From positions 62,001 through 126,000 of IMG/VR virus record IMGVR_UViG_3300023202_000247: 64,000 bases of DNA. One strand, written 5' to 3'. Below the pieces are notes generated by a model, which ran no database searches, was not told where the DNA came from, and worked only from the letters and a program-made list of their open reading frames with translations. The stretch's first letter is position 1, and every line of letters starts with the position of its first letter. The position numbers were made by a program, and so were the translations under genes. Below, one piece after another: positions 1 through 64,000 of the stretch. Source of the stretch: a virus.

Positions 1-1
1 G

Positions 2-169
2 AAGTGTGATGACGAAGATATCTTCAAGCGCATGATCACTACGCTTTGGAGTGGAAGCTTCGTTGCTGCTTGCGCTCCCGTTGTTGACGACGGAACTGGT
101 GTTGCAGTTGAGCTGAGAATTGATAGTGGACAAACACACGTCCAGCTTGATCAAAAGCTTGTTTCGTAG
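2..169 (+). CDS. C-terminal end of an unidentified protein (partial)
   Basis: An open frame enters from the left edge and stops at a TAG at 167-169, giving 55 residues. The readable end contains a mixed stretch (ITTLWSGSFVAACAPVVDDG) and no motif I recognise. The next small gene overlaps its tail by about 50 nt in another frame, typical of the packing here. Its true length and function lie outside the window. Confidence 0.5.
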   Translation, partial: KCDDEDIFKRMITTLWSGSFVAACAPVVDDGTGVAVELRIDSGQTHVQLDQKLVS

Positions 170-314
170 CTGGTGGCCTGCGTATGTTACTGGAGGAGGT
201 GTCATTCTGTATGTAAAGATACTTACAGGTGGCACCTTCTTCGTAACATTAGCAATGCTTGCAGCATTTACATTACTAATAATAGCAGTAGCAATATATG
301 ACATACGCAAGTAA
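120..314 (+). CDS. Small two-helix membrane protein
   Basis: This 64-residue product starts at a TTG (120-122); no in-frame ATG gives a better start. After a short polar N-terminus it has two hydrophobic stretches, around residues 18-34 and 38-60, ending in YDIRK. This suggests a small inner-membrane hairpin protein. It overlaps the upstream partial gene and shares 17 nt with the helicase gene. Function unknown. Confidence 0.5.
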   Translation: MIVDKHTSSLIKSLFRSWWPAYVTGGGVILYVKILTGGTFFVTLAMLAAFTLLIIAVAIYDIRK

Positions 315-1827
315 GCTGCCCATGCAGGGTAAGTTCAAGCGCAAGAGAAAGCCCAAGCCATTCAAGAAAGCAGAGCGTGACAATTTAACTTGGAGTGATC
401 ATCAAGAGGCAATCTTCGATGAGGTTGTTGATGGTGACGAACACATCGTGGTTCTGGCCGGTCCCGGAGCTGGCAAAACCGCAACCATCGTGGAGGCACA
501 ACATCGCTTGCCCGCACACATGCGTGACAGTATGCTTTTCACCGCCTTCAACGCCTCCGTTGCTGCAAAGTTGGGCAAGAAAATTCCTGCTGATTGTAAA
601 ACTCATCATGCGGTGGGGTTTGCGTGTGTCAAAAGACACTGGGGTTCGACGTATAACATCGGAGGTTACGGTACCGTTGATGCTTACAACGATGCATTGA
701 AGCAGCTTGCGGCCAAACATGTGGGCGAAAAGAATCCAAAGCTGATTGAGAATCTAATCAGGGCTTTGGATCTTTGCAAGGTTCAGTTGGCTGAAGACTT
801 TGACGAGATTGACGATGTAATCATTCGTCATGGCATCCCACTCTGCGATATGAACTCCAAGTCTTTTGCAGAGGTTGTGCTTTCTATGATGGAACGCACT
901 CGAGAAAGTCCTCTCACTCGCAAGGGTAAGAACGTAATCAGCTTCACGGATATGATTTGGCTTCCGTATGTACACGGATGGCAACCAAAGAAGTATGACT
1001 ACGTGTTCGTGGACGAGGCTCAAGACTTGTCCGAGTGTCGTACCAACTTGCTCATGAAGTCTCTCAATCATGGTGGACGTATGCTTGCAGCGGGAGACAT
1101 ACATCAAGCAATATACAGCTTTGCCGGAGCATCAGTAGATTCGCTCAACGGTTTGATTCGGACTCTCGAGGCACGTTCCTTGCCATTGTCCATCTCGTAT
1201 CGTTGCGCTGTCAATATCGTTGAGCATGCAAAGCGCATCAATCCTACAATTGAGGCAGCGCCAGGTGCAATTGATGGTATCGTTGAAACATTCGAAGGTG
1301 AAGACATTCTAGATAAAGTAAAGTCTGGTGATGCCATTCTTTCGCGTAGCAACTACCCTCTAGTTCGTCTGTGCTTTCAGTTGATTCGCAAGGGTTTCAA
1401 AGCGAATATTCAAGGCCGAGACATCGGCAATCGTTTGCTTTGGCGTATCGAATGTTGGGAACCGTCCAATGTGAATGAATTGTTTCGTATCATTCAAAAT
1501 TGGCGGGATGGAATGGTTGATTACCTGGAATCCTTGAACATTGATACGTCGGGTGTATTCGATGAAGCTAATTGTATCGAGGAATTCGCAAGTAACTGTG
1601 ATACGTTGACAGAGGTGCGTGAGCGCATCAAAGAGTTTTTCAGTGATGATGATGCTCAAGTCAAACTCAGCAGCGTGCACAAGGCCAAGGGTTTGGAATG
1701 GGATAGCGTCATCATGTTGGGAAAGACTTTCAAACCCGACCGTGGGCTCGAAGAGTTAAACATCGAGTATGTGGCAATCACACGTGCCAAGCGTGAGTTG
1801 AAAATTGCAGAAGGGAAGCTACCGTGA
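298..1827 (+). CDS. Superfamily 1 (UvrD/Rep-like) DNA helicase
   Basis: A 509-residue ATP-dependent helicase. After a basic N-terminal tail come Walker A (AGPGAGKT, about residues 54-61), a DEAQ Walker B (239-242), a motif with SVHKAKGLEWDSV near 457-470, and motif VI EYVAITRAKREL near 490-500. This motif order is that of UvrD/Rep/PcrA-type SF1A helicases, but the protein is shorter than cellular UvrD (about 720 aa), so insert subdomains are reduced. It would unwind duplex DNA during phage replication, recombination or repair. The ATG at 298 overlaps the preceding gene; an in-frame ATG at 322 is an alternative. The stop overlaps the next GTG start (GTGA). Confidence 0.93.
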   Translation: MTYASKLPMQGKFKRKRKPKPFKKAERDNLTWSDHQEAIFDEVVDGDEHIVVLAGPGAGKTATIVEAQHRLPAHMRDSMLFTAFNASVAAKLGKKIPADCKTHHAVGFACVKRHWGSTYNIGGYGTVDAYNDALKQLAAKHVGEKNPKLIENLIRALDLCKVQLAEDFDEIDDVIIRHGIPLCDMNSKSFAEVVLSMMERTRESPLTRKGKNVISFTDMIWLPYVHGWQPKKYDYVFVDEAQDLSECRTNLLMKSLNHGGRMLAAGDIHQAIYSFAGASVDSLNGLIRTLEARSLPLSISYRCAVNIVEHAKRINPTIEAAPGAIDGIVETFEGEDILDKVKSGDAILSRSNYPLVRLCFQLIRKGFKANIQGRDIGNRLLWRIECWEPSNVNELFRIIQNWRDGMVDYLESLNIDTSGVFDEANCIEEFASNCDTLTEVRERIKEFFSDDDAQVKLSSVHKAKGLEWDSVIMLGKTFKPDRGLEELNIEYVAITRAKRELKIAEGKLP

Positions 1828-2003
1828 AAGATTTTGAAAAAATTATGTTGTTCATTGGAATAGCATGTGTGCTTATGGTACTTGGACTCTTGTTCTTTTT
1901 GCCAACCGATATGTGGACGGGTGCAAGGGGAATAGGAGCGTCGCTCACATTCATTATAAGCATTCCGCTTGTGATGGTTTCACTCGGCAGGAATTTTTTG
2001 TGA
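1824..2003 (+). CDS. Small membrane protein, 59 aa
   Basis: The GTG start at 1824 overlaps the helicase TGA, and the TGA at 2001 overlaps the next GTG, so the gene is coupled at both ends. The product has two hydrophobic segments (about residues 8-26 and 37-53) separated by a short polar loop containing TDMWTGARG. Probably an inner-membrane hairpin protein of unknown function. Confidence 0.6.
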   Translation: MKDFEKIMLFIGIACVLMVLGLLFFLPTDMWTGARGIGASLTFIISIPLVMVSLGRNFL

Positions 2004-2518
2004 AAAAATTCTATCGTAAGTGTCATGATTATTCATTGATGATCATCGACATGCAGCGAGATTTTCTAACATACTGTGGAAGCTCGTTACCCTCAGTTTC
2101 TTCGATGGTTCCTCCAATTCGAAGACTTATTCGCTCTGCAAAGCGCCGAAACAATTTTGTCGTTACCGTAGAGATTCCCGGTGAGGGACCGACCATTGAA
2201 AAGATAAGAGAGCTGACGATAGGTTATGGGCGACACATTCGCACGATAAAAATGAATCAGTCTGTTAGTTATCAGCCTATTCGCTTGCTGAAAAAAGCTG
2301 GCGGAAACTTTGAAAATATCGTTCTTTGCGGAGTCAATACTGACATGTGTGTTATCGACTCTGCATTTACTTTGGCAGGCTTTGGTTGCAAGGTATTAAT
2401 TCCGAGATCAGCAACCGGAATGCATTTACATGCAACTGCTAAGTATTCGGTACGTATGCGGGATAGATTTTTAAGGCATGAATTCAGTCATCCTAATATA
2501 GAGGTTATATGGGACTAA
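2000..2518 (+). CDS. Isochorismatase/nicotinamidase-family cysteine hydrolase
   Basis: A 172-residue cysteine hydrolase of the isochorismatase superfamily, which includes nicotinamidases. The expected triad is visible: Asp17 in MIIDMQRDF, Lys84 in RTIKMNQS and Cys117 in GVNTDMCVIDSA; the nucleophile region has the family's G-[VT]-x-T-[DN]-x-C form. The GTG at 2000 is chosen because it overlaps the upstream stop and puts the first catalytic Asp at its usual position; the open frame extends to 1865 but that part overlaps the membrane protein. Substrate is not determined. Nicotinamidase activity would fit other NAD/ADP-ribose-related genes here, but that is inference. Confidence 0.82.
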   Translation: MKKFYRKCHDYSLMIIDMQRDFLTYCGSSLPSVSSMVPPIRRLIRSAKRRNNFVVTVEIPGEGPTIEKIRELTIGYGRHIRTIKMNQSVSYQPIRLLKKAGGNFENIVLCGVNTDMCVIDSAFTLAGFGCKVLIPRSATGMHLHATAKYSVRMRDRFLRHEFSHPNIEVIWD

Positions 2519-3015
2519 AAACTTGCAAAGCTTGTACCAAACCGGCTACTCGCGGTGTCTATTGTGACTTTCATAGAAAACAAGCAAATGATGCACGTGA
2601 TGAATTGGCTAAGAGACGCAAAGAGGCTGGTCTTTGTGTAAAGTGTGGTAAGGAGACTGATGAGAATAGCTTTGCTTATTGTACTAAACACATGCTGGCC
2701 AATCAGAAAAGACGGCGACTCAGTGATGTAAAGCTGAGTGGTGGTATTCGTACCATTCTTAATAAGGATAGGGTTGACAAAGAGGATTTGATCCTTATAA
2801 AGAAGAAACTGTCTGATGTTCTAACCGCTTCAGACTTTCAGTCTCGAATCGACGATACTGAACGAAAGGTACTGAACCTTCGTATCCTATCGGATAAGTC
2901 ACTCCGAAAAGCTGGGAATGAACTTGGCTTGACCTATGAATGGGTTCGCCAAATTGAGACCAAGGTAGCTAATAAGGTCAAAGATTACATAGATAAGAAA
3001 GAGGTAGAGCTATGA
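2509..3015 (+). CDS. Zinc-finger protein with sigma-70 region-4-like HTH
   Basis: 168 residues. The N-terminal third has two Cys/His clusters (CKACTKPATRGVYCDFH and CVKCGKE...YCTKH) that look like zinc knuckles. The C-terminus (about 115-160) reads like sigma-70 region 4: an ERKVLNLR helix followed by LRKAGNELGLTYEWVRQIE, the usual -35-binding helix-turn-helix. No region 2 is present, so it is not a complete sigma factor; it may direct or block host RNA polymerase at -35 elements. The gene at 11132 has the same architecture. Confidence 0.72.
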   Translation: MGLKTCKACTKPATRGVYCDFHRKQANDARDELAKRRKEAGLCVKCGKETDENSFAYCTKHMLANQKRRRLSDVKLSGGIRTILNKDRVDKEDLILIKKKLSDVLTASDFQSRIDDTERKVLNLRILSDKSLRKAGNELGLTYEWVRQIETKVANKVKDYIDKKEVEL

Positions 3016-3245
3016 GTAGTGATCTAAAAGATGATGTCAGAGATGAACTAGAGAACTGTATCAGGACTCCAGATGTTGAGGGTTTGATCGATTCCCTTGA
3101 CAATCTAAAGGGGAGTTATGCTGTCCAATACATTCTCAGTGTAATGGAAGAGAATGACTTCGACATTTCTCTAGTACTGGATCTCTTGAAAAATACACGA
3201 GATTCTGATGATGAAGAGGATGAAGGTGGGGAAAATAAAGAATAA
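3012..3245 (+). CDS. Small acidic protein
   Basis: 77 residues, overlapping the previous stop (ATGA). It is strongly acidic, ending in a DSDDEEDEGGE run, with helices in the middle. Such acidic phage proteins often bind host proteins or mimic DNA, but nothing specific is visible. It is the last gene before a promoter-bearing gap. Confidence 0.65.
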   Translation: MSSDLKDDVRDELENCIRTPDVEGLIDSLDNLKGSYAVQYILSVMEENDFDISLVLDLLKNTRDSDDEEDEGGENKE

Positions 3246-3248
3246 GGG

Positions 3249-3276
3249 TTGACAAACCATTTGAACTGATTAAATT
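3249..3276 (+). promoter_or_regulatory. Promoter, TTGACA-N16-TAAATT
   Basis: A perfect -35 hexamer at 3249-3254 and TAAATT at 3271-3276 with 16-bp spacing. It matches the recurring phage promoter pattern of this window (TTGACA-N15-TTARAYT). A second copy lies 85 bp downstream. Confidence 0.6.
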
Positions 3277-3333
3277 GTGAATCATGAAGGACGATGGGTT
3301 GGTATCAAAATCAATCATCTTCCAAAAAAAACC

Positions 3334-3361
3334 TTGACAAACCAAAACAACGACTTAAACT
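3334..3361 (+). promoter_or_regulatory. Promoter, TTGACA-N16-TAAACT
   Basis: TTGACA at 3334-3339 and TAAACT at 3356-3361, followed by a leader of about 50 nt and an AGAAGATC-type ribosome site before the ATG at 3416. It presumably drives the GC-rich gene 3416-3736, whose transcript ends at a strong terminator. Confidence 0.65.
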
Positions 3362-3415
3362 ACAAGGCATCTAACGACAACAACCAGTTGTCTAACAAAA
3401 GGGAATAAGAAGATC

Positions 3416-3736
3416 ATGTCAAAGCCCAAGAGTTTGAAGCAGTACGAGCGTCGTTTCCGTCAGTTTTCCTCGCAGGACCGTGCATATTGCACGTCGTCGG
3501 AGATGAGGGAGGCCATCGGTGAAGTGCTCGCGAAGGAGTGCGCCGACGGTGGCAGTACCACGTCCGAGGCGGTGGCGAAGCAGCTGTGGCGCAGTAAGCG
3601 CTTCCGTCAGTCGAAGGAGCAGATGTTGCTGCTCCAGGTGCGCGAAGCCATCAAGAACTGTGAGGTTCCCGGCTTCGTTCCCGTCCGCCGCGTCGGTGTG
3701 GTCTCGCTCGAGACCGCCGAGGCGATGTCCGACTGA
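3416..3736 (+). CDS. GC-rich basic protein of unknown function
   Basis: 106 residues, rich in Arg/Lys and Gln in the first half (KQYERRFRQFSSQDRAYC), with no known domain. The body is much richer in G+C than its neighbours, with third positions mostly G or C, and it has its own promoters and a strong terminator. That suggests a recently acquired, independently transcribed unit. The frame is open on several strands because of base composition; the + frame is preferred for its signals and spacing. Confidence 0.6.
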   Translation: MSKPKSLKQYERRFRQFSSQDRAYCTSSEMREAIGEVLAKECADGGSTTSEAVAKQLWRSKRFRQSKEQMLLLQVREAIKNCEVPGFVPVRRVGVVSLETAEAMSD

Positions 3737-3750
3737 GCCCCAACGCTCGT

Positions 3751-3800
3751 AGCCAAACGCGCCCCGCATTGCATCACGCAATGCGGGGCGCTGGCTATTT
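3751..3800 (+). terminator. Rho-independent terminator
   Basis: A perfect 14-bp GC-rich stem (3759-3772 with 3778-3791) and 5-nt loop, extended by AGCCA/TGGCT flanks and followed by ATTT. It ends the GC-rich single-gene transcript. Confidence 0.85.
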
Positions 3801-3824
3801 GGGGCATGTGTGCTATGTTGCGGC

Positions 3825-3929
3825 ATGAGTGACATCATGTTGACTGACGAGCAAAAAGAAACTATTCTCAATTATATATTCTCGCCATGTGAGAATGTTG
3901 TCGCGACGAAAGCAATATTCATTCGATAA
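3825..3929 (+). CDS. Short ORF, 34 aa
   Basis: ATG at 3825 to TAA at 3929, just after the terminator. The peptide begins MSDIMLTDEQKETIL and has ordinary phage-like composition but no recognisable motif. It could be a small phage gene or the start of a gene that shifted frame into the overlapping ORF 3895-3987. Confidence 0.35.
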   Translation: MSDIMLTDEQKETILNYIFSPCENVVATKAIFIR

Positions 3930-3987
3930 CTTTCTCATCGAGCTGAAGCGTAAAAACGATTTTTTGAAAGAAAAGCTGAAGCAATGA
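3895..3987 (+). CDS. Short basic ORF, 30 aa
   Basis: ATG at 3895, stop overlapping the next ATG at 3984. The peptide is Lys/Arg-rich (ELKRKNDFLKEKLKQ), helical and in the same direction. The overlap with its neighbour suggests translational coupling, but its size makes it uncertain. Together with the preceding ORF it may be one frameshifted gene. Confidence 0.3.
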   Translation: MLSRRKQYSFDNFLIELKRKNDFLKEKLKQ

Positions 3988-4208
3988 ATAAGAGATGTGA
4001 AAATGAATCCGAGTTGCGCCGTCGGCTGTGGAAACTAATCCTGTCGTGGCGTAAGAATGAGGATGTATTGCGAGAGTCCGCGGGTCACACCCGGGCCGAT
4101 GGCACGACCGTGCTGGAAAAGATAGTACGGGTACGCAGTCATGCCAAGGCGGACATGATCAGCAAGTGTGCAGACCAAATCGAAGAGTTATTAGAAGGTG
4201 ACCGATGA
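3984..4208 (+). CDS. Hypothetical protein, 74 aa
   Basis: A charged, probably all-helical 74-residue protein with no recognised domain. Just after its stop, a short repeat (CGATGAACAGGT twice at 4203-4229) duplicates the stop/start region before the next gene. Function unknown. Confidence 0.55.
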   Translation: MNKRCENESELRRRLWKLILSWRKNEDVLRESAGHTRADGTTVLEKIVRVRSHAKADMISKCADQIEELLEGDR

Positions 4209-4232
4209 ACAGGTTATCGATGAACAGGTAAA

Positions 4233-4667
4233 ATGAAATGTAATAAAGCAGATCATCGTATGTTTCAGAATAATGACACTTGTTATAAATGTAAGCAGTT
4301 GGAAGAAAACAAGGTCATTTATTCTATTTATACATATAACTATGATCCTAAAACGGATATTAAAAAGCTTGAGATCAGCAATGGCTTTTTCTTTGATGAG
4401 GCTAAAGCTGTTGAGTTAATAGAAACGGCTGGTGAAATTGACTTGTTCGAGTATCACACCAACTATGCCGTTATCATCAGAGAATATGAGGGCGACTATA
4501 GTAAGTTAATGAGCGATGTGGTTGGCGTGTGGGCCGCTCATCAAAACTATAGTGATGACGAGGTTGTTAGTGACCATCCTTTTCTCGGTCCAGGTCCGTT
4601 CAAGGCTATGAGGCTGGATGAAAAAGAGTGGCCACAGTTTTTCAAGAATTTGATTTGGTGCAATTGA
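4233..4667 (+). CDS. Hypothetical protein with N-terminal Cys/His cluster
   Basis: 144 residues. The first 22 contain a possible zinc knuckle (CNKADH...CYKC). The rest is acidic and aromatic-rich (FEYHTNYAVIIREYEGDY) and may form a small alpha/beta domain. No homologue recognised. It sits in a run of tightly spaced genes. Confidence 0.65.
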   Translation: MKCNKADHRMFQNNDTCYKCKQLEENKVIYSIYTYNYDPKTDIKKLEISNGFFFDEAKAVELIETAGEIDLFEYHTNYAVIIREYEGDYSKLMSDVVGVWAAHQNYSDDEVVSDHPFLGPGPFKAMRLDEKEWPQFFKNLIWCN

Positions 4668-4669
4668 GA

Positions 4670-5098
4670 ATGTTGAGAGATTATCACAGCTTTGATATGT
4701 TGGTACAGTGGCTACCATTTATCGTAGGACCAATTGTAGAGTTGTTCTTTCCAAAGTACCACACTCACATTTGGACGTTTATATTCGGATGGGTTGCTGT
4801 ATATGGTGTTCGTAACTTTGTTATGAAGCCTGTTTGGAGATGGCTTAATAACAAAACCGGAGTACCACCCCATCTAACCGTTTCATATCCCAAAAAGCTA
4901 CCGGTTGGAAACATGGCTACTTGTGCTACCTGGGAAGGCAAGGACGGCGGCATTGATGAAAATGATAAGATGCTTTACGTTTCATATCATGCACGCATTT
5001 TTACATCGAACTTGACCAGTAAATCAACCGTAGGTTTGGTTATGAAGTGGCTTGATGCATTGGAAAATGGTTGCGCCAAACTATCTGAGAAGCGATGA
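4670..5098 (+). CDS. Membrane-anchored hypothetical protein
   Basis: 142 residues from the ATG at 4670, directly after the previous stop; the frame is open upstream but overlaps the previous gene. Two hydrophobic helices (about residues 12-28 and 33-52) are followed by a soluble domain of about 85 residues with several aromatic residues. Likely an inner-membrane protein with a cytoplasmic C-terminal domain. Function unknown. Confidence 0.6.
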   Translation: MLRDYHSFDMLVQWLPFIVGPIVELFFPKYHTHIWTFIFGWVAVYGVRNFVMKPVWRWLNNKTGVPPHLTVSYPKKLPVGNMATCATWEGKDGGIDENDKMLYVSYHARIFTSNLTSKSTVGLVMKWLDALENGCAKLSEKR

Positions 5099-5910
5099 GA
5101 CCAGTAATTTTACCACGCAAAGACCTTGATTGGGAAGACGAAGCAGAAGCTGCGGCAAAGTATTTCAACATACTTTATTACCGTCCACAAGTAATCCAAG
5201 ATAACTTGGTTATTGCTCGTTTCTCAGCTGTACCATTCTACAGAGAACAAGCTCTCGAGTATGAATATGTAGGTGCGCGTATGATTAACTCGTACGCTGA
5301 GCATCTATACATTGCAGACTTGCGCGAGTGGTATGCAGACTTGATGGAGTTTACTCCGAAGACGTGGACACAGCTTCATACGATTCCCGATGAAGGACCA
5401 TTCGTTCTCAAAGGGATCACGAATAGCAAAAAGTTTCTGTGGAAGACTCATATGTTTGCGCAGAATAAACAGGAAGCTATTCAGGTTCATTCACGTTTGA
5501 CGCAAGATTCGATGATTGCGTATCAAGATATCGTCATACGTGAGTATGTGCCTTTACATACATACATGACTGGATTGCAAGGCATGCCGGTCACCAAAGA
5601 GTTTCGGTTTTTCTTTTACAAGGGAAACCTTTTGAGCGGCGGATACTATTGGTCCAGTCACATGTACGACTTGGAGGATGCTGGTATCAAGCCTGACATT
5701 GTTGAGGTTCCACTTCCTTGGTTGATGGAGATTGCGCGCATAGTTGCAAAAAAAGCGACGTTCTTCGTGTTGGACGTTGCGCAAACCGAAAGTGGTGAAT
5801 GGATTTTGATCGAGGTTAATGACGGACAGCAATCCGGTTTGTCCGAGAATGACCCCGATGTTTTGTATAGAAATCTGAAAAAGTTCTTGCAGGAAGACGG
5901 ACACGTATGA
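5095..5910 (+). CDS. ATP-grasp-type protein (DUF4343-like)
   Basis: 271 residues. The C-terminal half resembles ATP-grasp enzymes: FVLKGITNSKKF as the phosphate-loop lysine strand, KEFRFFFYKGNLLSGGYYW, and WILIEVNDGQQSGL with the Mg-binding Glu-x-Asn near residues 240-250. The last pattern recurs in the DUF4343/ATP-grasp proteins of phages and bacteria. Such enzymes form amide or thioester bonds via an acyl-phosphate; the substrate is unknown. The start overlaps the previous stop and the stop overlaps the DUF262 gene, indicating one operon. Confidence 0.75.
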   Translation: MRPVILPRKDLDWEDEAEAAAKYFNILYYRPQVIQDNLVIARFSAVPFYREQALEYEYVGARMINSYAEHLYIADLREWYADLMEFTPKTWTQLHTIPDEGPFVLKGITNSKKFLWKTHMFAQNKQEAIQVHSRLTQDSMIAYQDIVIREYVPLHTYMTGLQGMPVTKEFRFFFYKGNLLSGGYYWSSHMYDLEDAGIKPDIVEVPLPWLMEIARIVAKKATFFVLDVAQTESGEWILIEVNDGQQSGLSENDPDVLYRNLKKFLQEDGHV

Positions 5911-6443
5911 TAACCTTGAAAAGCCCACCAAAGTTTCGAGACATTCCACCATTCATTCCATTCACTGGTTACACCGTAGATGTTACTTGGCAACATTTGC
6001 AAGAGTGGCTTGATGATGAAGAGAATAAGAATCTTGAACCTGACTTTCAAAGGGGACACGTTTGGACCGATGAAAAGCGTCAAGCGTATATTGAATTCTG
6101 TCTTCGTGGGGGAAATTCTGCAAACGATATCTATTGGAATTGTGAGAACTATGGTCGAGGAGGACAAGGAGAGCTAGTCCTAGTAGACGGAAAGCAACGT
6201 CTAACATCTGTTCTCATGTTTCTACAAGATAAAATAGCTGTTTTTGGTAAGCATCGTTACAGTGACTTTGTCGATCGTTTGGGCACTGGTACTAGACTAC
6301 ATATCAATATCAACAGCTTGAAGACACGAGCAGAAATTCTTCAGTGGTATCTTGATCTCAACACTGGTGGAGTTGTTCATACCAATGAAGAGATTGAAAA
6401 AGTTCGTCGCATGTTGAAAAAGGAGTTGAGTTCCAATGCATAA
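5907..6443 (+). CDS. DUF262 (ParB/GmrS-fold) protein
   Basis: 178 residues with the DUF262 signature: PDFQRGHVWTDEKRQAYIEF (about 45-65), then LVDGKQRLTSVLMFL (about 93-107) and a late LDLNTGGVVHT. DUF262 is the N-terminal nucleotide-binding/ParB-like half of GmrSD-type restriction proteins; here it stands alone without the C-terminal DUF1524 nuclease. Phage versions of this stand-alone form are common and their role is unclear. Confidence 0.8.
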   Translation: MITLKSPPKFRDIPPFIPFTGYTVDVTWQHLQEWLDDEENKNLEPDFQRGHVWTDEKRQAYIEFCLRGGNSANDIYWNCENYGRGGQGELVLVDGKQRLTSVLMFLQDKIAVFGKHRYSDFVDRLGTGTRLHININSLKTRAEILQWYLDLNTGGVVHTNEEIEKVRRMLKKELSSNA

Positions 6444-6708
6444 AGAAGTAATCAAGTTTGAAAAAGAATGTAAGCGTTTCACTGATGCCGAGAAGACTGT
6501 TGATAATGCTGGCTACAGAGAAAATATCTTTGAATTCTATGTGTACGGTAAGCTTTTGATTTGCAAAGATAAAGAGTTGAATGTGCACCTAGCTAACTTC
6601 AAAAAGGTATTGGGCGATCATGATTTTGACACTCATATGATGACGCAAATCATGAAAAAGCTTGATAAAAATGAAGCTGAGTTTTTCAAATCATTGGCTA
6701 GCAAATGA
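6436..6708 (+). CDS. Hypothetical protein, 90 aa
   Basis: A charged, helical 90-residue protein (begins MHKEVIKFEKECKRF) coupled to both neighbours by short overlaps. No motif recognised. Confidence 0.6.
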   Translation: MHKEVIKFEKECKRFTDAEKTVDNAGYRENIFEFYVYGKLLICKDKELNVHLANFKKVLGDHDFDTHMMTQIMKKLDKNEAEFFKSLASK

Positions 6709-7304
6709 AAATCAAACTCGTTGCAGCAACCAATGGTTATGTTGAAGATGCACAGCAATCTATCATGCTGTGGTATAACAACTATGAAGAATGTGATCTT
6801 GCAGGATCGCTAATCAGTCTGGCATCTCAGCTTGCAGACCTGTATCGCTCGGAGGTTCTGAGAGATACGCATTATGAACCAGGGCTTCCGCCATTCGGAG
6901 AGCGGCCCACAACCGCGAATAGATATTATCCCGGCGGTGATAGACTCTTGTTCGAACCATTTGATCCCAGCGAGTTTGCCGAATACATTCGCAAGCTCCC
7001 ATCACAAACCGTTAATGCGATGGTTATGGAAGACTATGGTTATTGGGATTTTGTTAGCTTTTATAGAGCCCGCAGAATTCCAATGTCCGAAACGCTACTG
7101 GTTACAGAGAACTTCGAGCGTATCATTGCTGCATCGGTTCCCGTCGATGACTCGTTTCTTCCTGAAGAACGAGAGTGTATGCTTCGGTTTGTTAAAGATA
7201 ATCAATATCAAATTGCATGTAATGAGAGTTGGAATCTAGCATCCATTTGTTACGATGAAAAACATATTCCAGTCAACACTCCAGAAAGACTCGGCTTCAA
7301 ATGA
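6705..7304 (+). CDS. Hypothetical protein, 199 aa
   Basis: 199 residues with mixed alpha/beta composition, a Pro/Gly-rich middle (PPFGERPTTANRYYPGGDRL) and an acidic C-terminal half. Start and stop overlap the adjacent genes by 4 nt. No family recognised. Confidence 0.65.
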   Translation: MKIKLVAATNGYVEDAQQSIMLWYNNYEECDLAGSLISLASQLADLYRSEVLRDTHYEPGLPPFGERPTTANRYYPGGDRLLFEPFDPSEFAEYIRKLPSQTVNAMVMEDYGYWDFVSFYRARRIPMSETLLVTENFERIIAASVPVDDSFLPEERECMLRFVKDNQYQIACNESWNLASICYDEKHIPVNTPERLGFK

Positions 7305-7525
7305 AAAATGAAAAGATTAAACTCGGGCTGATCAAGCTGTTTCAGAAAGTTCTTGACAACAAGACTGATGATGTGCTACCATTGTTGAATAGTGTTGCAT
7401 CCGTAAAAGATGTATTGGACTGGTCAGCTCGCACAGTTGGTTACAAAGATGTTGACGAGTATGTAAAAGAACATGGCAAAGATGGTCTGGTTGCGATGTT
7501 GGAGTACAAACTAAAGGGTGAGTGA
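7301..7525 (+). CDS. Hypothetical protein, 74 aa
   Basis: A small helical protein (KIKLGLIKLFQKVLDNKTDD...) whose TGA overlaps the ATG of the TnpB-like gene (TGATG), so the two are probably co-translated. Function unknown. Confidence 0.6.
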   Translation: MKNEKIKLGLIKLFQKVLDNKTDDVLPLLNSVASVKDVLDWSARTVGYKDVDEYVKEHGKDGLVAMLEYKLKGE

Positions 7526-9003
7526 TGTCTGAAAAGCCTGAACCCATTGAAACCAAAGAAGAGAAAAGGAAGAAGAGTCGCAAGCGTCAAAAGAAAGTTA
7601 CCGACACTTCGCGCAAGAAGGCTAAGATTAAAAACATTGCCAGAGTAATAAAGATTGAACTGGCAAAGCCAATCGATAGTGTATTTCACTCCAAATCTAC
7701 TCCTGTCAGTTGGGACGAGGTTGGTCCCGAACTACGTCGACAGCGGAGCATCATGCACCGGCTTCTTAATTCAGCTGTAACCGAATGTGAATTGGCTCAG
7801 CGCGGTAACATCGATAAGCCCATTCAAACTGTTGTGTATCATGCTGTTAAAAAAGAGTTTAACAGTTTTGTAGAGTGGACGAGCAATCATAAGAATAAAG
7901 AAATTCGCGACAGGTATGAAGGCTTCGCATTGCCTGGCGGAACGTTTGCTGCTGTTAGTGGAATTGCTTATAAGCAATGGTCTACATGGAAGAAGGATAA
8001 GACTGGCAGTTCCAGTCTCCCGTCCTTTCGCAAGGGTGCGCCCATCTTCATTCGCAAACAAGAATGCGAGCTTGCCAAGGATGATGATATTGGAATTTAT
8101 CTAAAGCTGAAGTTGTTTCCCAACGGTGCAATTCGTTTTGCAATTCGTCCCAGCCGTGGAGATCATTTCAAAACGATTCGTGAAATCGTCGAATCTGATG
8201 GTTCTTGCTGGCAAGGTGATTGTAAAATCATCTTTGATGAAAACGCAAGGCGAAAGAATGGTGGAAAGGGTAAGTGGTTTGCGTTTCTAACCTACTACAC
8301 TCGCGCTCCTAGTCCCGCGGATGCTGATATGAAAAAGGCTTTGGTGCTCAATCGTGGACACCATTGTTTTCTGTACGCAATGACAACAACTGGTAAGTCA
8401 CACATTATCATGCGCGGCAGTGATGTGCGAGCTTACCGTAAACGTGTCAGTAAGCTTCGAGGTGAGTTTAAGGGTAATTTCTATGAAGCGGGAAGCGGTT
8501 CCCGTGGTCATGGAAAGATGCGTAAGTATCGAGAGTATGCAAAGTTTGGTAACAAAGAATCTAATTTCTTGAAGACCAAAAGTCAACAAGCATGGGCTCG
8601 AGTGGAAGAGATTATGAAGCGGGAAGGCTGTGGCACTGTGATTGTTGAAGATTACAGCGGTGCAGAGACTCGGTTTTTGCAGTGGCCATTGTTCGAATTC
8701 AAAAACCACGGTAAAAATATGTGTGAACGTAATGGTTTCAACATGCAAGAAACCAAAAGGGTCAGTGCTATTGCATGTCCACGCTGTGGTAGTGACGACC
8801 ATAAGAAATATATGAATCGAAATCTCATTTTTCATTGCAATGAATGTGGTTTCGAACGCCCATATGATTTCGTATCCACTTTCAACATGGGGTTGGCCGC
8901 CGGTGCTGACATGGGTTGCTTCCGATTTACCCCGGCAGAAACTAGAACTGATAGAGAAGAAAAAGCAAAGCTCGAAGCTGAAGCCGCGGAGCTAAAGAAA
9001 TGA
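7525..9003 (+). CDS. TnpB/Cas12-like RuvC protein, first catalytic Asp replaced by Asn
   Basis: 492 residues, in the size range of TnpB and compact Cas12f-like nucleases. The C-terminal half shows their layout: a beta strand KWFAFLTYY, RuvC-I position KALVLNRGHH (about 272-280), RuvC-II GTVIVEDYSG with Glu near 375, a zinc finger CPRC...CNEC (about 418-441) and RuvC-III YDFVSTFNMGLAAG with Asp near 448. In active TnpB/Cas12 the RuvC-I motif is [IV]-D-x-G; here it is L-N-R-G, so the first metal-binding Asp is Asn. This predicts loss or strong reduction of cleavage, as in nuclease-dead TnpB-like repressors (TldR). The N-terminal 35 residues are very basic. No transposon ends or adjacent TnpA are visible; the 3' end overlaps the next gene, leaving no room for a 3'-overlapping guide RNA. 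Confidence 0.8.
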   Translation: MSEKPEPIETKEEKRKKSRKRQKKVTDTSRKKAKIKNIARVIKIELAKPIDSVFHSKSTPVSWDEVGPELRRQRSIMHRLLNSAVTECELAQRGNIDKPIQTVVYHAVKKEFNSFVEWTSNHKNKEIRDRYEGFALPGGTFAAVSGIAYKQWSTWKKDKTGSSSLPSFRKGAPIFIRKQECELAKDDDIGIYLKLKLFPNGAIRFAIRPSRGDHFKTIREIVESDGSCWQGDCKIIFDENARRKNGGKGKWFAFLTYYTRAPSPADADMKKALVLNRGHHCFLYAMTTTGKSHIIMRGSDVRAYRKRVSKLRGEFKGNFYEAGSGSRGHGKMRKYREYAKFGNKESNFLKTKSQQAWARVEEIMKREGCGTVIVEDYSGAETRFLQWPLFEFKNHGKNMCERNGFNMQETKRVSAIACPRCGSDDHKKYMNRNLIFHCNECGFERPYDFVSTFNMGLAAGADMGCFRFTPAETRTDREEKAKLEAEAAELKK

Positions 9004-9557
9004 ATTGCAATCATACTTTTAAGGTAAGTAGCTATACTACAAAGCATATTACTTATCGTTGTAGTAAATGTAATGAGCGGGCTGAGCGTTCCTCTTCCAA
9101 GGAAGAGGAAAAGTACATTAGCGAAAAACAAAATAGGAGACTTAATCCTCCCAAACATTATGTTTGGCACAAGTTTGCCAAAGCGTTTCAAAATGATGAT
9201 ATGTCTTGGAAAAAAGAAAATCTCAACAAGATGCATGTTATCAGTAAATGGGCAGAAAAATATCCAGAACACATCCGAATCATTCGCTGTGATGATTCCG
9301 TAAATTCAAGTTCAGTGATCATATTCATTGAGCACAAGTCTGAGCGTTCATATATGGGTACAACGATGTTGTGCGTGCCTCAGTGTAGTCCTGATCCACC
9401 AATTAGTATGTTTCTTTACCCCAACCATGTGGAGAATATGATTGCTGCGCTTCAAGAAATTGAAGTTCAAACTAGAACGATCAAAGAGATTGAAAATGCT
9501 GATTCTATAAAGGACAGCAAAGAAGTTAATGAAATGTTGTCGTATGAAAAATCTTGA
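9000..9557 (+). CDS. Zinc-ribbon hypothetical protein
   Basis: 185 residues starting inside the stop of the TnpB-like gene (ATGA). The N-terminus resembles a zinc ribbon (C-x2-H near residues 3-6, then CSKC near 22-25). The remainder is mixed with a low-complexity Glu/Lys tail. It may act with the TnpB-like protein because of the coupling, but no domain identifies its role. Confidence 0.65.
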   Translation: MNCNHTFKVSSYTTKHITYRCSKCNERAERSSSKEEEKYISEKQNRRLNPPKHYVWHKFAKAFQNDDMSWKKENLNKMHVISKWAEKYPEHIRIIRCDDSVNSSSVIIFIEHKSERSYMGTTMLCVPQCSPDPPISMFLYPNHVENMIAALQEIEVQTRTIKEIENADSIKDSKEVNEMLSYEKS

Positions 9558-9825
9558 GAAACTTGAAATGTTTTATGATAGGATTAAGAAATATGATTCA
9601 AAGTCTGAATACAACTTTTCAGAAATTGTTTCAACAGCTCAGTCTTTATTAGGCATTACAGATCAAGAATTGGCTGATACGTTTAGTGTAAGTCGGTCCA
9701 CTGTATATCGCTGGGCAACCTGTAGCAGTATGCCGTGCCTAGCTGTTAGAGATTCTTTCTTAAAGTGGTTATCAATGAATATTCAACACAGGCTGAACAG
9801 CCGGTCAACTGAAAAAAGTCCTTGA
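9544..9825 (+). CDS. Helix-turn-helix (XRE-like) DNA-binding protein
   Basis: 93 residues from the ATG at 9544. An HTH is evident at about residues 36-60: LLGITDQELADTFSVSRSTVYRWA, the XRE/HipB-like arrangement. A small phage transcription regulator is likely. It lies directly upstream of a promoter and a structured RNA, which it could control. Confidence 0.68.
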   Translation: MKNLEKLEMFYDRIKKYDSKSEYNFSEIVSTAQSLLGITDQELADTFSVSRSTVYRWATCSSMPCLAVRDSFLKWLSMNIQHRLNSRSTEKSP

Positions 9826-9850
9826 CATTCAACTGCTTCTGAGTTAGATT
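9822..9850 (+). promoter_or_regulatory. Promoter for the noncoding RNA locus
   Basis: TTGACA at 9822-9827 and TTAGATT at 9844-9850, matching the window's recurring promoter pattern with one extra spacer base. Transcription would start near 9857, at the 5' base of a long closing stem. Confidence 0.65.
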
Positions 9851-9857
9851 GGCTTTC

Positions 9858-10068
9858 GTGATGAAGCCAGTATCACACAGCCTCTCACAAGTAGGGCAAA
9901 ACATCTCGCTAACGTTCCTCGGAACGATCGTCCGTAAGGACAGCTACGATACGCCGTTGGTATCCTTCGGGAAACCTGCGGAAAACAACGGGGTGACTGC
10001 ACACCCTAAGGCGAGTGTACCGAAAGTAAGGGGCTGTGTAATGCTGGCGTCACAAAAAGTATCGTAGC
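9858..10068 (+). ncRNA. Structured noncoding RNA, family unknown
   Basis: About 200 nt behind its own promoter with strong internal pairing. A closing helix pairs GCCAG...ACACAGCC (about 9866-9886) with GGCTGTGT...CTGGC (about 10031-10048). Inside are hairpins GTTC-CTCG-GAAC, GTCC-GTAA-GGAC (GNRA-type loop), a UUCG-capped TCC/GGA helix, GGGTG/CACCC and CTCGC/GCGAG. AGCTACGATAC inside (9942-9952) is perfectly complementary to GTATCGTAGCT just after the closing stem (10059-10069), which would form a pseudoknot. No intact gene covers it; a 72-codon open frame here lacks coding character. I cannot place it in a known RNA family. Confidence 0.6.
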
Positions 10069-10261
10069 TAGATGCTCCGTTGGTTTGCAAAGCCTCAGAG
10101 CCAGCAGTGTGACGTTACTGCTTAAAATTTTTACAAAGGGATGCTGTGCTCTTACAGACCTCATCCTAAAGTATCGTAGCACAGTATGAAGTGTCGTGCA
10201 CAAATGCAGTAAGCGGTTGCTATGATGGGTTGGTTTGTAAAGATAATATAAGTATCGTAGC
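10059..10261 (+). repeat. GTATCGTAGC repeat cluster (3 copies)
   Basis: GTATCGTAGC occurs at 10059-10068, 10171-10180 and 10252-10261; near-copies occur at 10570-10578 and 17768-17777. Each is complementary to GCTACGATAC inside the structured RNA (9943-9952). The stretch also repeats TTGGTTTGCAAAG-like words (about 10080, 10229, 10283). About 280 nt here hold repeats and no gene that I can support. Confidence 0.65.
10133..10158 (+). repeat. Degenerate copy of the GATGCTGTG...CACAGAC repeat
   Basis: ACAAAGGGATGCTGTGCTCT followed by a shortened 3' side (TACAGACC). It is an incomplete member of the dispersed repeat family found at 10291, 10650, 46135, 46715, 54990 and 55037. Confidence 0.5.
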
Positions 10262-10290
10262 AGAAAGTGCAACTAGCAGGCGTTGGTTTG

Positions 10291-10323
10291 CAAAGGACGC
10301 TGTGCTCTTAAAAAGTCACAGAC
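10291..10323 (+). repeat. Dispersed GAYGCTGTG...CACAGAC repeat
   Basis: CAAAGGACGCTGTGCTCTTA plus AAAAGTCACAGAC. Relative to the main form it has GAT to GAC and CTA to TTA changes, both silent if read as K-D-A-V-L-L, and one extra A that would break that frame. CTGTG/CACAG can pair as a hairpin. It sits about 30 nt upstream of the small gene at 10352. Confidence 0.65.
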
Positions 10324-10351
10324 GATCTGTGTGTAGTGAAATCGGAGAAAA

Positions 10352-10531
10352 ATGACCGAAAAAGAACTGAAACATTATGTTCAGAACAACCTGGGGGATG
10401 GTGGTTTCATTGAAAAATCCGAAGGATACTGCCTCATAGGCGAATTCAATGGTCCAGTTCGACATGTTTACGGATTCGGTAGAACATGGGCCCAAGCATA
10501 TGAATCCGTCTTCAAAAAAAATCTAAACTGA
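10352..10531 (+). CDS. Hypothetical protein, 59 aa
   Basis: ATG at 10352 behind ATCGGAGAAAA, a good ribosome-binding site; TGA at 10531. The 59 residues (MTEKELKHYVQNNLGDGGF...) have balanced composition and aromatic residues typical of a small folded protein (VYGFGRTWAQAYESVF). It is flanked by the repeat family on both sides, as if carried as a cassette. Function unknown. Confidence 0.6.
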   Translation: MTEKELKHYVQNNLGDGGFIEKSEGYCLIGEFNGPVRHVYGFGRTWAQAYESVFKKNLN

Positions 10532-10569
10532 TGCTTAATGCTGGCATCACAAAAAGAGGTCACAGACAA

Positions 10570-10684
10570 GTATCGTAGTTAGATGGAGCCTCAGTGGTAA
10601 CGCAGAACGTCTTCATAGATCAAATACAGTGACAGCCTCGTCTCAATTTTTACAAAGGATGCTGTGCTCCTAAAAGTCACAGAC
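10570..10684 (+). repeat. Repeat block: TATCGTAG copy plus GATGCTGTG...CACAGAC copy
   Basis: The interval between the genes at 10352 and 10696 repeats the order seen at 10040-10158. It has an ATGCTGGC-TCACAAAAAG segment (about 10540), TATCGTAG (10571-10578), a unique middle, then ACAAAGGATGCTGTGCTCCT...CACAGAC (10651-10684). This looks like duplication of a repeat-spacer unit rather than coding sequence. Confidence 0.6.
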
Positions 10685-10695
10685 AACAATTTACA

Positions 10696-10878
10696 ATGAG
10701 TACACTTCCTAGAGTTACTTTCAATACAGAAGATGGGCTAGAAAAGCACGGTAATGTGTTGCTTCGTCAGGAGCCGAACCTAATCGTGCATGTAAAGGAT
10801 GAACCAGAAGCTATTTGGCTTGTCCCAATTTCATCCTGCGTAAAGCAACAGGAGAAAAAGAAAAAGAAGAAGGCATGA
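10696..10878 (+). CDS. Hypothetical protein, 60 aa, Lys-rich tail
   Basis: ATG at 10696, directly behind a repeat copy. It begins MSTLPRVTFNTEDGLEKHG and ends with a homopolymeric lysine tail (KKKKKKA). The 3' end overlaps the lipoprotein start by 4 nt. No motif recognised. Confidence 0.55.
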   Translation: MSTLPRVTFNTEDGLEKHGNVLLRQEPNLIVHVKDEPEAIWLVPISSCVKQQEKKKKKKA

Positions 10879-11135
10879 AATATCTGCTATTAATAATAGC
10901 AGCATCAATTGTCAGTTGTACAGCACCTACCTCGTACGCTAGTCCGAGTGTAGGTGCTTGGCATTGGTGCCAAGAAACTTGTACCGAGCGCTCCAATAAC
11001 GGTGCTTGTACGAACTTTTACGTATCAGAGTGTGAGCGCTATGCTCATACATCTGAAGATGATGCCATTCAAATGGAAGAACAGGCATGCCTTGATAAAG
11101 GATATTCTGCTATTGATTGTGAATACTCACGATGA
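10875..11135 (+). CDS. Small secreted lipoprotein
   Basis: 86 residues from the ATG at 10875, which overlaps the previous stop; the frame is open upstream but a signal peptide begins here. MKYLLLIIAASIVSC is a typical lipoprotein signal with the lipobox Cys at about residue 15. The mature part has several Cys residues (CQETC, C-x2-F, C-x3-Y, C), suggesting disulphides in the periplasm. Possible superinfection-exclusion or envelope lipoprotein; not provable from sequence. Confidence 0.7.
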   Translation: MKYLLLIIAASIVSCTAPTSYASPSVGAWHWCQETCTERSNNGACTNFYVSECERYAHTSEDDAIQMEEQACLDKGYSAIDCEYSR

Positions 11136-11764
11136 ATGATAAATATATTAAGATAAAAGATGCGCGCGAGCGTAGAATAAAAAACAACCTGTGTATCACT
11201 TGTGGTTTGATTCCACCACGAAAAGATCGACGTATGTGTGTTGATTGTTCGGACAAGCGATTGAAATATGAGGCAGAGCTTCGCTTGCGTGCCACTGAAG
11301 AAAAACGTAAGAAGCGTAATGCTGTTAACAGAAAGCTCAATAGAACTTTTATCGAGCGCGGCATATGTCCAAATTGTTACAAGCGTCCATTGGAAGAGGG
11401 TAAAAAATCTTGTTCCAAATGCCTAAAGGGTGCACGAGACAGGGCTAAATATCCTTTGCGTTTGCCAAGAGGGGGTATGTCATTGTTCATGGGCGAGTAT
11501 AAAGCTTTAACCCAAGAACAGTTTCATAATTTTTACAAGGCTGTCGAACGTAAAGGCAGCGCTGCAAACTTCGAATCATACCTATCCGAACTAGAGTCCA
11601 AAGTCTACCGTGCCCGCATCGATGGCACATCTATGGAAGCAATTGCTAAAGACATTGGATATACTAGACAAGGTGTAGCGTATATCGAAAGAAACATTGC
11701 TAAGAAGTTTGTCGGAAAAGTTGGCAAACTCAAACTCTCCGATTTGAGGAACAATGGAACTTGA
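11132..11764 (+). CDS. Zinc-finger/HTH protein, paralogue of 2509-3015
   Basis: 210 residues. Two Cys clusters (CITCGLIPPRKDRRMCVDC near 20-40; CPNCYKRPLEEGKKSCSKC near 79-97) parallel the protein at 2509. The C-terminus has an HTH resembling sigma region 4 (GTSMEAIAKDIGYTRQGVAYIE). The shared order (paired Cys knuckles, basic linker, C-terminal HTH) indicates paralogy. Likely a DNA/RNA-polymerase-interacting regulator; no region 2 is present. Confidence 0.68.
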   Translation: MNDKYIKIKDARERRIKNNLCITCGLIPPRKDRRMCVDCSDKRLKYEAELRLRATEEKRKKRNAVNRKLNRTFIERGICPNCYKRPLEEGKKSCSKCLKGARDRAKYPLRLPRGGMSLFMGEYKALTQEQFHNFYKAVERKGSAANFESYLSELESKVYRARIDGTSMEAIAKDIGYTRQGVAYIERNIAKKFVGKVGKLKLSDLRNNGT

Positions 11765-11765
11765 T

Positions 11766-11801
11766 CAGTTGTAGTAATGAAATGTGTTTCCGCAGAAGAT
11801 C
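11766..11801 (+). repeat. 36-bp copy of the RNA ligase gene start
   Basis: These 36 bases (CAGTTGTAGTAATGAAATGT...GAAGATC) are identical to 15016-15051, the first codons of the RNA ligase gene. Here they are followed by repeat-family sequence, so this is a truncated duplicate of the ligase 5' end. The two copies bracket the repeat-gene array. Confidence 0.85.
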
Positions 11802-11822
11802 CTAGCTAGAAGAGGTTTAAAC

Positions 11823-12260
11823 ATGGAAAAGCTAAGATTAGAGATTGACTGTGATGATGACAAGATGTATTACAAGTGGGATACGGATGAATTGCATAAT
11901 CCATATGGTCCAGCAGTTGAATTTGTAAGTGGAACTAAAGAATGGTGGGTAAACGGAAATCGTCACCGAGAAGATGGTCCAGCAATTGAATATGCAAATG
12001 GACATAAAGAGTGGTATCTAAACGGTAAACGTCATCGGGAAGATGGTCCAGCAATTGAATATGCAAATGGATCTAGAGAATGGTATCTAAACGGTAAACG
12101 TCATCGTGAAGATGGTCCAGCTTTTGAACATGCATATGGATCTAAAGAATGGTGGGTAAACGGTGTCGAATTTACAGAGGAAGAATTCAACAGTCGTCAC
12201 TCTTGTACCAGCAAGATTGTTAAGATTGACGGAAAACGCTACAAGTTAGAAGAGATTTGA
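11823..12260 (+). CDS. MORN-like 'NGK-HREDGPA' repeat protein, copy 1
   Basis: 145 residues from the ATG at 11823 behind AGAAGAGGTTTAAAC. Family layout: a conserved cap (MEKLRLEIDC...YYKWDTDELHNPYGPA), about four units of ~23 residues built on GP-A-[IV]-E-x-A-[ND]-G-x-K-x-WY-x-NGK-x-HRED, then a tail V-NG-x-EFTEEEF and KIVKIDGKRYKLEEI. The unit resembles MORN-type beta-hairpin repeats, suggesting an extended beta-meander for protein or lipid binding. Function unknown. Confidence 0.8.
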   Translation: MEKLRLEIDCDDDKMYYKWDTDELHNPYGPAVEFVSGTKEWWVNGNRHREDGPAIEYANGHKEWYLNGKRHREDGPAIEYANGSREWYLNGKRHREDGPAFEHAYGSKEWWVNGVEFTEEEFNSRHSCTSKIVKIDGKRYKLEEI

Positions 12261-12262
12261 AA

Positions 12263-12754
12263 ATGGAAAAGCTGCGAGTAGAAATTGACTGTGATGGTAC
12301 AAAAAAGTATTACAAGTGGGATACGTGTGAACTACATAATCCGTATGGTCCAGCAATTGAATATGAAAATGGAGATAAATCTTGGTATCTAAACGGTAAA
12401 CTTCATCGTGAAGATGGTCCAGCAATTGAATGGACAGATGGACATAAAGAGTGGTGGATAAACGGTAAAGTTCATCGTGAGGATGGTCCAGCTGTTGAAT
12501 TTGCAAATGGAGATAAATGTTGGTATCTAAACGGCAAACGTCACCGAGAAGATGGCCCAGCTGTTGAATACGCAAATGGATCTAAATTTTGGTATGTAAA
12601 CAGTAAACGTCATCGTGAAGATGGTCCAGCAATTGAATGGGCAAATGGACATAAAGAGTGGTATGTAAATGGTGTCGAATTGACAAAGAAAGAATTTCAC
12701 AATCGTCACTCTTGTAAAAGATTGTTAATATTGACGGAAAACGTTACAAGCTAG
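12263..12754 (+). CDS. MORN-like repeat protein, copy 2, altered C-terminus
   Basis: 163 residues from the ATG at 12263. It carries the family cap and about five repeat units. A small deletion in the SSCTSKIV region shifts the frame, so the usual DGKRYKLEEV tail is lost and replaced by LLILTENVTS. The DNA for the normal tail is still present, out of frame. Confidence 0.78.
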   Translation: MEKLRVEIDCDGTKKYYKWDTCELHNPYGPAIEYENGDKSWYLNGKLHREDGPAIEWTDGHKEWWINGKVHREDGPAVEFANGDKCWYLNGKRHREDGPAVEYANGSKFWYVNSKRHREDGPAIEWANGHKEWYVNGVELTKKEFHNRHSCKRLLILTENVTS

Positions 12755-12767
12755 AAGAGGTTTAAAC

Positions 12768-13208
12768 ATGGAAAAGCTACGAGTAGAGATTGACTGTCAT
12801 GGTAACAAGATGTATTACAAGTGGGATACGGATGAACTGCATAATCCATATGGTCCAGCTGTTGAAGGTGCAGATGGAGATAAAGAATGGTATCTAAACG
12901 ATAAGCTTCACCGAGAAGATGGCCCTGCTATTGAAGGTGCAGATGGAGATAAAGAATGGTATCTAAACGATAAGCTTCACAGAGAAGATGGTCCAGCAGT
13001 TGAATATGCATATGGACATAAAGAGTGGTATGTAAACGGTAAACGTCATCGTGAGGGTGGTCCTGCTGTTGAACATGCAGATGGATATAAAGAATGGTAT
13101 GTAAATGGTACCAAACTGACAGAAGAAGAGTTCAACAGTCGTCACTCATTTTGTACCAGCAAGATTGTAGAGATTGACGGAAAACGTTACAAGCTAGAAG
13201 AAGTTTGA
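12768..13208 (+). CDS. MORN-like repeat protein, copy 3
   Basis: 146 residues, full family layout with four repeat units, two of them identical (EGADGDKEWYLNDKLHREDG), showing within-gene unit duplication. Preceded by GAAGAGGTTTAAAC like the other copies; the tail DGKRYKLEEV is intact. Confidence 0.8.
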   Translation: MEKLRVEIDCHGNKMYYKWDTDELHNPYGPAVEGADGDKEWYLNDKLHREDGPAIEGADGDKEWYLNDKLHREDGPAVEYAYGHKEWYVNGKRHREGGPAVEHADGYKEWYVNGTKLTEEEFNSRHSFCTSKIVEIDGKRYKLEEV

Positions 13209-13211
13209 AAG

Positions 13212-13652
13212 ATGGAAAAGCTAAGATTAGAGATTGACTGTGATGGTACAAAAAAGTATTACAAGTGGGATACGGATGAGTATCATAATCCATATGGTCC
13301 AGCTATTGAATATGCAAATGGATATAAAGAGTGGCGGGTAAACGGTAAACGTCATCGTGAAGATGGCCCTGCTATTGAAGGTGTAAATGGAACTAAATTT
13401 TGGTATCTAAACGGTAAACGTCATCGTGAAGATGGTCCAGCAATTGAATTTGTAAATGGATCTAGAGAATGGTGGGTAAACGGTAAACGTCATCGTGAAG
13501 ATGGTCCAGCTTTTGAACATGCAGATGGATATAAAGAATGGTGGATAAATGATACCAAACTTACAGAGGCAGAGTTCAACAATCGTCACTCATCTTGTAC
13601 CGGAAAGATTGTTAAGATTGACGGAAAACGTTACAAGCTAGAAGAAGTTTGA
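13212..13652 (+). CDS. MORN-like repeat protein, copy 4
   Basis: 146 residues, intact cap, four repeat units and tail. The intergenic gap is only GAAAG after the TGA, so the AGAAGAAG in the preceding gene's tail codons doubles as the ribosome site. This couples expression along the array. Confidence 0.8.
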   Translation: MEKLRLEIDCDGTKKYYKWDTDEYHNPYGPAIEYANGYKEWRVNGKRHREDGPAIEGVNGTKFWYLNGKRHREDGPAIEFVNGSREWWVNGKRHREDGPAFEHADGYKEWWINDTKLTEAEFNNRHSSCTGKIVKIDGKRYKLEEV

Positions 13653-13655
13653 AAG

Positions 13656-14096
13656 ATGGAAAAGCTAAGATTAGAGATTGACCATCATGGTACAAAAAAA
13701 TATTACAAGTGGGATACGAATGAACTGCATAATCCATATGGTCCAGCTGTTGAATATGCAAATGGATATAAAGCTTGGTGGATAAACGGTAAACGTCATC
13801 GTGAAGATGGCCCTGCTATTGAAAGTGTAAATGGAACTAAATTTTGGTATCTAAACAATAAGCGTCATCGTGAAGATGGTCCAGCTATTGAACATGCAGA
13901 TGGACATAAATCTTGGTATCTAAACGATAAACTTCATCGTGAAGATGGTCCAGCTTTTGAACATGCAGATGGATATAAAGAATGGTATGTAAATGGTACC
14001 AAACTGACAGAAGAAGAGTTCAACAGTCGTCACTCATCTTGTACCAGCAAGATTGTGGAGATTGACGGAAAACGTTACAAGCTAGAAGAAGTTTGA
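13656..14096 (+). CDS. MORN-like repeat protein, copy 5
   Basis: 146 residues, intact. It shares long identical DNA blocks with copies 4 and 6 but mixes unit types (EYANGYK, ESVNGTK, EHADGHK, EHADGYK). This is consistent with recombination between neighbours rather than simple divergence. Confidence 0.8.
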   Translation: MEKLRLEIDHHGTKKYYKWDTNELHNPYGPAVEYANGYKAWWINGKRHREDGPAIESVNGTKFWYLNNKRHREDGPAIEHADGHKSWYLNDKLHREDGPAFEHADGYKEWYVNGTKLTEEEFNSRHSSCTSKIVEIDGKRYKLEEV

Positions 14097-14099
14097 AAG

Positions 14100-14498
14100 A
14101 TGGAAAAGCTAAGATTAGAGATTGACTGTGATGGTACAAAAAAGTATTACAAGTGGGATACGTATGAACTGCATAATCCATATGGTCCAGCTATTGAATA
14201 TGCAGATGGAGATAAATTTTGGTATGAATTTGCAGATGGAGATAAAGCTTGGTATCTAAACGGCAAACGTCATCGTGAGGATGGCCCAGCTTTTAAATAT
14301 GCAAATGGACATAAAGAATGGTATGTAAATGGTAAACTTCATCGTGAAGATGGTCCAGCTATTGAATATGCAGATGGAGATAAAGCTTGGTGGATAAATG
14401 ATACCAAACTTACAGAGGAAGAATTCAATAGTCGTCACTCTTGTGCTGGTAAAGTTGTGGAGATTGATGGAAAACGTTACAAACTAGAAGAAGTTTGA
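14100..14498 (+). CDS. MORN-like repeat protein, copy 6 (shortened)
   Basis: 132 residues. One unit is internally truncated (EYADGDKFWYEFADGDKAWY), showing an in-frame deletion between two similar unit halves. Cap and tail are otherwise intact. Confidence 0.78.
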   Translation: MEKLRLEIDCDGTKKYYKWDTYELHNPYGPAIEYADGDKFWYEFADGDKAWYLNGKRHREDGPAFKYANGHKEWYVNGKLHREDGPAIEYADGDKAWWINDTKLTEEEFNSRHSCAGKVVEIDGKRYKLEEV

Positions 14499-14501
14499 AA
14501 T

Positions 14502-14979
14502 ATGGAAAAGCTAAGATTAGAGATTGACTGTGATGGTACAAAAAAGTATTACAAGTGGGATACGTGTGAATTGCATAATACATATGGTCCAGCTGTTGAA
14601 TATGCAGATGGAGATAAATCTTGGTATGTAAACAATAAGCTTCACAGAGAAGATGGTCCAGCTGTTGAAGATGCAGATGGATATAAATTTTGGTATCTAA
14701 ACAGCAAGCTTCATCGTGAGGATGGTCCAGCTGTTGAAGGTGCAAATGGAGATAAAGTTTGGTATGTAAACGGCAAGCTTCATCGGGAAGATGGCCCTGC
14801 TATTGAAGATGCAGATGGAGATAAATTTTGGTCCTGCTGTTGAATTGGAAGATGGAACTAAAGAATGGTATGTAAATGGTACCAAACTGACAGAAGAAGG
14901 GTTTAACAATCGTTACTCATCTTGTACCAGCAAGATTGTAGAGATTGATGGAAAACGTTACAAGCTAGAAGAAGTTTGA
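14502..14979 (+). pseudogene. MORN-like repeat gene, copy 7, frameshifted
   Basis: The frame from 14502 runs through the cap and about four units, then meets a stop at 14843 after a unit-to-unit deletion (GDKFWSCC). The remaining unit and tail (ELEDGTKEWYVNGTKL...DGKRYKLEEV, to 14979) continue in another frame. It is either a broken copy or makes a shortened protein. Confidence 0.75.
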
Positions 14980-15008
14980 AAGATGGAAAAGCTTCAAGAG
15001 GATATACG

Positions 15009-16283
15009 ATGAGCACAGTTGTAGTAATGAAATGTGTTTCCGCAGAAGATCATCCCAAGGCTGATGCCCTGCGCCTTTATCAATTTTCTCCCGGCGATGG
15101 TCAAGAGAATGTACAAATCATTGCCAACCTGGAAAATGTATATCAGGTAGGTGATCATGCAATCATTGCCAATATTGGTTGTATTCTCAAGGAAGATAAT
15201 CTAAATGTCAAGCCTGCTAAGTTTCGTGGTATTCCTTCATATGGAATAGCAATGGGTAAGACTGATAAGCCTGTAGGTACTGATCTAACCGATGAGTATT
15301 GCATCGAGCAAAAATCGCCGTTGCCCATTCAGAAGTGGCCGAAGATTGAGAGTCTTTCCAGCGTCCGTCAATATATGGTAGAGGTTGATGAGTTTCATCC
15401 AATCGATTACCGACCAAAGATAAAGATTGATGGGGCAAACACTTCGGTACATGTCAAGGATGACACTGTCATGGCTCAAAGCCGTGTCAAGATGCTCACT
15501 GTAGATGATGACCTGTACGGTTTTGCCAAGTGGGTTGATGCGAATCGAGACTACTGGTCTGCAATTTCTGACGATTACTTAGTTGTTTTCGGAGAATGGG
15601 CAGGTGAAGGAATTCAAAAGCGCAACGCTGCTGTAGCTAGCGTTAGTAAAAAGTTTTTTGCGGTTTTTGCAATTTACGATGGTAAGGGATATATTGTAAG
15701 CCCCGAGAAAATTCGTGCCCTTTTGCCAAAGCATGAAGACATTTACGTTTTGCCATGGGCCGATGAGAAACATACATTTGATTTCACGGACCGTGACAAG
15801 TTGCGTGTAACGGCTGAGCATGTAGCAAAGCAAGTTGCAATCGTGGAAGAGTGCGACCCTTGGGTCAAGAGCACATTTGGTTTGGAAGGTACGGGCGAAG
15901 GTCTAGTTTACTACCCTTTGCTCGAAGGCGATGATTATATTGATCAGTTTGCATTCTCCAATTTCGTTTTCAAAGCCAAAGGCGAAAAGCACAAGGTAAA
16001 GAAAACGAAGAAGCCCGTGCCCATTGATCCGGAAGTTGCTGAATCCATTGCGGAATTCGTTGATACATTTGTCACGGAGAATCGTTTGGAGCAAATGGCA
16101 ACGGAGTTGGGCTGTGGTTATGATATGAAAAAGACTGGTCAGTTTATCAAGCTTGTCATAGCTGACGTTCAAAAGGAAAGCGTTGATGAATTGAAAGCTT
16201 CCAAGTTGGAATGGAAAGATGTGGTGAAACCGGTGAGTAGCGCAGCCGTATCTTGGTGGCAAAAGAAATGTAAAGAAATATAA
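15009..16283 (+). CDS. RNA ligase with N-terminal OB-like domain (Rnl2/Rnl5-type)
   Basis: 424 residues from the ATG at 15009 behind AAGAGG; the open frame extends 33 nt further into repeat-family sequence. Residues 1-95 look like an OB-fold module (VVVMKCVSAEDHPKADALRL...). The nucleotidyltransferase core follows: motif I KIDGAN with the adenylated Lys at about 139, motif III-like YLVVFGEWAGEG (about 195-206), FFAVFAIYDGKGY, motif IV GTGEGLVYY (about 297-305) and motif V VFKAKGEKHK (about 321-330). Rnl-type ligases seal 3'-OH/5'-PO4 RNA ends with ATP, including broken tRNA anticodon loops. An N-terminal OB domain plus ligase core is the layout of the Deinococcus/Naegleria group. The gene sits inside the repeat-gene array. 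Confidence 0.88.
   Translation: MSTVVVMKCVSAEDHPKADALRLYQFSPGDGQENVQIIANLENVYQVGDHAIIANIGCILKEDNLNVKPAKFRGIPSYGIAMGKTDKPVGTDLTDEYCIEQKSPLPIQKWPKIESLSSVRQYMVEVDEFHPIDYRPKIKIDGANTSVHVKDDTVMAQSRVKMLTVDDDLYGFAKWVDANRDYWSAISDDYLVVFGEWAGEGIQKRNAAVASVSKKFFAVFAIYDGKGYIVSPEKIRALLPKHEDIYVLPWADEKHTFDFTDRDKLRVTAEHVAKQVAIVEECDPWVKSTFGLEGTGEGLVYYPLLEGDDYIDQFAFSNFVFKAKGEKHKVKKTKKPVPIDPEVAESIAEFVDTFVTENRLEQMATELGCGYDMKKTGQFIKLVIADVQKESVDELKASKLEWKDVVKPVSSAAVSWWQKKCKEI
15016..15051 (+). repeat. 36-bp repeat (intact copy within the RNA ligase start)
   Basis: Identical to 11766-11801. The two copies flank 3.2 kb of repeat-gene array. They suggest that the array grew or was inserted at the ligase 5' end with duplication of this segment. 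Confidence 0.85.
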
Positions 16284-16337
16284 GATGTAATTTCTGATTT
16301 CTATTGATTTGTGCTAGCAAAGTTGTAGAGTTGAAAG

Positions 16338-16844
16338 ATGGAAAAGCTACGAGTAGAGATTGATTATCATGGTACCAAGAGATATTACAAATGGGATACG
16401 TGTGAACTACATAATCCGTATGGTCCAGCAATTGAATATGAAAATGGATCTAAATGTTGGTATCTAAACGGTAAATATCATCGAGAAGATGGTCCAGCTA
16501 TTGAATATGCAAATGGATCTAAATTTTGGTATGTAAACGGTAAACGTCACCGAGAAAATGGTCCAGCTATTGAATATGCAAATGGAGATAAATATTGGTA
16601 TTTAAACGATAAGTGTCATCGTGAAGATGGTCCAGCTATTGAATATTCAAATGGATATAAAGAGTGGTGGGTAAACGATAAGCGTCATCGTGAGGATGGT
16701 CCAGCTGTTGAATATGTAAATGGATCTAAAGAATGGTGGATAAATGATACCAAACTGACAGAGGAAGAGTTTAACAATCGTCACTCTTATGCTGGCAAAG
16801 TTGTGGAGATTGACGGAAAACGTTACAAGCTAGAAGAGGTTTGA
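16338..16844 (+). CDS. MORN-like repeat protein, copy 8
   Basis: 168 residues, the longest copy in the array: cap, five units and intact tail. The 54 nt between the ligase stop and this start contain a mangled family tail (TGTGCTAGCAAAGTTGTAGA), showing that it was joined here by recombination. Just downstream (16847-16890) is another truncated cap with an early stop. Confidence 0.8.
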   Translation: MEKLRVEIDYHGTKRYYKWDTCELHNPYGPAIEYENGSKCWYLNGKYHREDGPAIEYANGSKFWYVNGKRHRENGPAIEYANGDKYWYLNDKCHREDGPAIEYSNGYKEWWVNDKRHREDGPAVEYVNGSKEWWINDTKLTEEEFNNRHSYAGKVVEIDGKRYKLEEV

Positions 16845-16895
16845 TATGGAAAAGCTAAGATTATAGATTAATCATCATGGTGACAAGAGTTCAGT
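16845..16895 (+). pseudogene. Truncated start of a further MORN-like repeat gene
   Basis: ATATGGAAAAGCTAAGATTA repeats the family start, but a TAG interrupts after MEKLRL and sequence identity ends within about 40 nt. It marks the right edge of the array. The interval from here to 16978 contains nothing else recognisable. Confidence 0.65.
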
Positions 16896-16978
16896 GAAAA
16901 GAATGTGGGGAAGTAGAAAGCAATCTAATACATTTATTACAATAGATGTAGACAAAGAAAAGTTATTCTTGTAGGAAA

Positions 16979-17260
16979 ATGAAATGGATAGCTGATAAAC
17001 TGTCAGGTGGAGAAACTGTGCAGATCAAACTGTCCGGTAACTCCATGACGCCTAGAATAAAATCTAGACAGTTAGTTATCATCGAACCATGCAAGATTGC
17101 TGATGTGAAGCAAGATGATGTGGTTTTTTGCAAGGTCAAAGGCAACTATTATTTACACTTAGTAAAGAAAGTTGGCGATGATGGTCGCATTCTAATTGGT
17201 AACAATCATGGAAGAATCAATGGCTGGACAAAATTGGTGTTCGGTAAATTGAAAGAGTAA
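16979..17260 (+). CDS. S24/S26 peptidase-like small protein
   Basis: 93 residues. KLSGNSMTPRIKSRQLVIIEP (about 18-38) matches the G-x-S-M-x-P nucleophile region of LexA/UmuD/signal-peptidase folds, followed by DDVVFCKVKGNYYLHLV and a late ILIGNNHGRINGW strand. It consists of the peptidase-like beta domain only, with no HTH. In this fold the general base is a Lys one strand later; Lys in VKGNYYLHLVKK is a candidate. It may be a regulatory protease or an inactive binding domain. Confidence 0.68.
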   Translation: MKWIADKLSGGETVQIKLSGNSMTPRIKSRQLVIIEPCKIADVKQDDVVFCKVKGNYYLHLVKKVGDDGRILIGNNHGRINGWTKLVFGKLKE

Positions 17261-17283
17261 CGTTGTTTGTTGGGAGTGAAAGA

Positions 17284-17751
17284 ATGATTCGTTTGATAAA
17301 TATCAAAGTAGTTGCTCATTACCCTTATGATTGGGGATTTGATGAAACGCTTGCAAAAACGGCATGTAAATATCTAGAAGGATTTTTACACAACCATTTC
17401 AGCGATAGATCGCTTTTTACTGAGAGTGAGTCTAAAAGATTGATCGGAGCCATCAAAACTGGCGTGATGATGAATAGTGTAATTTCTGGTTATGACATTT
17501 ATCTTTCTCATGAGATTTATACTTCCCTTAGAGGAAAGTTAAATCTAGATTTGCTGAGTTTTCACATGAACGGTTTCATCGAGGGAGCTTTTTATTGTCA
17601 TCATATTCAACCATATCCGGAGGGTCCCGATAATAAGGACTCTGTCGAATACAAAGCTTGGTTAAGGCTAGAAGAAGCTAAGAGAGATTTGGAAGATGCT
17701 TATGAGAACTTCAATATAGAAAAATTACCCGTAAGTATTGAAGACCAATAA
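17284..17751 (+). CDS. Hypothetical protein, 155 aa
   Basis: The start is set at the ATG at 17284, which has GGAGTGAAAG in front; the frame opens at a TTG 21 nt earlier. The protein is mixed alpha/beta with a charged helical C-terminus (EEAKRDLEDAYENF). No family recognised. Confidence 0.6.
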   Translation: MIRLINIKVVAHYPYDWGFDETLAKTACKYLEGFLHNHFSDRSLFTESESKRLIGAIKTGVMMNSVISGYDIYLSHEIYTSLRGKLNLDLLSFHMNGFIEGAFYCHHIQPYPEGPDNKDSVEYKAWLRLEEAKRDLEDAYENFNIEKLPVSIEDQ

Positions 17752-17767
17752 TCTTCAACAGTTTACA

Positions 17768-17777
17768 GTATCGTAGC
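17768..17777 (+). repeat. GTATCGTAGC repeat, distant copy
   Basis: Same word as in the 10 kb repeat cluster, followed by ACAGAACG. It lies in the gap after the 17284 gene, beside the degenerate lysin fragment. Confidence 0.55.
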
Positions 17778-17879
17778 ACAGAACGAAATCCATAATGCAG
17801 AGAACGTGAAGCATTGCTTCGCAAAAGGAGAATTGGTCAACCATATAGGTGATATATCTATGTGGTATGACAGTACTTC

Positions 17880-18108
17880 CGAATACCATTAAGTGGGGTA
17901 GCTACAAATTTTTGAAGGCCCTGTATATTATGGCGATCACCGTGGTCGCTTCCCCCTTGCCAAGATGGAAAAGTATAATCTTGGTGAAGATGGTGAATTA
18001 ATATATGTTATCTCTCGTACCGAGGGTGGCAATTTCATGGCCTACAACGGCTATGACAGATGCAAAATGACCAGGTGCTTTGCTCACTACGGTGAGACAC
18101 ACCATTGA
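17880..18108 (+). pseudogene. Decayed partial copy of the downstream peptidoglycan hydrolase
   Basis: Translation around 17888-18108 reads KWGSYK, then after a one-base shift at the T-run EGPVYYGDHRGRFPLAK and RTEGGNF. It aligns with the N-terminus of the protein at 18167 (IKWGKYKNYEGPVYYG...TATEGG). It has a frameshift, lacks the C-terminal two thirds and ends in a hairpin repeat. It is probably left by a duplication or replacement event. Confidence 0.72.
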
Positions 18109-18143
18109 ATCAAGTACTCAACATTGCTCACTACGGTGAGACA
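18080..18143 (+). repeat. Tandem hairpin repeat TTGCTCAC-TACG-GTGAGACA
   Basis: Two identical copies of TTGCTCACTACGGTGAGACA (18080-18099 and 18124-18143), each followed by CCATTGA. Each forms a CTCAC/GTGAG stem capped by TACG, a UNCG-class tetraloop. They sit at the junction between the decayed copy and the intact hydrolase gene and resemble recombination scars or RNA stability hairpins. Confidence 0.7.
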
Positions 18144-18166
18144 TCCATTGATGAAGGGTAAATTTG

Positions 18167-19327
18167 ATGACAAAAATTAGTGATATAAAATGGGGAAAGT
18201 ATAAAAATTATGAAGGCCCTGTTTATTACGGCAGTGTAAAATATAAATTGCCATCAAACCCATCTAGCGATGACAAGCTGTTAGCCGTTACTACCGCGAC
18301 TGAGGGTGGAACACTTGATGCAGTTCAGAGCTATGACTCTGGAATAATCAGTGTGGGTTTGATTCAACTAATTGAGGCAAGTTACTTTCTTGCCTCAAAG
18401 TTGATTGGATATACTATCTCAAATGAGCCCGGTTTGATAAAGCCTTTGCAACCAGCGCTTGATGCTTCAGATACCATTTTTAAAAACAATGGAAGACGTT
18501 GGAGATTTTTTGTTCGCGGTGATGAAGTTGACGAACTTCCAGAACAACGGCGACTTTTTTTATTAAACTCTAATGGCTATATAGGCTCTTGGGATGATGA
18601 GTCAAAAAAGCATTCAAAGTTGTGGATAGCTTCGATGTCTGATTTTTTAGCCCAAGATCAAGCTGTAAAATTACAAACAACATATGTTGCATCTCGTTTA
18701 AGGTCATTTGTGATGCCCAAAGTTAAGCCTTTTCTTTGGGATGGTAAACCTGATGACACTTGGGTTGGTGCAACTAGGGCGGCCTATGTTAGTTTTTCAG
18801 CTAATAATCCGCTAAGAGCAAGCCAAAGTTTAGATAAAGCTATAGCCGATTCCTCAGCTTACTCCAAGTGGAGCAAAGATTGGTGTATCAATATTATCAA
18901 ATGGTTGACGTTTGGTTCGGGAATTACAATCTATCCACATAGATATAATAAAATTAGACCTGTTATAGAGCGTATCTATAATGTGGATCTTCCAGATTTT
19001 GCTGAAGAGTTGAAGTCTCTCGACCTTGGTGGTCAAGGTATGTGGGACCCTCGAGAAATTCAACAGGCTCTTTCAGACTTGGGATACGATATCGGACCAA
19101 GCGGTGTTGATGGTAAATGGGGACCAAAATCAACAGAAGCTATGCTGGACTTTCAAAGAAAGCATGGTATCGTCAGCGAAACTTTAGGCTATCCAGATAA
19201 GAAAACTCGAGCCGTTCTAATCATCATGAGAGATGAACAGCTTAGAGAACCAACGATTGATCAGCTTGCATCTTATGCGCAAGGGCTCGGTATAGATTTG
19301 GCGAGAGATGAAATGTGGAATGAATAA
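18167..19327 (+). CDS. Peptidoglycan hydrolase with C-terminal PG-binding domain
   Basis: 386 residues. The C-terminus (about 285-345) is a peptidoglycan-binding type 1 domain: WDPREIQQALSDLGYD, GVDGKWGPKSTEAMLDFQ. The N-terminal part has a lysozyme-like look, with a Glu in TATEGG near residue 46 followed by YDSGIISVGLIQL. This fits a soluble endolysin or virion-associated hydrolase that opens the wall at lysis or entry. No signal peptide is seen, so release would need a holin. The start is the ATG at 18167. Confidence 0.8.
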   Translation: MTKISDIKWGKYKNYEGPVYYGSVKYKLPSNPSSDDKLLAVTTATEGGTLDAVQSYDSGIISVGLIQLIEASYFLASKLIGYTISNEPGLIKPLQPALDASDTIFKNNGRRWRFFVRGDEVDELPEQRRLFLLNSNGYIGSWDDESKKHSKLWIASMSDFLAQDQAVKLQTTYVASRLRSFVMPKVKPFLWDGKPDDTWVGATRAAYVSFSANNPLRASQSLDKAIADSSAYSKWSKDWCINIIKWLTFGSGITIYPHRYNKIRPVIERIYNVDLPDFAEELKSLDLGGQGMWDPREIQQALSDLGYDIGPSGVDGKWGPKSTEAMLDFQRKHGIVSETLGYPDKKTRAVLIIMRDEQLREPTIDQLASYAQGLGIDLARDEMWNE

Positions 19328-19580
19328 ACGATATGTAACAATTCAAGCTGTCTTAATTCAGGAAACAGATAAGGGCAGACAAGTTCAACCCGTTGATTTT
19401 TATGAGTCAACATGGGTTCCGAAATCTCATTCGGTTTTTATTGCTGACGATAAAGATCCTGATGTTGGCATGCTCTATGTTCCCGAATGGTTGGCTATAG
19501 ATCGCGGTTGGGTAGAGATTCCGGATCCTGATCCCTTCAATGGTTACCTTGATGCGTTCTTTGAAGAGGGTCCATTCTAA
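19320..19580 (+). CDS. Hypothetical protein, 86 aa
   Basis: The ATG at 19320 overlaps the hydrolase stop (ATGAATAA); an in-frame ATG at 19308 is the alternative. The product is acidic and Pro-rich at the end (EIPDPDPFNGYLDAFFEEG). Possibly a lysis-associated accessory protein by position only. Confidence 0.55.
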   Translation: MNKRYVTIQAVLIQETDKGRQVQPVDFYESTWVPKSHSVFIADDKDPDVGMLYVPEWLAIDRGWVEIPDPDPFNGYLDAFFEEGPF

Positions 19581-19631
19581 CCAATTTGTTACTAAAATGT
19601 GAAACCGGCCAGCCGTTCTATGCGATAAGAC

Positions 19632-19659
19632 TTGACAAAAAAGTCCTTGATGTCATACT
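19632..19659 (+). promoter_or_regulatory. Promoter of a short untranslated unit
   Basis: TTGACA at 19632-19637 and CATACT at 19654-19659 with 16-bp spacing. Only about 65 nt separate the predicted start from a strong terminator, so it makes a short RNA unless read-through occurs. Confidence 0.6.
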
Positions 19660-19665
19660 GAAGGC

Positions 19666-19730
19666 AGGGAAGCACGTTGATCAACGTTTCCTTGAAAGGC
19701 TCGGTGATAAATCACCGAGCCTTTCTTTTA
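19666..19730 (+). ncRNA. Short RNA with palindrome and terminator
   Basis: Predicted transcript between the promoter at 19632 and the terminator at 19694-19730. It begins with a 14-bp perfect palindrome ACGTTGATCAACGT (19674-19687), which as DNA is a good operator for a dimeric repressor and as RNA extends into a GGAA/TTCC stem. The terminator hairpin follows immediately. Either a small regulatory RNA or a decoy/attenuator unit. Confidence 0.5.
19694..19730 (+). terminator. Rho-independent terminator
   Basis: A perfect 14-bp stem, GAAAGGCTCGGTGA (19694-19707) with TCACCGAGCCTTTC (19712-19725), TAAA loop and a T-rich tail. Very strong. Confidence 0.9.
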
Positions 19731-19751
19731 TCATGATCACAAGAAACATCC

Positions 19752-19779
19752 TTGACAAACCTCCAATGATGGTTAGATT
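19752..19779 (+). promoter_or_regulatory. Promoter, TTGACA-N15-TTAGATT
   Basis: TTGACA at 19752-19757 and TTAGATT at 19773-19779, the exact consensus of this phage's promoter set. It starts transcription about 20 nt before the GGAGGACC ribosome site of the gene at 19810. Confidence 0.75.
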
Positions 19780-19809
19780 GAATAACATATTTGGTTATGG
19801 AGGACCATC

Positions 19810-20031
19810 ATGCGTTATACTGTTTCTTTTTGTGACAATCCAACTCATGCCGTGATTGGTTACATCTCTGATGAGAAGAGAGCCGGTATTCTAGCAATGA
19901 CGAACAATGAATTCCATGCCCATCTGCTGAAGAAACAGTTTTCTAGACGAGGTTTTGCGCTGGTTGTTGAGACTGAAAGTGGATGTTTCAAACGTCTTGT
20001 GGATAATCTGCCATATAAACATGGCAAATGA
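19810..20031 (+). CDS. Hypothetical protein, 73 aa
   Basis: ATG at 19810 with GGAGGACC upstream. The protein (MRYTVSFCDNPTHAVIGYIS...) looks like a small alpha/beta domain. It is the first gene of a promoter-defined transcript and overlaps the next gene by 11 nt. Confidence 0.65.
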   Translation: MRYTVSFCDNPTHAVIGYISDEKRAGILAMTNNEFHAHLLKKQFSRRGFALVVETESGCFKRLVDNLPYKHGK

Positions 20032-20326
20032 ACTAGATGAATACGATCAGGTAGCTCCAACTCAGCCGGCTCCTACGAGACAAGATGTGAGACCACAAGA
20101 AAGTCTCACAGGATTGCCGGATGTTGACTATATCATTCAGCTGTTGAATACCGCAAGTGCATTGCTTGGCGATGGTAAGACTGATGAAGCAATGCAAGTT
20201 ATGGAAGAGGCTAAGAAAAGAGTTTATGATTATGGTCTCGAGTTGCATAGAGACATAATTCATCTTTTTGCCTCCAACTATGAGAAATTTTGTAAAATTG
20301 CCGCTTCCCCCGGCCGCCCGTTCTGA
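20021..20326 (+). CDS. Hypothetical acidic protein, 101 aa
   Basis: Starts at the ATG at 20021 (MANELDEYDQ), overlapping the previous gene. A Pro-rich linker (APTQPAPTRQ) precedes a helical domain (DVDYIIQLLNTASALL...). No family recognised. Confidence 0.62.
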   Translation: MANELDEYDQVAPTQPAPTRQDVRPQESLTGLPDVDYIIQLLNTASALLGDGKTDEAMQVMEEAKKRVYDYGLELHRDIIHLFASNYEKFCKIAASPGRPF

Positions 20327-20335
20327 ATATTTCTG

Positions 20336-20363
20336 TTGACAATTGGTTAAGCTATGTCACAAT
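20336..20363 (+). promoter_or_regulatory. Probable promoter of the DUF7873-like gene
   Basis: TTGACA at 20336-20341 with CACAAT at 20358-20363 (16-bp spacer). The -10 is weaker than in the other promoters. The leader then has CACGGGGGTAAG before the ATG at 20402. Confidence 0.5.
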
Positions 20364-20401
20364 GAGCGGACATCAAGATCCCACTCACGGGGGTAAGTAA
20401 A

Positions 20402-21181
20402 ATGTCAGCACAAAAACTACATCTCAATCAAATTCTGGCAATCGAAAAAGGCCAGCGCACCAAGAACAAGCAAGACATTACCAAGGTTTATCAGCGTCTC
20501 GAAAAGAATGCGCTGCTGAATGGTATCATCGAGGACTATCGGCCAAAGGCTGAAGATGAAGAAGCCATTCACAAAGAGAATCCGATACAGCTGACCGTGT
20601 GGCAAGCTTTGTCTGATGCCAAGGCTGACTGGGTTGATTCATTTGATATCGTGGCTGCCAGAGATTGGACGAATACTCAGGCAAAAGCCGATGTCATTCT
20701 AGATGCGGATTCTACAAATCCGGTAACTCTTCTAAAAAATGTTCCGGTGAGTTTTCTTCTTTACTTCGAGAAGCAGCTCGACGATGTTTACACACTTGTC
20801 AAGAATCTTCCTACCCTTCCAACGGATGAGAAGTGGGAGTGGAGTAATGAAAGTAATTGCTTCATTTCTGACAAGAGTATAACTGAACGTAAGACTACGC
20901 TCAAGGAACCGCTTGTCAAGTTTGAGGGTAACGACAAGCATCCTCCGCAGGTAGATGTAATTGATGTCCAGAAGGTCATCGGCTATACTACCAAGCGTAA
21001 GCTCAGTGGAGCAATCCCTGCCTCCGAGCGTGAGGAATTGAAACGCCGTGTGCAAAAGCTTCAAGCCGCTGTCAAGCGGGCACGTGAGGCGGCGAACATG
21101 GCAGAGGTAGACCGCCAGAAGGTTGGCGATGCTGTCTTTGGCTATTTGTTCGAAGGCATGGAAAACTACCACGGCAAGTAA
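20402..21181 (+). CDS. DUF7873-like conserved protein
   Basis: 259 residues. The pattern LNQILAIEKGQRTKNKQDIT near the N-terminus, a middle VPVSFLLYFEKQLDDVYTLV and a C-terminal AVKRAREAANMAEVDRQKVG...VFGYLF matches my recollection of a widely distributed bacterial and phage protein family of unknown function (DUF7873). The C-terminal third is a long charged helix. It has its own promoter and a downstream CATGGG/CCCATG hairpin, so it is monocistronic, suggesting a dosage-regulated product. Confidence 0.7.
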   Translation: MSAQKLHLNQILAIEKGQRTKNKQDITKVYQRLEKNALLNGIIEDYRPKAEDEEAIHKENPIQLTVWQALSDAKADWVDSFDIVAARDWTNTQAKADVILDADSTNPVTLLKNVPVSFLLYFEKQLDDVYTLVKNLPTLPTDEKWEWSNESNCFISDKSITERKTTLKEPLVKFEGNDKHPPQVDVIDVQKVIGYTTKRKLSGAIPASEREELKRRVQKLQAAVKRAREAANMAEVDRQKVGDAVFGYLFEGMENYHGK

Positions 21182-21187
21182 AACTTT

Positions 21188-21206
21188 CATGGGTTTCTAG
21201 CCCATG
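21188..21206 (+). terminator. Weak terminator-like hairpin
   Basis: CATGGG (21188-21193) pairs with CCCATG (21201-21206) around TTTCTAG. There is no T-tract, so termination would be inefficient and read-through into the tRNA-like locus is possible. Confidence 0.4.
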
Positions 21207-21241
21207 GACGAGCACAAGCTCATTAATCAAAAACAAAAACA

Positions 21242-21334
21242 GAGTTCTTCAGTCGAAGTGTAGGTTCGAACCCTACCCTGCCCACATGGGGGCAGGTAGC
21301 CCAACTGGCAGAGGCATCTGGAGAAAGTAAACTC
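21242..21334 (+). tRNA. Circularly permuted tRNA-like gene 1 (3' half before 5' half)
   Basis: The 3' half comes first. It has TTCAG (21248-21252), a variable region, T-arm GTAGG-TTCGAAC-CCTAC (21260-21276), acceptor strand CCTGCCC (21277-21283) and discriminator A (21284). Five bases later the 5' half begins: GGGCAGG (21290-21296) is fully complementary to CCTGCCC, then TA at positions 8-9, a D-arm GCC-CAACTGGCAGA-GGC (21299-21315), and CTGGA (21318-21322), which can pair with TTCAG. Outside this, GAGTT/AACTC extends the helix. Position 26 and the variable region are longer than usual and no clean 7-nt anticodon loop can be assigned, so decoding identity is unknown. CCA is not encoded. Acceptor, T and D elements agreeing in permuted order are unlikely by chance. 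Confidence 0.7.
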
Positions 21335-21392
21335 AATCTTCGTCAAAGTATTGCTCGAAGATAACTGATGCTGGAGGAATGTGTAATCAAAC

Positions 21393-21527
21393 CGTGTAGA
21401 ACGATATTGTCGAAATGTCCATTCGACTTGGACCCTTCACACCGACATACTTGTTATGTCTTTAGTTCTCTTTTTACGTGAAGGTAGTGTAACGGAAACA
21501 CGCGACACTTGAAACTGATTCTACATG
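21393..21527 (+). tRNA. Circularly permuted tRNA-like gene 2 (3' half before 5' half)
   Basis: The 3' half has TGTCG (21408-21412), variable AAAT, T-arm GTCCA-TTCGACT-TGGAC (21417-21433), CCTTCAC (21434-21440) and A73 (21441). After 36 nt the 5' half has GTGAAGG (21478-21484, all seven pairs with CCTTCAC), TA, D-arm GTGT-AACGGAA-ACAC (21487-21501), G26, then CGACA (21503-21507) pairing perfectly with TGTCG. All four tRNA helices therefore form. Beyond the anticodon stem, CGTGTAGAA (21393-21401) pairs with TTCTACATG (21519-21527). The mature loop must combine CTTGAAA... with ...CGATAT; depending on the join it could read GAT, TGT or TAT, so identity is open. The short variable loop rules out Ser/Leu/Tyr class II. 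CCA is not encoded. Confidence 0.78.
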
Positions 21528-21589
21528 TTAAACGCTCCGTACACATTCTAAAGACCCCTGTCGGCACAGTGTCTGGCGGGACTAGTACT

Positions 21590-21629
21590 AGGCCCGGGAT
21601 GCGGTGAAATTCCCGGGCCTTCTTTTTTT
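21590..21629 (+). terminator. Rho-independent terminator of the tRNA-like locus
   Basis: AGGCCCGGGA (21590-21599) pairs perfectly with TCCCGGGCCT (21611-21620) and is followed by TCTTTTTTT. It closes a noncoding transcript of about 400 nt. The 60 nt before it hold a further AGAC...GTCT hairpin of unknown role. Confidence 0.9.
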
Positions 21630-21650
21630 CACATACACACGTGTACATAC

Positions 21651-22271
21651 ATGGATAAAAAACTAAATACATTACAAGTAGTCTTGCATGATTACTTGCG
21701 CCATCCTCACAGAGACATTCGTGATATTCTAAAAGAACGATGTCATGATGATGAAGAACTGAAATATATTAGTGAGCAAATATATTTTGCAGCTAACAGA
21801 GCATTCAATTTATATGGATCTTTCAATGATTGGATATCGTCACTCGAATGTGATTCCACTCAAATAGTTTCAGCTTTGAGAGAAGTTATAGATGTCCGTA
21901 GATTGAGTCTCATACTAGATAAGACATGTAATAGTAAAAAATGCTATAAAGAGGCGGAACGATTTATAGTTGAAGCTCATTATGGTTGGCCTGAGCGTTG
22001 GAGCTTGCGCTCACAATATCTAGCTGAGATAGTTCTTGGTAGAAAAAGTAATGGTGCAAATGGTTTATCGATTGACTGGAGTTTCAACGATAAAGAAGAA
22101 GCTAAAAGAGCTGTAGACAAATTGATCGCAGTGGGTTTTTATGCAACTTGTGGTGATTATGGTTTATCGCCACCAAAGGCTGCTTCGGATGCAGCGAATG
22201 AAGCTATGTCCGTTGCTTATAAAAATATGATAAATGGTGATTTAGATCACCTGTTCCCAAAATCAAATTAA
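21651..22271 (+). CDS. Hypothetical protein, 206 aa
   Basis: A helical, charged protein with a central CDSTQIVSALREVIDVRRL stretch. The C-terminus has GFYATCGDYGLSPPKAASDAANEA. No domain recognised. It follows the terminator of the tRNA-like locus, so it needs its own promoter; none was clear. Confidence 0.62.
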   Translation: MDKKLNTLQVVLHDYLRHPHRDIRDILKERCHDDEELKYISEQIYFAANRAFNLYGSFNDWISSLECDSTQIVSALREVIDVRRLSLILDKTCNSKKCYKEAERFIVEAHYGWPERWSLRSQYLAEIVLGRKSNGANGLSIDWSFNDKEEAKRAVDKLIAVGFYATCGDYGLSPPKAASDAANEAMSVAYKNMINGDLDHLFPKSN

Positions 22272-22287
22272 GAAAGGTATACGTTAA

Positions 22288-22489
22288 ATGAGAAAGCCAA
22301 CGAAACCAAGTATGCCCAGACGACCGCAAAAACCCGTTGTAAATAAGCCAATATATATCCTCCAAAGAGAAGATTTTTCAAAGGATATGTTTTTTAAACA
22401 AAACAAATGTCACTTTAAAACAAATCAGAGAGGTTGTTGAAAAAGATGGCGGAAATGAAGATGAATATATAGTCTCAATTAAATTATGA
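22288..22489 (+). pseudogene. Small gene with a +1 frameshift
   Basis: ATG at 22288 (MRKPTKPSMPRRPQKP...) reads to a TGA at 22440. A continuation in the +1 frame (VTLKQIREVVEKDGGNEDEY, then VSIKL) looks equally protein-like and stops at 22489. The shift lies near 22395-22415, after a run of six T. It may be a sequencing/assembly indel, a decayed gene or, less likely, programmed frameshifting. Function unknown. Confidence 0.5.
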
Positions 22490-22517
22490 TAGTGATAGCA
22501 ATTAAAGGAATTAAGAT

Positions 22518-23099
22518 ATGTCAGAAATCAAAGTTGTACAAATAAAAGTTTTATCCGATCCAACTCTTCACTTAGAGTTTGATTTAACATCGGGTGTGCT
22601 CACTGAAATCCTTGTCAAATATAATCATAACTATGATTATAGAGAGGATATTGTTCTAGATAATATTGAACAATATATTTTGAGTAGGCAAGTTCGAGAA
22701 AATATAACTAATGGTTTGCAAAGTTTTCTAAAGTCTTTAAGAGAGATAAACTTTGGAAACCAACTTAGCGTAGGTGATAGCGTCACATTTTCTGAAGCAA
22801 TTCATCGAGAGCCATACAAAAGTTTCTTTGAGACATTGGGACGTGAGCATTCAACCCTGGCAAGAGTTGAAGCGATTGATGAGTATGGTGATATTTCCAT
22901 TTCTGTTATGGAACTTTTTTGGCACGGCGACAGATGGAATCACGTTAAACCAGACTTCGAAAACAATGAAAATTGTTATTTGCCTAGAAAAATGTTTCGT
23001 TTGGCTCAGAAGGTTTCTCTTTATGTAGATGGAGAGAATGTAGCAGAATTATCAGATTTAATAATTGAACACCAGACTGCTAGAAGAGATGAAATCTAA
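22518..23099 (+). CDS. Hypothetical protein, 193 aa
   Basis: Follows AATTAAAGGAATTAAG at 22518. Mixed alpha/beta protein (KVVQIKVLSDPTLHLEFDL...). The central part around SVGDSVTFSEAI may be a small beta-barrel. No family recognised. Confidence 0.62.
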   Translation: MSEIKVVQIKVLSDPTLHLEFDLTSGVLTEILVKYNHNYDYREDIVLDNIEQYILSRQVRENITNGLQSFLKSLREINFGNQLSVGDSVTFSEAIHREPYKSFFETLGREHSTLARVEAIDEYGDISISVMELFWHGDRWNHVKPDFENNENCYLPRKMFRLAQKVSLYVDGENVAELSDLIIEHQTARRDEI

Positions 23100-23508
23100 A
23101 ACAAATCCATTCTTAGGTGCTTTTACAAACTCCAATTTGATGGAGCATCTAACAAAACTAAAATCTAAAAAAGATGCCGATGTTGTTTCAGAGTCAAAAG
23201 AGCCTGGTGACTGCGCCGTTTTGCCAAGGCCAGAACAAGTGGCTAAGTTTACATTTGAAGTTCTTAGTTTAGATGATGTAAAGATAGTTGGAGAACCTGA
23301 TGATGTCTTAGCATTTGAAAAAGAAATGGCAGAGTGTGAAAATGAGTTTTTTGTAATGCATTTTGGTGCACAATATATCATGCCATATACTCAAGCAACG
23401 AGTGTATCTGGTCCTAATTATGTGGGCATATATGAACCAGACAAAGGTACATGTTTGATTATCAATGTTAAACTCGCCTGCTATATTCTGAAGTTAAAAT
23501 ATTTATAA
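23089..23508 (+). CDS. Hypothetical protein, 139 aa
   Basis: The start is set at the ATG at 23089, overlapping the previous stop by 11 nt; the frame opens 24 nt earlier. No domain recognised. Confidence 0.58.
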   Translation: MKSKTNPFLGAFTNSNLMEHLTKLKSKKDADVVSESKEPGDCAVLPRPEQVAKFTFEVLSLDDVKIVGEPDDVLAFEKEMAECENEFFVMHFGAQYIMPYTQATSVSGPNYVGIYEPDKGTCLIINVKLACYILKLKYL

Positions 23509-23759
23509 TGAGTAAAACTCAGTATCATTCAATGAATGAATCAACGATTTCTCATTATGTCAAATATGATGGTGCTAACTATTGTGAAGGTCCTTGTTCG
23601 CGGCACATGTTATACGAAACATTTTCCTCTCTAAAAGAGCTCTCTCTTTTAGAGAATAATAAGTGGAAAAAATATTTGAAAGAAAATAATAAGATTACTA
23701 TAATGGATAGGCATACTGACAAATGGAAGATACATTACGCAAGCGCTCAGGCGAAGTAA
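23508..23759 (+). CDS. Hypothetical protein, 83 aa
   Basis: The ATG at 23508 overlaps the previous TAA. Two Cys in CEGPCSRHM and a charged tail. It overlaps the next gene by 37 nt. Function unknown. Confidence 0.55.
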   Translation: MSKTQYHSMNESTISHYVKYDGANYCEGPCSRHMLYETFSSLKELSLLENNKWKKYLKENNKITIMDRHTDKWKIHYASAQAK

Positions 23760-23953
23760 ACTATCACGATCCGCTCACTAGCTTCATGTATGACTTGCTA
23801 AAAAATTGCGGAGCTGGTACAATGGAAAGACTCGTGCAGGCCGCCGAGGAGGCGCAGGACAAGGATGAATTCGTTTTTACGAATGGATGGCTTGCGCATT
23901 ATGCCAATGACTTAGCAATTAGATTACGAAAAGCATTGAAAGAAGATGTATAG
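23723..23953 (+). CDS. Hypothetical protein, 76 aa
   Basis: A helical acidic protein (GTMERLVQAAEEAQDKDEF...). G+C content is higher than that of its neighbours. Its start lies within the previous gene and its stop within the next. No family recognised. Confidence 0.55.
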   Translation: MEDTLRKRSGEVNYHDPLTSFMYDLLKNCGAGTMERLVQAAEEAQDKDEFVFTNGWLAHYANDLAIRLRKALKEDV

Positions 23954-24377
23954 AGAATCGGCAGCTCCTGAAACATGTAAGCATGGTTATAGAGATGATG
24001 CTGTCTGTCCCTTGTGTATCAAAGAAGCACAAGATATTGTGGAACAAATTGTTGCATCAACTCAACGTTCTTACAAGAAAAGCATTATAGATGTAAAATT
24101 TCAAAATAAAGTTAGAGGAGCTTTTAAAACTCTTATCAAATATACAGAGCTTGACAACGGTTCCAAGATAAAATCTTTGAGAGATGAGGAGCGCGAAGAA
24201 ATTGCTAAAGCTGTAAACTCATTGAGAGAGAGTATGGTTGAGCAAGAGGCAAGAAGAGTTCGCGACTCAATCCTCGAATACAAATCCGAGGACCATGGTT
24301 TAATCAAACAACAAAAAGTACTTGTCACATTTTGCAGTTTATTATTTATAATAGTGGTTGTATTATGTATTCTGTAA
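23946..24377 (+). CDS. Tail-anchored membrane protein with N-terminal zinc site
   Basis: 143 residues. CKHGYRDDAVCPLC near residues 10-23 is a candidate zinc knuckle. A long charged helical region follows, and a single C-terminal hydrophobic segment (VLVTFCSLLFIIVVVLCIL) would anchor it in the membrane with the bulk in the cytoplasm. Function unknown. Confidence 0.62.
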   Translation: MYRESAAPETCKHGYRDDAVCPLCIKEAQDIVEQIVASTQRSYKKSIIDVKFQNKVRGAFKTLIKYTELDNGSKIKSLRDEEREEIAKAVNSLRESMVEQEARRVRDSILEYKSEDHGLIKQQKVLVTFCSLLFIIVVVLCIL

Positions 24378-24427
24378 AAAAGGCAGATGCAGAGTCTTTG
24401 CGTGGAAAAATGCTAAATGAAGCATAA
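24365..24427 (+). CDS. Very short ORF, 20 aa
   Basis: ATG at 24365 to TAA at 24427, overlapping both neighbours. The peptide MYSVKKADAESLRGKMLNEA has no motif and may be only a translational bridge between the flanking genes. Confidence 0.2.
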   Translation: MYSVKKADAESLRGKMLNEA

Positions 24428-24995
24428 AAAAGATAATTCATTTTTACCGATAACATCTGTCAATCTCATTCCGGATGTTTCCAAAAATTCTAATAGGGAT
24501 TTTGATACTGATGATTTAGATCACGCAGATTCTGAGATAGACGATGACTTTCTCAATAATCTTTTAGAACAGCTTAAACATAACGGAATACTTAAAGTTG
24601 TTGATCTTAGAGAAGAAAGTTTAAACTTTAGATTGTTGGGGGAGTTTGAGAGCATGGTGAATACATATTATGCTCCAGTTTTAGATAATAGTGATAATAA
24701 AATTAAAATGGTTGTAGCAGGTTCGAAAGAAGTATATCACATAGAAAAAGTTATACAGAAAGAAATGCTTAAAATAAATAATATTTTAAGTAATTTTTAT
24801 TATGATCATTTTACAAACTATGATTTAAATTTTCGTTTGAATGATATACCACATATAAGCAAACGATCACATGGTTTAATAAACTTTAAATTTCCAAAAG
24901 AATATTTGCGGGCTTCGCTCTTTTACGACGAGCACGGCGACGTTGCTCGGCTTACTCTTGAGTTTTTAATTATCAATGATGAAAAAAATATATAA
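24417..24995 (+). CDS. Hypothetical protein, 192 aa
   Basis: Acidic N-terminal third (DFDTDDLDHADSEIDDDF), then a helical middle and a beta-rich end. AT-rich codons dominate except for a GC-rich patch around 24910-24950. No domain recognised. Confidence 0.6.
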   Translation: MKHKKDNSFLPITSVNLIPDVSKNSNRDFDTDDLDHADSEIDDDFLNNLLEQLKHNGILKVVDLREESLNFRLLGEFESMVNTYYAPVLDNSDNKIKMVVAGSKEVYHIEKVIQKEMLKINNILSNFYYDHFTNYDLNFRLNDIPHISKRSHGLINFKFPKEYLRASLFYDEHGDVARLTLEFLIINDEKNI

Positions 24996-24997
24996 CC

Positions 24998-25159
24998 AAA
25001 TCAGAAAAACGAATTAGACAAGACGAAGATATTCTCAATAATTAAAACTGTAATATAGACGATCTTATCCATGATGTAGTTTCAATTGAGTTAGTAAATC
25101 ATGATGTTGATCACAATCGCAAGCAAGAACTTATCGATGGTGAAATTATAAGAGATTGA
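24998..25159 (+). pseudogene. Coding remnant, interrupted by one stop
   Basis: One frame reads KSEKRIRQDEDILNN, a TAA, then IDDLIHDVVSIELVNHDVDH...GEIIRD before a TGA at 25159. The composition is protein-like on both sides of the stop but there is no start codon. It looks like the decayed 3' part of a gene. Nothing else is seen in this gap until the tRNA promoter. Confidence 0.4.
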
Positions 25160-25209
25160 TTGGAGGCGCTTGGGAGTGACAACGCCGTGCTCAGCGATGT
25201 GAAAAGAAC

Positions 25210-25239
25210 TTGACGCTGTGCCAGGGCATGATATATAAT
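25210..25239 (+). promoter_or_regulatory. tRNA promoter
   Basis: TTGACG at 25210-25215 and TATAAT at 25234-25239 with 18-bp spacing, ending 6 nt before the first base of the tRNA. The -10 is of host sigma-70 type rather than the TARAYT form. Confidence 0.7.
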
Positions 25240-25245
25240 AGTTAC

Positions 25246-25318
25246 GGGCCATTAGCTCAGCGGTTAGAGCATTCGCCTCATAAGCGACTGGTCGTAGGTT
25301 CGAATCCTACATGGCCCA
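25246..25318 (+). tRNA. tRNA with CAU anticodon, probably tRNA-Ile2 (lysidine type)
   Basis: A 73-nt conventional cloverleaf: acceptor GGGCCAT/ATGGCCC plus A73, D-arm GCTC-AGCGGTTA-GAGC, anticodon loop CTCATAA with CAT at 25279-25281, T-arm GTAGG-TTCGAAT-CCTAC. The 27-43 pair is T/C mismatched. CCA is not encoded. The D-loop GGTTAGAGCA and variable region TGGTC resemble E. coli tRNA-Ile2 (CAU) more than elongator Met. A TilS homologue at 34121 would be needed to convert C34 to lysidine, which supports the Ile reading; tRNA-Met remains possible. Confidence 0.85.
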
Positions 25319-25356
25319 CAAAGATTCCAAAAATAGGAAAGTAAGGAAAGGTAAAA

Positions 25357-25674
25357 ATGTCGTCAAATAAGTTTTGGGTTGTCTTTAAAGAAGATATTTA
25401 TCACAATATGGTAGAATCTGGAGACACTGTTATCGATTATAAAGTAATAAACGATGGACCTTATTCAACTGCTGATCAAGCAATAGATAGGGACGTTAAT
25501 AGAGCGCCTGGCAAATACATTATTGTAAGATGTTCCATTCCAGATAATAATTTTTATAAATTTGTTCAAGCTGCTTTGTCATCAACTGTTGGAGATAGTT
25601 GGGACAACTTATTCGTTCATTTTCATGAGACTGTGAAATTGGATACGTCTATTGAAGGTGAAGAAGCGGCTTGA
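25357..25674 (+). CDS. Hypothetical protein, 105 aa
   Basis: The ATG at 25357 follows GTAAGGAAAGGTAAAA. A small alpha/beta protein (NKFWVVFKEDIYHNMVESGD...). No family recognised. Its stop overlaps the next ATG. Confidence 0.62.
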   Translation: MSSNKFWVVFKEDIYHNMVESGDTVIDYKVINDGPYSTADQAIDRDVNRAPGKYIIVRCSIPDNNFYKFVQAALSSTVGDSWDNLFVHFHETVKLDTSIEGEEAA

Positions 25675-25966
25675 TGCCAAAAAACTTTGAAAATCTTCGT
25701 GAGCAAATATCTGTAGAGCGTCAAGAAACGAAGAGGCAGCAGATTTTCTAATCATCTTTGATGAAGATGCTGGTCATCTCGTTGAAGAATCCGTAGTTGG
25801 TTTGCTCAAATCAGCGAGTCTCCATTTTGAATGGGCCATTGTTGATTGTAATGATATCATTGTTAAAGATGGCAATGAGGATTTGATGAATGATATCGAT
25901 AGTCACTTTGGAGTGGAGCAAGTGATAAAACTTGTACAAGGAGGAACTGATGAAGGTAACGATTGA
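25674..25966 (+). pseudogene. Small gene with a -1 frameshift
   Basis: ATG at 25674 reads 25 codons (MPKNFENLREQISVERQETK...) to a TAA near 25750. The -1 frame then continues FLIIFDEDAGHLVEESVVGL...FGVEQVIKLVQGG to a TGA at 25966, all protein-like. A single indel near 25735 would restore one 97-residue gene. Decay or assembly error cannot be separated here. Confidence 0.5.
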
Positions 25967-26459
25967 TCGCAGTTCTTGGTCGAATGGTGATACATTTCCA
26001 ATGGTACGAAAGTGTGTAAATGGGCTGAGAACCCAACAGAACACTCAGTGTTGTTTGGGGTTCGTATGTGAACAAGCTATGGGGGAACGTATTCCAACTC
26101 CGTATTCTTCTAACAGAATCATTTCCTATCCGAATGAGTTGATGAAGCATCCTCACTTTAAAACTTTGGGGAATAAAATTCCTCAGGTTTTATTTGATGA
26201 GCTATCTGCGGAAGACAAAAATTGGCTTAATGAGTTTATCAAGCAAACATTTAAGGAATCGGTATCGGATGATTCTCTGAATAGTTTTTTGGAAAATCTT
26301 CAGTATCGATACCGATGGGAGGATGTTGTTGCCTATGTAAATGATTATTGTTACGGCGTTGACTGGCCCGAAGGATTGCGAGAGAAACTTTTGTCAGGAA
26401 TCTTTGAGAGAATTGGAATCCAAATCGAGTTTGTAGGTACAAGACCTACCGAAGATTAG
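25950..26459 (+). CDS. Hypothetical protein, 169 aa
   Basis: ATG at 25950 behind AAGGAGG, the strongest ribosome site nearby; the frame is open 18 nt earlier. Contains RSSWSNGDTFPMVRKCVNGL, CCLGFVCEQAMG and a helical C-terminal half. The CCLGF-VC pattern is common in small phage proteins of unknown role. Confidence 0.65.
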   Translation: MKVTIDRSSWSNGDTFPMVRKCVNGLRTQQNTQCCLGFVCEQAMGERIPTPYSSNRIISYPNELMKHPHFKTLGNKIPQVLFDELSAEDKNWLNEFIKQTFKESVSDDSLNSFLENLQYRYRWEDVVAYVNDYCYGVDWPEGLREKLLSGIFERIGIQIEFVGTRPTED

Positions 26460-26469
26460 GAACAAGATT

Positions 26470-26652
26470 ATGACTTATGAAGATATCTTTAAAGAATTCA
26501 CTGATAAGACCAAGGATATTCTTTGGAAAAATTATATTGAGTACAAAGATAAAAAGATTAATCAGATTTGCGCTAATTACCATCTAAAAAACCTTTGTCA
26601 ACTCGCCAAGGATCTTGATGGTTCCAAATCAAACTGTGTGTCCTACATGTAA
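26470..26652 (+). CDS. Hypothetical protein, 60 aa
   Basis: A small charged helical protein (TYEDIFKEFTDKTKDILWK...) behind AGGAACAAG. It overlaps the short zinc-ribbon gene by 35 nt. Function unknown. Confidence 0.5.
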   Translation: MTYEDIFKEFTDKTKDILWKNYIEYKDKKINQICANYHLKNLCQLAKDLDGSKSNCVSYM

Positions 26653-26716
26653 TAATCAGTTTGATGCGATGCAAAACGAATGTAGTTTCTGTGAATACAA
26701 GATTATATGGAAATGA
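26618..26716 (+). CDS. Zinc-ribbon micro-protein, 32 aa
   Basis: ATG at 26618 to TGA at 26716. It has CPTC (about residues 8-11) and CSFC (about 22-25), spaced as a minimal rubredoxin-type zinc ribbon. The stop overlaps the RNA ligase start (ATGA), which implies coupling and argues that this short frame is real. A structural adaptor role is possible. Confidence 0.5.
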   Translation: MVPNQTVCPTCNNQFDAMQNECSFCEYKIIWK

Positions 26717-27420
26717 TTAAGTATCCCAAGACTCCAAGGTTGACAAAATCATTAGGAGTTTATGATGATAACTATGAGGTTGTTGTCGAAGAAAAGATTG
26801 ACGGCGCTAACTGCGCCGTTTCTTTTATTGGTGATAAACTCACACTTCAAAGTCGCGGTCACATTTTAACCGGCGGCAAGCGAGAGTTTTTATTTAAGCG
26901 TCTTTGGCCATGGGCTTACGAACGTCTCAATATGCTACGATACATACTGGGTGAACGATATGTTTTATTCGGTGAATGGATGTATGCTAAGAACAAAATG
27001 TATTATGATAATCTTCCGGATTACTTTATAGCATTTGATATCTGGGATAAACACAACAATTTCTTTTTGAATAGTGATATTTGGCGAGAGATGGTTGCAG
27101 GTTTCGATGTTGAAACTGTGCATCTCATAGCACGTGGAAGTGCAAACAAGATGAATAATTTTGCCCAATACATCACAAAAACAATATATAAATCAGGTAC
27201 TTGGAAAGATGAATATGAACAAAAGCTTCTTTATCTTCATGAATTTTATGATGAGTCTGAGACAGATATGTCCGACTTGATGGAAGGCATTTACATCAAG
27301 ATTGAGGATGATGAAAAAGTTGTCGACCGTTATAAGTTGATAAGAGATGATTTTGAAAAGATTCAAACCGATGATGCCAAGTGGGGTCAACGTCCCATAT
27401 TTGAGAATGGTATTAGATGA
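26713..27420 (+). CDS. ATP-dependent RNA ligase (T4 Rnl2-like core)
   Basis: 235 residues from the ATG at 26713. Nucleotidyltransferase motif I is EEKIDGANCAV with the adenylated Lys at about 28. Motif III-like YVLFGEWMYAKN follows (about 85-95), then FIAFDIWD (about 109-116), motif IV MEGIYIKIED (about 197-206) and motif V-like VDRYKLIRDDF (about 211-221). Size and motif order fit a minimal Rnl2-type ligase without the accessory C-terminal domain. It is the second ATP-dependent RNA ligase of the window, distinct from 15009. The expected role is resealing nicked RNA, for example tRNAs cut by host anticodon nucleases. Confidence 0.85.
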   Translation: MIKYPKTPRLTKSLGVYDDNYEVVVEEKIDGANCAVSFIGDKLTLQSRGHILTGGKREFLFKRLWPWAYERLNMLRYILGERYVLFGEWMYAKNKMYYDNLPDYFIAFDIWDKHNNFFLNSDIWREMVAGFDVETVHLIARGSANKMNNFAQYITKTIYKSGTWKDEYEQKLLYLHEFYDESETDMSDLMEGIYIKIEDDEKVVDRYKLIRDDFEKIQTDDAKWGQRPIFENGIR

Positions 27421-28034
27421 ATACATTTAAATATGAACCAATAGAAAATATTGGAGATCATGTTCGCATTCGCAATCGTCTTCAAATGTTGAAGAATTAT
27501 TGGAGGATGAACTGTATCATACGTGTAGAATACATTGCTCGGATTGATGAATTATTGCGGTCCGCTGGTGTTTATGGACCAGTATTTTCACATCTATCTG
27601 ATAAATGTGGGTGTGCTCTTGTCAAGTTAAACACTGAGCTTGATGAACAGTTTGTTGTTGAAACGTTTGATGAAGTGATTGCGATTTTGGATGGTCTGGA
27701 AAAAGATGGTCAGGTAACGCGACCAGCATTTAGAGTTCATTCTGAACGAGATATAAAAAGTTTTAAAGTGGATAACAAATTAGTTGGACAACATGTGTTT
27801 CATTGTATTCGACATACAAGTGAAAATGCTACAACGATTGCCATAGCGCATTCGGAAGATACTGCTCGTGAAGCAATAGAGGCTGATGCCCGCAAGCTCT
27901 CCTCATCTTTTGAGAGTTTTGACGTATTTCGTCTCGAAGGATCTAAGTTGACGCAGCTTACTTTGCATCCCGTATGTGATAACCATCAGATGGTAAATCT
28001 GTTCTACACTATAAGAGAAGTTGTAGTTATATGA
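27417..28034 (+). CDS. Hypothetical protein, 205 aa
   Basis: Coupled to the RNA ligase by a 4-nt overlap. The N-terminal half is helical; the middle has GPVFSHLSDKCGCALVKLN; the C-terminal half is beta-rich (HVFHCIRHTSENATTIAIAH). No family recognised. The operon position suggests a link to RNA repair, but nothing in the sequence proves it. Confidence 0.6.
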   Translation: MNTFKYEPIENIGDHVRIRNRLQMLKNYWRMNCIIRVEYIARIDELLRSAGVYGPVFSHLSDKCGCALVKLNTELDEQFVVETFDEVIAILDGLEKDGQVTRPAFRVHSERDIKSFKVDNKLVGQHVFHCIRHTSENATTIAIAHSEDTAREAIEADARKLSSSFESFDVFRLEGSKLTQLTLHPVCDNHQMVNLFYTIREVVVI

Positions 28035-28675
28035 ATTACGAAGATTTATATGATTATGAAAACTCGGCAAATTGTATAGTAAATATAAGTAATAGAATTA
28101 ACCACTTAAAGTTTAGGATAACTAATAGTAGCTCTGAAAGCTCCAAGTTTGAAGCTATGTTTAAACATAGCTTTTTAAGCTATTTTGAAAAACTCAAACT
28201 GACAAACCTCATCGATGATAAATATGCCGATTATTTTGATTTAATCCATTCATCTGTTAAAAATATGAAAGATTATTCAGATATCAAACATATAGCTGAT
28301 GAACTAAACATATTTAATAACTTAATAAAATTGACCTATGAATTTGATTATGCGGATGAATTTGATTATGCGGATATTCAAGTTTTTAGAATTGCCTCCT
28401 ATAAAAAATCCATTCATGGTGAATTCATTGTTAATATTTTAAAGAAAATATCTACTGCTTCTGATTTAATCATAAATGGCATTGGTGGAAGAAAGCATGA
28501 GAGGCGTGAATTTGCAAAGATAAGCAGAGAAATTAAAACCTATATCAATGATTACATGACAAGTTTTACTAAAAGTAAAAACCCAAAACTTGGCGTGTTT
28601 GGAACTTCCATGATAGGTCAGACGAACGGCATGCGTCCGTTGATACAGACAAAGGTTGAGACTAAATATGAGTAA
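28031..28675 (+). CDS. Hypothetical protein, 214 aa
   Basis: An AT-rich, largely helical protein with a short internal duplication (EFDYADEFDYAD). No domain recognised. Overlaps its neighbours on both sides. Confidence 0.6.
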   Translation: MNYEDLYDYENSANCIVNISNRINHLKFRITNSSSESSKFEAMFKHSFLSYFEKLKLTNLIDDKYADYFDLIHSSVKNMKDYSDIKHIADELNIFNNLIKLTYEFDYADEFDYADIQVFRIASYKKSIHGEFIVNILKKISTASDLIINGIGGRKHERREFAKISREIKTYINDYMTSFTKSKNPKLGVFGTSMIGQTNGMRPLIQTKVETKYE

Positions 28676-28846
28676 AATATCTAATATATTTGGTATTACA
28701 ACGTTGAAGACTGTCTCGTCAAGTCAAAAATTGCCAAGGATGCTGAGCGCAAAAAGACGAATCGAAAAAAACTCGAGCATGTCAACATGTTCCGTGATAT
28801 ACCAGCTCATCGAACCATGAGACTCCCAGAGAAAGAGGCAAAGTGA
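28668..28846 (+). pseudogene. Small gene with a frameshift near its start
   Basis: ATG at 28668 begins MSKISNIFG. A second frame then reads YNVEDCLVKSKIAKDAERKK... through PEKEAK to a TGA at 28846, overlapping the next ATG. The original frame also stays open for 50 codons but with less protein-like composition. Probably one small basic protein disrupted by an indel at about 28696. Confidence 0.42.
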
Positions 28847-29160
28847 TGCCCGTCTATGAGTTGAAGAATGGTAACTTCGATCAACATGGTCATATCATTC
28901 GCTGCTCATGTCATACTTCAGATCATCAGTTTGAGATAAATTGGTGGGAAAGTGAAGATAAAGAAGTATACTTTACCATTCATTTGAATGATACGTATTC
29001 GTTTTGGAATCGTCTTGTTCTCGGCATCAAGTATATCTTTGGTTTCAAGTCGAGGTATGGAAACTTCGCCGAAATTATATTGATGCCGGAAGATTGTAAA
29101 GAGGTTTCCAAAATTCTTGATGAAGCTGTAAAGACATTGGAGAAAGATGATGAGTGCTGA
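28846..29160 (+). CDS. Hypothetical protein, 104 aa
   Basis: ATG at 28846. CSCHTSDHQFEINWWESEDK and YSFWNRLVLGIKYIFGFK suggest a beta-rich fold. Phages often carry small proteins of this look, with no assigned role. Confidence 0.62.
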   Translation: MPVYELKNGNFDQHGHIIRCSCHTSDHQFEINWWESEDKEVYFTIHLNDTYSFWNRLVLGIKYIFGFKSRYGNFAEIILMPEDCKEVSKILDEAVKTLEKDDEC

Positions 29161-29734
29161 TAACCCGTATGGAATGAACGAAGACACTACTAGAAAGCTT
29201 AAGATGGTTATAGAACATATAAGTAAACGTAGAGTTTATGATATTTCTAACATTGATGATCCCAGTACATATGATTTATTTGAAAATCTTTGGTATTGTA
29301 CAGGATATACTATTGGGATTAAAAATCAAGAACGAAAGTATTTTGTATACGATGATTTTTATTTTGTGTTAGTTAAAATACATGTACGACGGTCAGAAGG
29401 CCGTTGCGCGCTGGGAGGGGCGGCAACCCATCTACAAGGTGATGTTGTTGAACGCCGGATTTATAACGAAGAATTTTTGCCATCAAAATGGCCTATACAT
29501 GATGAACAAGTTGAAAGATTGGAGCGGTGTTCATGGCCAATGGCCAAATACACACGGGAAGTTCTCACTAAGTTTGTAGAGTACGTTAAAAATGAAACTC
29601 CTTTGACAGATGGTTCGCCCGATCCTGGCGGGGACCCTCATTATTATGAATTAAATAAAGGTCTCATAGATCCTGTTATTAAGGAAATAGAGTTTCTTTT
29701 GGAGATGAAAGATGAAGACATACCAGACATGTGA
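29147..29734 (+). CDS. Hypothetical protein, 195 aa
   Basis: Starts within the previous gene. A GC-rich patch (about 29385-29460) encodes HVRRSEGRCALGGAATHLQG, unlike the AT-rich flanks, and may be an insertion or recombined block. The C-terminus is acidic. No family recognised. Confidence 0.55.
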   Translation: MMSADNPYGMNEDTTRKLKMVIEHISKRRVYDISNIDDPSTYDLFENLWYCTGYTIGIKNQERKYFVYDDFYFVLVKIHVRRSEGRCALGGAATHLQGDVVERRIYNEEFLPSKWPIHDEQVERLERCSWPMAKYTREVLTKFVEYVKNETPLTDGSPDPGGDPHYYELNKGLIDPVIKEIEFLLEMKDEDIPDM

Positions 29735-30458
29735 GACGTGTGAAGCTTACCGTAAAGATAACACGACTCAGTCTTTAATGGCAGCAAAAAGCTGTCATTC
29801 TTGCAAGGGTACTGGCATTCGTATCACCGATGAAAGTTATCGTTGCAATCGTTGTGGAAAATCCACTTTGATTTGTGGTGGTCTGCACGGTTTGAACTTT
29901 GCCAAAGTTGGAGGCGGATACTATTCTATTGCTCTTGTTGATCTAAACAATTATGAGTTTAGCATATGTGAGTCTTGTTTGAGATATATGTTTGAGAATG
30001 AGTTTATCATTCCGCCAACCATAACATCTACGATGTATGTAGATGATGAAGATTTATGGGAAAGAGATAAAGAAATTGTGAATGAGCGGCGCGCAGAAAA
30101 GCGTGCCGCATGCGTGTTCATTCAACATCAAGGTGCTATATTGGCGGTTGCTAGGCGCGATGATCCGAATGCGTGGGGACTGCCTGGGGGAAAATGTGAT
30201 GTCTTTGAAGATAAAGAAGATGCGGCAAGGAGAGAGTTTCTAGAAGAGATTGGTACCGAAGTGGAAATTTCGCATCCGGCTTATACGGGTCCTTGTGGCG
30301 AATACGATGTCACAACATTTTATGGCAAATGTGATATTTCCAAAATCAAAAAAGGTGATGCTGGGCGCGTTGCATTGGTTGGCTGGACTCATATTTTAAA
30401 CGGTCCTTTTGGTGATTATAACCAAAGACTGAAAAACATTGTTGATGAAAAGATATAA
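29712..30458 (+). CDS. Zinc-finger plus NUDIX hydrolase
   Basis: 248 residues. The N-terminal part has paired Cys motifs (CETC, CHSCKGTG, CNRC, CESC) resembling DnaJ-type zinc fingers. The C-terminal domain (about 130-245) is NUDIX: GLPGGKCDVFE and AARREFLEEIG fit the G-x5-E-x7-R-E-U-x-E-E-x-G-U signature. NUDIX enzymes cleave X-linked nucleoside diphosphates such as ADP-ribose, NAD(H), RNA caps or oxidised dNTPs; the substrate is unknown here. Confidence 0.85.
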   Translation: MKTYQTCETCEAYRKDNTTQSLMAAKSCHSCKGTGIRITDESYRCNRCGKSTLICGGLHGLNFAKVGGGYYSIALVDLNNYEFSICESCLRYMFENEFIIPPTITSTMYVDDEDLWERDKEIVNERRAEKRAACVFIQHQGAILAVARRDDPNAWGLPGGKCDVFEDKEDAARREFLEEIGTEVEISHPAYTGPCGEYDVTTFYGKCDISKIKKGDAGRVALVGWTHILNGPFGDYNQRLKNIVDEKI

Positions 30459-30675
30459 GGCCACAGTTCATTTCAACAAACACTCTGTAAGAACAACTGG
30501 CTGTCCTTGGAGCATTCATTATCGTGGCAAATGCCATCTTGTTAAGTCGATAAATTGGAGTGTGAATGCCAAGACTGAGTGGAAACCTGATAGAAAAACA
30601 AACCCTCGAGCATTCATTACAGCAATGGTAAAAGAGCTTATCATTGATGATAATGGGATGGCTACGTTGAAATGA
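30445..30675 (+). CDS. Hypothetical protein, 76 aa
   Basis: ATG at 30445 inside the end of the NUDIX gene. Basic, with CPWSIHYRGKCHLVKSI. Coupled to the following gene (ATGA). Function unknown. Confidence 0.55.
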   Translation: MKRYKATVHFNKHSVRTTGCPWSIHYRGKCHLVKSINWSVNAKTEWKPDRKTNPRAFITAMVKELIIDDNGMATLK

Positions 30676-31091
30676 AAAATGAGCGCTGGCAAACACAAAC
30701 AATTACCACGCTAGATATAGAAAATGGTATATTTGGTAATTGTTTTGCAGCATGTGTTGCATCTATTTTGGGGATGAAGCTGGATGATGTGCCAAACTTT
30801 TGCGTTAAAGAGACTTGGTGGGAAGATTTTGGCGAGTGGTTGAGCCGACGAGGATATGCTGCTATAGAGTGGAAATCTGATAATAAGATAAGTGGTACTC
30901 ACAATGCTAACGATACATTGTTGATAGCATCCGGAAAAAGTCCGCGTGGTGATTGGAGTCATTGTGTAGTATGGAAAGGTAATGAGATGGTATTTGATCC
31001 ACACCCTTCTCGTGATGGATTAAAGGATGAGCCAGAGTTATACCTTCTGATGTTTCCTGTTGATTTGACGGAGTTTTCACGTGACAATTAA
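30672..31091 (+). CDS. Papain/C39-like cysteine peptidase-fold protein
   Basis: 139 residues. GNCFAACVASILGMKLDDVPNF (about 22-43) resembles the nucleophile helix of C39/papain-like proteins. A late SHCVVWKGNEMVFDPHPSRDG supplies a His and a following Asp, giving a plausible Cys24-His-Asp triad. Similar short proteins are frequent in phages; substrate unknown. It is the last gene before a structured leader. Confidence 0.6.
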   Translation: MKNERWQTQTITTLDIENGIFGNCFAACVASILGMKLDDVPNFCVKETWWEDFGEWLSRRGYAAIEWKSDNKISGTHNANDTLLIASGKSPRGDWSHCVVWKGNEMVFDPHPSRDGLKDEPELYLLMFPVDLTEFSRDN

Positions 31092-31095
31092 AGTT

Positions 31096-31214
31096 CTTAG
31101 ATAAGACAAGTCTAAGACGCCGTGCTATTTAAAGATGTGGACCTGCTACAGCGTCTGGTCATCTCCGTAAAAGGCGGGTCTGGTCTGGGTCGCATTACTT
31201 TTTCCGAGATGACC
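31096..31214 (+). promoter_or_regulatory. Structured 5' leader of the lemA-like gene
   Basis: Three consecutive stems fill the gap between genes: CTTAGA/TCTAAG (31096-31116), AGACGC/GCGTCT (31115-31156) and a 9-bp GGTCATCTC/GAGATGACC (31157-31214) enclosing a 40-nt loop with GGCGGGTCTGG. The last stem ends 21 nt before the lemA ATG. The leader looks like a cis-regulatory RNA or protein-binding element. No known riboswitch consensus is recognised. Confidence 0.55.
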
Positions 31215-31234
31215 TCTAATTTAAAGGAAAGAAG

Positions 31235-31828
31235 ATGAAAAAAGCAATCTCATTCATTCTGCTCGTGTTCATTCCATTTTGTTTTATCAACTGTGCAAAA
31301 TACGATAAGCTGGTTGAACGCGATGAAACCTGCAACATGAAATGGGCAGACTATGAAGCACAACTGCAACGTCGTAGCGATTTAATTCCTCGGCTTGTCA
31401 ACACTGTAAAAGCTGCTGCAAAACATGAAAAAGATACTCTTACAGAAGTTACCGAAGCTCGAAGCAAAGCTACGAAGATTACTTTGAGTGCCGAAGATTT
31501 GACGGATCCTGCCAAGGTTGTAGCCTTCCAAAAGGCCCAGGGTAATCTGGGAAGTGCCCTGAGTAAACTGATGATGCTGAATGAGAAGTATCCGGACCTC
31601 AAAGCCAATCAAAACTTTAGAGATTTTCAGGTCCAACTAGAAGGAACGGAGAATAGAATTCTCAGAGCACGTACTGAGTATAACAGGGTTGTAAAAGAAT
31701 ACAATCTAGAACTACGTCGTGTTAGTGGTAAAGCAATCAACCCACTAACAGGTAAAGAGTTTAAGCCTCGCGTTTATTTCAAAGCTGAAAGCGGTGCTAA
31801 AAACGCTCCGGATGTGAACTTTGATTAG
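31235..31828 (+). CDS. LemA-family lipoprotein
   Basis: 197 residues behind AAAGGAAAGAAG. MKKAISFILLVFIPFCFINC is a lipoprotein signal with the lipobox Cys near residue 20. The helical-bundle LemA signature follows: WADYEAQLQRRSDLIPRLVN, AAAKHEKDTLTEVTEAR, then NFRDFQVQLEGTENRI and ARTEYNRVVKEYN. LemA proteins are envelope-anchored; in bacteria they commonly pair with TPM-domain proteins, as here. Role in the phage unknown. Confidence 0.9.
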   Translation: MKKAISFILLVFIPFCFINCAKYDKLVERDETCNMKWADYEAQLQRRSDLIPRLVNTVKAAAKHEKDTLTEVTEARSKATKITLSAEDLTDPAKVVAFQKAQGNLGSALSKLMMLNEKYPDLKANQNFRDFQVQLEGTENRILRARTEYNRVVKEYNLELRRVSGKAINPLTGKEFKPRVYFKAESGAKNAPDVNFD

Positions 31829-32081
31829 TTTTTACATTCAATTAACTCATCAAATTGATGGGCTTTATGAAAAAAGCGATGATGAGCTTGATGATTTCTT
31901 TGATCGTATTGCACATGTTGCGTTTACATGTCATCATACCTCTCCACATTATAATGTAGAGGTTCATTCCGAAGGTATAACTCTTTACATAGAGGGTTAT
32001 ATTGTTGCGCCGTCTAGAAAAACGGCATATGAAATGTTCAAAAACTACATCGAACACTGGGGGCAAATAAAAGTACAATGA
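31821..32081 (+). CDS. Hypothetical protein, 86 aa
   Basis: TTG at 31821 overlaps the lemA stop; the stop overlaps the TPM gene ATG. Acidic helix (EKSDDELDDFFDRIAHV) followed by His-rich HHTSPHYNVEVH and beta strands. Embedded in the LemA/TPM operon, so probably co-expressed. No domain recognised. Confidence 0.58.
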   Translation: MISFYIQLTHQIDGLYEKSDDELDDFFDRIAHVAFTCHHTSPHYNVEVHSEGITLYIEGYIVAPSRKTAYEMFKNYIEHWGQIKVQ

Positions 32082-32788
32082 AAAAAATCACGTTTCTTCT
32101 TCTAACTCTGCTTCTGAGTACCATTGCTCTGCCAGTTGGTGCATATACACCACCCAAGGCAGATGGTTTCATTACTGATACGGCTGGCAAACTATCTTCA
32201 GCTGAAGAAAAGGAACTTGAAGTAATATTAAAGGGTGTATCTGAAACAAAAGCAAATGAAATTGCTGTTCTCATCATTCCATCGTTAGAGGGTGAGCCTG
32301 TAGAAGACGTTGCGTATGATACGTTTCAAGCGTGGGGTGTTGGTAAGAAGGGCTTGGACAATGGCGTGTTGTTGGTCATTGCTGTTGGTGATAGAAAGTC
32401 TCGTATCGAAACTGGCAAAGGTGTTGAAGGGGACCTAACTGACCTTGAATGTGGAGAAATCCTAAGAAACGTCCTAGCCCCGCATCTAAAACGTGGTGAA
32501 TGGTATGATGGTATCAACGATACTGTATCTCATATCAATAAAGCTGTTGAAGCTAGAGACTATAAGCCAAAAGCTGAGAAGAAAAACCTTTCCCCAGCTC
32601 TAATTTTCTTCATCATACTCATTGTTCTAATCGCTATATGGCTTTTGTCTAAAGTCAAAGGTGGCGGCGGTGGTGGTGGCTACTATACTGGTGGCGGCGG
32701 TTACAGTGGGGGTGGTAGTTTTGGTGGCAGCGGTGGAGGATTCGGTGGTGGATCTTCTGGCGGTGGCGGTTCTAGTGGAGGATGGTAA
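32078..32788 (+). CDS. TPM-domain membrane protein (YgcG-like)
   Basis: 236 residues. Signal peptide (about 1-21), then a TPM domain: PPKADGFITDTAGKLSSAEE, AVLIIPSLEGEPVEDVA, WGVGKKGLDNGVLLVIAVGDRK, TGKGVEGDLTD. A transmembrane helix (ALIFFIILIVLIAIWLL, about 175-191) and a Gly/Ser-rich tail of repeated GGGG, YSGGG and SSGG follow. This is the classic LemA-partner architecture (TPM outside, Gly-rich tail). The role in envelope stress or photosystem repair known in other systems does not transfer directly. Confidence 0.9.
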   Translation: MKKITFLLLTLLLSTIALPVGAYTPPKADGFITDTAGKLSSAEEKELEVILKGVSETKANEIAVLIIPSLEGEPVEDVAYDTFQAWGVGKKGLDNGVLLVIAVGDRKSRIETGKGVEGDLTDLECGEILRNVLAPHLKRGEWYDGINDTVSHINKAVEARDYKPKAEKKNLSPALIFFIILIVLIAIWLLSKVKGGGGGGGYYTGGGGYSGGGSFGGSGGGFGGGSSGGGGSSGGW

Positions 32789-33072
32789 TGACAGCTTTAA
32801 TGATAATTAGTGTAATCAGTATTACATTCTTGATTGTTGGTTTAGCTTATCGCATGGTGGTTAGGCCAAGGCCAAAGCTTGTCAAGCATGCTGGGCCTGG
32901 AAAACATGGGATATATATTTTTGAATTTGATGATGGTTCAAAGTATCACGGTGACTGTACTGTTTGGTACAAACACGTGGGCGCTGGTGTAAAGCGTTGC
33001 AGTTTGGACAAAGAGGTTTGGCTTTCTAACATTTGGGAAAGCTTGGAATTCAAAAGAAAAATGAAATCGTAG
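32782..33072 (+). CDS. Small membrane-anchored protein
   Basis: 96 residues. N-terminal hydrophobic helix (ALMIISVISITFLIVGLAY), then a beta-rich domain with HGIYIFEFDDGSKYHGDC. Part of the LemA/TPM cluster by overlap. Function unknown. Confidence 0.6.
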   Translation: MVMTALMIISVISITFLIVGLAYRMVVRPRPKLVKHAGPGKHGIYIFEFDDGSKYHGDCTVWYKHVGAGVKRCSLDKEVWLSNIWESLEFKRKMKS

Positions 33073-33100
33073 TTGCAGTATTAGGTGGAAGGAATGAGAG

Positions 33101-33433
33101 ATGGAATTAGTAGTAGCAGGTGTGTGTGTAGTTTTCTTATTTGCATTGCTCTTTGTATTTAGACGGCAAAATAAGAAGCTTGATAAAAGGGTTGATAGAA
33201 TCGTATCAGCTCCACCAACAGTAAGAGAAAGAAAAAAGAATTCTGGCTCTCATGTTTACACAGATCCCAGTTATTTTAGATATTCGTACACCCAACATCT
33301 ATTGGATGATGACTCATCGGACTCCAACAGGGGTTTCAGTTCAGGATTTGATTTTGGAGGCGATGATGGTGGTAGCGATTTTGACTTTGGTGGCGGCGAT
33401 AGCGGTGGCGGTGGCGCTAGCGATGACTTCTAA
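33101..33433 (+). CDS. Membrane protein with Gly/Asp-rich tail
   Basis: 110 residues: N-terminal transmembrane helix (VVAGVCVVFLFALLFVF), basic linker, then a low-complexity GGDDGGSDFDFGGG-type tail like that of the TPM protein. It may be a truncated relative lacking the TPM domain. Confidence 0.65.
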   Translation: MELVVAGVCVVFLFALLFVFRRQNKKLDKRVDRIVSAPPTVRERKKNSGSHVYTDPSYFRYSYTQHLLDDDSSDSNRGFSSGFDFGGDDGGSDFDFGGGDSGGGGASDDF

Positions 33434-33454
33434 ACATAAAAATTGGACAAGTTT

Positions 33455-34120
33455 ATGAAAAAACTAGAAAAATTTGGTAAAGATATTCTAATAAATTCAG
33501 ATGGTCAGCCCACCACAACCGGTGGTATTACTTTATCAAAAGTATTGTCTAATATCATAAGTGATGATGAACATACTCCAGAGGTTAAAGCAGCCTTAAA
33601 ACAATTGGCAAGTTTCTATGCTCAAGACTTTTCCAGTGATTGGATTCCAGATGTTGAAATAGTTGAAGGCGACCTGCTAAAATCAGATGCAAAATACATT
33701 TGTCATCAATGCAATTGTATAACACGTAGGGCCGCGCATCTTGCTAAATCAATGTTTATAGCATTTCCATGGAGTGATGTGTATGCTCACAGACAATACG
33801 ATGGTATTCAGTCCAAACCAGGAACCATCGAAATAACTGGTGATGGCAAAGCCAAGCGATATGTGGTAGCATTATTTGGCCAGGTGAATCCCGGCAAGCC
33901 AAAACATTATGGGTTTCAAGAAGATAATTCTGAAGCAAGAGAAAAGTACTTTGCTGAATCTTTGAAAGAATTGGCAAAGGTTTCTAACTTGGAAAGTATT
34001 GATTTTCCATATGGAATTGGTTGTGGTGCTGCTGGCGGTAATTGGGATGTATACTATAATATGATTTGCAAGTTTGCGTTTGAAGTCGATGCACGTGTGA
34101 GAATTATCAAGTTGGACTAA
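33455..34120 (+). CDS. Macro-domain protein (ADP-ribose/ADP-ribose-1''-phosphate type)
   Basis: 221 residues. After a helical N-terminus, about residues 70-220 form a macro domain: VEGDLLKSDAKYICHQCNC (N-terminal ADP-ribose strand), KPGTIEITGDGK, YVVALFGQVNPGKPKHYGFQ and DFPYGIGCGAAGGNW. The late G-C-G-A-A-G-G-N-W resembles the Poa1-type loop of enzymes that dephosphorylate ADP-ribose-1''-phosphate, a tRNA-splicing by-product in eukaryotes. Function here is inferred only. The start at 33455 is preferred over a TTG at 33443. Confidence 0.82.
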   Translation: MKKLEKFGKDILINSDGQPTTTGGITLSKVLSNIISDDEHTPEVKAALKQLASFYAQDFSSDWIPDVEIVEGDLLKSDAKYICHQCNCITRRAAHLAKSMFIAFPWSDVYAHRQYDGIQSKPGTIEITGDGKAKRYVVALFGQVNPGKPKHYGFQEDNSEAREKYFAESLKELAKVSNLESIDFPYGIGCGAAGGNWDVYYNMICKFAFEVDARVRIIKLD

Positions 34121-34885
34121 ATGAAAAGAACTGACAAGTCTCCCATTCCATATCCCAAAGGTATTTCCAAACAAGAAAGACTTTTGTATAGAAATATCAT
34201 AGTGCAAACTAAACTGCTTGCAAAGCAACTTATTTGGAATGGTAGAATGGATTGTAATCCAGATCCATCAAATTTAATCATTATGTGTTCTGGTGGTTTG
34301 GACAGCACTGTATTAGCTCACGCAGCATATCTTGCCAGTTGTTTGGATGATATGCCAAAGGTTACATTGTTTCAAGTTAACTATAATTTGAGACCCAATG
34401 AAGTTGATTTGGAAAAAGCTCATGTAGAAAAACTCTGCAAACAGTTTGGGTTTGAACATTATTATGTTGATACAAAGTTTGATGACGGCCCTAATCTTCA
34501 GGCACGTGCTCGAGAATTTCGTTATGAGCGGTTGAATGAACTTGCAAAGTCGATTTTTAACAAGGGTTTTTCTGTTAATGGAATGACAGCTCATCATAAA
34601 GATGACTATATTGAAACAAGAATTCTATCTTTTCTAAGAAATGGAAATGATTCAATAATTGAAAATCCACTAAGAGGAAGATATATTCGGATTTATCGTC
34701 CTCTTTTATCTTTTGAAAAAAATGAATTGAGGCAATATGCCCAGGCATTTGGTCTCAGTTGGTGTGATGATTCATCCAATCAAAGTTCTGAGAAATACAC
34801 TAGAAACTTTCTTCGTCGCGAACTGTTGCCTTTGATTAAAGATCATATCAATCCTGGAATCGTAAAAACATTATCCGACTACTAA
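34121..34885 (+). CDS. tilS: TilS-like tRNA(Ile) lysidine synthetase
   Basis: 254 residues, the catalytic core length without the long C-terminal tRNA-binding domain of E. coli TilS. PP-loop SGGLDST at about 57-63; GMTAHHKDDYIETRILSFLRN (about 150-170) is the HH-x-D-D-x-x-E-T motif; CDDSSNQSSEKYTRNFLRRE (about 205-225) is the D-x-S-N...TRNxLR motif. TilS adds lysine to C34 of tRNA-Ile2 (CAU), switching it from AUG to AUA decoding. The CAU tRNA at 25246 is a matching substrate. Confidence 0.9.
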   Translation: MKRTDKSPIPYPKGISKQERLLYRNIIVQTKLLAKQLIWNGRMDCNPDPSNLIIMCSGGLDSTVLAHAAYLASCLDDMPKVTLFQVNYNLRPNEVDLEKAHVEKLCKQFGFEHYYVDTKFDDGPNLQARAREFRYERLNELAKSIFNKGFSVNGMTAHHKDDYIETRILSFLRNGNDSIIENPLRGRYIRIYRPLLSFEKNELRQYAQAFGLSWCDDSSNQSSEKYTRNFLRRELLPLIKDHINPGIVKTLSDY

Positions 34886-34899
34886 GCACATATATATGT

Positions 34900-35274
34900 G
34901 TGAGTTTCGAAAACATTCTAGCATCTTTGGAGGAGTATTTAAGCCTCAAGCATGACGTGGATACTGGTTGTGCCGATGAGGATGCGTTGCGTGCTGCAAA
35001 GAAACGCTTTGCAGAGAGTCTAAATCAATATGTAGACTGGAGAGCTGACTCTGTAATAGCTGAGCATAAGAAAAAGATTTCATCTGAACATTCGGGTAGC
35101 ATGAATGCGCTTGGCATTGGCATAAAGCATTCTAATATTGCAATAGCTGCTTTGAATTCAGCACCTACTCCGCCAAAAGATATTGAATTCATGTTGAGTT
35201 CAGGTAAAATTCGTGAGTGGATGAAAGCATATAAGAAATGGTATGATAATGAAAGAAAGAAAGGCTCCAAATGA
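34900..35274 (+). CDS. Hypothetical protein, tandem paralogue 1
   Basis: 124 residues from a GTG start. Helical, with a C-terminal motif ALNSAPTPP...WMKAYKKWYDNERKKG shared with the next gene. The two genes overlap by 4 nt and arose by tandem duplication. Function unknown. Confidence 0.62.
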   Translation: MSFENILASLEEYLSLKHDVDTGCADEDALRAAKKRFAESLNQYVDWRADSVIAEHKKKISSEHSGSMNALGIGIKHSNIAIAALNSAPTPPKDIEFMLSSGKIREWMKAYKKWYDNERKKGSK

Positions 35275-35615
35275 GCTTTGAAAAGTTTTTCACAGCATTC
35301 AAGGACTATCTGAATAGCAAAGGTACATGTGATAGTGGAGACTTTCCCATCAAACAATACAAAGAAGAGATGCGTATTGCTCTTAATGATATAATTGATG
35401 AGCGTATCAAGCTAGATAAACACAAACCACCTCGCAAAAGCAGCATGACTACCGTCATGCCTTCTCAGCGACCGATGGAAAGTGATAGCGTCGACATGCT
35501 CGACGCGCTAAACTGTGCCCCTATACCACCGGCCAACCCGTCTAACTATTCTCAGTGGATGGAAGCGTACACGAAATGGTACTATTCCAAAAGGAACAAA
35601 GTAATTAAACGATGA
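35271..35615 (+). CDS. Hypothetical protein, tandem paralogue 2
   Basis: 114 residues. Same frame of features as its neighbour: MSFEKFFTAFKDYLNSK at the start and ALNCAPIPP...WMEAYTKWYYSKRNK at the end, with a diverged middle. Stop overlaps the CCA-enzyme ATG. Confidence 0.62.
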   Translation: MSFEKFFTAFKDYLNSKGTCDSGDFPIKQYKEEMRIALNDIIDERIKLDKHKPPRKSSMTTVMPSQRPMESDSVDMLDALNCAPIPPANPSNYSQWMEAYTKWYYSKRNKVIKR

Positions 35616-37126
35616 AACAAATATCTCTCAGTAAGAAAGAGGAGATGCTTTGCAATTTGTTGATGGATGTTGTATTGGAGAAGGCTCCGGGTACAACGTT
35701 ACGTATTGCTGGTGGTTGGACCAGGGATAAATTGCTTGGTTCTACCACCAATGATATTGATATCTCCATTGATACCATGACGGGTGAGAAGTTTGCTCAT
35801 ATGGTTACTGAGTACATGGATGATAAAGATATCAAACATGGCAACATATCCGTCATCAAATCAAATCCAGACCAAAGCAAGCATCTAGAAACCGCAATGC
35901 TTAAAATCTATGGAATGGATATAGATTTTGTTAACCTTCGTAAAGAAACATATGCTGACTCTAGAATACCATCTATTGAGATAGGTACACCAGAAGAAGA
36001 TGCCAAACGTCGTGATTTAACTATCAATGCATTGTTTTATAATATAAACGATGACAAAGTTGAGGATTTTGTTGGCGGTCTAAAAGACTTGGACGATTAT
36101 AATCTCAGAACACCTATCGATGCTAAGCAAACTTTCTTAGATGACCCTCTGAGAATGCTTCGTATCATTCGTTTTGCTGCTAGATATAAATATGATGCAG
36201 ATGATTCCATCATCGAGGCAGCGAATAAGGATGATGTTAAGTGGGCTTTCTTGAATAAAGTAAGCAAAGAAAGGATGTGGACTGAAATTGCCGGGCAAGA
36301 GAAGCCTGATGGGTGGAAAAACGGTATCTTGAATGAAAAATATGCCATCCACGGTATCGAATTGCTCAACAAAATGGGTTTGCGAGACCTATTGTTCTGG
36401 TTTTCTCCGGAAGAAAAGAAATTATTGGGTCTAGATAAGGATTTGGTTAGTTTTGATTCGGATCAAAATAATCCTAATCATGATTTAACCATTTGGGATC
36501 ATACATGTAAAGTTATTGATAACCTAGAGTATTTTCGTCACTTATCTTCAAGAGAAGATGAGTTGGTTTTGACGTTATCAGCACTATTACATGACATAGG
36601 TAAGTGTGATTTGTGTTCCAGACAAGAAACTGATGAAGGTTATTACACTTATCATGGTCATGAAGACTCTTCTGCTAAGATGACAGAGTACTTTCTCAAC
36701 AAAATGAAAGCTCCTGTGCACATTACAAAGCGTGTTGTGCGTTTGGTTGCAGAGCACATGCGTCTTCACAACCTTCCCGATGATGCTTCTGATAAAGCAT
36801 TGCGTCGTTTCATGCGAGACCTCGAATCGGACTGGGAAATGTCCGTTGATTTGGCCTTGGCCGATGCAATGGGAAAGAATAACCCTCCGTTTGGAACGCC
36901 GGATCGCTACCTCAACTTTAAAAACAGAATGAAAAATCTCAAGGCTGAGATGGGAAACAAGACTGCGCCGAGTCGTCCAATTTCTGGCCATGATTTGATG
37001 AGTCTTGGCATTCCAGCTGGTCCACAAATGGGTAAGTTACTCAAACAACTCGATGAAGAGTTGCTAGAAAACCCAACTATGTCAAAAGATGAAGCTATCA
37101 ACTTTGTCAAAAGTTTGAATGTGTGA
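35612..37126 (+). CDS. cca: CCA tRNA nucleotidyltransferase with HD domain
   Basis: 504 residues. The class II nucleotidyltransferase head is clear: LRIAGGWTRDKLLGSTTNDIDIS (G-G-x-x-R and D-x-D), RRDLTINALFYN, DDPLRMLRIIRFAARY (the B/C motifs). A C-terminal HD phosphohydrolase domain follows (DHTCKVIDNL, LSALLHDIGKCD, HGHEDSSAKM, VAEHMRLHN), as in E. coli-type enzymes. It adds or repairs CCA 3' ends; none of the three tRNA genes here encodes CCA, so it would be needed for their maturation. Confidence 0.93.
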   Translation: MKQISLSKKEEMLCNLLMDVVLEKAPGTTLRIAGGWTRDKLLGSTTNDIDISIDTMTGEKFAHMVTEYMDDKDIKHGNISVIKSNPDQSKHLETAMLKIYGMDIDFVNLRKETYADSRIPSIEIGTPEEDAKRRDLTINALFYNINDDKVEDFVGGLKDLDDYNLRTPIDAKQTFLDDPLRMLRIIRFAARYKYDADDSIIEAANKDDVKWAFLNKVSKERMWTEIAGQEKPDGWKNGILNEKYAIHGIELLNKMGLRDLLFWFSPEEKKLLGLDKDLVSFDSDQNNPNHDLTIWDHTCKVIDNLEYFRHLSSREDELVLTLSALLHDIGKCDLCSRQETDEGYYTYHGHEDSSAKMTEYFLNKMKAPVHITKRVVRLVAEHMRLHNLPDDASDKALRRFMRDLESDWEMSVDLALADAMGKNNPPFGTPDRYLNFKNRMKNLKAEMGNKTAPSRPISGHDLMSLGIPAGPQMGKLLKQLDEELLENPTMSKDEAINFVKSLNV

Positions 37127-37527
37127 TGTCTTGGTTCGTATCTTGGGGACAACTGTTATTTTCTGAAGATGATGGAATCTATTCGCTGAAACTTAGTGTT
37201 GATGAAGAGATTGCGAACCTTTACAGAAGTTTCATTCCGAAAAGTTTACGTTTCAATAGACCCCGCTACCCAGCTCACATTACAATTGTAAGAAACGAAA
37301 TCTTAAAAGATATCAATGGTTTAGAAAGAAAAGAGTTATATTATCCATTTCTTTACTCTAATGTGATAGAGAGATGTGATACGTATATTTGGCTGCCAGT
37401 TCGCGCTATACAGTTGCAACAGTTGAGAGTAAGCCTCGGCTTGGAGGAAATGAGCGAATGGACACGGCCACCGACAGGAGAGGATTGTTTTCACATAACG
37501 ATTGGGAATACAAAGGGTTTGTCTTAG
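37126..37527 (+). CDS. 2H phosphoesterase (LigT/CPDase-like)
   Basis: 133 residues from the ATG at 37126, overlapping the cca stop. Two H-x-T motifs define the 2H fold: PAHITIV (His51, Thr53) and CFHITIGN (His123, Thr125). 2H enzymes open or make 2',3'-cyclic phosphates at RNA ends and act on ADP-ribose cyclic phosphate in tRNA splicing. Its place right behind cca and near tilS supports RNA-end healing as the role. Confidence 0.78.
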   Translation: MSWFVSWGQLLFSEDDGIYSLKLSVDEEIANLYRSFIPKSLRFNRPRYPAHITIVRNEILKDINGLERKELYYPFLYSNVIERCDTYIWLPVRAIQLQQLRVSLGLEEMSEWTRPPTGEDCFHITIGNTKGLS

Positions 37528-37548
37528 GCAATATGTCCTCATATTCTT

Positions 37549-38442
37549 ATGAGGACATGGAACGACTTCAGATATTTGGAACCAAAGCTGACAAATCTAT
37601 CAGCGGGTGAAGCATATTATGGTCTCCATGAAGCTTGGAAAAAGATATTTGATGAAACCCCATCATTTAATACGATTGTGATATTGCTCAGCCAAACAGC
37701 ACTGGAAACTGGTCGTTGGGCAAAGATGTATAATTACAATTGGGGCAACATAAAATCTCACTCCGATGATGGTCACTATTGGACGATGTATGATTGTAGT
37801 GAAATTATAAACGGGCGAGAGTTTTTCTTTCACCCACCACATGATCAATGTAAATTTAGAGCTTATAGGTCTGTTGAGGATGGTGCTGAAGATTATATAA
37901 GATTAGTTTCTAAAAAGAAAAATTATGAAATTGCATTTCGTGCATTAAAACGTGGAGATGTTGATACATATACCAGAGCTTTGAAACAGGGTGGTTACTT
38001 TACCGCGAACTTGTTTCATTATCTCAAGTCGATGAGGTCTTTAGTTGCTGAATTTGAAAAGAAAAGACATGAGCTAACTAGTTGGTCACCACCGCTACCA
38101 TCCCCAAAGGAACTTTATATTGAAAAGATGGTTGAGCTTTTAGCTGCCCGCGCTGCTGGTACAGTAGATGAATCAGCATTTGCCACGGAGCTTGATGAAT
38201 ATTGGCAACAAATGTCGGCCGACGAGCAGGATCTCGTTGAAGAACGCTTCGGCACTGGCCTGGAGATTCCAGTCATGCTAGAGTCTGTATCACCGCCCGC
38301 GCCAGAACCGTACAGTGATTACGAAGACTTTGACGAAAAAGAAGTTTCCAAAGTATTAAAAAGTAAAACAAAGTATAAGGTTGTTGGATTGCTGGGTATA
38401 GCGTTCATTATCGTGACCTGGGTTTATACTTTTGTTCAATAA
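37549..38442 (+). CDS. GH73/FlgJ-like muramidase with C-terminal membrane anchor
   Basis: 297 residues. LLSQTALETGRWAKMYNYNWGNIK (about 47-70) is the glucosaminidase core with catalytic Glu in ALETGRW. FRAYRSVEDGAEDYIRLV and ALKQGGYFTA follow, as in FlgJ/NAGase domains. The C-terminus has one transmembrane helix (VVGLLGIAFIIVTWVYTFV). This would tether a wall hydrolase to the inner membrane, with the catalytic face presumably in the cytoplasm until lysis or export. It is the second wall hydrolase in the window. Confidence 0.82.
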   Translation: MRTWNDFRYLEPKLTNLSAGEAYYGLHEAWKKIFDETPSFNTIVILLSQTALETGRWAKMYNYNWGNIKSHSDDGHYWTMYDCSEIINGREFFFHPPHDQCKFRAYRSVEDGAEDYIRLVSKKKNYEIAFRALKRGDVDTYTRALKQGGYFTANLFHYLKSMRSLVAEFEKKRHELTSWSPPLPSPKELYIEKMVELLAARAAGTVDESAFATELDEYWQQMSADEQDLVEERFGTGLEIPVMLESVSPPAPEPYSDYEDFDEKEVSKVLKSKTKYKVVGLLGIAFIIVTWVYTFVQ

Positions 38443-38595
38443 ATGCGTGATTTGATAGAACTAATTTTTGGCGTTGTAATCATCATATGTATAATCTATG
38501 CTTTGGCGTATGGTGTAACTTATGATGGGGTACATTATAGTATAAGTCTTGGTGAAGAACGCGGTCTAGAAATAAAGAAAGAAAAAGCAAAGTGA
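38443..38595 (+). CDS. Small single-pass membrane protein, 50 aa
   Basis: ATG directly after the muramidase stop. One transmembrane helix (LIELIFGVVIIICIIYALAY) and a charged tail ending KKEKAK. The position beside a muramidase makes a holin or spanin-like role conceivable, but only one helix is present. Confidence 0.6.
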   Translation: MRDLIELIFGVVIIICIIYALAYGVTYDGVHYSISLGEERGLEIKKEKAK

Positions 38596-39011
38596 GTCTT
38601 CTAGATATATTAAAGAAAGAAAAGCTTTCTGCGATGAAAGCAAAGGACACTGTCCGGCGTGACATTCTAAGTCTCGTTATCGGTCAAGCTCAACAACAAA
38701 ATGTTTCGGATGATGCGGCGCTTCATGGTATCATCAAGAAACTAATCAAGAGCAATGATGAAACTTATGAAAGTGCGCGCGATGACATGCGAGATCAGCT
38801 GAAGGAAGAAAACAATATTCTTCAATTCTTTTTGCCAAAAGAAATGTCTCGTGATGAGATAATAAAGTTTATCGATGACAATGTTGACATTGCATCAGCT
38901 CAATCTGATGGCCAAGCAATTGGTCAGGTTATGAAAGCAATCAAGAATCAGAGCACCCCAGTAAACGGAAATCTAGTTAAAGAAATCGTAAACGAGAAAC
39001 GTAACAAATGA
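38592..39011 (+). CDS. YqeY/GatB-tail-domain protein
   Basis: 139 residues from a GTG start. LLDILKKEKLSAMKAKDTVRRDILSLV and the end GQAIGQVMKAIKNQSTPVNGNLVKEIVNE match the YqeY family, which is homologous to the tRNA-binding tail of GatB. It may bind tRNA or a tRNA-amidotransferase, another tRNA-linked function. Confidence 0.82.
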   Translation: MSLLDILKKEKLSAMKAKDTVRRDILSLVIGQAQQQNVSDDAALHGIIKKLIKSNDETYESARDDMRDQLKEENNILQFFLPKEMSRDEIIKFIDDNVDIASAQSDGQAIGQVMKAIKNQSTPVNGNLVKEIVNEKRNK

Positions 39012-42000
39012 CAGAATCAATCTTTGACCAAGTACTGGCAAACCAAAAATCAATAAGCAGAATTGATAACGATCCTCAAATTTTTTATGCTCTCATCGGG
39101 CTCATGCGCAAGCAAGATCCAAAGCAGTATGAGGAAAAGTTTGGTGAACTTAGAAACACCTTAGAAGAATATCTCGTCACAATCGAGAGGGATTACGAAA
39201 TCCTGGCAAACGCTGAGCGCAGTTTGTTCGAGGAAATTCGTAAAACCACAAAACGTCGCAATCCTTTTGACGGGTTGCAAGAGCAACAAGACGATCTATA
39301 TGATCGCTTCTTCGACACGCTCGCGCCCAACTTCATTCGTGTACAAAAGCAAGTTCTGCTTCAAATACGAGATTACTTTCGTACCTTGGTAAAAGTTGTG
39401 GCTGATTTGCAGCCACGAACTTTGATGATTGCTGAAGATGCTAAGGTAGATTTTTCATCCACCGATTCCATCAACAAAATGATGGGTGAGATGAATCTAA
39501 ATAAAGGTCATGTTCGGGACTGGGTGAACTCCGTCATCCATCTAGACAAAGCTGAAGAAGCTCTTGCTCAAACAGCTGACAATGTTGTTGGTTATGTTGA
39601 AACATATTATACGTTTCTGATGAATCGACACAATTCAGAAGGTGTCGCCATTCATCGCGATCCCATCGTTACAGATTTGGCACTTCTAATCTATCAAAAC
39701 ATCGATGCCCATGGTGAGATTGATGGTGGTAAGGATCCTGAAGAGTTGAGCGCATATTCCATGCGTAAAGCTGAGATAATTGTTGATGCAATTTCTCAAG
39801 GATTTGTTTGGGACTTTATAAAAAATCCAGATAGCTTTACCGCTTTCATTCGTGAAGCATTTGAAGGTGCAAGCAAAAAAGTTAAAGCCTTGATGTCTCT
39901 TTATCGTACAGAGATAGATAACCTTAATGCCATCGTTAACTGGAAAGGTCTCAGCTTTGGTGGTTCGGATGCAGCAGAGCGACGACTAAATCGTCATCTA
40001 GATTTTCTAGGAGATGTCGATCCCAACTCGATTCGTGAACAAGAAGATACAAAGCTTCTTTCAAAAGAAGAGCGCTACAACCGCGAGTTCAAAAACAAAA
40101 CGATTGCTCACATTGTTGAGCTTCTTACACACGAGAAGCCACAGATGCGAGAGATCATCGATTATGTTCTCGCACGAAAGAAAGAACTGCGTGTATTCTT
40201 CCACGAAGAAAACAGCTTTTACGTTTGCAGAATTGGACAGGGCAATCCATTTCTCGGGACAGCCCCGGGTGCATTAGAGGTAATCCCAGGCACTCGTCCT
40301 ACCGCAAGCATGGACGACATTATCGGAAGTGGCTTTGCAGAGATTAAAGAGTTTGTTGGCCACATTGAAGATGCTGGTAAATGGCATGATTTGTTTCTTG
40401 CAACAAGTCCAAGTAAAACAACTGATAAAAGTAATGTATTACTTGTTGGACCGATGGGATGTTTAGCTGGAGAAACATATATTCAATTTGAAGTCTACGA
40501 TGAAGAAGGGAAAAGAGTCAATCACAAAGGTGGAACAATAGAGCGTTTGTATCAACGCTTCCATGATTTGCTACAAACTCACGGTAGTCATCCTCAAAAT
40601 AACAACGGCACTTTTTGTGTATCATCTGTTAATGATGAGGATCGTATCTTAATTAACAAGATAGAGGACGTTGTTAAAACTGGTGAGAATGAATGCTATG
40701 AACTTACAACTGCCAGTGGTGACTCTATTATTGCAACAGCTGATCATCCATTTTTCAATGGTGAAAAATATATCGAACTTCAAAATTTGAAAGAGGGTGA
40801 TTTTGTCACACTGCATAGAAATAAAAAGTACACGGGTGATGCTCCTATTGATAAAAATAAGAGATCCAATGATAGAAAATATTTGTATGTCAAGAATCAC
40901 CCAATAGCTGAAAAAAAGATTGTTAATGGCAAATATGAATATTACAGACTTGTGCGCGCAAGAGCTGTAATGGAAGCTCATATTAATAACTTGTCTCTTG
41001 ATCAATATGTTTCTATGTTGAACGATGGGGAAGTTAATGGTCTTTCTTTCTTAGAAAGAAACCAACATGTTCATCATATTGATGAGAACATACTAAATGA
41101 TGAGCTTAACAATCTTGTTATCATAGATAGAGCGGAGCATAATAGTAAACATGCACGCGAACATCAAAACAATCTCAGGTTTGAGATTGTTAGAGATAAA
41201 ATTGTATCAATAAAATCTGTTGGAAAAAGAACAACTTATGACATAAAAATGTCTAAGCCTTATCATAATTATGTTGCAAATAATTTTGTTGTGCATAATT
41301 GTGGAAAGAGCGAAATGCTCAGAGCTGTTGGTTGTGATAAAAATAGTCTCGGCATTTACGCACAAGGTTCGGATTTTCTTACTTGCTGGAAAGGCGAGGC
41401 AGAAAAGAATCCCAAGCGCTTGTTCGAATCCGCTGTCAAGCTGCAACGTGAGAGCAAAAAACATGTTCACATTCTAATTGATGAGATTGACTCTGTGCTC
41501 TTGAAACCAGAGTTCATGAGCTATGGAGACTCTAATTTGTCTTTGGAATTTCAAATGATAATGGATGGTGTGGTTCATTATCCTCACCTTAGTGTGTGGG
41601 GCACGACCAACCATCCCGAGCGAATTCCGATGCCGATGATTCGAAGATTCTCAAAGGTACTCATCGTTGGCGAATTGAGCGTTGATGATCGAGAGACGCT
41701 GCTCAAAACCTTTATTGGTAGTAACCTACCCATTGCTACCGTGAAGGCAGGAGAGTGGAAGATGCTTAGCTCCAAGCTCGAAGGTGCAACTGGTGATATC
41801 GTTCGTAAGGTTGCCGATCATCTATGGCGTACAAAGATGAGTTGGTTCGTTGCGAATCACGAAAAAGATGCAGAAAAGCTCGTCGAGTTCCTTAATCGTG
41901 ATGGTCAATTTGAAATTGACACGTTTACCAAAGAAGAGCGCGGAGAATTCAAGACGAAACTTTCAGATTTCTTCGAGGTAACGGCAGATGATATCAATGC

Positions 42001-42118
42001 AGCCATCGATGTTCACTTGAGAAACCCGGCAATCAATGCGGAAATTGAAGTTGCACAAGAAACTTACGCGCAAGCTCGTGAGTTCCTTAACCAATTGGAC
42101 GCTGGCAAAATGGAATAA
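39008..42118 (+). CDS. AAA+ ATPase interrupted by an intein in its P-loop
   Basis: 1036 codons. Residues 1-484 are a helical region of unknown function. The ATPase module begins NVLLVGPMG and continues, after the intein (485-764), as CGKSEML, so the spliced Walker A is GPMGCGKS. Walker B is HVHILIDEIDSV (about 815-826), followed by SVWGTTNHPERI (sensor 1) and MIRRFSKVLIVGEL with an Arg-finger-like RR. The layout is FtsH/katanin-class AAA. The mature protein would be 756 aa. No protease active site is seen, so remodelling or unfolding of phage or host proteins is more likely. Confidence 0.88.
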   Translation: MTESIFDQVLANQKSISRIDNDPQIFYALIGLMRKQDPKQYEEKFGELRNTLEEYLVTIERDYEILANAERSLFEEIRKTTKRRNPFDGLQEQQDDLYDRFFDTLAPNFIRVQKQVLLQIRDYFRTLVKVVADLQPRTLMIAEDAKVDFSSTDSINKMMGEMNLNKGHVRDWVNSVIHLDKAEEALAQTADNVVGYVETYYTFLMNRHNSEGVAIHRDPIVTDLALLIYQNIDAHGEIDGGKDPEELSAYSMRKAEIIVDAISQGFVWDFIKNPDSFTAFIREAFEGASKKVKALMSLYRTEIDNLNAIVNWKGLSFGGSDAAERRLNRHLDFLGDVDPNSIREQEDTKLLSKEERYNREFKNKTIAHIVELLTHEKPQMREIIDYVLARKKELRVFFHEENSFYVCRIGQGNPFLGTAPGALEVIPGTRPTASMDDIIGSGFAEIKEFVGHIEDAGKWHDLFLATSPSKTTDKSNVLLVGPMGCLAGETYIQFEVYDEEGKRVNHKGGTIERLYQRFHDLLQTHGSHPQNNNGTFCVSSVNDEDRILINKIEDVVKTGENECYELTTASGDSIIATADHPFFNGEKYIELQNLKEGDFVTLHRNKKYTGDAPIDKNKRSNDRKYLYVKNHPIAEKKIVNGKYEYYRLVRARAVMEAHINNLSLDQYVSMLNDGEVNGLSFLERNQHVHHIDENILNDELNNLVIIDRAEHNSKHAREHQNNLRFEIVRDKIVSIKSVGKRTTYDIKMSKPYHNYVANNFVVHNCGKSEMLRAVGCDKNSLGIYAQGSDFLTCWKGEAEKNPKRLFESAVKLQRESKKHVHILIDEIDSVLLKPEFMSYGDSNLSLEFQMIMDGVVHYPHLSVWGTTNHPERIPMPMIRRFSKVLIVGELSVDDRETLLKTFIGSNLPIATVKAGEWKMLSSKLEGATGDIVRKVADHLWRTKMSWFVANHEKDAEKLVEFLNRDGQFEIDTFTKEERGEFKTKLSDFFEVTADDINAAIDVHLRNPAINAEIEVAQETYAQAREFLNQLDAGKME
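40460..41299 (+). other. Intein with HNH endonuclease, in the AAA+ P-loop
   Basis: 280 residues from Cys (CLAGETYIQFEV) to a terminal VVHN followed by the +1 Cys of CGKS, the standard class 1 splice junctions. Block B appears as ELTTASGDSIIATADHPFF (T-x-x-H-like), blocks F/G as TYDIKMSKPYHNYVANNFVVHN. In the middle, HHIDENILNDELNNLVIIDR and AEHNSKH form an HNH homing endonuclease. Confidence 0.88.
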
Positions 42119-42284
42119 GGTAGAAGCGTCATGTTTGGCATTGCTCGGGACGTTCTTTGGTGCTATTGGTCTATGGATCATTGGCGTCCCGAGCAAATCT
42201 TTTTCCGAATTCTTCCCAATCTTAGCAGCGTTAGCTGTGTATAATATGTCCATAGCATATAATATTGGTGATATTGAACTATAA
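42078..42284 (+). CDS. Small membrane protein, 68 aa (start uncertain)
   Basis: The frame is open inside the AAA gene; the GTG at 42078 is a reasonable start but others exist. Two hydrophobic segments (CLALLGTFFGAIGLWIIGV and FFPILAALAVYNMSIAY) mark a membrane hairpin protein. Function unknown. Confidence 0.5.
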   Translation: MSSLTNWTLAKWNKVEASCLALLGTFFGAIGLWIIGVPSKSFSEFFPILAALAVYNMSIAYNIGDIEL

Positions 42285-42298
42285 TAATAGGAGAAAGT

Positions 42299-42556
42299 TT
42301 GTTTGACGACATAGGTGATTTACTAAAGCAATTACCATCTGCAAGAGATGATCTTACCAAGATGATTCTGTCTTATCTAAAAGACAAAGGCTTATCTCCT
42401 GAAGAATTAGTAATTGCACTTCTTAGTATATCTGCGCTTATTGCGTCGAGCACTGGTTGTGAGGAAAAAACATATAAGAAGCTTGCGGAGATAGCATTTG
42501 CAATTGAAGAGGCGAATGTCACTCTAATCAAACAAAAACAAAGTAAGGCTAACTAA
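42299..42556 (+). CDS. Hypothetical protein, 85 aa
   Basis: TTG start with AGGAG five bases upstream, which decides the start. A helical protein with LVIALLSISALIASS in the middle. No family recognised. Confidence 0.58.
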   Translation: MFDDIGDLLKQLPSARDDLTKMILSYLKDKGLSPEELVIALLSISALIASSTGCEEKTYKKLAEIAFAIEEANVTLIKQKQSKAN

Positions 42557-42566
42557 AGGAGAAGCC

Positions 42567-42734
42567 ATGGCAAAGAAAAAGAAGAGAAACTATCTCTTGG
42601 CTTTGGTTGCGAAAAATGATCCTGCGAGGTACAGGACACGCACCGTAAAGCCAGAGAAGGGTAAGGGACGTAAAAATCGCCCGCGAAGGAAAGACTGGAG
42701 CAAGAAGATTGATGACCTTGATTATGCAGCTTAA
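42567..42734 (+). CDS. ArfA-like ribosome-rescue peptide, 55 aa
   Basis: ATG at 42567 behind AAGGAGAAGCC. The basic peptide has AKNDPARYRTRTVKPEKGKGRKNRPRRKDW (given here in parts: DPARYRTR, TVKPEKGKG, RPRRK), resembling the ArfA core D-P-L-F-R-x-R-V-V-K-x-K-K-G-K-G-S-Y-x-R-K. ArfA rescues ribosomes stalled on stop-less mRNAs by recruiting RF2. As in cellular arfA, the last codons and the stop lie inside a long RNA hairpin (42707-42768). RNase III cutting there would make the mRNA stop-less and put the protein under trans-translation control. Without a database search the family call is an inference. Confidence 0.6.
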   Translation: MAKKKKRNYLLALVAKNDPARYRTRTVKPEKGKGRKNRPRRKDWSKKIDDLDYAA

Positions 42735-42768
42735 TATAGTTTAAGCTATATAATCAAGGTCATCAATC
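42707..42768 (+). promoter_or_regulatory. Long hairpin across the stop codon of the ArfA-like gene
   Basis: GATTGATGACCTTGATTAT (42707-42725) is perfectly complementary to 42750-42768 (19 bp). After a 2-nt internal loop a second stem AGCTTAA/TTAAGCT follows (42728-42734 with 42741-42747), with a 6-nt loop. The TAA of the ArfA-like gene (42732-42734) lies in the upper stem. No T-tract follows, so it is not a standard terminator; its length fits an RNase III substrate. Confidence 0.8.
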
Positions 42769-42784
42769 ATTAGGAAAGAGTAAA

Positions 42785-43180
42785 ATGAGAAACAGTTTGA
42801 CAATCAACGCAGAGACAAAAGTAATCCTCGAAAAACTCAAAGAGAATCGTCAAAAGCATATTGAGATTTATAATGAGGCCATGAAGAATTACAAGAGTAA
42901 AGTTATAGAACTCTTGAAAGAAAAGATTGAAGAGGTCAATTCTTCTGAAAAGATTGAAGCCATATCTTTTCATCTAGCCCTTCCGCAGTCGTTTGTAAAA
43001 GAATATGATATGGCAATTAGAGCGCTAGAGTATAATGTTGATGATACGATTCAATTGGATCAAGATCAGATTGAAAAGTATATCAACGACAACTGGCAGT
43101 GGATGGATACATTCCTCGTTGGTTCTATGAACTATTCTGCTCAAGCCGCAGAGTATGGGGCGTCGAGAGGATTACGATGA
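42785..43180 (+). CDS. Hypothetical coiled-coil protein, 131 aa
   Basis: ATG behind TAGGAAAGAG. The first 60 residues form a long charged helix (ETKVILEKLKENRQKHIEIY...), probably coiled-coil. The rest is helical with aromatic residues. Function unknown. Confidence 0.62.
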   Translation: MRNSLTINAETKVILEKLKENRQKHIEIYNEAMKNYKSKVIELLKEKIEEVNSSEKIEAISFHLALPQSFVKEYDMAIRALEYNVDDTIQLDQDQIEKYINDNWQWMDTFLVGSMNYSAQAAEYGASRGLR

Positions 43181-43512
43181 GTGGTAACGCAGCTACGGAT
43201 GAAGAGCTTTTTGGGCTGTTGGAACTACAGCTTAAAAGCGTCGAAGGTACAATGAGAGCAGCTGCCTTCTGGCTCGAGATGTTTGATGATGCTAGTGGAG
43301 AAGTGGATAAACGTCAAATAACAGTTTGTTCACATATTTTGAAACGTTTTCTTCAGCTTCAAAAGAATGTTGATGAATTGAAGTTGGGTAGAAAGCTTAA
43401 TGGTGAAGAGTATCTGCTAATCAGAGCTATGAACAATGAAGATGTCAATCATGACACAATTAAAAAAGTTTTGTCTGGAGAAGAAGGCAAAAGAAAAAGT
43501 GAGGTTAACTAA
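43177..43512 (+). CDS. Hypothetical protein, 111 aa
   Basis: ATG at 43177 overlaps the previous TGA; the frame is open upstream but the overlap fits the genome style. Helical (MSGNAATDEELFGLLELQLK...). No family recognised. Confidence 0.6.
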   Translation: MSGNAATDEELFGLLELQLKSVEGTMRAAAFWLEMFDDASGEVDKRQITVCSHILKRFLQLQKNVDELKLGRKLNGEEYLLIRAMNNEDVNHDTIKKVLSGEEGKRKSEVN

Positions 43513-44126
43513 TGCGTAGAAGAGAGTTTATTGGCAGTGCCGTTGCTGGTGGCCTAGTTGTGTCTGGCATATCACCTGATGTGAATGCTGTTGAAGTTAA
43601 CTCAGACTATGAAGAATATAAGCGATGGCGATGTAATTACGAAAAGCAAATGTTGCTTGCTGCTATTATTCGAATAAGTCATAAGCATGATAAATATCTA
43701 ACTGGGTGGACACTGTCAGATAATCCATATTATTCGTTTGATGATCTGTGTGATAAGTTTCGTAGTGAATACGCTCGTTGTTCTGTAAGTGATGATAGAG
43801 TCGTTACATTTGATAATGTTATTGCATTACATGAAAGCTATACCTTTCCAGAAAATAATAACTTATATGGTAATACATATATGTATGTACCAAAACGTGG
43901 ATTTGAAGTGACAGGTTGGTATAAGGATGATGGAGAATTCATAACAACTCATGAATACATAAAACAGCGCAGAAAAGCTGGTATAACAGAATCTAATAGA
44001 TTTTATTCTGATTTTCAAATCAAACGTATTGAAGATATAAATGCTATTCATGATAATGAATACATTCAGGAAGCATTCAAGGACTTCAAAATCCACATGA
44101 AAAGAGTGAGGTTAACTAATGCGTAG
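43512..44126 (+). CDS. Secreted protein with Tat-type signal
   Basis: 204 residues. The N-terminus MRRREFIGSAVAGGLVVSG has the R-R-x-F-[IL]-G twin-arginine pattern, a weakly hydrophobic core and a probable cleavage near VNAVE (about residue 28). The mature domain is charged and aromatic (YEEYKRWRCNYEKQM...), unassigned. A folded, periplasm-exported phage protein is unusual. Its first 16 codons are duplicated in degenerate form right after its stop. Confidence 0.68.
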   Translation: MRRREFIGSAVAGGLVVSGISPDVNAVEVNSDYEEYKRWRCNYEKQMLLAAIIRISHKHDKYLTGWTLSDNPYYSFDDLCDKFRSEYARCSVSDDRVVTFDNVIALHESYTFPENNNLYGNTYMYVPKRGFEVTGWYKDDGEFITTHEYIKQRRKAGITESNRFYSDFQIKRIEDINAIHDNEYIQEAFKDFKIHMKRVRLTNA

Positions 44127-44169
44127 AAGAGAATTTATTGGCTGTGCCGTTGTTGAGGCACAATCGTAG
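44119..44169 (+). pseudogene. Truncated duplicate of the Tat-signal gene start
   Basis: GTGAGGTTAACTAATGCGTA and the next ~35 bases repeat the region around 43501-43555 with a few changes. Translation gives MRRREFIGCAVVEAQS and a stop. The direct repeats bracket the intact gene, a sign of recombination. The following 100 nt (to the gene at 44271) hold only a short frameshifted lead-in. Confidence 0.68.
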
Positions 44170-44270
44170 AGTGATGACACCTGCTTATCAAAGCACTAAA
44201 AGTTGGAAAAGGAAAAATAACATGACAGCGGAAAATAACAAGAGATACAGATGATTTATTCAAACAGTTC

Positions 44271-44738
44271 ATGGATACGGTATTGAATAACCGTTTGGAT
44301 GATTCTCAATTCCTATTTGGCCTTGCAGGTATGATTATGAGAAACATGCAGAAGAAAAAGCGATTCAACGATCATACTCTAGAGGCGACCTCTAAAGTAT
44401 TGAGAGGTTGTCAAAAAATTCTTCTGGAGATGCCTGACGTTACTGTTGCAAAGGACCCTACAGATGGAAACGGCATACCTTTGGAATCCTTCTCTGGAGG
44501 GCAAGTCTTGGTAGATGCTTTGGAGAAATTGACTCATCTGTATCTGAACCAATCAAATAGTAGTCCTCATGTAACGGCAAGGTTGGCCGGGATGATGGTT
44601 GCTTCTTTGGACAGTGGTGAACGGATCACAGATTTTCGCTATGAAGCTCTCGAGCAGATTCTGCAAGCCTGTCAGAGACACTTGCAGAGACACTTGTTCC
44701 ATGAAATGGAAACTAATAAATCATCTCTCAATTCCTGA
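44271..44738 (+). CDS. Hypothetical protein, 155 aa
   Basis: Helical protein with NDHTLEATSKVLRGCQKILLEM. An upstream ATG at 44222 behind GGAAAAGGAAAAATAAC leads into the same frame after a one-base shift (TAENN... then RDTDDLFKQF), so the original N-terminus may have been about 16 residues longer. The C-terminus overlaps the next gene. Confidence 0.55.
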   Translation: MDTVLNNRLDDSQFLFGLAGMIMRNMQKKKRFNDHTLEATSKVLRGCQKILLEMPDVTVAKDPTDGNGIPLESFSGGQVLVDALEKLTHLYLNQSNSSPHVTARLAGMMVASLDSGERITDFRYEALEQILQACQRHLQRHLFHEMETNKSSLNS

Positions 44739-44955
44739 AACAATTGCAGCTGTTTATGATCTTCACGATGATGATATAGATCGCGATCGTGTGGATAAAC
44801 ACATCTCAGAATGCAATGTATGCAAAACGATGATTGATAACGAACGTGAATCCAATCCATTGGTTGGTCTACCAGAGCATGAGCTTGAAGAATTGTGGGA
44901 AAACACCGAGCCACAAGCTGGTGACGGAAAACGTTACAAGCTAGAAGAAGTTTGA
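44701..44955 (+). CDS. Anti-sigma-type zinc-finger protein fused to a repeat-family tail
   Basis: 84 residues from the ATG at 44701. DKHISECNVCKTMID (H-x3-C-x2-C) matches zinc anti-sigma factor motifs. The last 10 residues, DGKRYKLEEV, are identical to the C-terminal tail of the MORN-like repeat family and do not belong to the zinc-finger part. The original end was therefore replaced by recombination with a repeat-gene copy. Confidence 0.65.
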   Translation: MKWKLINHLSIPETIAAVYDLHDDDIDRDRVDKHISECNVCKTMIDNERESNPLVGLPEHELEELWENTEPQAGDGKRYKLEEV

Positions 44956-44956
44956 A

Positions 44957-45042
44957 AGATTAGAGTTTAACAGTTGTCACTCATCTTGCGCTGGCAAAGT
45001 TGTAGAGATTGACGGAAAACGTTACAAACTAGAAGAAGTTTG
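44957..45042 (+). pseudogene. MORN-like repeat gene tail fragment
   Basis: GATTAGAGTTTAACAGTTGT followed by the family 3' end (CTGGCAAAGTTGTAGAGATT..., tail codons, TTTGA). There is no cap or repeat unit. It is a deletion remnant at the left edge of the second cluster. Confidence 0.65.
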
Positions 45043-45046
45043 AAAT

Positions 45047-45487
45047 ATGGAAAAGCTAAGATTAGAGATTGACCATCATGGTAACAAGAGATACTACAAG
45101 TGGGATACGGATGAGTATCATAATCCATATGGTCCGGCAATTGAATATGCAAATGGACGTAAAGAGTGGTGGGTAAACGATAAGCGTCATCGTGAAGATG
45201 GCCCTGCTATTGAAAGTGCAAATGGATCTAAATCTTGGTATGTAAACAATAAGCTTCATCGAGAAGATGGTCCAGCTATTGAATATGCAAGTGGAGATAA
45301 AGTTTGGTATCTAAACAACAAGCTTCACCGAGAAGATGGTCCTGCTGTTGAATGGGAAGATGGAGATAAATCTTGGTGGATAAACGGTGTCGAATTTACA
45401 GAGGAAGAGTTCAACAATCATCGCTTATCTTGTACCGGAAAGATTGTAGAGATTGATGGAAAACGTTACAAGCTAGAAGAGGTTTGA
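45047..45487 (+). CDS. MORN-like repeat protein, copy 9
   Basis: 146 residues with the full cap, four units and tail (DGKRYKLEEV). It is 28 kb from the main array yet nearly as similar to it as the array members are to one another, implying recent gene movement or ongoing gene conversion. Confidence 0.8.
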   Translation: MEKLRLEIDHHGNKRYYKWDTDEYHNPYGPAIEYANGRKEWWVNDKRHREDGPAIESANGSKSWYVNNKLHREDGPAIEYASGDKVWYLNNKLHREDGPAVEWEDGDKSWWINGVEFTEEEFNNHRLSCTGKIVEIDGKRYKLEEV

Positions 45488-45490
45488 AAT

Positions 45491-45931
45491 ATGGAAAAGC
45501 TACGAGTAGAAATTGACTGTGATGGTACAAAAAAGTATTACAAGTGGGATACGGATGAATTCCATAATCCGTATGGTCCAGCTGTTGAATATGCAGATGG
45601 AGATAAATTTTGGTATGTAAACGGTAAACGTCATCGTGAAGATGGTCCAGCAGTTGAATTTGCAAATGGAGATAAATTTTGGTATCTAAACGGTAAACTT
45701 CACAGAGATGATGGCCCAGCTTTTGAATATACAAATGGAGATAAATTTTGGTATCTAAATGATAAGCGTCATCGGGAAGATGGTCCAGCAATTGAATGGA
45801 CAAATGGACATAAAGAGTGGTGGATAAATGGTACCAAACTTACAGAAAAAGAGTTCAACAGTCGTCATTCATCTTGTACCGGAAAGATTGTTAAGATTGA
45901 CGGAAAACACTACAAACTAGAAGAGGTTTAA
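45491..45931 (+). CDS. MORN-like repeat protein, copy 10
   Basis: 146 residues, intact layout; tail reads DGKHYKLEEV. Right edge of the second cluster. The sequence immediately after its TAA switches to an unrelated gene fragment. Confidence 0.8.
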   Translation: MEKLRVEIDCDGTKKYYKWDTDEFHNPYGPAVEYADGDKFWYVNGKRHREDGPAVEFANGDKFWYLNGKLHRDDGPAFEYTNGDKFWYLNDKRHREDGPAIEWTNGHKEWWINGTKLTEKEFNSRHSSCTGKIVKIDGKHYKLEEV

Positions 45932-45932
45932 A

Positions 45933-46067
45933 CGTCACAAACCCAAGGAAGAGCTGTACGATCTGTGGGAGGCAGTGGACGATGAAGCTGATGTACCGAT
46001 GATGGAATGGTTACATCGGATTATATTCGTTCCATTGTCATTGAAACTGGACGGGTGGCCGATTTAA
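45933..46067 (+). pseudogene. 3' fragment of an unidentified gene
   Basis: An open frame without a start (RHKPKEELYDLWEAVDDEAD, then VPMMEWLHRII...GWPI) runs from the repeat-gene border to a TAA at 46067. Its EELYDLWE segment resembles ELEELWENTE in the truncated zinc-finger gene at 44701, so the two may be ends of related genes separated by the repeat-gene insertion. 46068-46134 shows nothing. Confidence 0.5.
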
Positions 46068-46134
46068 TAAAATCGTCATCTTTTGATTGCGCACTGCGAT
46101 GAGATAAGCTATGATAGCCGAAGCCCAGATGAAG

Positions 46135-46208
46135 AAACTCAAAGGATGCTGTGCTCCTAAAAGTCACAGACAAACTCAAAGGATGCTGTGCTCCTAAAAG
46201 TCACAGAC
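46135..46208 (+). repeat. Tandem pair of the 37-bp GATGCTGTG repeat
   Basis: Two exact 37-bp units (AAACTCAAAGGATGCTGTGC...CACAGAC) lie head to tail with no spacer. The same double unit, preceded by the same GATGAAG, occurs at 46715-46788, so the gene between is bracketed by identical direct repeats of about 80 bp. Confidence 0.85.
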
Positions 46209-46242
46209 AAATGATCCGTTACATGCCTGAGGTAAAAGAACC

Positions 46243-46704
46243 ATGAAAAATCTAGAAGACATTGGATCTGTTTTTGCTCCCAAAACAGGGGCAAGTGTTT
46301 ATTCGATACTCGAAAATATCTTTGAAGAAAGTAAAGATGTTGCTATCGAGTATCGTTCATTTGTTACAGAATTTCGCAGAGTTGTGGAAGTTATAAATGA
46401 ATATATTAACCGAAACTTTCACCCATCGATAAAAGTTTCAGTAGTAAAAGATGAACGAAATTTTTATCATTTAGTACTTAAAAAAGCTGGCCTGTCTGTT
46501 GCTGGTAAGTATGAATTTAAATTAGGCACGTTTTCCAAACGTAAACAAAATGATCTATGGTACTTTCATTATTGCTCAGAACAGGGCGATGACTATAACA
46601 AATATATACAAATTAAATCAATTAGCGAAATTGAAAATGCTGTAGCTACGGTCCTGTTAGATGAAGAAATATCTAACAGACTGAAAAAATTCGTGTTGTC
46701 ATGA
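46243..46704 (+). CDS. Hypothetical protein within a repeat-bounded cassette
   Basis: 153 residues. Alpha/beta protein (SVYSILENIFEESKDVAIEYRS...), no known domain. It is flanked on both sides by the same doubled 37-bp repeat, so it behaves like a cassette that could be lost or gained by homologous recombination. Confidence 0.62.
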   Translation: MKNLEDIGSVFAPKTGASVYSILENIFEESKDVAIEYRSFVTEFRRVVEVINEYINRNFHPSIKVSVVKDERNFYHLVLKKAGLSVAGKYEFKLGTFSKRKQNDLWYFHYCSEQGDDYNKYIQIKSISEIENAVATVLLDEEISNRLKKFVLS

Positions 46705-46714
46705 AAGGATGAAG

Positions 46715-46788
46715 AAACTCAAAGGATGCTGTGCTCCTAAAAGTCACAGACAAACTCAAAGGATGCTGTGCTCCTAAAAGTCACAGAC
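46715..46788 (+). repeat. Tandem pair of the 37-bp GATGCTGTG repeat (right copy)
   Basis: Identical to 46135-46208. The right unit runs in frame (KDAVLLKVTD) into the gene fragment that follows, suggesting that the repeat derives from that gene. Confidence 0.85.
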
Positions 46789-46926
46789 ACACAGTATGTA
46801 AACATCGGTGATGCAACTCCTCAAAAGCTTGCCAAGCTCGCAGAGTTTGTAAGCAAATCTGTTTCGGCTCAGAGTCAGAATGTTAGTTCCGGCAAAGCTG
46901 CTCCAGTTGCATCAATCAAGTTCTAA
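46789..46926 (+). pseudogene. 3' end of a lost gene, joined in frame to the repeat
   Basis: From the last repeat unit the frame reads KDAVLLKVTD-TQYVNIGDATPQKL and then AKLAEFVSKSVSAQ...VASIKF to a TAA, followed by its terminator. There is no start codon. The composition is that of an ordinary structural or regulatory protein. The parent gene is not in this window. Confidence 0.6.
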
Positions 46927-46950
46927 ATCACGTCCAGAAATTTAGGGAGA

Positions 46951-46983
46951 AGGCCCTGTCCATTTGGGCGGGGCTTTCTTTTT
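46951..46983 (+). terminator. Rho-independent terminator
   Basis: GCCCTGTCC (46953-46961) pairs with GGGCGGGGC (46966-46974) including two G-U pairs, ATTT loop, then TTTCTTTTT. It presumably belonged to the truncated gene just upstream. Confidence 0.8.
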
Positions 46984-46992
46984 GGAGCAGTT

Positions 46993-48588
46993 ATGAAAAA
47001 GAAACTACTTTACAGTATTCTTGGAATTGCAATTTTTCTGCTCTCTGCAAGACTCATCATCCCGTATGGAGCAAAACTATACGTTGAAGACAAGTATGGC
47101 GTAGAGATAAGCCACTGTAAATTTGATGGGCTGGCTAACCTAGAGTTCATCAACATAACTAGCAACAATATTAAACCCTTCAATGGTGCTCTTAAAAGGG
47201 TAAGTGTTGATTGGTTTCAAAAAACCATAAAGATTACGGGTGGTTATGTAAGATATAACTATGGAGATAAAAAGAGGGCGATTAGTAACAACAGCCATAA
47301 AAAATGGAATGTTGCTGTTTATGATTTAGATGTGTATATTGCTCATGATTTGGGCACCATTAGTTTGCAAGATGTCAATTATTACCATGGTGTTGTGTTT
47401 GCAGAGCGTGCATTCGGTAATTTGAATCGAATAAGATTCGACGCAACTGGTTTGAAATATATGGACGAAATTGTAGCTGTTGAATATGCTACGGTGTACC
47501 ATAATTATGATATACAACTACCAACGTTTAATCCTGGAAAAAAGATAAATATTACTAGGGTAAAGTTTTCCATACCCAATAAAAAGGGATACATTGGTAG
47601 CGCTGAGTACGGTCCGATTCAACTTGGCAAAGCCGAGATAAGTACAAGCAACAATCAGATAACGGCAGATATAAGTGAAATATCTATAAAGCATAATTGG
47701 TTTGGAAAAGAGCGTGTAAAGTTTAAGGACATTGCGCTCAAGTATATTGGTGATAACAAAATTCGTTTGTTTAATCACGGTGCATCTGCTACGATTGATT
47801 TGAACGAGTTATCAATCAAAGGTTCCGGGTCTTGTCTTGATTGGGTAGCTATGGCACCCAAAATTGATTTTACAAGAATCGAATCTTTAGATGATTTTTA
47901 TTTTATTGGCAACCTCTCATTTGAAGTTGGTATCAAACCACCGGTATTTAAACTTGAACAAAATTGTCAGTTTAAATGCTCGTCTCATTTGATTCGTTTT
48001 CTTTTTGCACCAGAGGGTTTTGCCTATGTGGCTTACAAGCCTGATGGTAAAAAGTATATTAGAATAACAAGTCCGTCGAGAAAAACCTGGATTCCTCTTG
48101 AATCTATCAGTCCACATGTGGTGCGTTCTGTTGTTGCTTTGGAAGACCCAGGATTCTATAGTCACAAGGGTATCATACCCAATGCTTTGAAGAATTCACT
48201 CATTGCAAATCTTCAGACGGGTAAGTTTAGCCGTGGTGGTAGTACGATTACTATGCAATTGGCTAAGAATCTTTGGGTTGGGCGTGATAAAACCATAACT
48301 AGAAAAATACATGAAGCCATGATGACCATGGCATTAGAATCATGTATGACAAAAGATAGAATATTGGAGTTTTATCTCAACGTTATAGAGTTTGGTCCAA
48401 AGATATACGGTATCGGCGCTGCATCACAATACTACTTCAATAAATCACCAGCGCTATTAGATGAAACTGAAAGTTTTTATCTAGCAATGATCCTTCCACG
48501 TCCCAACTCTTCCGCCCCGCCAAACCAGGGTGGATTAATTTACGCACGTAAGTTACGAGAAAGATTGAAGAAAAATGGCGGAATATAA
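46993..48588 (+). CDS. GT51 peptidoglycan glycosyltransferase (monofunctional)
   Basis: 531 residues. N-terminal signal-anchor (about 5-22), then about 340 residues of beta-rich unknown domain. The C-terminal GT51 domain shows VVRSVVALEDPGFYSHKGI (catalytic Glu), GKFSRGGSTITMQLAKNLW, MTKDRILEFYLNVIEFG and IYGIGAASQYYF. There is no penicillin-binding transpeptidase. GT51 polymerises lipid II into glycan strands outside the inner membrane. A phage-encoded synthase, rather than a hydrolase, is unusual and may keep the wall intact during a long infection or interfere with host wall synthesis. Confidence 0.88.
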   Translation: MKKKLLYSILGIAIFLLSARLIIPYGAKLYVEDKYGVEISHCKFDGLANLEFINITSNNIKPFNGALKRVSVDWFQKTIKITGGYVRYNYGDKKRAISNNSHKKWNVAVYDLDVYIAHDLGTISLQDVNYYHGVVFAERAFGNLNRIRFDATGLKYMDEIVAVEYATVYHNYDIQLPTFNPGKKINITRVKFSIPNKKGYIGSAEYGPIQLGKAEISTSNNQITADISEISIKHNWFGKERVKFKDIALKYIGDNKIRLFNHGASATIDLNELSIKGSGSCLDWVAMAPKIDFTRIESLDDFYFIGNLSFEVGIKPPVFKLEQNCQFKCSSHLIRFLFAPEGFAYVAYKPDGKKYIRITSPSRKTWIPLESISPHVVRSVVALEDPGFYSHKGIIPNALKNSLIANLQTGKFSRGGSTITMQLAKNLWVGRDKTITRKIHEAMMTMALESCMTKDRILEFYLNVIEFGPKIYGIGAASQYYFNKSPALLDETESFYLAMILPRPNSSAPPNQGGLIYARKLRERLKKNGGI

Positions 48589-49378
48589 CGTTGATTCACA
48601 TTTTTGGAAAGGTCGAACCCATAAGGTTTGTGAAGACTATGCTTTGTCATTTAGTATTCAATCTGAAGAAGTTGCAGTACCTTATATCATAGTATGTGAT
48701 GGATGTTCATCGAGCCCCAACACAGATGTTGGAGCAAGAGTTTTAGCCCATTCAGCGGCGAAACATATCAGCGACTTTGGGTTTGATGATAACTTTACCC
48801 GGCGTGTTATTTATGAGGCCGGGATGACAATTGAATCTTTGGGGCTTAGACAAGAATCACTTGATGCCACCCTGTTGATTGGAAAATATGAAGGTGGTAA
48901 GTTTAGCTGCGAAATCTTTGGAGATGGTGTTATTGCTTACAAAACACCAAATGAACTGGGTATTTATATTGTTGAGTATGAATCAAATGCGCCAGAGTAT
49001 CTAAGTTATAATTTAGATCAGACGAGATATGATGTTTATATGGATGCCACCGATGGTGAACGTAACATTGATAAGATTATTCTTACAGGAGATGATACTG
49101 TAGTACAAGCAGTTAAAGATATAGAAATTCCAGAAGATGCTACGATGCTTTCGTTGATGAGCGATGGTGTTTGCTCATTCATGAAGGCGGCCGACACCAG
49201 CACATATAAAAAAGATGTGCAGATGGCACCGGCGTTCATCATCAAACAATTGGTTGATTACAAGATGACTAATGGTGAGTTCGTTCATCGAAGAGTACGA
49301 GGCTTTGAAAAAGCCGCAAAGTCAAATCGATGGTATCATGATGATGATGTGTCAGTTGCAACGATTCATTTACGATGA
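48575..49378 (+). CDS. PP2C-type Ser/Thr protein phosphatase
   Basis: 267 residues. PPM/PP2C metal motifs in order: HKVCEDYA (11 region), IVCDGCSSS (motif II Asp), DATLLIG, FGDGVIAY, LMSDGVCSF and WYHDDDVSVATI (C-terminal Asp pair). It would dephosphorylate Ser/Thr in host or phage proteins. The gene overlaps GT51 and is followed by the wreck of a kinase-like gene, its usual partner in such modules. Confidence 0.85.
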   Translation: MAEYNVDSHFWKGRTHKVCEDYALSFSIQSEEVAVPYIIVCDGCSSSPNTDVGARVLAHSAAKHISDFGFDDNFTRRVIYEAGMTIESLGLRQESLDATLLIGKYEGGKFSCEIFGDGVIAYKTPNELGIYIVEYESNAPEYLSYNLDQTRYDVYMDATDGERNIDKIILTGDDTVVQAVKDIEIPEDATMLSLMSDGVCSFMKAADTSTYKKDVQMAPAFIIKQLVDYKMTNGEFVHRRVRGFEKAAKSNRWYHDDDVSVATIHLR

Positions 49379-50068
49379 AACTAGAAGTAAAAGGTAAAGG
49401 TCCGGTAACTCTAACCAAGGCCAACTTTGTTGGTCAGGGCGGCGAAGGACAAGTATATGCCAAGAGTGGCATTGCTTACAATGGAAATCTATTTGTAAAG
49501 AATGATGATAGTATCAACTATATAGATTTTACCGAGCTGCCAAAAAATCTAATGGTAAGTCAAAATCAGTAGCAAAAGTGTTGGGTTCAGCAGCATCAGT
49601 TTTTCGTGGCGTGGTGGTTCAGAACCTGCTAGACTCCTGTTATGTAAGCATGTTCCCCATGCCCAACAAGCACGTTCAAATTAGAATCAAAGAGTTGGAA
49701 GGTTACAAAGTAATTGATGGTAAATTCGACTCTGGGGTTTTGATGGTTCTGGCTGCGTCAAAACAAAAGAACAATATTATTTACGATAGATTTGTTTTTA
49801 GATTTGACGATAAGTATGAGAAATATGATATTAGAAAAGTCGATAATGTTGGATCAACACATATCAACTTTGTAGTTCTCGAGACACCGGCATTGTTGTT
49901 TGTCTCAATGAAAATGAAGAAGTTGAGGCATTTTCATCCAAGAAGAATGAGCCTAATATGAAAACAATTAGTGATGATGTTCTAAGTGGTGATATGATTT
50001 TGCACAAAGCTGCAAACAAACTTTACTTTTCACGTGACAATAAACTTTTCTCCATGAGTATGAAATGA
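49375..50068 (+). pseudogene. Decayed kinase/propeller-like partner of the PP2C gene
   Basis: ATG at 49375 overlaps the phosphatase stop. The first 65 codons contain a kinase glycine loop, FVGQGGEGQVYAKSGIAY, then stop at 49572 after an A6 run. A second frame (SKSVAKVLGSAASVFRG... to about 49885) and a third (GIVVCLNENEEVEAFSSKK, then through SRDNKLFSMSMK to TGA 50068) continue a beta-rich sequence. The catalytic kinase body (HRD, DFG) is absent. Two frameshifts plus an internal deletion indicate decay, or assembly indels on top of a deletion. Confidence 0.68.
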
Positions 50069-50322
50069 CTGAAAGATACGAAAAATTCGAGAACGATCTC
50101 AAAGCACAAATTGAAAAAATCAACAAAAATTACGATGAAGAAGTGAAAAATATTCATCGTGAATACGATGAAAAAATAATTGAAATCAATCAGAAATTTT
50201 TATCTGAAACAGAAAAGTTGAATAAAAAGTATGACCGTTCGACGTGGTGGATGCTCGGCACGATACTCATTCTAAACTTTATCGTCGCTATTACTATCAT
50301 TTTAATTTTAATTTTGAAATAA
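50065..50322 (+). CDS. Coiled-coil tail-anchored membrane protein
   Basis: 85 residues: an uninterrupted charged helix (FENDLKAQIEKINKNYDEEV...) for about 55 residues, then one transmembrane helix (WWMLGTILILNFIVAITIIL). Spanin- or tether-like topology; function unknown. Confidence 0.65.
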   Translation: MTERYEKFENDLKAQIEKINKNYDEEVKNIHREYDEKIIEINQKFLSETEKLNKKYDRSTWWMLGTILILNFIVAITIILILILK

Positions 50323-50564
50323 TGTCTGGTGACAAAATTGCGCTGATTAATTCGTGGCTCAAGTGGCGTCCACGAGGGTTGGTAATCATGCCGGCAAGAT
50401 CATATAATGGTGGATACTCTCATCCAAATGTCATTCGTTATGAGGGTGATAACCATTATGAAGCTGGTAAATCATTTACATATGATCTAAACAAAGAGCC
50501 AAATAAAAGCCTAATTGTTGCTTTGAAAAAAGCTTTTAACAGGTCAAGTGGTTCAGATGTCTAA
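50322..50564 (+). CDS. Hypothetical protein, 80 aa
   Basis: ATG at 50322 overlaps the previous TAA. Basic, with SWLKWRPRGLVIMPARSYNGGY. No domain recognised. It overlaps the ligase gene start by 8 nt. Confidence 0.58.
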   Translation: MSGDKIALINSWLKWRPRGLVIMPARSYNGGYSHPNVIRYEGDNHYEAGKSFTYDLNKEPNKSLIVALKKAFNRSSGSDV

Positions 50565-52416
50565 GATTAAAGAACTAGAAAAGAAAATCAATAAAGCGCG
50601 TCATGATTACTACAATCATCAACCAACAGTTGATGATGACGTTTTTGATGCTTGGGTTGATGAGCTAACCGAACTCGATCCAGATAACGAATCGGTAACA
50701 GCGATTGGTGCCGATATCGTTAGCAACTGGCCAGAGATGGTACATGATGTACCAATGGGTTCATTGAATAAAGTAAATGGACCAGATGCATTTGGCAAAT
50801 GGGCTGAAGATTGTGAGACCGTATCTGATATCTTTGGCACTGAAAAACTGGATGGCATCAGCATCAACACCATTTGGAAAGATGGTATTCTCGTTCATGC
50901 AGTTACCAGAGGTAATGGTAAAAAGGGTGAAGATATTCTACAAAACGTTCGCCGAATGGAAGGTGTTCCGAAAAAGCTGAAGAACTTTTCTGGTAATATT
51001 CGTGGAGAAATCATTCTTCGCAAAAGCAAATTTGAAAACGTTGCTGATCAATACTCCAACGTTCGTAACGCTGCTAGTGGCATTGCTCGTCGTTACGATG
51101 GCAAAGGGTCTGCCATTCTCACAGTGTTGTTCTATGAGATTGCTGATGAATCATTTGACACCGAACAAAAACAATTTGATCGTTTGAAAAGCCTCGGCTT
51201 GATGACACCGAACCATTGGCACTTCAACGATGTCGCTGCCGCCATTCAAAAGTGGCAAGACTATATGTCTTCGGAACGGGACAAACTTGATTATGATATT
51301 GACGGCTTGGTGTTACGAGTCAATGATATGAATGCTCAGTTTGCCTTGGGAGAGAAAAGTCATCGCCCCAAGGGAGCAATTGCATTTAAGTTTGATGCTC
51401 CAAAAGCTACATCGATTCTGAGAAAGATTACATGTCAAGTTGGCAACACTGGTGCTATTACTCCAGTTGCTGAGTTTGATGAGGTTACACTTGCTGGTGC
51501 TAAAATAACTCGTGCCAGTCTCTATAACTTCAAATATGTTGATGAGTTGAAAGTGGGGCCTGGTGCAGAAGTTCTCATCGTCCGAGCAAATGATGTGATT
51601 CCTCGTGTAGAGAAATGCATCAAACCTGGTCGAAAGTTTACTCCTCCCGATAAATGTCCAGAGTGTAGTTCACTCACCAAGTGGAATGGTGAGTACCTGA
51701 TGTGTACGAATGTTCTTAGTTGTCCTGCGCAAACCATTGGACGATTGAAGATTTGGATTCGTGAACAAAACATTTTGGAGTGGGGAGACAAAGTTCTCAA
51801 ACGTCTAATCGATGCTGAACTCGTTAGAGATGTTGGCGATCTTTACACCTTAACAGCGGATGACATTCAATCGTTAGAACGCATGGGTGAAAAGAGCGCA
51901 AAGAATCTCGTTGCCATCATGGACAAACATCGCAATCTTCCGCTCGAAAACTTCGTTGGCGGCCTTGGTATCAACGGTATTGGAACGTCCATGGTAAAGC
52001 TTGCAATTCGTGCAGGTTATGATACTTTGGATGCATTAAAACAAGCTAGCGTATCTGATTTTTCATCAATCGATGGATTCGGAGATATCAAGGCTGAGCA
52101 ATTTGTTGAAGGTTTGAGTAAAAACTCGAAACGTATGGACGCAATTCTTGCGGCCGGAGTGAAAATTGTTGCACGTCAGAAAGGTGTGCTAACGGGAAAG
52201 AGCTTTTGTTTTACTGGCAAAAGCGCCAAGCCTCGTGCTGAATTGCATAAGATTGTTGAAGGCGCTGGTGGCGATGTGAAAAAGAGCGTCGGCAGAGGGC
52301 TAAACTTTCTCGTATTGGCGGACCCATCTTCTGGTAGCAGTAAAGCTAAAGCCGCAAAGAAACTTGGAACCAAACTCATTTCCGAAGATGAGTTTTTGAA
52401 AATGGTAGGTATGTAA
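50557..52416 (+). CDS. ligA: NAD-dependent DNA ligase
   Basis: 619 residues, slightly shorter than E. coli LigA (671). Domains in order: Ia-like N-terminus with HDYYNHQP (NMN-binding), adenylation domain with TEKLDG (Lys97), NVRNAASG, DIDGLVLRVN, AIAFKF; OB fold; Cys4 zinc finger (CPEC...CTNVLSC); HhH repeats (MGEKSAKNLV, GINGIGTSMV, IDGFGDIKAEQ); C-terminal BRCT (GKSFCFTGKSAKPR...). It seals DNA nicks during replication. A phage carrying the NAD-type instead of the ATP-type enzyme is notable alongside other NAD-linked genes here. Confidence 0.95.
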   Translation: MSKIKELEKKINKARHDYYNHQPTVDDDVFDAWVDELTELDPDNESVTAIGADIVSNWPEMVHDVPMGSLNKVNGPDAFGKWAEDCETVSDIFGTEKLDGISINTIWKDGILVHAVTRGNGKKGEDILQNVRRMEGVPKKLKNFSGNIRGEIILRKSKFENVADQYSNVRNAASGIARRYDGKGSAILTVLFYEIADESFDTEQKQFDRLKSLGLMTPNHWHFNDVAAAIQKWQDYMSSERDKLDYDIDGLVLRVNDMNAQFALGEKSHRPKGAIAFKFDAPKATSILRKITCQVGNTGAITPVAEFDEVTLAGAKITRASLYNFKYVDELKVGPGAEVLIVRANDVIPRVEKCIKPGRKFTPPDKCPECSSLTKWNGEYLMCTNVLSCPAQTIGRLKIWIREQNILEWGDKVLKRLIDAELVRDVGDLYTLTADDIQSLERMGEKSAKNLVAIMDKHRNLPLENFVGGLGINGIGTSMVKLAIRAGYDTLDALKQASVSDFSSIDGFGDIKAEQFVEGLSKNSKRMDAILAAGVKIVARQKGVLTGKSFCFTGKSAKPRAELHKIVEGAGGDVKKSVGRGLNFLVLADPSSGSSKAKAAKKLGTKLISEDEFLKMVGM

Positions 52417-52709
52417 TGGACCAAAGTTTATTAAATAAATTTTACCAAAACAATCTAAGTAAAGATGATATTGTAAATATAGTAAGATATCATGTTAGAT
52501 CCGGAATTTTGTATTATATAGATAATCTCCTTTACAATTTGGATGTTGAAAAAGTTAATCCAACATTATTGTTAGAAATGATAACAACAATTAAAAGCGA
52601 ACATAATGTAAAGAATCTTGCAATGTGGACTTACTTCATTGATCAGGTAAAAGATAAACATCCAAGTATCAAGCAAAGGTTGCGCTGGGCTCTCGGCCAG
52701 TACCCTTGA
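52416..52709 (+). CDS. Hypothetical protein, 97 aa
   Basis: Helical, AT-rich gene (SLLNKFYQNNLSKDDIVNIV...), start overlapping the ligA stop. No motif recognised. Confidence 0.58.
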   Translation: MDQSLLNKFYQNNLSKDDIVNIVRYHVRSGILYYIDNLLYNLDVEKVNPTLLLEMITTIKSEHNVKNLAMWTYFIDQVKDKHPSIKQRLRWALGQYP

Positions 52710-52724
52710 GCATGTTCATGACAA

Positions 52725-53534
52725 ATGACTAAAAGTTTTTCTGAGCGTCAAAAAGAGTACGAAAGTGCTTACGACCAAACTATAATAAAAAGAATACCGG
52801 TTATCATCAGGGTAGATGGGAAAAACTTTTCTAAAGTAACGAGGAAATTATCACGTCCTTATTGTCATAAAATGATGCGCACCATGCAAGAAACCATGCT
52901 GTATGTTGCGCGTGATTTGGGCGGATGTGTTTTTGCCTATACTCAAAGTGATGAAATATCATTCGTTCTACGAAACGATCAAGAATTAGACACAGAGCCG
53001 TGGTTTGGCAACCGAACTCAAAAGCTGAGTTCTGTGGTTGCGTCGATGACTACTTATCATTTTAACAACTTGGTAAACAATAGTCTCGATCCTCCGCGAC
53101 TGTGCGGTATGCCCTGCTTTGATGCTCGAACATTCGGTGTGCCCGACTTCAATGAAACGATAAACAATCTATACTTCAGACAAACAGATTGTAGACGAAA
53201 TTCTATTGAGGGAGCTGCTAGAGCTGAGATTAGCAAAAAGGTTGGAAGTAAAACTGCTAGAAAAATGCTTCACAAGAAAAGCATTGATGAGCAGTTAGAT
53301 ATTCTATATGATATGTGTCACATAGATTATGACCAGCACTATCCTGTAGAGTATCGCCATGGATCTGCCGCTTATCGTGCACCATGTGTAACAGATGATG
53401 ACAGCCCCAATAGAACAAAATGGATCATAGATCGAAATCTATCGTTGATGAATAAACAACGAAAATTTCTTTTGACCATTTTAGAATATGGTCAAGATAT
53501 ATTCAGGCCAGAACGTGATATCTCTGAAAATTAA
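52725..53534 (+). CDS. Thg1-like 3'-5' RNA polymerase (tRNA-His guanylyltransferase family)
   Basis: 269 residues. VIIRVDGKNFSKVTR (Asp31) and AYTQSDEISFVL (Asp76-Glu77) are the metal-binding carboxylates of the Thg1 palm. HFNNLVNNS corresponds to the HINNLYN motif, and FDARTFGVP and QTDCRRNSI follow in the expected order. Thg1-like proteins add nucleotides to RNA 5' ends, repairing truncated tRNAs or adding G-1 to tRNA-His. This fits a tRNA maturation/repair set with the ligases and CCA enzyme. Confidence 0.9.
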   Translation: MTKSFSERQKEYESAYDQTIIKRIPVIIRVDGKNFSKVTRKLSRPYCHKMMRTMQETMLYVARDLGGCVFAYTQSDEISFVLRNDQELDTEPWFGNRTQKLSSVVASMTTYHFNNLVNNSLDPPRLCGMPCFDARTFGVPDFNETINNLYFRQTDCRRNSIEGAARAEISKKVGSKTARKMLHKKSIDEQLDILYDMCHIDYDQHYPVEYRHGSAAYRAPCVTDDDSPNRTKWIIDRNLSLMNKQRKFLLTILEYGQDIFRPERDISEN

Positions 53535-53892
53535 ACCTGATAAGTTCGATAGTGAGCTTACAGAAAAACAACTTGACGGCATTCAAAGCGTTTTGGAAAA
53601 CTCTTGTACCGGAAGGTTTTGTATAAGCAGATCCAAATTATATGAAAGTGTTAAAGATTTATTAGGCATTACTCTCGAAAAATATAGATTTGAGCGTGAA
53701 ATTACTAAAGCTATAAAGAATGGCAGCTTGAAAGGGTTTGAAACCAGACCCGGTAAGAGTGGTGGCATATGTAAAGCTGGTGTGTTTGACAAGTCTGAAC
53801 AGAAGCATCAGTGTAAGCAGTGTCAAAGATTCGAGCGCGAACTTCAATCGCTGCGAGAGAAGGTGCGGCTCTTAAGTGGACAGCACCCTTGA
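53515..53892 (+). CDS. Hypothetical protein with C-terminal coiled coil
   Basis: 125 residues from the GTG at 53515; the frame is also open from 53488 inside the Thg1-like gene. The N-terminal domain may be a small HTH (CTGRFCISRSKLYESVKDLL). Near the end CKQCQRFERELQSLREKVRLL forms a Cys pair and short coiled coil. Possible regulator; not certain. Confidence 0.52.
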   Translation: MISLKIKPDKFDSELTEKQLDGIQSVLENSCTGRFCISRSKLYESVKDLLGITLEKYRFEREITKAIKNGSLKGFETRPGKSGGICKAGVFDKSEQKHQCKQCQRFERELQSLREKVRLLSGQHP

Positions 53893-53916
53893 CAAAGTCA
53901 ACAGATGAGTTAAGTT
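53889..53916 (+). promoter_or_regulatory. Promoter, first of a tandem pair
   Basis: TTGACA at 53889-53894 and TTAAGTT at 53910-53916, spacer AAGTCAACAGATGAG. The next promoter has nearly the same spacer and -10, so the pair arose by duplication. Confidence 0.68.
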
Positions 53917-53960
53917 GTGGTGACTGGAGTTTACAGCTCCACTGGAATAAAAAAAGTCGC

Positions 53961-53988
53961 TTGACAAAACCAACAGATGAGTTAGATT
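53961..53988 (+). promoter_or_regulatory. Promoter, second of a tandem pair
   Basis: TTGACA at 53961-53966 and TTAGATT at 53982-53988, followed by TCTCAAATG at the gene start 54016. The 70 nt between the two promoters contain a TGGAG/CTCCA hairpin. Confidence 0.75.
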
Positions 53989-54015
53989 GTCTTGTATCAG
54001 CAAGGAATATCTCAA

Positions 54016-54516
54016 ATGAGTTACGATAAACAATGTTTACTAAACGACACTGACGAGGATGTATTCTTCGTCGATGATGAAGCCAAGATGCCTGTTTACT
54101 TGAAGGAAATTCGAGACGGGGAATACATTGGCAAGCTTCAGTTCAATGGCACATTGGATTTTGAAGACGGCCTAACGTTCATGATCTTCACTGCCGACAA
54201 GATGGAGGAGGAAATCCAGATTGGTCCGAGTGATCCGAGGCGTTCTTCTCCCCATCGTGATAAGACGATTGAATTGGATAGGAACAGGATTCTGATTCGA
54301 CTCGAACAAAAAGAAGATCGTGATGGAAACATCTATCATTTTGCAGAGGTTCAGTGTCCAATGGCTGTTCTTCATGCACGACGAGGATTGTTTTTCCAGA
54401 TAAACACCAACACTGATGAAATGTGGATCTCTCGGCTCCGAAACCGGATGCGCCGCTTTCACCGAAATTCCGTTGACAGGCAGCCCCATTCGCGCTACGA
54501 TGAGCAGCACGCATAA
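54016..54516 (+). CDS. Hypothetical acidic protein, 166 aa
   Basis: ATG at 54016, first gene behind the tandem promoters. Acidic with FFVDDEAKMPVYLKEIRDGE and ARRGLFFQINTNTDEMW. G+C content is above the neighbours'. Beta-rich, no known family. Confidence 0.65.
   Translation: MSYDKQCLLNDTDEDVFFVDDEAKMPVYLKEIRDGEYIGKLQFNGTLDFEDGLTFMIFTADKMEEEIQIGPSDPRRSSPHRDKTIELDRNRILIRLEQKEDRDGNIYHFAEVQCPMAVLHARRGLFFQINTNTDEMWISRLRNRMRRFHRNSVDRQPHSRYDEQHA
54473..54501 (+). promoter_or_regulatory. Host-type promoter inside the previous gene's end
   Basis: TTGACA at 54473-54478 and TACGAT at 54496-54501 with 17-bp spacing. It overlaps the 3' end of the preceding gene and would start just before the gene at 54527. 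Confidence 0.55.
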
Positions 54517-54526
54517 GGAAAATAAA

Positions 54527-54970
54527 ATGATGAATAAAAATGTACGCTACGGCTACTTTACGGTCGATACGCCCAAAGGCAAAGGATATGTTTGTGTTCG
54601 TTTGCAACGACTCAAGTGTTTCTCAGATACCGCACCTATAAATGCAGAGGCAACCTTTTCTTTTTGCTCTCCAATGGATGCGCCGAAAGAGCCGTCTGAG
54701 CTTGGAAAGAATTTCAAGCGAAAGGCTCGGGCCATTGCGGATTCTCGAGCTGAATCAAATCGTATCAACCAAAAGGTTGAAATTCAGTTCAACCCTTCAA
54801 TTTCGCAAAGTATTCTCTTTAGAGAAATCTTGAACAAGGCGACCCAGGTTGATTCCGAAAAGAAGGATAAAAACGGTCGTCACTACAAAGTTGCTCCAGA
54901 CTGGGTGCGTAATGCTATGAAACAAGAAAGGGTTTCATTTGGGTTGCCCACCTCTAAACCATCAAACTAA
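54527..54970 (+). CDS. Hypothetical protein, 147 aa
   Basis: Begins at the ATG at 54527 behind AAGGAAAATAAA. The frame is open 111 nt earlier but that part overlaps the previous gene and the promoter. Basic protein with VRYGYFTVDTPKGKGYVCVRL and KRKARAIADSRAESNRIN. No domain recognised. Confidence 0.65.
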   Translation: MMNKNVRYGYFTVDTPKGKGYVCVRLQRLKCFSDTAPINAEATFSFCSPMDAPKEPSELGKNFKRKARAIADSRAESNRINQKVEIQFNPSISQSILFREILNKATQVDSEKKDKNGRHYKVAPDWVRNAMKQERVSFGLPTSKPSN

Positions 54971-54989
54971 GATCATGAGCGTATTGTAA

Positions 54990-55069
54990 CAAAGGATGCT
55001 ACGTTTCTTAAAACTGTAGACTATCGCGAGATGCAATAAAGGATGCTGTGCTCCTAAAAGTCACAGACC
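54990..55069 (+). repeat. Two diverged copies of the GATGCTGTG repeat
   Basis: Copy one (54990-55021) reads AAAGGATGCTACGTTTCTTA plus AAACTGTAGAC. Both stem arms changed together (CTACG/TGTAG instead of CTGTG/CACAG), and in frame it encodes KDATFLKTVD. Copy two (55037-55069) is the standard form. The flanking frame reads HERIVTKDATFLKTVDYREM, again like a gene fragment. Confidence 0.65.
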
Positions 55070-55097
55070 CCCGTCACACGTTGACGCTCATGATTTG

Positions 55098-55126
55098 AAG
55101 GCCGGTGTCATCATGACACCGGCCTT
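55098..55126 (+). terminator. Terminator-like hairpin before rtcB
   Basis: AAGGCCGGTGTC (55098-55109) pairs perfectly with GACACCGGCCTT (55115-55126) around ATCAT. The T-tract is poor, so it may act as a transcript-end stabiliser or partial terminator. The rtcB ribosome site TTGAGGAGATTC follows. Confidence 0.65.
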
Positions 55127-55146
55127 CGCCTATTGAGGAGATTCAA

Positions 55147-57549
55147 ATGTCATTTAAATATCAAGTTACTAAAATCAGCGATAATCATTATGTATTGGAA
55201 AAGATGAAAGATATGAAATGCGATGTACATGCATATCTTTCAGAAAAGCTATATAATCTCTCAGAAGAGGGATTGTGGACTCAAGCATATAATTCTGCAT
55301 CACACGAAGGTGTAAAGGGTGTGTACCTAATGCCTGACTGTTTGTCTGATGATACTGAGGTTTTAACGCCGCAAGGATTTACAAAAATATCAGAATTGTC
55401 TTCAGATACAAAAATTGCAAATGTTATAATCACGGATAAGGGTGCTCAAGGGGTTTATTGGAAAGAGCCAAAAGTAATTATACATAGAGAATTAAGAGAA
55501 AATGAAAGGGTTTTCTCACACACTTTTCAAAGATTAAACAAAAGTATTTTAACAACAGAAGGGCATAGGCACCCTTTTACTGTTAATGAATGTACAACTG
55601 ATATTATCAGCAAAGAAATGCCTAAAGAAGCCTTCGTTAAAAATTTTATTTGGTATGGAAATGATTCTGAAACTCGTCAGCGTATAAAACTTACAGATGA
55701 TGAAATAAAACTTATTACATGGATTGTTGGCGATGGAAATATAACACATAATAAAAATAACGCTAATAAAAGAATTAGGTTTGGGTTCAAAAAAATTAGA
55801 AAAATTCAGCGAGTAACTTTTCTTCTTAATGAAATTGGTCTAAATTATACTGTTTGTAAGTCTGACAAACAAACTGAAATTTATATAAACACAAGCTCTA
55901 GTCAAAAATTTATTGATATTGTTGGAGATAATAAAGAATATCCAAAGAATTGGATATCTGATTTGAATCAGAATCAAGCATCTATGATGATAGATGAAAT
56001 GCTAATGATAGATGGAGACTGGGAAAATCATAATAAAATGGGCAGTAGTGTCATATATACATCTAGAAAAACTGATGCTGATTTTATCAGCAGCGTTGTT
56101 TCTAAGTATATTGGGTGTGCAAACATTAAGTTTGATGAAAAAAGATATGATAATGGATGCTGGAAGATATCTATAATTAAAGGTGAAAATCTGCAAAAGT
56201 CATCTAAAAATGGTTTACATAATACTAAAGTTATAACCAATGTATCTAGCTATACAGGAAAGGTTGTTTGCATTACCTGCGACTCTGGGTATTTTATAGC
56301 TCGTCAAAATGGACTTACGTTTGTAACTGGTAATTGCCACCTCGGCTATGGCATTCCAGTTGGTGGTGTTGTTGTTACAGATGACGTTATCATTCAGGCT
56401 GGATCTGGATATGATATCTCGTGCGGTGTAGTGTATATGAAAGTTCCGAAGTTGCATGCTTCGGACATTGCAAGTTGGCAAAAGCGAGAGAGCTGGGTGC
56501 GTGAAGTATCCAAGCGTATTGCTTTGGGCGTTGGCTCTCATCGTCCGAGTAAGATGAAAGAGTTTCAATCTAAAGATACTCATGAAATCTTGCGTCACGG
56601 AGCAAAGGCAATCGGAATCAATTCTGACTTTTGTGAGCGACAGTTCATTCCGATTCGTGGCAACATCGACTTTGAAAAGATTGAAAAGGCTTGGGGCAAA
56701 GCTACTGGTCAGCTTGGATCGGTTGGTGGTGGCAATCATTTCGTAGAAATGCAAGTCGATGAAAATGATGGAAGTGTTTGGGTAATGATCCATTGCGGTT
56801 CTCGTGGTTATGGTTGGCAAACAGCTAATCATTTCTTTTACGAGGGCGCAAAGCATCGTGGCCTTCCCATGAATAGAAGAGAGTCCAGTTGGCTTCGTAT
56901 CGACGAGGATCTTGGCAAAGAATATTGGGCTTACCATAACAGTGCTGCAAACTATGCGGTGGCTAATCGTCACATCATCGTAGAGGGCATTCAGGAAGCT
57001 TTGCGCAAGGTTTGGAAAACTGAAGGCGAGCTTTACTACGAAATCAGTCACAACCTCGTTCAAGAGGAAACGTTGGTATTACCTGATGGTTCGCATACCA
57101 AAGGTTTCGTTCATCGTAAAGGAGCGACGAGAGCTTTTCCAGCTGGGCATCCCGATCTCATCGGAACCAAGTGGGAGAAGACTGGTCATCCATGTCTAAT
57201 TCCGGGCAGTATGTATGACGGAGCTGCAATCCTTTTTCCATTGGAAGGTGCTTATCAAACCGCGTGCTCAGTGAATCATGGTTCAGGTCGCCTCATGGCT
57301 AGAGGTCAGGCAAAGAAAAAGCTAAAGCCCAAGCAGCAGTTTATCGATGACCAGATGCGCACAGTGAAGCGTAAGCTGGGCGGCATCGAAGTCAGAGGTA
57401 TCGTAGGTAATACCAAGAAAACTCCACTTGATGAATGCGGTCACGTTTACAAGAATTTGGATGATGTGCTTGGAGTTCTAGAAGACGAAGGTATTGCAAA
57501 GGTAAAGCATAGACTGTACCCAGTTGCAAACCTAAAGGGTACCGACTGA
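55147..57549 (+). CDS. rtcB: RtcB RNA ligase interrupted by an intein
   Basis: 800 codons; removing the intein (residues 65-396) leaves 468 residues, normal for RtcB. The exteins join as MPD-CHLGYGIPVGG, the conserved metal-binding Cys/His site, then GSGYDISCGVVY, GGGNHFVEMQ, MIHCGSRGYG, YYEISHNLVQEE, VHRKGATRAFPAG, LIPGSMYDGAAI and NHGSGRLMARG, with the guanylated His in the NHGSGR motif. RtcB uses GTP and Mn2+ to join 2',3'-cyclic-phosphate or 3'-phosphate ends to 5'-OH ends, as in archaeal/animal tRNA splicing and bacterial RNA repair. The gene stands alone between a terminator-like hairpin and the next promoter. Confidence 0.96.
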   Translation: MSFKYQVTKISDNHYVLEKMKDMKCDVHAYLSEKLYNLSEEGLWTQAYNSASHEGVKGVYLMPDCLSDDTEVLTPQGFTKISELSSDTKIANVIITDKGAQGVYWKEPKVIIHRELRENERVFSHTFQRLNKSILTTEGHRHPFTVNECTTDIISKEMPKEAFVKNFIWYGNDSETRQRIKLTDDEIKLITWIVGDGNITHNKNNANKRIRFGFKKIRKIQRVTFLLNEIGLNYTVCKSDKQTEIYINTSSSQKFIDIVGDNKEYPKNWISDLNQNQASMMIDEMLMIDGDWENHNKMGSSVIYTSRKTDADFISSVVSKYIGCANIKFDEKRYDNGCWKISIIKGENLQKSSKNGLHNTKVITNVSSYTGKVVCITCDSGYFIARQNGLTFVTGNCHLGYGIPVGGVVVTDDVIIQAGSGYDISCGVVYMKVPKLHASDIASWQKRESWVREVSKRIALGVGSHRPSKMKEFQSKDTHEILRHGAKAIGINSDFCERQFIPIRGNIDFEKIEKAWGKATGQLGSVGGGNHFVEMQVDENDGSVWVMIHCGSRGYGWQTANHFFYEGAKHRGLPMNRRESSWLRIDEDLGKEYWAYHNSAANYAVANRHIIVEGIQEALRKVWKTEGELYYEISHNLVQEETLVLPDGSHTKGFVHRKGATRAFPAGHPDLIGTKWEKTGHPCLIPGSMYDGAAILFPLEGAYQTACSVNHGSGRLMARGQAKKKLKPKQQFIDDQMRTVKRKLGGIEVRGIVGNTKKTPLDECGHVYKNLDDVLGVLEDEGIAKVKHRLYPVANLKGTD
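55339..56334 (+). other. Intein with LAGLIDADG-type endonuclease, at the RtcB metal-binding Cys
   Basis: 332 residues from CLSDDTEVLTPQGF to FVTGN, followed by the extein +1 Cys. Block B is LTTEGHRHPF; the C-terminal region is VVCITCDSGYFIARQNGLTF, then VTGN. Two dodecapeptide-like motifs, LITWIVGDGN and MIDEMLMIDGDW, mark a LAGLIDADG homing endonuclease. The insertion point, right before the catalytic Cys, is the kind of site inteins use in archaeal RtcB. Confidence 0.9.
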
Positions 57550-57584
57550 TCCCTAAGGTCTCACCCCTAAGTTGCCGAAAATGT

Positions 57585-57646
57585 TTGACAAACGAGGGTG
57601 GTGGGTTAGACTGTCTCTGTAAGACGGGTCTGTGACCCCACCACCC
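57585..57646 (+). promoter_or_regulatory. Promoter overlapped by a GC-rich hairpin
   Basis: TTGACA at 57585-57590 and TTAGACT at 57606-57612. The spacer carries GGGTGGTGGG (57596-57605), perfectly complementary to CCCACCACCC (57637-57646). The 5' arm lies upstream of the start point, so the inverted repeat acts at the DNA level; it could be an operator spanning the promoter. Confidence 0.65.
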
Positions 57647-57657
57647 TAAGGACTGAG

Positions 57658-58059
57658 ATGCGAAATCTAGACGCCGAGCAACTTAAGGAACTTTGCGAAA
57701 GTAACCCAGCACTGCGCGAGGAATTTACTCGAGCCATCAAGACTCGAATTGAAACGTACGAGAGTCTTCTCTCAACTATTCAGAAAAAAGAGACTGTCGT
57801 CTCCAAGACAAAGCCAAAAGTAACGAAACCCGTTGATAACAAGTTGACACATGCTCAAGCTGTGCTAGCTATTCTTGGCGATCATCCCAGCGGTCTTACT
57901 CCGAAGCAGATGATGGATAAAGCTAAACAGTATAACCATCACTTCTCCAATAGCATTTATGCAACGCTCGGTTCCATGAAACATCATGGTCGAGTGAAGG
58001 TTATCAAAGGCAGACAGCAGCGGTACAATCGTTACGCACTTGCAACCTCCACCAAGTAA
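57658..58059 (+). CDS. Winged-helix-like DNA-binding protein
   Basis: 133 residues. The N-terminal half is a helical, charged stretch; the C-terminal half (about 63-130) reads as a winged helix: HAQAVLAILGDHPSGLTPKQMMDKA, SNSIYATLGSMKHHGRVKVIKG. Own promoter with an inverted repeat and own terminator suggest autoregulation. Confidence 0.72.
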   Translation: MRNLDAEQLKELCESNPALREEFTRAIKTRIETYESLLSTIQKKETVVSKTKPKVTKPVDNKLTHAQAVLAILGDHPSGLTPKQMMDKAKQYNHHFSNSIYATLGSMKHHGRVKVIKGRQQRYNRYALATSTK

Positions 58060-58065
58060 CACGAG

Positions 58066-58091
58066 AAAAGCCGGGATCTTCCCGGCTTTTT
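58066..58091 (+). terminator. Rho-independent terminator
   Basis: AAAAGCCGGGA (58066-58076), TCT loop, TCCCGGCTTTTT (58080-58091). Ends the winged-helix gene transcript. Confidence 0.92.
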
Positions 58092-58103
58092 GCTTTGAAC
58101 ACA

Positions 58104-58391
58104 ATGAAACATTTTGAAGATATATGGAATGCAGCTGAAGATATAGCTGCACAAGAAGAGTTGGGTAACCTGCAACGATATGAAGTCGTTGCAAAAATGA
58201 TGGTAGCCCTTGACAAATGCTCTTCCAATGGCAATAGTGAAGGGACACATGATGCACTTGGTGAAATTTTATTTCAACTATGTGCTTTGACTAGGAGTTA
58301 TAATGCAAACTCTGCCCTCGCACTCAAGATGGCCATTGAAAAACACAAGCAGGAGCTTTTGGATCCTGACGATCCTGACACTCCTGACTAG
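58104..58391 (+). CDS. Hypothetical protein, 95 aa
   Basis: ATG at 58104 (MKHFEDIWNAAEDIAAQ...). Helical, acidic C-terminus (DPDDPDTPD). It overlaps the start of the following secreted protein by 89 nt, an unusually long overlap. Function unknown. Confidence 0.58.
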   Translation: MKHFEDIWNAAEDIAAQEELGNLQRYEVVAKMMVALDKCSSNGNSEGTHDALGEILFQLCALTRSYNANSALALKMAIEKHKQELLDPDDPDTPD

Positions 58392-58926
58392 TACAGCTTT
58401 TGCGTCGGATGAAAAAGCTCTGGGACATATGCCTCCACTTCCATCCGAACAGTTAAAGCAACCGATTTACATCAGTGAGTGCGGGCTGCGTATCAGAGAG
58501 TGGCGTGGCACCGTAATGAATGCAGAACGTCTTTCCAGGGTTAAAAAGCTTTGCACATTGGCTGTGAACAAGTTTTACCCATTTGCTCAGCTAATGGGAT
58601 TGCAAATTCACAACGAGTCAAAGTTCTCGTTTGATATTGCATTCATTCCAGATAATTCTGATTATCGTGGAATAAATGATACCAAATATCGTTTTTTTTA
58701 TCGTAGTTCCAAAAATGTTTGGGGCTATACTAGTAGGACGAATCAATTCATTTTTACAATTTCGAGCGTTTTAATATCAGAAATGTCATTTGTTTTGCCT
58801 CATGAAATGTTTCATGCATTGAGCATGCATCATGGAATTTTTGACGCACACTCTGATGATATTGAGGATTGTATTAAAATTGATGAACAATATGCTCTTG
58901 CTTTTGAAAAATATGTCAGACAATAA
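58303..58926 (+). CDS. Secreted HExxH metallopeptidase-like protein
   Basis: 207 residues. A signal-peptide-like segment (SFWILTILTLLTSTAFAS, about 18-35) with cleavage after AFA is likely. VLPHEMFHALSMHHG (about 167-181) contains HEMFH, the HExxH zinc site of gluzincin-like peptidases. No other domain recognised. It would act in the periplasm. A later in-frame start just before the signal is possible. Confidence 0.62.
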   Translation: MQTLPSHSRWPLKNTSRSFWILTILTLLTSTAFASDEKALGHMPPLPSEQLKQPIYISECGLRIREWRGTVMNAERLSRVKKLCTLAVNKFYPFAQLMGLQIHNESKFSFDIAFIPDNSDYRGINDTKYRFFYRSSKNVWGYTSRTNQFIFTISSVLISEMSFVLPHEMFHALSMHHGIFDAHSDDIEDCIKIDEQYALAFEKYVRQ

Positions 58927-58940
58927 TTTGGCATACTATT

Positions 58941-59294
58941 ATGATTCGCAAGGCGTTACATTTTGCAAATAGGTTCGAGAAGCTTGCTAGTGCTGAGCTG
59001 ATAAAAGATATACTCAAACGTAATATGCGCATACTACTTCTCAATAGTGGTATGCAAACCAATGAGTTTAGAGTTACACCGGACCAAATTGAGGCAATTA
59101 TACCTGGAAATGCGCCACCTTACACAGTAATGTTGCGTTTAACAGGTGCAACTCTACCAGATGATCCCGCTACACGAGCGTATGCTGTACGCGCATTGCG
59201 CGACAATGCGGAGAATTTGTTGAGAAATAAAATGCCTGGATATGATATCACGGTTGATATCGATGAAGGTAGTAGAGTAAAACCTCTTTCGTGA
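58941..59294 (+). CDS. Hypothetical protein, 117 aa
   Basis: Alpha/beta protein with DQIEAIIPGNAPPYTVMLRL. Last + strand gene before a convergent minus-strand pair. No family recognised. Confidence 0.62.
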   Translation: MIRKALHFANRFEKLASAELIKDILKRNMRILLLNSGMQTNEFRVTPDQIEAIIPGNAPPYTVMLRLTGATLPDDPATRAYAVRALRDNAENLLRNKMPGYDITVDIDEGSRVKPLS

Positions 59295-59321
59295 AGAGCG
59301 ATTGGGGTTTAACACCCCTTT

Positions 59322-59780
59322 TTACCCCGCCTTTTCCGATTTTTCTTTGTTGCGGGCGCGATACTCTTTCATTTTCTCTTTATACGCTTTCATGCAACGT
59401 GCACAACGGCAATTGTGTTTGCGATACATCCAGTATGTGCCATGGCGCGGCTTCGGAGTGGAAAAATCCCAACTTTCTTTGGACTTTGCTTTATGACAGT
59501 CTGCGCAAAGCAGTTGAACCTTTTTTAATTCTTTTTTCACCTCAGCATCAGACACTGAGTGTACATCGCTCATTCTAATCTTTTTATTCTTTCTATTCTT
59601 ATGATCAATGTGAAGGTTTTTCTTAGAGCCACAGCGAGAACACTTGCCTCCCAACTCTTTGATTACTTGGTCACGCTTCGTTCTATATCGATTTGCCATG
59701 TACTCACGAAAATACTCATTACGATCCGTAGCTTCGGCAAAAAGCGTTGCTAATTTTAGTACAAGATCATAACGAGACAT
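59322..59780 (-). CDS. HNH endonuclease
   Basis: 152 residues on the minus strand. CSRCGSKKNLHIDHKNR and LLCADCHKAKS form an HNH/McrA-type zinc-finger nuclease. A C-terminal module (HGTYWMYRKHNCRCARC) is the short Cys motif often found in phage free-standing HNH enzymes. Probably a free-standing homing or nicking endonuclease. It shares a base with the end of the minus-strand gene at 59780. Confidence 0.85.
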   Translation of the reverse strand: MSRYDLVLKLATLFAEATDRNEYFREYMANRYRTKRDQVIKELGGKCSRCGSKKNLHIDHKNRKNKKIRMSDVHSVSDAEVKKELKKVQLLCADCHKAKSKESWDFSTPKPRHGTYWMYRKHNCRCARCMKAYKEKMKEYRARNKEKSEKAG

Positions 59781-60235
59781 TATTTCGAAGCCCTCTTCAA
59801 AAGATATACATGGACTTCATGATTGTTTGCAATAGCCATTATCATATCATCTAGGCCCAATGTCATCGTATCATTCTTTTTCAATGCATCATAAGTTTTT
59901 TCGCTCAACTTTAAAAATGCTTGTTCCGCCATCAAACTTCTTTCCAGTAAATTTTCATAGCGGTTTTCAAATGTTTGAACGATGGAACTTTGCAAATCTT
60001 CTTTAGAGTCTAGTTCGTCAAAGACTCCCAAACATTTTTCCGCTGCCTCATCAACACTGCCACTCGTTGCCTCATATATTCTTTGAAACAAAAGATGATT
60101 CGCGTAATAACTTTCACCTTGAGCCTTCCAGTGTGCATCTTGATGTATCCTATACAATGCTCGCAAAAAAGCTACGTATGTGCTCATTATTTCAACAGAA
60201 TCTGAAACTGCCATTCTTATCATAGATATATACAT
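59780..60235 (-). CDS. Dps/ferritin-like protein
   Basis: 151 residues, minus strand. YRIHQDAHWKAQGESYYANHLLFQRIYEATSGSVDEAAEKC follows the Dps pattern H-x-x-x-H-W...H-x-x-F-x-x-x-Y-E...x-D-E-x-A-E, whose His/Asp/Glu residues make the interfacial ferroxidase site. Dps shells bind DNA or store iron and protect from oxidative damage. The start could be an internal Met; the gap to the divergent gene at 60253 is only 17 nt if the longest form is used. Confidence 0.72.
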   Translation of the reverse strand: MYISMIRMAVSDSVEIMSTYVAFLRALYRIHQDAHWKAQGESYYANHLLFQRIYEATSGSVDEAAEKCLGVFDELDSKEDLQSSIVQTFENRYENLLERSLMAEQAFLKLSEKTYDALKKNDTMTLGLDDMIMAIANNHEVHVYLLKRASK

Positions 60236-60252
60236 AAATATTAGAATGAATT

Positions 60253-60996
60253 ATGAAAAACAGAAATCTAAATATCCCTGTAAAAACAGGAGCAACTGTT
60301 ACCGTTGTTGGTGACATTCACGAACATCCCGATCAATTTTTTGAAATGATTGACCGGGTCAAACCCAGCAAAAAAAACATATTTGTCTCTGTTGGAGATG
60401 TTTATGACAAGGGTTATGGAACATCTACTGCTAATAAAATCTTAGCAGAGATGAAAAAATTATCAGAAAATGGTGTTGGTTTCATGGTAAAAGGCAACCA
60501 TGAACTAAAAAGATTGAAAAGAACAAGCAAAAAAGATTTTGATGAATATCTTCATTGGGTAAATAAGTTACCACTTGCCTTGTCGTTTTCGTTCAACAAT
60601 GGGAAAAGATTAACAGTTGTTCATGGTGGCATACTTCCCAAACACAATTGGAATGATTTAGTAGGTAATACTGATATTGTTTATGTTCGCAAGGTAGACG
60701 AATATGGTAATTATATAAAACTCAAATGGGTCAAGGATGATGACGGAACGAAACACCTAGAATACGCGAAGCCTGGTGTGTATTGGCATGAAAAATATGA
60801 TGGCCGGTTCGGGTACATTGCGTCCGGCCATGAGCCACAAAAGGATGGTGAGCCCAAGTGGTTCGAACATTCGTGCAACCTGGACACCGCATGCTATGAT
60901 ACTGGCGTACTTTGTGCCCAGGTTTTCAACGAGCGCGGGCGTGGAGAGCTAATAAAAATTCATGGAAAGGCTTGTTCTACTTATCCTGTTTACTAG
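60253..60996 (+). CDS. PPP-family metallophosphatase
   Basis: 247 residues. Calcineurin-like motifs: VVGDIHEHPDQF (G-D-x-H), VSVGDVYDKG (G-D-x-x-D-x-G), MVKGNHELK (G-N-H-E), VVHGGILP (H-G-G) and YIASGHEPQ (G-H). The order and spacing are those of bacterial PPP phosphatases, including the phosphatase module of bacterial Pnkp that heals 2',3'-cyclic phosphate RNA ends. No kinase or ligase domain is attached. It may dephosphorylate RNA ends, proteins or dinucleotides; RNA healing is attractive given the neighbours but not proven. Confidence 0.85.
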   Translation: MKNRNLNIPVKTGATVTVVGDIHEHPDQFFEMIDRVKPSKKNIFVSVGDVYDKGYGTSTANKILAEMKKLSENGVGFMVKGNHELKRLKRTSKKDFDEYLHWVNKLPLALSFSFNNGKRLTVVHGGILPKHNWNDLVGNTDIVYVRKVDEYGNYIKLKWVKDDDGTKHLEYAKPGVYWHEKYDGRFGYIASGHEPQKDGEPKWFEHSCNLDTACYDTGVLCAQVFNERGRGELIKIHGKACSTYPVY

Positions 60997-61912
60997 ACTT
61001 TCTAGCAGCCCTTTTCTTTTTAGTTTTTGGAGGATCGCACTCTTCCGGGCAAACAACGGAATCTATAACAGCGCTGATATCTTCAATTTTCATTTTTGAT
61101 CTAGAACCATCAGCGTTACGTGGAGCGCCACCAACAGTGCTACTGCCACCCCAGCCAGACTCCAACTTGTTCAACTCGGCATAAATTGTTTCTAATGAAA
61201 AGTTATCAATGAAGTCTGATCGTTTACCGATTGTAACTGCTGTAGACCCATCTTCCAGAGGTCTTATGATTGCAACTTTATCAAACTGTTGCCACACTTT
61301 GCTAAGCACATGAGGGTCGGTACTTTCTAGTAAAGCCCAGCCACGTTCATTTCGAAGAATTTTGAACTCACCGTGCTCGGGTTGTTTGGAAACCTCTATA
61401 CTAGAATCACCGTTAGCATACATTGTAATTCTATGTAGAATTGATTCTAGAATTGGTTTGAGTCCTTCATTTGATAACTTTTCATAGTCACCATTCCTTT
61501 TACTATCTGTTTCTGGTGCACAAACCCACTCAACTATCTTTTTCATTCCATTGATTTCTAGTGCGCCAACATATCTGTCACCTTTACCTATAGCAGTAAT
61601 TAACTTTTCAACTAGTGGTTCTTTACATCTATCTGGATATTTCAAACACCATATAGCTGCGCAAACATCAGCATCAACATCATTACAATAAGCAGTATAT
61701 AAACTAGGATCTAGTCCCAATTGTATTGCTGTCCAAGCTTGTTCACATGCACTTAAAGTTGGAAAGCGTAAACATCCGGCATGATGATCGAATGAATACT
61801 TGTGATTTTGCGTATCGATTGCTGGCCCTTGAACAAAACCATCCAGAGCTATCGAATACTCTGGTAGTTCCTTGAGCGCCATTACTTTGCCTCTTTCGAT
61901 AACGATATCCAT
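60977..61912 (-). CDS. DHH-superfamily phosphoesterase-like protein
   Basis: 311 residues, minus strand, overlapping the end of the phosphatase gene by 20 nt. HKYSFDHHAGC contains the D-H-H signature, YCNDVDADVCAAIW a second acidic motif, and ESGWGGSSTVGGAPRN resembles the DHHA1 G-G-[GS] substrate loop. The family includes nanoRNases and c-di-NMP phosphodiesterases. The C-terminus is Lys-rich. Start at 61912 fits GAGGTTAATT upstream. Confidence 0.7.
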   Translation of the reverse strand: MDIVIERGKVMALKELPEYSIALDGFVQGPAIDTQNHKYSFDHHAGCLRFPTLSACEQAWTAIQLGLDPSLYTAYCNDVDADVCAAIWCLKYPDRCKEPLVEKLITAIGKGDRYVGALEINGMKKIVEWVCAPETDSKRNGDYEKLSNEGLKPILESILHRITMYANGDSSIEVSKQPEHGEFKILRNERGWALLESTDPHVLSKVWQQFDKVAIIRPLEDGSTAVTIGKRSDFIDNFSLETIYAELNKLESGWGGSSTVGGAPRNADGSRSKMKIEDISAVIDSVVCPEECDPPKTKKKRAARKSSKQDK

Positions 61913-61992
61913 AATTAACCTCGCTTCTCAAACAGAATGTCCCGCGAATTTGCGCGGGACGACATGAGAAATCATAATCTTGGTTCTTCTGT

Positions 61993-62286
61993 ATGTCAAA
62001 AAACACCAAGCTCTACGTGATATTTTTTTTAAAGTCACTCGGCTTGATTATTTTAATCCTAAGCCCGTTTCTTTCGTTTTGGCTAACCAACCTCGGGCCA
62101 GAGGTTGAAAGTGAAATATTCATTGACGTAGGCTGCCTTTTCATCATTGGAGGTCTTCTCTTTCGCACGGGTGACGGTTTGAGTGACGAAAAACACAACC
62201 AAGACATTTTGAATCCAGCATTTTGGTTCGTACTTGCATCTGTTTGCATTGCAACCATTTTAGCATTTCACTACTTTTTGATTTAA
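61993..62286 (+). CDS. Three-helix membrane protein, 97 aa
   Basis: Hydrophobic segments at about 8-30 (LYVIFFLKSLGLIILILSPF), 42-57 (IDVGCLFIIGGLLF) and 75-95 (AFWFVLASVCIATILAFHYF). A small polytopic membrane protein; a holin-like role is possible but unsupported. Confidence 0.6.
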   Translation: MSKNTKLYVIFFLKSLGLIILILSPFLSFWLTNLGPEVESEIFIDVGCLFIIGGLLFRTGDGLSDEKHNQDILNPAFWFVLASVCIATILAFHYFLI

Positions 62287-62523
62287 AATTTCACACAAAC
62301 TCGACACCCAAAAAGATTCGAGATAAAAATTGTCGAGTTGGTCTTCGATATAGATCGTCCACGCATGGAGATGGTGAATGGTGAATGGTTTAGATCCTCT
62401 ACTAAGTAATAGCTGAGTAACAGTACTAGATCAGATCACTAGATCATGATCTATAGACATACTTTAGTATGGCAGTTTTTCGCAAATAGTTTTTTATGCG
62501 AATGTTTTCAGGATGTTTTGTAA
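62287..62523 (+). promoter_or_regulatory. Noncoding gap with palindromes before the HU-like gene
   Basis: No open frame of note in about 240 nt. It contains a doubled ATGGTGA word (62370-62390), a 14-bp perfect palindrome TAGATCATGATCTA (62440-62453) preceded by a related half (CTAGATCAGATCA), and an inverted repeat CATACTTTAGTATG (62458-62471). These look like binding sites controlling the operon starting at 62524. No clear -35/-10 pair was found. Confidence 0.5.
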
Positions 62524-62856
62524 GTGAGCGAAAATATTGACAAAATCTACGATTTGCCGCCAGATGTCGAGAAATATCTCGAAACCGTTGATGATGGTAC
62601 ATCCGTAACTTTAGATGGGTTGATGGAGCTTTTACAAGCTATAATTAGTAAATCTAGTCTTGATAAAGAACGTGTGAAAATAATAACTAGATTATTTTTT
62701 CAAGAAATGAGAACCGCACTTCTTCGAGGCGAGACTATTAGCATAAAAAAACTTGGTAAGTTCAAGGTATATAATCCAAACGATGGCTCTTCAAAGAAGA
62801 GAGTGTTTCTCAAATTTAAACCATCCCCGCAAATCATAAAGGATATAAATGGATGA
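62524..62856 (+). CDS. HU/IHF-like DNA-binding protein
   Basis: 110 residues from a GTG start. LLQAIISKSSLDKERVKIITRLFFQEMRTALLRGETISIKKLGKFKVYN has the HU pattern (helical body, G-E-x-[IV]-x-I-x-x-[FL]-G-x-F), followed by an arm and FKPSPQIIKDING. A longer acidic N-terminus (about 20 residues) precedes the core. It would bend or package phage DNA. Confidence 0.8.
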   Translation: MSENIDKIYDLPPDVEKYLETVDDGTSVTLDGLMELLQAIISKSSLDKERVKIITRLFFQEMRTALLRGETISIKKLGKFKVYNPNDGSSKKRVFLKFKPSPQIIKDING

Positions 62857-63094
62857 TATCAGACAGGCTAAAAGCAAAGACATTGCAAACTATGTTGTCA
62901 TTTATAAGATACTTGGTATACATCGAGAGCTGAGTATAAAATGCATGGAAGAACTTCATAGAAGAGAACAAGCTGGTGATGATTTTGATTACACGGCGTA
63001 TATAAATAAAGAGGTAGAAAAAAGTCCGAAGTCACAAATGTCAGACAAAGATAAAAACATTCTACTGGGAATGTTTAAGATGAGTTTCAAATGA
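62849..63094 (+). CDS. Hypothetical protein, 81 aa
   Basis: Helical protein (KDIANYVVIYKILGIHRELS...), overlapping both neighbours. Operon with the HU-like gene. No motif recognised. Confidence 0.6.
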   Translation: MDDIRQAKSKDIANYVVIYKILGIHRELSIKCMEELHRREQAGDDFDYTAYINKEVEKSPKSQMSDKDKNILLGMFKMSFK

Positions 63095-63588
63095 ACGAAG
63101 CGGATAGTTTAAAGAAAGAGTTGTGTAAAAGAATATTTAACAACCTTGGATTGATACCAAACAACTTCGGTATCGTTGGTATATCATTACCAGAATTTTA
63201 TAGCAAAAAGCCGGTACAAACTGAAGTTGATGGAGAAATTATTACAAATGAAACTTTTGTTGCTACAATTTCATTTGGAAATAAATATGTCATAGGTGTA
63301 ACTAACTTGGGGACACATGATGAACCAGAGTTAACTATGATAATGGAACAGGTTGATTCTGGTATGTTCGGATTCAAACTAGAATACATTGATGACGATG
63401 TTCGTTGTTTGATGGGTCAGCTGCGTGATGGTATTTGGACCGAATTATCACTTACCCATCAACTCAACATGACAATATTTTTCGAAACTATTACAGCTGA
63501 GGGAAAGCTCTGGGAACCTGAGCCGGGTGCGAGTGGGGCGATGCACAAATTGTTGACAGGTGCTCTCGAGCATGATATGTTCGGTTGA
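63091..63588 (+). CDS. Hypothetical protein, 165 aa
   Basis: Alpha/beta protein with TEVDGEIITNETFVATISFG and VGIS/FGIVG stretches; acidic. No family recognised. Confidence 0.62.
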   Translation: MNEADSLKKELCKRIFNNLGLIPNNFGIVGISLPEFYSKKPVQTEVDGEIITNETFVATISFGNKYVIGVTNLGTHDEPELTMIMEQVDSGMFGFKLEYIDDDVRCLMGQLRDGIWTELSLTHQLNMTIFFETITAEGKLWEPEPGASGAMHKLLTGALEHDMFG

Positions 63589-63607
63589 AGCGCTCTACGA
63601 GAAAATA

Positions 63608-63811
63608 ATGAAGCTTTATATTCTAACGCGCATCCCGCTAACTACGTTAGAAAATGGTATTGGAGATATCGTATTAGATGAATTGATTGAAGCAGTTACG
63701 ATGCTATCATCAATCATAGTTGACGACGAACAAATAGCAGCTCGACTCATGGAGTCGAATGATAACCTCAAACATGTTTACGAACTAACAATAGAAAAAA
63801 AGAATGTCTGA
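63608..63811 (+). CDS. Hypothetical protein, 67 aa
   Basis: Start set at the ATG at 63608 (MKLYILTRIPLTTLEN...); the frame is open 48 nt earlier inside the previous gene. Helical. No motif recognised. Confidence 0.52.
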   Translation: MKLYILTRIPLTTLENGIGDIVLDELIEAVTMLSSIIVDDEQIAARLMESNDNLKHVYELTIEKKNV

Positions 63812-64000
63812 TATTAGTACCTTCATATCAAACTACATCGCACAATGTGCAAAAAATGGTAAGTCAGCCTTACTCGAAATCTTCGCAGAAGCGAAGGCTG
63901 AGATTGCTGAAATTGACAAAAAACTTCACGATGCTGATGCTCTAAGAATTAGACGCTCTAATTTGCTCAAACTATTGGGTGAGCTGGGTGATGATTCGAT
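63804..64000 (+). CDS. N-terminal part of a helical protein (partial)
   Basis: ATG at 63804, open to the window edge (65 codons). MSDISTFISNYIAQCAKNGK followed by a charged helix (AKAEIAEIDKKLHDADALRI). Probably a coiled-coil protein; the rest lies outside. Confidence 0.6.
   Translation, partial: MSDISTFISNYIAQCAKNGKSALLEIFAEAKAEIAEIDKKLHDADALRIRRSNLLKLLGELGDDS

Follow-up and report, generated by a model that had tools for sequence, protein, structure and literature searches.

Two permuted tRNA-like RNAs are encoded in tandem in a noncoding stretch of a phage genome, and this observation is confirmed. We consider both modules to be stable tRNA mimics that work like the bacterial YrlA-type Y RNAs, and we put the probability of this reading at roughly 60%. 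They are said to work like YrlA, and not to be members of that family, because module 2 has no recognisable Ro60 site and carries a long A-CC loop. The label that suits them best is that of Y-RNA-like tRNA mimics of a divergent type, shared in part with two related phages (G002 and G003). During infection, such RNAs may act as decoys for tRNA nucleases or as adaptors in RNA repair.

The Locus and Its Two Modules

The phage record under study (G000) is called a jumbo-phage record; it comprises 321,461 bp and is classed as linear, with matches to phage families for its terminase, portal and DNA polymerase. The window, i.e., the whole stretch of DNA that was analysed, covers positions 62001–126000 of the record (64,000 nucleotides), and its features are given below in window coordinates, all on the plus strand. 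The noncoding stretch that holds both modules lies between a DUF7873 gene (20402–21181) and an open reading frame starting at 21651. At its 3' end, the sequence and the fold reveal a GC-rich hairpin followed by a T run (AGGCCCGGGA...TTCCCGGGCCT and then the T run, 21590–21629). This is a likely intrinsic terminator, and it was absent from a terminator scan restricted to loops of 3–8 nt. The two modules occupy 21240–21320 and 21376–21549. In each of them, the order is T arm, 3' acceptor strand, linker, 5' acceptor strand and D arm. The permuted tRNA-like topology and the tandem arrangement, both described in an earlier note on this DNA, were borne out by a strict scan and by the sequence, in which every stem named in that note is present.

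The strict scan demanded perfect T and acceptor stems, T8 and a GG-bearing D arm. Exactly two matches were found in the 321 kb, namely module 1 and module 2, and none were found in 20 Markov-shuffled copies of genome pieces. The z-scores of the folds were -4.2 for the region of module 1, -1.5 for that of module 2 and -3.4 for the whole locus. When the modules were checked with a covariance model that allowed the permuted topology, module 1 reached 45.8 bits and module 2 scored poorly (17.7 bits). Such a generic permuted-tRNA model is a weak discriminator, since tandem ordinary tRNAs were also matched by it and module 2 scored poorly. Neither module was called by ARAGORN, or by Rfam at the gathering threshold, and the sole tRNA called in the record is a tRNA-Met at 25246.

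In module 1, the T arm (GTAGG-TTCGAAC-CCTAC, 21260–21276), the 3' acceptor strand (CCTGCCC, 21277–21283) and the 5' acceptor strand (GGGCAGG, 21290–21296) are supported by the sequence, the strict scan and the covariance model. A linker of 6 nt, ACATGG (21284–21289), closes the acceptor stem. A Leu-like D arm with a 3-bp stem follows (GCC-CAACTGGCAGA-GGC, 21299–21315; sequence and strict scan). The sequence also contains an anticodon-like stem, formed by TCTG (5' strand, 21317–21320) and CAGA (3' strand, 21240–21243), which has only 4 bp and a G31.A39 mismatch. A class-II-type variable arm (CTTC-AGTC-GAAG, 21247–21258) can be added to the earlier description. The basal stem of this module is weak (duplex p = 0.81 against shuffles). 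Extra helices had been claimed beyond the anticodon stem of both modules, and in general, such stalk helices are present. The P2 helix of module 2 (CGTGTAGAA/TTCTACATG) is real, whereas the GAGTT/AACTC helix of module 1 is doubtful, as it clashes with the variable arm.

Module 2 is the more complete of the two in its stems, all four of which proved perfect on checking the sequence, just as had been claimed. Its T arm (GTCCA-TTCGACT-TGGAC, 21417–21433), 3' acceptor strand (CCTTCAC, 21434–21440) and 5' acceptor strand (GTGAAGG, 21478–21484) were identified by the sequence, the strict scan and the covariance model, and its D arm (GTGT-AACGGAA-ACAC, 21487–21501) by the sequence and the strict scan. 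The anticodon-like stem pairs CGACA (5' strand, 21503–21507) with TGTCG (3' strand, 21408–21412). The acceptor loop of 37 nt (21441–21477) consists of ACC, the hairpin GACATA-CTTGT-TATGTC and an unpaired tail. A stalk is built from the 9-bp stem P2 (5' strand CGTGTAGAA, 21393–21401; 3' strand TTCTACATG, 21519–21527; both from folds) and the 10-bp basal stem P1, and its duplex differs from shuffles (p = 0.023). The outer stem P1, a further addition to the earlier description, joins GGAATGTGTA (5' strand, 21376–21385; minimum free energy folds) to TACACATTCT (3' strand, 21540–21549; folds) and arises in an unconstrained fold. Between P1 and P2 lie a 5' internal loop, ATCAAAC (21386–21392), and a 3' internal loop, TTAAACGCTCCG (21528–21539). 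The word ATCAAA of the 5' internal loop recurs in module 1 and in the G002/G003 pair. Altogether, module 2 folds as P1-loop-P2-loop-P3, which matches the layout in the alignment of the YrlA model.

Comparison with YrlA-Type Y RNAs

In YrlA, the structure of which is available as PDB 6CU1, a stem joins the 5' and 3' ends, and the D, T and acceptor arms mimic a tRNA (PMC8394870). YrlA tethers Rsr to PNPase, and in some cases an RNA-repair operon encodes it alongside RtcB (PMC8394870; PMC7790460). A decoy role has been proposed for its tRNA-like domain in Salmonella (PMC7790460). TROVE proteins have already been noted in a survey of jumbo phages, and the cellular TROVE protein works with a tRNA-like partner (PMC7824862). 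Given the published shape of YrlA, this survey and the Ro60-linked phage modules described below, permuted tRNA-like modules of phages have a known counterpart. The statement in the earlier note that no established phage case was known had overlooked the Y-RNA-like modules of phages.

In both modules, as in YrlA (Rfam RF02553), the acceptor is closed, and the D, T and acceptor arms are tRNA-like but permuted in their order. They further resemble it in occurring as tandem copies, in the presence of RtcB in the genome and in the long stalk that runs from the RNA ends, which is clear in module 2. Unlike YrlA, they come with no Ro60 gene that could be found, the Ro60 motif is missing or partial, and the Rfam scores stay well below the threshold. 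Module 2 also differs in its 37-nt A-CC loop and module 1 in its class-II variable arm. With the RF02553 model, for which the gathering score is 69 bits, module 1 received 20.3 bits and module 2 no score, and tandem ordinary tRNAs received 24.9 bits. The Ro60-binding motif, which we take to have the consensus GNCGAAN(0-1)G within a stem, is absent from module 2, and the best candidate in module 1 is GACGAG...TTCGTC.

Pfam, a protein search and a custom HMM revealed no Ro60 in the phage record itself, a linear sequence of 321 kb that is possibly a fragment, and none in G002. The HMM was built from 11 sequences, and its best E value in these two genomes was approximately 2. Among the controls, the Ro60 of G008 was recovered at 1.8e-219 and three left-out phage proteins at 1e-33 to 1e-105. 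Another control, L390, was missed, and the longest frame taken there was not the annotated gene. Since neither a Ro60 gene, nor an Rfam score at the threshold, nor the full Ro60 motif was found, the modules are not filed as members of the YrlA family.

If the modules are indeed YrlA-like mimics, the T, D and acceptor arms would adopt the elbow-and-acceptor shape of a tRNA, and the loop that closes the acceptor stem would leave no free tRNA 3' end. The stalk would take the place of the anticodon arm and extend to where the 5' and 3' termini pair; in module 2, it would comprise, in order, the anticodon-like stem, an internal loop, P2, a second internal loop and P1. This stalk may be bound by a protein, i.e., by a Ro60 of the host, by one encoded outside the record or by some other protein, and the tRNA-like head may attract tRNA-binding enzymes. 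The RNA could then serve as an adaptor or decoy in the handling of cleaved tRNAs beside the RtcB and CCA-adding enzyme of the phage. Two genes in the window encode these possible partners, namely an RtcB RNA ligase (55147–57549; Pfam RtcB, 2.7e-84) and a protein of the CCA-adding enzyme/poly(A)-polymerase family (35612–37126; Pfam PolyA_pol, 2e-29, with tRNA_NucTran2_2 below its cutoff).

Related Modules in Other Phages

No homologue of the module pair was found by DNA in phages and viral contigs, nor by the two flanking proteins in viral contigs. Relatives were therefore sought via the terminase, which gave 79 loci. The scan covered all or a large part of each of eight genomes or large contigs (G000, G001, G002 and G007 to G011), and modules were present in two of the eight, G000 and G002. 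The G002 pair is common to G003 and lies at L107:1511 and L107:1724, with the P1 stems GCGCACCT/AGGTGCGC and AAGTACATCT/AGGTGTACTT, respectively. These phages are terminase relatives of G000, and their modules share with those of the window the P1-[AUCAAA]-P2 stalk and, with module 2, the A-CC. In both, P2 is short (AACC/GGTT) and ATCAAA adjoins P1, as in module 2; the acceptor is followed by A-CC or A-CCA, and a GCGC hairpin lies inside the acceptor loop. Unlike the modules of the window, each carries a whole anticodon-arm-like hairpin, which in one of them amounts to a complete Leu(AAG) anticodon arm, and the stalk therefore departs from the variable region; there is also no RtcB match.

The acceptor loop opens with A-CC in module 2 and in both G002/G003 modules, whereas all 15 comparison modules lack this feature (p = 0.004). 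The acceptor loops of these three modules are 23–37 nt long versus 4–11 nt in the comparison modules. The A-CC and the loop lengths speak against the mimic reading, as do the whole anticodon-arm-like hairpins of G002/G003. Module 1, with its 6-nt ACATGG lacking A-CC, groups with the short-loop comparison modules. The A-CC loops and the whole anticodon arms of the relatives suggest a continuum between tRNAs and Y RNAs.

Modules of this kind co-occur with Ro60 genes in other phages. Among cultured phages, modules with a closed acceptor were found close to annotated Ro-like genes in the Streptomyces phages Quantum and Blueeyedbeauty, the Microbacterium phage FuzzBuster and the Gordonia phage GMA2. 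As in the window, a tRNA-like head is detected by the same scan and the flanks form a stalk; unlike in the window, these modules are near a Ro60 gene, and their acceptors are closed by only 4–9 nt, including UUCG, GCAA and GUAAAA. In the flanks of approximately 1.5–2.5 kb around the Ro60 genes of Mx1, Phabba, Coruscant, Rabbitrun, another Microbacterium phage, phiLo, G005 and G008, no modules were found. The last two, G005 and G008, are terminase relatives of G000 in which Ro60 genes are present.

Pattern scans yielded further records with modules, G031, G032 and G033. The ATCAAA word in these three is not independent evidence, as it was contained in the search pattern. In G031, a 392 kb jumbo phage (L265 and L302/L374), there are seven modules of differing tRNA identities, one of which adjoins the gene of a Ro60, a TROVE protein of 558 aa. 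Most of them share a 5' GAATGC, the word GACTACA and a 3' CCTGTC, and the GNCGAA motif is present in G031 modules. Their best score with the Rfam YrlA model is 61.7 bits, below the gathering score of 69. The linker of module 1, ACATGG, resembles the ACATGC of the G031 module beside the Ro60 gene. The 3' flank of module 1, AGTAAACTCAATCTTCGTC, has a similar counterpart, AGTAAAAACTCAATTTGTAGTC, in a module of G032, a record that has YrlA-like matches as well as RtcB. A search for additional copies of this 3' motif returned G032 again and a single chance match in coding sequence.

Permuted tRNA Genes and Other Explanations

The earlier note had interpreted the modules as permuted tRNA genes expressed via a circular intermediate. 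In this phage, the stalk would be cut, RtcB would circularise the precursor, RNase P and a 3' nuclease would excise the linker, and the CCA enzyme would complete the product. We regard this route as quite unlikely. The modules do share traits with the permuted tRNA genes known from algae and from Thermofilum (PMC3978253). As in those genes, the 3' half precedes the 5' half, the acceptor strands are complementary according to the strict scan, and the linkers between them (6 and 37 nt) are within the known range of 1–74 nt (PMC3978253). Module 2 has complete cloverleaf arms, its acceptor is followed by A-CC, as are those of the G002/G003 pair, and one member of that pair provides the full Leu(AAG) anticodon arm. 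The encoded RtcB and CCA-adding enzyme fit such a gene and a mimic alike. Algal and archaeal permuted tRNA genes use a BHB motif (PMC3978253), whereas the strict form of this motif was not found at the junctions of either module, and the tRNA-splicing endonuclease family (PF01974) is absent from the genome. Module 1 also lacks a canonical anticodon loop: in the 7-nt register set by TCTG/CAGA and the variable arm, position 33 is G (5' side) or A (3' side) and never U. The junction of module 2 could yield a U33 loop, CTTGAAA. When 2200 joins of each module were ligated virtually, ARAGORN made 30 calls with U33 for module 1 and 48 for module 2. The same procedure gave 36–234 such calls for seven controls that were Ro60-linked or came from genomes with Ro60, so modules of the Y-RNA kind, which the same scan recovers, reconstitute equally well or better. 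G002 has no RtcB match and already possesses ordinary Leu(AAG) and Tyr genes. For these reasons, the circularised precursor is left unsupported.

For the readable cases in G031 and G002, where ordinary counterparts exist, we likewise rejected the proposal that permuted genes supply tRNAs that would otherwise be missing. In G031, the ordinary genes include Trp(CCA) and Ile(GAU), which are the two clearest module identities. RtcB was rejected as a marker of modules because it is missing from G002 and G031; it is present in G000 and G032, and it is common among phages (536 records).

A tRNA-like RNA in two pieces would need no ligase, which fits G002 with its lack of an RtcB match. RNase P and 3' trimming would open the loop, CCA would be added, and the stalk would hold the unligated pieces together, as in two-piece tmRNA. 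Permuted tmRNA genes are known and offer a precedent for two-piece RNAs. In module 2 and the G002/G003 pair, the A-CC precedes a hairpin and an unpaired leader, which agrees with this proposal. The proposal nevertheless seems distinctly improbable: the 6-nt loop of module 1 (ACATGG) has no A-CC, and in the modules of the window, a stalk emerging from the anticodon loop would stand in the way of decoding. Since some traits of chargeable tRNAs are preserved in module 2 and in the G002/G003 pair, we retain a small, but not trivial, probability that G000 and G002/G003 carry genuine tRNAs of either the permuted or the two-piece sort. The P1-AUCAAA-P2 stalk would then hold the halves, RNase P and 3' processing would open the A-CC loop, and the CCA enzyme, together with RtcB where present, would finish a chargeable RNA.

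Decay has to be considered as well, since the pair is without a homologue in phages and viral contigs by DNA and flanking genes, the anticodon-like stem of module 1 is imperfect and the Rfam scores are low. Nonetheless, neither module has lost G18G19 or the perfect pairing of its T and acceptor stems, module 2 possesses P1 and P2 in addition to four perfect arms, and the layout recurs in a related phage, so we give little credence to functionless remnants of decayed or shuffled tRNAs. Phage tRNA introns are often of group I, and these introns, like permuted tmRNA genes, offer a general precedent for a permuted intron-exon element or a permuted tmRNA, to which no tool lends support. Rfam produced no group I intron or tmRNA match at the locus even at relaxed thresholds up to E = 10; both candidates were dropped, and their probability is close to negligible. 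A resemblance of the stalk loops to hammerhead or hairpin ribozymes, noticed by eye, was also dropped as unsupported.

Significance for Phage RNA Biology

If the permuted or two-piece reading were true, we would know of no earlier example of such tRNAs in a viral or bacterial setting, and Y RNAs and permuted tRNAs would be linked as ancestor and derivative. Searches for permuted tRNAs in phages recover Y-RNA-like mimics, which is a trap for annotation; the same search provides a simple finder for RNAs that are mostly missed by standard tRNA finders. Jumbo phages apparently keep tRNA mimics beside RNA-repair enzymes, with up to seven copies per phage and in some cases without a detectable Ro60. 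This raises the question of whether they are decoys, RNA-repair adaptors or tRNA precursors.

Additional Observations

Several other features were noticed in these genomes. In G031, one module can be joined virtually to a canonical tRNA-Trp, and an entire anticodon arm of the Ile(GAU) type is present in another. In G032, the minus strand at L256:6457-6522 gives sub-threshold matches to beta_tmRNA (40 bits) and tmRNA_permuted (27 bits), near Y-RNA-like modules. G002 contains several orphan T arms with Ser-like 3' halves that are not called by ARAGORN (L146:5387-6950); 51 tRNAs are called in this genome, none of them Ser.

In G000, the translation of the RtcB gene (55147–57549) contains an intein-like insert at approximately residues 66–392, between MPDC and CHLGYG, and a Pfam intein domain is also found in the gene of an AAA ATPase (39008–42118). 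A frame of 1235 aa at L017:10040-13747 is ribonucleotide reductase-like, with an endonuclease-like stretch inside. A protein of 493 aa (window 7522–9003) shows a weak match to a Cas12f1-like/TNB domain (1.1e-4, under the Pfam cutoff). Finally, tandem open reading frames of 146, 146, 146, 132 and 113 aa follow one another with near-identical spacing at window positions 12768–14843 and are probably paralogous copies.
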